Origin: Desulfobacteraceae bacterium
Lineage (GTDB): Bacteria > Desulfobacterota > Desulfobacteria > Desulfobacterales > Desulfobacteraceae
Assembly (NCBI GenBank): GCA_022712835.1
Contig: JAFLJU010000403.1
Span: 1 to 12,581, forward strand
DNA length: 12,581 bases
Reading direction: 5' to 3'
Below the pieces are notes generated by a model. The model had not been told where the DNA came from. It searched no databases and worked only from the letters and a program-made list of their open reading frames with translations. Position numbers and translations under genes: made by a program. Shown in pieces: positions 1-12,581 of the stretch; position 1 is the stretch's first letter, and every line of letters starts with the position of its first letter.

Positions 1-1
1 C

Positions 2-205
2 ACCCTGGATTTGGACATGCCCGGAGAGTGGGGCACTCGTTTTTTCAGCAAACTTGCCCAGGACAAGGATAAAAAAAATATCCCTGTCATTGTCATCAGC
101 GGGATGTCCGACAATGAATACGCCATTCCCAAGGCGGTTGCTAGTTTAACAAAACCCTTTGACCGAAAAAAACTATTAAAAATAGTGCATGATATTATGT
201 CATAA
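2..205 (+). CDS. Response regulator receiver domain, C-terminal part (5' end outside window)
   Basis: The reading frame is open from the left edge of the window and stops at TAA 203-205, leaving about 67 residues of a CheY-like receiver. The likely phospho-acceptor Asp is the GAT at 8-10, in the context LDLDMPG. A hydrophobic strand ending in ISG supplies the switch Ser, and LTKPF supplies the conserved Lys. The frame ends soon after the last helix, so no DNA-binding output domain follows. It is either a stand-alone receiver or the C-terminal domain of a larger protein. The DMPG-x-WG context and the short region between ISG and TKP resemble receivers found in signalling clusters of sulfate-reducing bacteria; that is recalled, not searched. 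It reads in the same direction as the lipoyl-domain gene but is separated from it by an oppositely oriented gene. Confidence 0.85.
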   Translation, partial: TLDLDMPGEWGTRFFSKLAQDKDKKNIPVIVISGMSDNEYAIPKAVASLTKPFDRKKLLKIVHDIMS

Positions 206-257
206 TGTTTTAATTTTTCGATAAGACGCGCCTCAAATTGCGGCCTTCTCTTAAAAA

Positions 258-818
258 TTAAACCTGGCGACGGCCCATTCCACTGCCAGAACCCTGGCCA
301 ACGCGACCCATGCCAGCGCGACCCATGCCTCCTATTCCACGGCCGCCGCCAGAGATGCCGTGACCGCGACCACCTCCGCCCATGCCGCGACCACCACCAC
401 CTCCCATGCATCCTTTCCGTCCTTGAAAGTCAAGGTTTGCTTGACTGCTTGCATCTGCCAACCCAACCTTTTCATTAACCGTTGGATCAGCAGAGGCTGT
501 CAATTCTCCTTGTTTAAACATTTCAACAACCGGCCTAATGATGCCTGTCTGTCCGGTAACCACTTGAATCTTGGCTTCGGAAAATACATTCATGGCATTG
601 GGCCCGCAATTTCCTGTCAGAACCTGTTTGACACCCTTTGACTTAAGAAAGCCTGCCGCTTGGATTCCGGCGCCGCCTCCGAATGATTTGAACTTATTTT
701 CAAACACTTCAAGGCTGTCATCATCTGTCTGGACGATTATAAAATAAGCACATCTGCCCAAACGCTGATCTATCTGGGAATTCATATCTCTCCCTGCCGA
801 ACTGATAGCGATTCTCAT
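258..818 (-). CDS. NifX/NifB-type dinitrogenase iron-molybdenum cofactor family protein with Gly/Arg-rich tail
   Basis: The 186-residue product starts with MRIAISS and carries the family pattern: a Gln-Arg-Leu-Gly-Arg stretch near residue 18, a Gly-Gly-Gly-Ala-Gly-Ile-Gln segment at 47-53, and a GNCGPNA motif at 69-75. These match the RNase-H-like fold of the Nif-Mo-Co/MTH1175 group. Family members bind Fe-S or Fe-Mo cluster precursors (NifX, NafY, the NifB C-terminus), and many non-nif homologues have unknown roles. From about residue 133 the chain becomes a low-complexity tail of Gly, Arg and Met with one Cys (C137). No other nif genes are visible, so a direct role in nitrogenase assembly is not supported. 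The start has a GAGGAG ribosome site about 9 nt upstream. A sigma-54-type promoter lies 62 nt upstream on the same strand (891-906). Confidence 0.85.
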   Translation of the reverse strand: MRIAISSAGRDMNSQIDQRLGRCAYFIIVQTDDDSLEVFENKFKSFGGGAGIQAAGFLKSKGVKQVLTGNCGPNAMNVFSEAKIQVVTGQTGIIRPVVEMFKQGELTASADPTVNEKVGLADASSQANLDFQGRKGCMGGGGGRGMGGGGRGHGISGGGRGIGGMGRAGMGRVGQGSGSGMGRRQV

Positions 819-890
819 TTTTTTGTTCTCCTCTCTATTATAAATAAATGAAGCGCTTATGGATCAATTTCCTTTTTTAGATGTTAATAT

Positions 891-906
891 CGCAAGGAAC
901 ATGCCA
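891..906 (-). promoter_or_regulatory. Predicted sigma-54 (-24/-12) promoter for the NifX-like gene
   Basis: On the minus strand the sequence reads TGGCAT-gttcc-TTGCG, against the consensus TGGCAC-N5-TTGCA/T. The GG and GC elements have the exact required spacing. The predicted start is near 880, giving a leader of about 62 nt to the ATG at 818. Confidence 0.75.
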
Positions 907-949
907 GTTGCTATTTTAATGTATTAAAAAAAATATATCTGTAATCACA

Positions 950-966
950 GCTACTTATAAAGTAGC
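950..966. repeat. 17-bp perfect inverted repeat, possible operator
   Basis: Seven-base arms GCTACTT/AAGTAGC flank a 3-base centre. It lies about 78 bp upstream of the predicted start of the left-hand sigma-54 promoter. No poly-T run follows directly on either strand, so a protein-binding site is more likely than a terminator. Chance occurrence in AT-rich DNA is possible. Confidence 0.4.
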
Positions 967-1067
967 CTTTTGGAAAAAAATGTTGAGTTAAGGTATAAAC
1001 TTGCAAAAATGCGACGGTATAGAGATTGTTGTATTGCAGGGGGTAAAAAATAAATGTTTTATCCTAT

Positions 1068-1100
1068 ATCAAAAGGATACACTGAGTGTACCCTTTTGAT
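1068..1100. promoter_or_regulatory. 33-bp near-perfect palindrome, candidate enhancer (UAS) or operator
   Basis: The left arm is ATCAAAAGGATACACT (1068-1083). After a single central G at 1084 comes AGTGTACCCTTTTGAT (1085-1100). The arms are reverse complements at 15 of 16 positions. The centre lies about 204 bp from the predicted left start (880) and about 217 bp from the predicted right start (1301). The single-base centre and absence of a T-run argue for a dimer-binding site rather than a terminator. Which protein binds it is unknown. Confidence 0.7.
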
Positions 1101-1123
1101 TCACTTTCATAACCTATTGTTAT

Positions 1124-1146
1124 TACAAATAATTAATACAAATAAT
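1124..1146 (+). repeat. 10-bp direct repeat
   Basis: TACAAATAAT occurs at 1124-1133 and again at 1137-1146, 13 bp apart. It lies between the palindrome and the right-hand sigma-54 promoter. It may be a regulator site or simple AT-rich repetition. Confidence 0.3.
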
Positions 1147-1274
1147 AGTCCATACTCTGTAGCATATCGTTACAATAACCCCTCTTTCAATTAACTCTCC
1201 TATTTGATACGGCAAAAGAAAAATAGACTGTATTTTCAGGAAGATAGATTCAATATCCTCGCTTGATTATCACC

Positions 1275-1290
1275 TGGTACGACCATTGCA
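1275..1290 (+). promoter_or_regulatory. Predicted sigma-54 (-24/-12) promoter for the lipoyl-domain gene
   Basis: TGGTAC-gacca-TTGCA matches the consensus TGGCAC-N5-TTGCA with one change outside the invariant GG and GC. The predicted start is near 1301, giving a 66-nt leader to the ATG at 1367. Confidence 0.78.
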
Positions 1291-1300
1291 AAATCTCAAT

Positions 1301-1327
1301 ATTAAAAGAAAGATTAAAAGAAAGATT
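1301..1327 (+). repeat. 12-bp tandem repeat in the leader of the lipoyl-domain gene
   Basis: ATTAAAAGAAAG occurs twice head to tail (1301-1312 and 1313-1324), and a third copy begins with ATT before diverging. The array starts at the predicted +1 of the sigma-54 promoter, so it would form the 5' end of the mRNA. Replication slippage is the simplest origin. Confidence 0.5.
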
Positions 1328-1366
1328 GAATCGATACGTTAACCATTAAAAAAGAGGAGGCCCTAA

Positions 1367-2272
1367 ATGAGTGCAAAATCTAAAAAAGGAATAAGAGGGT
1401 TTCAGGTTGTTGAGGATGAATGTATCTGGATGAAAGCTGGCGTTGTTAGTTATCATACCTGCAACAAAGTCTATGATTGTTTTGATTGTAAGTTTGACAA
1501 GGCCATGACCCGGGCAATGGGCGTTCCGGCAACATTGGAAACCAGTTCAAACTGGGCGACTTATTTTAAGAAAAAATATGATGGTGCATCAAGACCCTGT
1601 CGCCATGTAGTGACCGGACGAATTCAGGACGCCAAAATTTGCACCCACAATTACGAATGCCAGGACTGTGCCTTTGACCAGATGCTGGATGATATTGAAA
1701 TATCCCAGGTACAATCACAGCCCCAAATCTTAAATGTCGCTGGATTTGATCTTGCACAAGATTATTATTACCACGATGCTCACACCTGGGTTCGCATGGA
1801 ACACGGGGGGATGGCGCGGATCGGTTTTGATTCTTTTGCCATGAAACTTTTTGGCAAAGCCAAATTTATTTCAGATACCATGGAGGTTGGCACACCTATG
1901 GAAAAAGACGTGCCTGGGTGGTCCATCACCCAGGATAAAAACAAGGCGAATGTATTGTCTCCCATTTCAGGAACGGTTTTATCCGTAAACCAGCGGGTAA
2001 TAGAGAATCCGTACCTCATCCACGATGATCCCTACCAGGAGGGGTGGTTGTTTATTGTTGAACCGGACTCACCGTTAAAAAGCCTGAAAAAATTAAAATA
2101 CGGGGATGACAGTATCCGCTGGATGGAAAAAGAGACCCTGCGCCTTGCCCAGATGATGGGACCCGATTATGCAAACCTTGCGGCCACCGGTGGAGAACCG
2201 GTCAATGATTTTTATGGTCTTAACCCTGAAATCGGGTGGGACAAATTGGTCCATGCATTTTTAAAAACATGA
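1367..2272 (+). CDS. H-protein-like lipoyl-domain protein with N-terminal double four-Cys region
   Basis: The 301-residue product has two parts. Residues 1-115 hold two similar Cys repeats: C19-x12-C32-x5-C38-x2-C41-x-F-D and C78-x13-C92-x5-C98-x2-C101-x-F-D, suitable for binding Zn or an Fe-S cluster. Residues about 125-235 resemble glycine cleavage H protein, with HDAHTWVR, SPISGTV and DPYQEGWLF. GcvH normally carries lipoyl-lysine and shuttles aminomethyl groups. The aligned lysine here is K191, but the usual ESVKA context is replaced by TQDKN. At 301 residues it is more than twice the length of GcvH, and no other glycine cleavage gene is present, so a role in glycine cleavage is doubtful; an electron-transfer, thiol or signalling role is an inference. 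The ribosome site is GAGGAGG 6 nt before the ATG, and a sigma-54 promoter lies upstream. Confidence 0.85.
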   Translation: MSAKSKKGIRGFQVVEDECIWMKAGVVSYHTCNKVYDCFDCKFDKAMTRAMGVPATLETSSNWATYFKKKYDGASRPCRHVVTGRIQDAKICTHNYECQDCAFDQMLDDIEISQVQSQPQILNVAGFDLAQDYYYHDAHTWVRMEHGGMARIGFDSFAMKLFGKAKFISDTMEVGTPMEKDVPGWSITQDKNKANVLSPISGTVLSVNQRVIENPYLIHDDPYQEGWLFIVEPDSPLKSLKKLKYGDDSIRWMEKETLRLAQMMGPDYANLAATGGEPVNDFYGLNPEIGWDKLVHAFLKT

Positions 2273-2288
2273 GTTGATATCGCCCTGA

Positions 2289-2322
2289 AGTATCCAAAGG
2301 GGCTGAGTATCCATAGGGGTTG
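2289..2322 (+). repeat. Tandem 17-bp repeat between convergent genes
   Basis: AGTATCCAAAGGGGCTG (2289-2305) is followed directly by AGTATCCATAGGGGTTG (2306-2322), with 15 of 17 positions identical. It lies in the 82-base gap between the lipoyl-domain gene and the convergent protease gene. No clear stem followed by a T-run is seen in this gap, so no rho-independent terminator can be called. Confidence 0.55.
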
Positions 2323-2354
2323 GAAATCTGTGCGTGGCACAAACATTTCCGGCC

Positions 2355-2885
2355 TCATCTTTTTTGTTTCATTGCATAGCGGATCTGATCCAGACAATAG
2401 TTACAGAAAATACTGGAAATGGAATCCAGTTGTTCAATATCTTTTGAAAATTTCATCACACATTTTTTTTCATGACAATGGTTGATGTTCATGAGGTGGC
2501 CAAATTCATGTAGGGCAACTTTGGCAGCCCTTGTCGGGTTTTTTTGAAGTCTGTAAAGGGAAACCAGAGCGGTTGTTCCCCCCATTCTTGCTTCTCCCAG
2601 AACAAAAGAAAACACCGGGATAAACAGATCCTCCTCCACCAGAGCAATGACCTTGCTGCATCCTTTGAACGCATGGGTTTCAAGCTCGTTGATCATGGTG
2701 CCGGCATTGTATTGAAGTCTTCTTTTGTCAAAGGCATAATTTGGATGGGGCAGGGGGGGGAGAATCAGGGATTTTGTGCGCAATTCTCCCAGAAAGGACC
2801 CTGCAATAATCTTTAAATATAAAGGCTCAATTTCGCCAACTGGCAAAATTCCTAGGCAGAAACCATGGCTCATCTCAGGGCTCAT
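2355..2885 (-). CDS. Archaemetzincin-type (M54 family) zinc metalloprotease
   Basis: The 176-residue product carries the zinc signature: H126-E127-x2-H130-x2-N133-x2-H136-C137, then C142-x-M144, then C161-x2-C164. This matches the archaemetzincin pattern HExxHxxGx3Cx4CxM...CxxC. The three His bind the catalytic zinc, E127 is the catalytic base, the four Cys are expected to bind a second zinc, and M144 is the Met-turn. Unusually, the Gly at position 133 is Asn. No signal peptide or membrane segment is visible, so it should be cytoplasmic. The ATG lies one base after the stop of the upstream activator gene, with a GGAAAAG ribosome site inside that gene, so translation is probably coupled. A second ATG at codon 5 is possible. 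Archaemetzincins in bacteria are uncommon and their substrates are poorly known. Confidence 0.9.
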   Translation of the reverse strand: MSPEMSHGFCLGILPVGEIEPLYLKIIAGSFLGELRTKSLILPPLPHPNYAFDKRRLQYNAGTMINELETHAFKGCSKVIALVEEDLFIPVFSFVLGEARMGGTTALVSLYRLQKNPTRAAKVALHEFGHLMNINHCHEKKCVMKFSKDIEQLDSISSIFCNYCLDQIRYAMKQKR

Positions 2886-2886
2886 C

Positions 2887-4236
2887 TCATGGCTTTTCCA
2901 TATGAAAGCGATTGATCATTCGATGGAGCGTAGCGCGGCTGATCCCGAGAATATCTGCTGACCGGGAGATATTCCATTGGTTGTCCTGCAAAATGGTATC
3001 GATGTATTGTTTTTCCACCTCCTTGAGGGTGAGTGTCATGCCATGGGAAGAAGGAGGATAATTGGGTTTAAGGAAATTAAAATCCTCCAGGGTAAGTGTC
3101 CTTGATTTGGACAGCACCACCGCCCTTTCAATGGCATTTTCAAGTTCTCGGACATTGCCGGGCCAGGGATATTGCCTAAGATATTCAAGGGTTTTTCTAT
3201 CTAGGGTGTCAATTTTTTTGGTTGTTTCCTGGCTGTATTTATCAAGAAAATGGTAGGCGAGCAGGGCAATGTCTTCTTTTCTTTCTCTTAAGGGGGGAAT
3301 TTCAATGGAGATGATATTGATCCGGTAAAAGAAATCGCTTCTAAATTGGCCTTCCATGATCTTGCTCTCAAGGTTTTGACGGGTGGCGGACAACAACCTG
3401 AAATCCACATCAATCTCACGGGTATCGCCCAGGCGTGTGATTTTTTTTTCCTGGAGTACCCTAAGAAGGCCCACCTGCATTTTCTGGCTGATCTCACCGA
3501 TTTCATCCAGGAACAGCGTGCCGCCGGAGACCACTTCAAAAAATCCTTTGCGGTTGTGGGATGCGCCGGTAAAGGCCCCTTTATGGTAGCCGAACAATTC
3601 GGATTCCAGAAGGGAATCGGGAAAAGCGCCACAGTTTAAGGGCACAAAGGGCAGATTGTTTCTGGAACTTTTCACATGGATTGCCTTGGCAACCAGTTCT
3701 TTGCCGGTTCCGGTTTCTCCCAGGATAAGAACAGGGGCATCGGTTTTGGCCACCTCTTCAATCATTTGGTATATTTTTTTCATTGGATCCGATTCTCCAA
3801 TGATGTTGTCAAACCGGCAGATCTTGTCCAGTTGCCCTTTGAGATACCGGTATTCTGTCGTAAATTTCATCTGTTGTGATATTTTTTCCATGATCAGAGA
3901 CAGCTGATCCGGTTTAAAGGGCTTGAGAAGATAGTCTGATGCCCCTATTTTCATGGCCTGGACCGCGGTGTCAATTGAGCCGTAGGCCGTTATGATCACC
4001 ACCGCCGTATCCGGATAACGCGTCTTTACAATTTCAAGCAGTTCAAATCCACTCATCCCCGGCATTTTCATGTCCACAAACAAAATGTCGAAATTTTCGT
4101 TTTCAAGTTTTCCCAGGGCATCTTTTCCGTTTTTGGCAGATCGGGTATGATATCCTTGCCTTGAAAACCAGTGATAAAGCGATTCCCTTACCACCAGTTC
4201 ATCATCAACAATCAGTATTTTCATCTGTTGATCCAT
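2887..4236 (-). CDS. NtrC-family sigma-54-dependent response regulator
   Basis: The 449-residue protein is a complete bacterial enhancer-binding protein. The receiver spans 1-120 (D11, D12, phospho-acceptor D55, K105). The AAA+ domain spans about 143-375, with Walker A GETGTGKE at 173-180, the sigma-54-contacting GAFTGA loop at 220-225 and Walker B LFLDEIGE at 241-248. A Fis-type helix-turn-helix lies at about 406-446. All key residues are present, so it should hydrolyse ATP and open sigma-54 promoters. The frame is open to 4302, but the ATG at 4236 is preferred: it has a GGGGA ribosome site 6 nt upstream and starts just before the receiver. With this start, 26 bases separate it from the upstream kinase gene, its likely phospho-donor. 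Targets are unproven; the sigma-54 promoters at 891-906, 1275-1290 and 6092-6107 are candidates. Confidence 0.95.
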   Translation of the reverse strand: MDQQMKILIVDDELVVRESLYHWFSRQGYHTRSAKNGKDALGKLENENFDILFVDMKMPGMSGFELLEIVKTRYPDTAVVIITAYGSIDTAVQAMKIGASDYLLKPFKPDQLSLIMEKISQQMKFTTEYRYLKGQLDKICRFDNIIGESDPMKKIYQMIEEVAKTDAPVLILGETGTGKELVAKAIHVKSSRNNLPFVPLNCGAFPDSLLESELFGYHKGAFTGASHNRKGFFEVVSGGTLFLDEIGEISQKMQVGLLRVLQEKKITRLGDTREIDVDFRLLSATRQNLESKIMEGQFRSDFFYRINIISIEIPPLRERKEDIALLAYHFLDKYSQETTKKIDTLDRKTLEYLRQYPWPGNVRELENAIERAVVLSKSRTLTLEDFNFLKPNYPPSSHGMTLTLKEVEKQYIDTILQDNQWNISRSADILGISRATLHRMINRFHMEKP

Positions 4237-4262
4237 GATTTTTCCCCAATAAAATTTGTATA

Positions 4263-5786
4263 TCAGTCTGAAACCACACCGGGAAACGAAAATATAAAGC
4301 AAGTTCCCCGGTCCGAGGTTTTATTTACCCGAACTTCTCCGTTATGATCCTTTACAATCCCATAAACGATGGAAAGACCCAGGCCTGTCCCGCCCTCTTT
4401 TTTGGTGGTAAAAAACGGATCAAAAATATGTTCCAGATTTTCATCATTGATCCCGGAGCCATTGTCAGAGATTTCAACCCATACTTTTTTTGAGTCGGCA
4501 TGAATCCCTGAGTTAATGACAAGCATTCCTCCTTTGGGCATGGCATCTATGGCATTGAAGATAAGATTTAAAAAGCATTGCTGCAATTGATTCTTATCTC
4601 CGAAAACAATAAGGAGAATAGACTTTTCAAGGCAGGTTTCCAATTGAATGTTGCAAAGTTCCAGCTTATGACGGGTAAGAGAGATAACCGTCTCAAGAAT
4701 TTCATTGATATCCGTGTTTACAAATTCCAGTACCGATTCCCGGGAAAAGGCAAGAAGACCGGATACAATATTTCCGCAGCGTTCAAGTTCCCTTGTCATG
4801 TGTGTATTAAATTCCCTGAGTTGTTCAAGGTCTTTCTTATCAAACTGCTCTTTTTGGGCCATATCTTTGATGATATAGCTGAAGGTGAGAAGGCCCTGGA
4901 TGGGATTGTTTATCTCATGGACACTGCTGGCAACCAATTTCCCCAGGGCCACCAGCCGGTCCTCCTGGATAACTTGTTTCATGTCAGCGTGTATCCGCTT
5001 TACCTTGTTTTCCCATTTTTCCGTAATTTCCGAGGTGATATCCTGCCACAATTCTATAATATGGGTGATCTTATCCTCCAGACCTCTTATGGGATAGGCG
5101 GAAATACTGAAATATTTAGTTCGCTTGTCAGGCAAAACAGTCTCATGGATTATATGGGAGGGGGTTCCCGTATCCAGGGTTTTCATTAACGGACATACAA
5201 CACTGCTGTTTTCAGAAGGGCAGGGGGCATAGAAGCCTTTAACGATTTTATAGCATTTCTCACCGATCACTTCTGTTGCAGTTTTCCGACAGGCTTTTAA
5301 ATAGACCTGATTGGCATCCACAATATTGAAATCTAAATCCAGAACAATCACCCCCAGATTTGTTTGTTGAAAAAGAATTTCATAATACCGCTTGTCCAGG
5401 ATGGCCTGTTTTTTTGTCTGGATTAAATTATGGTTTGTTTCAAAGAGATTTCTGATTAAACGACCGATATTATGCTCGATGACACCCACGTTCTCCGGGC
5501 GCATGGCAATCAACTCCGGAAGACTCTTGTTGTTGGTCAATTCAATAATCGCATCCAGTCGTTTATCCTTAAAAAAATCATGGAAATTCTCAAGGGTTGA
5601 TATTCCTAACTCCCTGGCCTTTATCATCCCCGGGGCCTGGGGGTTGATATCGCAAACACCTAATATTTTTAAGTCAAGATGCGGAAAATCGCTTGATTCA
5701 AGGAGATTAAGAAAATAAACACATGCGTTGCCGCCGCCCACAATACCAATGTTGAAGGAAAGTTCTTTCTGATCTTTAGAATTCAT
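4263..5786 (-). CDS. Histidine kinase with N-terminal Rossmann domain and Cys-containing PAS domain
   Basis: This 507-residue soluble kinase has an unusual N-terminus. Residues 11-115 resemble an NAD(P)-binding Rossmann fold of oxidoreductase type: GIVGGGNA at 14-21, an acidic residue after the second strand (D46 in VCDIN), and a Gfo/Idh-like run to about residue 115. A PAS domain follows at about 135-255, with C178, C189 and C198 in CYK...CP...CP. The kinase core has an H-box at about 280-300 (H290 in VHEINNP), an N-box at N411, a G1 box at D441-N-G-S-G and a G2 box GGTGLGLS at 465-472. No transmembrane segment is visible. It is the first gene of a kinase-activator-protease operon and probably phosphorylates the adjacent activator. 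The start ATG has AGGGGA about 10 nt upstream. No sigma-54 promoter was found for it. Confidence 0.93.
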
Positions 5787-5950
5787 GACGATATTTTCCC
5801 CTTTGGCAAAAAAAGCAGATTCTTTTAAAAAACAATAGCTGATACCTAAGCCATATGCAATGAAAAGCTATTTCTTGAAATACAATTCCTATCAATCGGG
5901 AAAAGAGGTGAATTTGATAAGGTTGGGCAGTTCCGGGAAAACTTAGAGGC

Positions 5951-6007
5951 TTTTGAATATTTCGAAATTTTGGAATAGTTCAAAGGTGTTTTTTGAATAT
6001 TCCAGAA
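5951..6007. promoter_or_regulatory. Three related dyad sites, candidate upstream activator sequence
   Basis: TTTGAATATTTCGAAA (5952-5967), TTTGGAATAGTTCAAA (5969-5984, best matched in reverse) and TTTGAATATTCCAGAA (5992-6007) share a TTTGAA-TATTcC core with weak internal dyad symmetry. The element TTTTGAATATT recurs exactly 40 bp apart (5951 and 5991). The dyad centres lie about 120, 141 and 159 bp upstream of the predicted start near 6118, within the usual range for enhancer-binding proteins. Confidence 0.55.
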
Positions 6008-6091
6008 TAAAAAACGCCTTCAGGGGGTGTAACCCAACTTCATAAATGTTAACAGGCTGTATTTATTGGCTAAACGCCTATGTCTTTCGGC

Positions 6092-6107
6092 TGGCATGGT
6101 TTCTGCT
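6092..6107 (+). promoter_or_regulatory. Predicted sigma-54 (-24/-12) promoter for the haem-kinase operon
   Basis: TGGCAT-ggttt-CTGCT fits TGGCAC-N5-TTGCA/T with exact GG and GC spacing. The predicted start is near 6118, leaving a leader of about 117 nt before the ATG at 6235. Confidence 0.68.
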
Positions 6108-6234
6108 ATATCATAAGTGATACCGGCAGGTCCGATTTTTCCATAGAAAGGAAAAATTTAATACAAAAGATCTCTTCACATCACCATTCACCATGGAACG
6201 GATACTTGTAAGTACGGTTTAAGGAGGACCTTTG

Positions 6235-8508
6235 ATGGAAAAAAGATTTCTTCATAAAAGAGGATTGGCTTTCAAGCTCTTGATTCCTGTTGGTATTGTT
6301 CTTTTCATCAGTCTTTTTGTCTGGTCCTACTATAGCGCCCGCTACCAGGAACGTATTCTCATTGACAAAGCTGTCTTGGATGTGGATAAATTTTGCAATT
6401 CGGTTTTGAAGCTGACCTGGTTTGCCATGCTTCACAGCCCTAGTGAAGACATGCAGGATATTTTAAATTCCATGTCCGAGTACAATGATATTGAAGAAAT
6501 TCGAATATTTAATCGCCAGGGGAAAATACGTTTTTCAAATGAAAGCTCGGAGTTGGAAACCATTGGACAAAAACAGGATGTCGCCTGTAAAATATGCCAT
6601 AACAAAGAACCACCGGAGATGAAAACCGATATCAAAGACCGGATACGAATGTTTGAGTCCAAGGATGGTGATTTGAAGTTAGGAGTGATCAATCCGATTT
6701 TAAATGCAAGCTCCTGTGCAAGTTCTGACTGCCATTATCACCCGAAGAACATCAAAAAGCTTGGCACACTGGATGTGGTGGTATCTTTGAAATCCGTCAA
6801 ACAGGAGATTGGTCAGAGCAAAAAAATGTTTGTATGGACAGCCGTCTATCTGTTTGCCACTCTGGCCCTTACCATCTGCATTATTGTTTTTTTTCGGGTC
6901 ACCCATCCCATCAATCGCTTGATCACAAATACTAGAAGCATTGCAAAGGGTAAGTTTACAGCCCTTAACAGTGATTTGCCTTCAGGGGATGAAATCGGGC
7001 AGCTTTCTTATGCCATCAATGATATGGGAATGGAAATCCATGAAAAGCAAATAGCACTGAATCGTCAAAAGGATATTTACCGTCACTTGTTTGAGCAGGT
7101 ACCCTGCACCATTACCGTCCAAAACAGACAATATGAACTCATCGAGTTTAACCAGGAGTTTGCCCGTAGGTTTAATCCGGAATATGGTGATTATTGCTAT
7201 GCCGCCTATAAAGATTTGGACGCCAAATGTCTCAATTGTCCGGTTGAAAAAACTTTTTTGGACGGAAAATCTCATTTCAGTGAAGAGTCCGGGGTTAATA
7301 AGGATGGATCCATCGCCCATTGGTTTGTGAAAACAGCTCCCCTCAAAGATGAAAACGGGAATATTGTCGCGGCCATGGAGATGAGCCTGGATATCAGCCG
7401 CCGGAAAAAACTGGAAGAAGAGGTTAAAATATCGGAAAAAAAATACCAGGCCATTTTTAAAAATATCCCCAACCCTGTGTTCATCCTGGACAGGGATGAG
7501 TTGACCATCCTGGACTGCAATGATTCGGCAGTGTCTGCCTATGGATATGACCGGAAGGAACTCAAAGGGAAAGGATTTAAGATTCTTTTTCCCAGCACCA
7601 GGGAGTTTGAACGGATAGGTAACCATATCACACTTTCCTTCCATGAACGGGTCGTGAACCTGAGAAAGAATGAGGATTATTTATATGCCAATATCTGGAT
7701 CAGTCCGGCTGACTTTGCCGATAAAAAAGTACTGATTGTCACGGCCGTGGATATTACAAATTCCGTAGAAACCGAGCATCAATTGATCCAGGCTGGCAAA
7801 ATGGCCACCCTGGGAGAAATGGCAACGGGCGTGGCCCATGAATTAAACCAGCCCCTGTCAGTGATCAAAACGGCTTCCGGGTTTATTGCCAGGAAAATAG
7901 GAACCGATCAGGATATTGACCGGGCCATTTTAAAAACATTGTCCGAGGAGATTGAACGCCATGTGGATAGGGCTTCCAAAATCACCAACCACATGCGCTT
8001 GTTTGGTCGAAAATCCAATTTTAAAAAAGAGTCGGTGGATATTAATGATATTTTGAAGCGGGCTTTTGATATTTTCAGTCAGCAGCTGAAACTTCGGGAA
8101 ATACAGGTGAACTTTGTACTTGCCGAAGATTTGCCCCGGATCAGTGCAGATTTTGTTCGTTTGGAGCAGGTGTTTATCAATATGCTGCTCAATTCAAGGG
8201 ACGCCATCGTGAGCAAATTTGACGGCATCAACAGCCCCAAAAACGAGAAAAAGCAGATCACTCTGATAACCGAAGTTAAGGATGATAAGGTCCGGGTGAA
8301 AATAAGGGACACTGGCATTGGCATTGCAAGTTCTGACATTGATAAGATTTTCGAACCTTTTTTTACCACAAAGAAAGTCGGGGAGGGGACGGGGCTAGGG
8401 TTGTCCATATCCTATGGTATCATCAAAGAATCCGGAGGGGAGATTTTTGTCCACAACAATAAGGACGGGGGGGTTACCTTTATCATGCTTTTTGCCAGGA
8501 AAAGATGA
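6235..8508 (+). CDS. Membrane sensor histidine kinase with periplasmic c-type haem motifs
   Basis: The 757-residue kinase has transmembrane segments at about 13-33 and 199-220, enclosing a periplasmic sensor domain. That domain contains a c-haem motif C118-x2-C121-H122 and a second, C161-x4-C166-H167 followed by Tyr-His-Pro. A HAMP domain (about 221-275) and two PAS domains (about 283-395 and 400-510) follow. The first PAS has C321, C332 and C335 (CY...CLNCPVEKTF). The kinase core has H535 in AHELNQP, an N-box at N653, G1 D692-T-G-I-G and G2 GEGTGLGLS at 716-724. Haem-containing sensors of this layout are known in delta-proteobacteria and usually sense redox or gas ligands. The ATG at 6235 is preferred over the TTG just before it because AAGGAGG lies 7 nt upstream. 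It is first in the operon; its stop overlaps the next start (ATGA at 8505-8508). Confidence 0.93.
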   Translation: MEKRFLHKRGLAFKLLIPVGIVLFISLFVWSYYSARYQERILIDKAVLDVDKFCNSVLKLTWFAMLHSPSEDMQDILNSMSEYNDIEEIRIFNRQGKIRFSNESSELETIGQKQDVACKICHNKEPPEMKTDIKDRIRMFESKDGDLKLGVINPILNASSCASSDCHYHPKNIKKLGTLDVVVSLKSVKQEIGQSKKMFVWTAVYLFATLALTICIIVFFRVTHPINRLITNTRSIAKGKFTALNSDLPSGDEIGQLSYAINDMGMEIHEKQIALNRQKDIYRHLFEQVPCTITVQNRQYELIEFNQEFARRFNPEYGDYCYAAYKDLDAKCLNCPVEKTFLDGKSHFSEESGVNKDGSIAHWFVKTAPLKDENGNIVAAMEMSLDISRRKKLEEEVKISEKKYQAIFKNIPNPVFILDRDELTILDCNDSAVSAYGYDRKELKGKGFKILFPSTREFERIGNHITLSFHERVVNLRKNEDYLYANIWISPADFADKKVLIVTAVDITNSVETEHQLIQAGKMATLGEMATGVAHELNQPLSVIKTASGFIARKIGTDQDIDRAILKTLSEEIERHVDRASKITNHMRLFGRKSNFKKESVDINDILKRAFDIFSQQLKLREIQVNFVLAEDLPRISADFVRLEQVFINMLLNSRDAIVSKFDGINSPKNEKKQITLITEVKDDKVRVKIRDTGIGIASSDIDKIFEPFFTTKKVGEGTGLGLSISYGIIKESGGEIFVHNNKDGGVTFIMLFARKR

Positions 8509-9773
8509 TGGACAAAAAAGATAAAATTTATACCATTTTGTTGGTGGATGATGAAGAAGGGATTCGCAATGTCCTAAACATCACCCTCACCCATGCCGGG
8601 TTCAAGGTGTTATTGGCAAGTGACGGGGATACGGGGTTTGCCTTGTTCAAAACCCAAAGGCCGGATATTGTGATCACAGATATTAAGATGCCTGGCATTG
8701 GCGGGATCGAGCTTTTAAAACAGATCAAGCAGATGAGTCCGGACACGGAAGTGATCATGATAACAGGCCATGGGGACATGGACTTGGCAGTAAAAAGCCT
8801 TCAGTATGAAGCCGCCGATTTCATTACCAAACCCATTGACAGCAACGAGTTGGAGTTATCCGTTAAAAAAGCCGTGGACAGACTGTCCATCAACCAGCGG
8901 ATGAAAGTTTATATGGATGACCTTGAGGGTGTAATTCGGGAAAAGGACAGAAAGATTGATGAATCCCAGAGTCTGGCCACCATCGGTCAGACCATTGCCG
9001 GGATGTCCCATGTGATTAAAAACATTGCCGGAGGACTCAAGGGGTCGTCTTTTATTCTGGAACAGGGCATTGAAAATGAAAATCGGGAATACCTGGTCAA
9101 GGGGTGGGAAATGATGAAAGGCAATCTTGACAAGATCACCAATCTTTCTTTGGATCTGCTCAACTATGCCAAAACCAGCCGATTGAAGCGCATCCTTGTG
9201 AATCCAAATGATCCGGCCCTGGAGGTGGTAAGTCTTTTGACACCAAGAGCCGTTGAAAAAAACATCAACCTTGTTTTGTCACCCTTGGATGACACCACCT
9301 TCATCCTTGTGGATCAAGATGCAATTTATAATGCGCTTTTCAATCTGGTCACCAATGCCCTGGATGCGTTTGCTACAAATGATGCTTTTGATATAAATGC
9401 TGCTGATACCCATATTGATTTGGATACAAATGACGCCTTTATTAAAAGCGATGCCCTTTGTGCAGATGAAAAAAAACGTGGGAATAGTCAGAACAAAAAA
9501 GAGAAAGCGGTCATGGTTTTTGTGGAAAAAGAATTGGACCAGATTGTCTTTCGTGTGAAGGATAATGGCGACGGGATGGATGAAAATATCGGCCAGGCTC
9601 TTTTCAAGGAGTTTATTACCACCAAGGGCGCCTACGGGACTGGCTTTGGATTGATGACCACAAAAAAAATCATTGATGAGCACCAGGGAACAATTTTATT
9701 TGAAACCGGAAAAGGGGAAGGCTCTGTCTTCACAATGAAAATTCCCATGCTCATCGGGGAAAGGAAGGAATAA
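8505..9773 (+). CDS. Receiver-histidine kinase hybrid (REC-HisKA-like-HATPase)
   Basis: The 422-residue cytoplasmic protein starts with a receiver (about 8-125; D15, D16, phospho-acceptor D59, K109). A helical linker leads to an atypical H-box with H169 in MSHVIKN, and then an ATPase domain with N284, G1 D353-N-G-D-G and G2 YGTGFGL at 377-383. Between N-box and G1 there is an extra low-complexity stretch (about 290-335), rich in Asp, Asn and Lys and containing TNDAF twice. The receiver closely resembles that of the last gene in the window, as does the H-box, so the two are paralogues. A receiver at the front of a kinase suggests that phosphotransfer from another kinase controls its activity. 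Start is ATG 8505 or 8508, overlapping the haem-kinase stop, so translation is probably coupled. Confidence 0.9.
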   Translation: MMDKKDKIYTILLVDDEEGIRNVLNITLTHAGFKVLLASDGDTGFALFKTQRPDIVITDIKMPGIGGIELLKQIKQMSPDTEVIMITGHGDMDLAVKSLQYEAADFITKPIDSNELELSVKKAVDRLSINQRMKVYMDDLEGVIREKDRKIDESQSLATIGQTIAGMSHVIKNIAGGLKGSSFILEQGIENENREYLVKGWEMMKGNLDKITNLSLDLLNYAKTSRLKRILVNPNDPALEVVSLLTPRAVEKNINLVLSPLDDTTFILVDQDAIYNALFNLVTNALDAFATNDAFDINAADTHIDLDTNDAFIKSDALCADEKKRGNSQNKKEKAVMVFVEKELDQIVFRVKDNGDGMDENIGQALFKEFITTKGAYGTGFGLMTTKKIIDEHQGTILFETGKGEGSVFTMKIPMLIGERKE

Positions 9774-9775
9774 GT

Positions 9776-10312
9776 ATGGTACGTCTTTGTCTGACAAAGG
9801 AGGGGGTTATTTTAAACAGAGATAAACCTGTGGGAAAGAATGTTTTTTCCCTTTTATCCCATCCCATTACCCTGGCTCCGGGCTTTACTTTATCCTCTTT
9901 TTTTGCCATGATTTCTCGATATCCGGAACTGATAAAATTGTCTGAACTGCTGGAAACCTTTTTATCCATGGCAACGGCCTATAATGAAAAGTTCGCTCAA
10001 ACAGATGAAATCGAAGGGCTGATTTTTTTTAAAACCATTGCCATGAAAGGATTTCCCGGAAAACCTTCATTACAGATATACAATTCACTAAAGGGGAGAA
10101 AGGGAAGTCAAACCACACCCTTAAAATTTTTTCAGATGGAAAGTTTATTGGCCCACACACTTATTTTGGGGGAGTTGAAACATATCATTTTTGGGGATGG
10201 GCAGGATGAGTTTATCTATGAAACTGTTTATTCGCTGTTTGAGCTGATAGAAGGAATTACATGGGAATTATCATTTAATTTTAACCCGTTACAATGTTCC
10301 ATAAGGAGGTAA
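9776..10312 (+). CDS. Conserved-context protein of unknown function
   Basis: I do not recognise this 178-residue protein. It is predicted soluble: there is a moderately hydrophobic stretch near residues 34-46, but no clear signal peptide or membrane helix. The middle (51-95) and C-terminal half (115-160) look mainly helical, with acidic segments and repeated aromatic residues. Cys occur only at 5 and 174, so it is not a metal-Cys protein. It begins 2 bases after the preceding kinase stop, with an AAGGAAGGAA ribosome site, and its own stop lies inside the ribosome site of the stress-protein gene. This firmly places it in the operon between the kinase and the universal stress protein. It could be a partner or regulator of one of these, but the sequence alone gives no function. 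Confidence 0.75.
   Translation: MVRLCLTKEGVILNRDKPVGKNVFSLLSHPITLAPGFTLSSFFAMISRYPELIKLSELLETFLSMATAYNEKFAQTDEIEGLIFFKTIAMKGFPGKPSLQIYNSLKGRKGSQTTPLKFFQMESLLAHTLILGELKHIIFGDGQDEFIYETVYSLFELIEGITWELSFNFNPLQCSIRR
10303..10310 (+). promoter_or_regulatory. Ribosome binding site overlapping a stop codon
   Basis: AAGGAGGT is a near-perfect Shine-Dalgarno sequence 5 nt before the ATG at 10316. It overlaps the last codons and TAA stop of the preceding gene, so termination upstream may assist high-level initiation of the stress protein. Confidence 0.8.
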
Positions 10313-10315
10313 GTT

Positions 10316-11230
10316 ATGTTTAAAAAAATACTTTTTGCCACCAATGCATCACCTGGCTGTGATGCCGCAGCAAAAATCGCCTTTGAGCTTGCAGAGAAAT
10401 ATGAGTCCCAATTGATTCTATTCCATGTGTTTGCCGAACCTTCCCATGGCAGCGGTGCCTTTGTCACCGATTATGTGACAGGGGAAAAAGCGGAAGTTGG
10501 CCCGGATTATCATGAGTGGGTTAAAGAAGAGATGAAAACTACCTATGACCCGTTGATTCAAAAGCACGGTGAGCCCGGTTATGAGGCTGTTGTGGGGATT
10601 CCATCCACAGAGATTCTTCGGTATGCCCGGAAAAATGAGGTGGACTGTATTATCATGGGTGCCCATGCCAAACAGGATGATCCTGCAGCTACAAGGTTTC
10701 GAGGAATTGTGGGTACCACCATGCAAAAAGTCGCCTTGTGGGCAAAATGTCCGGTTTTGATTATTTCCAGGCCCTGTGAAACCTGTTTCTGGTATTTTAA
10801 TCAAATTGTTTTTGGAACTGATTTTTCCAAGGCCTCCATGTCTGCCTTCAAGTTTGCCTACAAGATGGCCGATCACATCGGGTGCAAACTCCATCTTTTC
10901 CACGCATTGAATATTGAAACCTCCCAGGCAGGTGTTGCACCGGGACAAAAATCCATTGAATCCCACATAAAGGAAGCCAAGGCAAAAATGGAAGACCTCT
11001 ATGTCTCCCAGATGGAAGATTTTGACAATTACGAAATTTCTGTGTGGGAGGGGGTTCCCTATGTGGAACTGCTAAAATTTGCAAGGGAAACCAGCGGTGA
11101 TCTTATTGTCATGGCCCATCATACCAAGGACGTGGATATGGACGAAGCGGTCATGGGTTCCACCATGGAACAGGTGGTGTTACGATCTGCCTGTCCCGTG
11201 GCCAGCGTCAGCAAATCCGATTGGTTGTAA
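10316..11230 (+). CDS. Tandem universal stress protein (two Usp domains)
   Basis: The 304-residue protein contains two UspA-like domains, at about 1-152 and 160-300. Each has the opening strand-Asp/Asn-x-S pattern (FATNAS at 7-12, FGTDFS at 166-171) and a closing CPV strand. In the first domain the nucleotide-loop residues are largely present (G115 in MGAHAK, then G130 and G133-T-T). In the second, the first Gly of the loop is Ala (A267 in MAHHTK), while G281-S-T is kept, so the two halves may differ in ATP binding. The linker holds a CxxC pair, C154 and C157. No membrane segment is seen. It has the strongest ribosome site in the operon, hinting at high expression. Usp proteins respond to starvation, redox and energy stress; here it is embedded in a kinase operon. 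Confidence 0.93.
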   Translation: MFKKILFATNASPGCDAAAKIAFELAEKYESQLILFHVFAEPSHGSGAFVTDYVTGEKAEVGPDYHEWVKEEMKTTYDPLIQKHGEPGYEAVVGIPSTEILRYARKNEVDCIIMGAHAKQDDPAATRFRGIVGTTMQKVALWAKCPVLIISRPCETCFWYFNQIVFGTDFSKASMSAFKFAYKMADHIGCKLHLFHALNIETSQAGVAPGQKSIESHIKEAKAKMEDLYVSQMEDFDNYEISVWEGVPYVELLKFARETSGDLIVMAHHTKDVDMDEAVMGSTMEQVVLRSACPVASVSKSDWL

Positions 11231-11655
11231 ACGCACCCTTGGCAGAAGCAGGAACAAATGGTACCAGGACCGTCCTGATCATCGAAGATGATATGGACAT
11301 GCGGTTCTATCTTATGGCAATGGTCCGATCTCTGGGACTTGAATCCATACTTACCCGGGATGGGGTTCAGGGGCTATTGGCCCTTGGTACCCTGCGCCCG
11401 GACCTGATTATTTTAGATGTGATGATGCCGGAAAAAGGGGGAGGGCTTGTCTATCAGGAATTGAAAACTAACCCGTTGTACATTGATATTCCTTTGATCT
11501 TGTTTTCAGGGGTGGATTTTCAATCCTTTGTCCATTATATTAAAATGCTGAACCTGAACCGGGAAGAAAAAATTCCCAATCCGAAATACTATGTTGAAAA
11601 ATCAGCGGATCCAGACTATTTAAAGGAAGTTATAAAAAAAAATATAACCTTTTAA
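11221..11655 (+). CDS. Stand-alone response regulator receiver protein
   Basis: The 144-residue protein is a single CheY-like receiver: D23 and D24 (IEDD), phospho-acceptor D66 in LDVMMP, S96 in LFSG and K127 in VEKSADP. The usual KP pair is Lys-Ser here. It has an extra loop of about 20 residues between the S96 strand and K127. No output domain follows, so it probably passes phosphate to or from a partner, or acts by protein binding. The start is uncertain. The only upstream candidates are TTG codons (11221 or 11239) without a visible ribosome site; TTG 11221 overlaps the stress-protein stop by 10 bases, which suggests translational coupling. The next gene follows after 15 bases. Confidence 0.82.
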   Translation: MVVNAPLAEAGTNGTRTVLIIEDDMDMRFYLMAMVRSLGLESILTRDGVQGLLALGTLRPDLIILDVMMPEKGGGLVYQELKTNPLYIDIPLILFSGVDFQSFVHYIKMLNLNREEKIPNPKYYVEKSADPDYLKEVIKKNITF

Positions 11656-11670
11656 CAGGATAAAAAGCCC

Positions 11671-12581
11671 ATGGCAATGAAGGTGCTGCTTGTTGACGAT
11701 GAAGAAGGAATTCGCAAGGTTCTGGGCATCAGTCTTGCGGACGTTGGGTATGAAGTGCATACGGCTGAAGATGGTCGTTTGGCATTGCAGATGGTGAAAA
11801 ATCTTTTGCCAGATATTGTCTTGACCGATATTCGCATGCCCGGAATGAACGGAATTGATCTGCTCAAAGCCATTAAAGACGCATTTCCGGACATTGAGGT
11901 GATCATGATCACCGGGCATGGAGATTTGGGACTTGCCATTGAAAGTCTTAAAATGGATGCCGTGGATTTTATCACCAAACCCATTAACAATGATATCCTT
12001 GAAATCGCACTGAAACGGGCCACCGACAGGATTGAAACCCGGAAACAAATTCGCAGATATACCAATAACCTTGTGGACTTGGTTAGGGAAAAGACCAGCC
12101 GGCTTGAAACTTCTGAAAAACGGTATGTCCAGTTGTTCAATGAATCCCCTTCCTATATCACCATCCAGAATAGAGATCTCCAGATTGTGGAATCCAACAA
12201 TCGTTTCAAGGAACAATTCGGGGATCAGCCGTTTTTATATTGTTATCAGGTGTATAAAAAACGGTCCGAACCTTGCTCTGGCTGCCCCGTGGAAAAAACC
12301 TTTGTGGATGGAAAATCCCATGTGGCGGAAATGGATGTTCGGTTAAAGGATGGGAGTACCCGGAATTTTTTGGTCCAGACTTCTGCCGTGCTCGATAACA
12401 AGGGAGCCATCGAACATGTCATGGAGATGTCCACGGATGTGACCATGATCCATGAGCTCCAGGACCACCTGGCGGCTTTGGGGTTGCATATCTCTTCCAT
12501 ATCCCATGGGATCAAAGGAATTTTGACGGGTCTTGACGGCGGGGATTATCTGATTTCCACAGGGATACAAAAAGAGGACAC
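11671..12581 (+). CDS. Receiver-PAS-histidine kinase hybrid (3' end outside window)
   Basis: The frame is open from ATG 11671 to the right edge, giving 303 residues so far. It has a receiver (1-120; D9, D10, D53, K103), a charged helical linker (120-148) and a PAS domain (about 150-258) with C191, C202 and C205 in CYQVYK...CSGCPVEKTF. An H-box follows with H279 in SISHGIKG; the ATPase domain should lie beyond the window. The receiver and H-box are closely related to those of the gene at 8505. The PAS is closely related to the first PAS of the haem kinase, including the shared CPVEKTF and DGKSH strings. The protein therefore looks like a mosaic of its two operon neighbours. A weak AGGA ribosome site precedes the ATG by about 11 nt. 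Confidence 0.9.
   Translation, partial: MAMKVLLVDDEEGIRKVLGISLADVGYEVHTAEDGRLALQMVKNLLPDIVLTDIRMPGMNGIDLLKAIKDAFPDIEVIMITGHGDLGLAIESLKMDAVDFITKPINNDILEIALKRATDRIETRKQIRRYTNNLVDLVREKTSRLETSEKRYVQLFNESPSYITIQNRDLQIVESNNRFKEQFGDQPFLYCYQVYKKRSEPCSGCPVEKTFVDGKSHVAEMDVRLKDGSTRNFLVQTSAVLDNKGAIEHVMEMSTDVTMIHELQDHLAALGLHISSISHGIKGILTGLDGGDYLISTGIQKED

Follow-up and report, generated by a model that had tools for sequence, protein, structure and literature searches.

The intergenic spacer at 819-1366, which parts a minus-strand NifX-like gene from a plus-strand GcvH-like gene, very probably consists of two independent sigma-54 control units placed back to back, judging from its sites, their positions and their conservation. 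Unit 1 (1065-1290) would drive the Cys-rich GcvH-like gene, and unit 2 (891-1039) would drive the NifX-like gene from the promoter at 906-891 via a different operator. The initial annotation of the window (the whole stretch of 12,581 nucleotides that was analysed) had proposed a shared enhancer for both genes, a proposal not borne out by the comparisons below, since the promoter of the NifX-like gene is conserved in its own right and is paired with an operator of another type. Both flanking genes are as that annotation described them, and they stand together with the following neighbours.

2-205, plus strand: 3' end of a response-regulator gene, likely the old upstream neighbour of the GcvH-like unit
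258-818, minus strand: NifX-like gene (186 aa, PF02579, Gly-rich tail)
1367-2272, plus strand: GcvH-like gene with a Cys-rich N-terminus (301 aa, PF01597)
2355-2885: M54 metallopeptidase gene, between the GcvH-like gene and the activator gene in the conserved cassette
2887-4236, minus strand: response-regulator sigma-54 activator (receiver, AAA+, HTH_8), the predicted reader of sites D2, D1 and P
4263-5786, minus strand: sensor kinase adjoining the activator, its probable partner

The comparison set comprises 63 loci encoding the GcvH-like protein, obtained by a scan of genome contigs. The nearest relative, L001, is Desulfobacula sp. S2_67, in which seven matched genes are 69-90% identical to those of the window; the eighth matched gene, for a universal stress protein, is 35% identical and does not count as an orthologue. 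From this likeness the window probably derives from a Desulfobacula-like member of the Desulfobacterales. Gene order 3' of the GcvH-like gene in the 63 loci is that of the window, namely M54 peptidase, activator and kinase. Among loci with enough room, the peptidase gene is present in 56 of 58, an activator homologue of at least 50% identity adjoins the GcvH-like gene in 51 of 53 (exceptions L010 and L038), and the sensor kinase is found in 44 of 44. In the activator itself, a GAFTGA loop is visible by eye in the translation, alongside the receiver, the AAA+ domain and the Fis-type HTH (HTH_8).

Eight N-terminal cysteines of the GcvH-like proteins are invariant. Lipoylation is probably not a trait of the family in general, because the lipoyl-lysine position, taken from alignment to the pea H protein, is a lysine in only 3 of 25 aligned sequences, the window's included. 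Loci with tandem GcvH-like genes, two each, include L037, L041 and L049. As for the kinase at 4263-5786, its approximately 135 N-terminal residues have no Pfam match and contain a glycine-rich GIVGGG stretch that resembles a nucleotide-binding fold; this N-terminus might sense a cofactor. A 178-aa ORF at 9776-10312, lying between two signalling genes, likewise has no Pfam match, yet it is retained next to these genes in L001 and L002.

Two divergent -24/-12 promoters had been predicted in the spacer, and both are present beyond chance.

1275-1290, plus strand: sigma-54 promoter of the GcvH-like gene, TGGTACGACCATTGCA, with 11 of 12 consensus positions and exact GG-N10-GC spacing
891-906, minus strand: sigma-54 promoter of the NifX-like gene, TGGCATGTTCCTTGCG, with 10 of 12 consensus positions and an exact GG-N10-GC core

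A plus-strand promoter with at least 9 of 12 positions occurs in 63 of 64 upstream regions (the window and the 63 loci), the sole exception being L011 with an upstream region of 284 bp. Among 2036 control strand-blocks, each of 620 bp, such a promoter occurs in 190 (9.3%), and the opposite (minus) strand of the same upstream regions reaches this threshold in 10 of 64. At some loci the start codon has perhaps been chosen too far downstream, so that promoter-start distances, which extend to ~560 bp, call for caution. Taken with the orthologue comparison given below for the NifX side, sequence conservation indicates that both are probably real sigma-54 promoters.

The operators of the GcvH-like gene emerge from a palindromic expectation-maximisation search of the 320 bp upstream of the -24 element in 62 regions (L057 left out). 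The resulting motif, TGTWGC-N5-GCWACA, has width 17 and a log-likelihood of 340. Widths 16, 18 and 20 yield 114-173, while widths 19 and 21 return the same motif in extended form; six dinucleotide-shuffled sets, run with somewhat fewer starting seeds than the real search, give 52-62. When the motif is retrained on the 54 regions that exclude the window and L001-L007, its log-likelihood is 304, and over the whole 12.6-kb window its top three places all fall in the spacer.

1158-1174: site P, TGTAGCATATCGTTACA, centre -109 from the -24 element, 18.9 bits, the best in the window; predicted activator site
1087-1103: site D1, TGTACCCTTTTGATTCA, centre -180, 10.5 bits, second in the window; predicted activator site
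1065-1081: site D2, TATATCAAAAGGATACA, centre -202, 7.5 bits, third in the window, 22 bp from D1; predicted activator site

The fourth place of the retrained motif lies at 6058 with 6.0 bits. When the window's 320-bp region was shuffled 2000 times, the score of P was never reached, that of D1 was reached in 21 shuffles and that of D2 in 90; D1 and D2 are weak singly in the window (10.5 and 7.5 bits). Across 61 loci, sites are found in the D1 zone in 38 (at least 8 bits), in the D2 zone in 31 (at least 5 bits) and in the P zone in 37 (at least 8 bits), versus 2, 0 and 1 in the respective control zones. Both D1 and P reach 8 bits in only 25 of the 61 loci. Between sites of at least 10 bits, the frequent spacings are 22 bp (seen in 12 pairs), 78-81 bp (in 22) and 99-103 bp (in 13). 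Sites this strong are lacking from six of 63 regions, the close relative L006 among them. The distance from P to D1 is 71 bp in the window versus 78-80 bp in L001-L007, with P unrecognisable in L006; the shortening, located at 1104-1157, amounts to about one helical turn and consists mostly of a 9-bp gap relative to L001.

The 33-bp palindrome around which the initial annotation was built overlaps two of these sites.

1068-1100: palindrome formed by the facing halves of D2 and D1 around ACA-N5-TGT, with 15 of 16 arm positions paired

The palindrome is real: 15 of 16 arm positions pair around one central base, which is beyond chance, since 300 dinucleotide shuffles of 819-1366, searched with up to one mismatch and a gap of up to 6, yield no palindrome with more than 13 paired positions. 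The distances reported for it, 217 and 204 bp, follow from its centre at 1084 and starts at ~1301 and ~880, and its sequence differs, on inspection by eye, from that of the dyads at 5951-6007, as had been stated. It also sits in a predicted enhancer. Its reading as a single operator is not supported, however, as it is the junction of D2 and D1, and the annotation had not listed site P at 1158-1174 and the NifX-side operator at 1000-1025. Read from the alignments, the palindrome is the inner halves of the predicted tandem operators D2 and D1: the ACA-N5-TGT junction is an inverted repeat because each consensus operator is itself an inverted repeat with TGT and ACA ends.

According to dyad symmetry of the 33-mer, the window and L001-L007 score 15, 12, 8, 8, 11, 9, 9 and 8 of 16, respectively. 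Over 61 loci the window alone is at 15, the other 60 are at 2-12, and 57 of the 61 do not exceed 9. As a palindrome it is therefore not conserved: the long symmetry is, as far as these loci indicate, mostly a feature of the window and its nearest relative, with the two operators kept more widely. It was this comparison of dyad symmetry with site scores across loci that led to the idea of one conserved operator being given up. That it serves as one operator for a separate regulator is very unlikely: the dyad does exceed the length that two half-sites need, and 12 of 16 positions are retained in L001, but in L002-L007 symmetry falls to 8-11 of 16 while ACA-N5-TGT stays exact in 6 of 8 rows (window and L001-L007), and the same bases are explained by two 17-mer sites. 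A role as transcription terminator or as RNA is less credible still. The RNA of both strands folds strongly (z of -5.2 and -5.3), and in L001 the position of the palindrome is ~25 bp past the response-regulator stop codon; no terminator-like site, however, is called within 600-1700, both flanking promoters point outward, away from the palindrome, and its bases are accounted for by the conserved sites.

Another regulator had been suggested as reader of the palindrome, but the neighbouring activator at 2887-4236 is likelier. Gene linkage makes this adjacent activator the probable reader of D2, D1 and P: the operator is conserved 5' of the GcvH-like target and linked to the activator gene, as in the regulon of a two-component enhancer-binding protein. 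The strict 17-mer pattern occurs at 6 places in nine genomes versus 4 for the reversed control, which is little informative on regulon size. A double-site pattern with two mismatches allowed occurs at 13 places in ten genomes versus 7 for the reversed control, palindromic matches being counted once. By coordinates, 6 of these 13 places lie upstream of GcvH-like genes (L005, L015, L025, L027, L060 and L062), and the remaining 7 equal the reversed control in number; in 4 of the ten genomes the double-site pattern is absent from the GcvH-like upstream region.

For unit 1 the following course of events is proposed. The adjacent kinase presumably phosphorylates the activator, whose dimers would bind three 17-bp sites, the tandem D2/D1 pair 22 bp apart and the nearer P. 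An activator ring would then form and loop to RNA polymerase-sigma-54 at 1275-1290. Looping activation is the mode of other activators in this class. Between P and the promoter, the segment TATTTTCAGGAAGATA (1231-1246) resembles a block (like TATTTACAGATAGATA) found in most of L001-L006, though it is not an exact IHF consensus. No exact IHF consensus was found in the spacer; matches at 8 of 9 positions number seven in this AT-rich sequence versus a mean of 2.8 in 200 shuffles.

By analogy, unit 1 would work like several described systems, and its kind appears to be known already. In the orp system of Desulfovibrio vulgaris Hildenborough, DVU2106 drives both divergent sigma-54 units and IHF is needed (PMC3897727). 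Like orp, the spacer belongs to a sulfate reducer and carries palindromic activator sites flanked by two divergent sigma-54 units, but it has no exact IHF consensus, and each promoter here appears to have its own operator type rather than one type serving both. Kazakov et al. 2015 describe Desulfovibrio activator motifs in which the half-sites TGT and ACA stand 11 bp apart, with the activator genes frequently located near the promoters they serve (PMC4641369). The half-sites found here, TGT and ACA 11 bp apart, are of this class, although the published class comes from the Desulfovibrionales (PMC4641369); "glycine cleavage" has no occurrence in the main text of that paper. NorR at norVW of Escherichia coli has three sites upstream of one sigma-54 promoter, described as a scaffold for higher-order oligomers (PMC2941729), and three operators, the third weak, are likewise predicted upstream of one sigma-54 promoter here. 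NorR has a GAF sensor domain, in contrast to the receiver of the window's activator, and the likeness drawn here concerns the number of sites. Among the openly licensed papers listed by searches with a few terms, none concerned a sigma-54 regulon of the GcvH-like protein or its pairing with NifX.

Unit 2 was delineated with nine NifX orthologues (64-72% identity) from a search of 86 genomes of the family of L001. In addition to the promoter, it comprises two features.

1000-1025, minus strand: predicted NifX-side operator block, TCTCTATACCGTCGCATTTTTGCAAG, starting -119 from the NifX -24 element
1033-1039, minus strand: further NifX-side half-site CTGCAAT, conserved in the orthologue alignment

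In all nine orthologues the promoter is near-identical, spacer bases included (TGGCAT-N2-TC[CT]TTGC), and lies 64-189 bp upstream of the NifX gene. The block TCTCTATACCGTTGCATTTCTGCAAT likewise finds its best match in 9 of 9 at a start of -118 to -122 relative to the -24 element; this match agrees at 22-25 of 26 positions in seven orthologues, at 17 and 18 in L097 and L098, and at 23 in the window. An operator profile built from the nine orthologues, with the window left out, scores 33.0 bits at 1000-1025, the next best place in the window having 9.6. The CTGCAAT half-site is present in 7 of 9, reads CTGCACT in L099 and is absent from L097. An inverted-repeat search within 990-1060 found nothing.

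As for the reader of this operator, an activator ~40% identical to the window's lies directly upstream of NifX in 7 of 9 orthologue loci, the two without it being L097 and L098; two such activators checked by domain are PAS-AAA+-HTH_8. The operators are good in the seven loci with the activator and poor in the two without, which supports assignment of the NifX operator to the activator that adjoins NifX in relatives. In the window, unit 2 would accordingly be read by another activator, one encoded elsewhere than in the window. L121 has a PAS-type activator at 4494-5876; its other genes near NifX encode a fusion of a cation-efflux transporter with a NifX domain, another small NifX-like protein, a protein combining receiver and kinase, and a large protein with flavin and iron-sulfur domains.

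The starting idea of a shared enhancer was dropped on account of these nine orthologues, which elsewhere keep the promoter and the distinct operator with no GcvH-type site. In that arrangement the activator at D2/D1 would drive both promoters, as DVU2106 does for the orp operons. Geometry would allow it: D1 lies 180 bp from the GcvH-side and 189 bp from the NifX-side -24 element, D2 202 and 167 bp, respectively, so that both are about equally far from either promoter, and orp is a known co-regulated divergent pair (PMC3897727). Against this stand the conserved operator and promoter that the NifX gene keeps for itself, the same unit in nine orthologues whose 320 bp upstream of the promoter contain no GcvH-type 17-mer (best score at most 0 bits), and the lack of conservation of the NifX/GcvH-like pair. 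On balance a shared enhancer is improbable, and two separate units remain the preferred reading. Several observations count against two units, namely the low scores of D1 and D2, the six regions without a site of at least 10 bits, the shorter P-D1 distance of the window and the poor NifX operators of L097 and L098. In addition, the NifX operator profile scores 17.0 bits in L035 at ~6671-6696, ~300 bp upstream of the GcvH-like promoter and reading toward the GcvH-like gene, with no NifX gene found nearby.

The idea of the gene pairing as a system finds no support either. None of the 56 other loci with enough upstream sequence shows a NifX gene in the 1.5 kb ahead of the GcvH-like gene (tblastn, E 1e-8), and no relative keeping the pair was found. 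Conversely, no GcvH-like gene stands beside NifX in the nine orthologue loci (~1.5 kb each side); the GcvH-like homologues, present in all nine genomes (37-47% identity), are on other contigs or, in G063, ~87 kb away. Most of the nine genomes have neighbouring pairs of more distant GcvH-like paralogues.

Comparison with L001 suggests how the two genes came together. Window positions 101-205 have their counterpart at L001 7547-7651, and the alignment resumes at window 1066 with L001 7673, which defines the missing segment.

206-1065: segment missing from L001, 860 bp in the window versus 21 bp, with the NifX gene, its promoter and its operator

No gene besides NifX is called in this segment, other ORFs overlapping it in other frames. 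The gene directly upstream of the GcvH-like enhancer in L001 is the response-regulator gene, to which window 2-205 is 92% identical over 66 aa. Because only 21 bp in the nearest relative correspond to window 206-1065, the NifX unit probably entered whole, in a single block, between the response-regulator gene and the older GcvH-like enhancer. This empty site is shown by one relative only (L001), and the direction of the event is a matter of parsimony: as none of the 56 other loci shows a NifX gene in the 1.5 kb upstream, a gain in the window's lineage would be simpler than a gain followed by loss. The NifX/GcvH-like junction of the window may also originate from a chimeric assembly; the only NifX protein as close as 99% identity is encoded on a contig of 2.2 kb.

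If unit 2 and its gene arrived in this way, between the response-regulator gene and unit 1, some cross-wiring could have followed, each promoter answering mainly to its own unit and each activator also reaching the other promoter. This is compatible with two units, and it is a lesser but appreciable possibility. Sigma-54 activators can work from remote sites whatever their orientation, so cross-activation is physically possible with D1 at 180 and 189 bp, and the two operator kinds lie 25-39 bp apart, within looping distance of both promoters. Geometry or bending may, on the other hand, insulate the two units; no insulating element was identified in the spacer. We consider it rather doubtful that the NifX insertion, by leaving the older enhancer nearly halfway between two sigma-54 promoters, went on to make a two-input, two-output switch in which both promoters are reached by both activators, one a phospho-relay regulator and the other probably a PAS sensor. 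If true, such a switch would be a direct natural case of sigma-54 circuits wired together by gene insertion.

The GcvH-like unit, for its part, represents a compact predicted regulon in many Desulfobacterota, with a response regulator, a three-site enhancer and a Cys-rich GcvH-like target, and it offers a testable regulator for an uncharacterised protein family. Two sigma-54 units joined, probably by insertion, can moreover mimic a shared enhancer when a single genome is read.

A third sigma-54 unit is visible in the window at 5951-6107. It has another operator, with TGGAATAGTTCAAAGG and TTTTTGAATATTCCA dyads, and a promoter, TGGCATGGTTTCTGCT (6092-6107), that precedes the kinase gene at 6235; dyads and promoter are nearly unchanged in L001 and L002.
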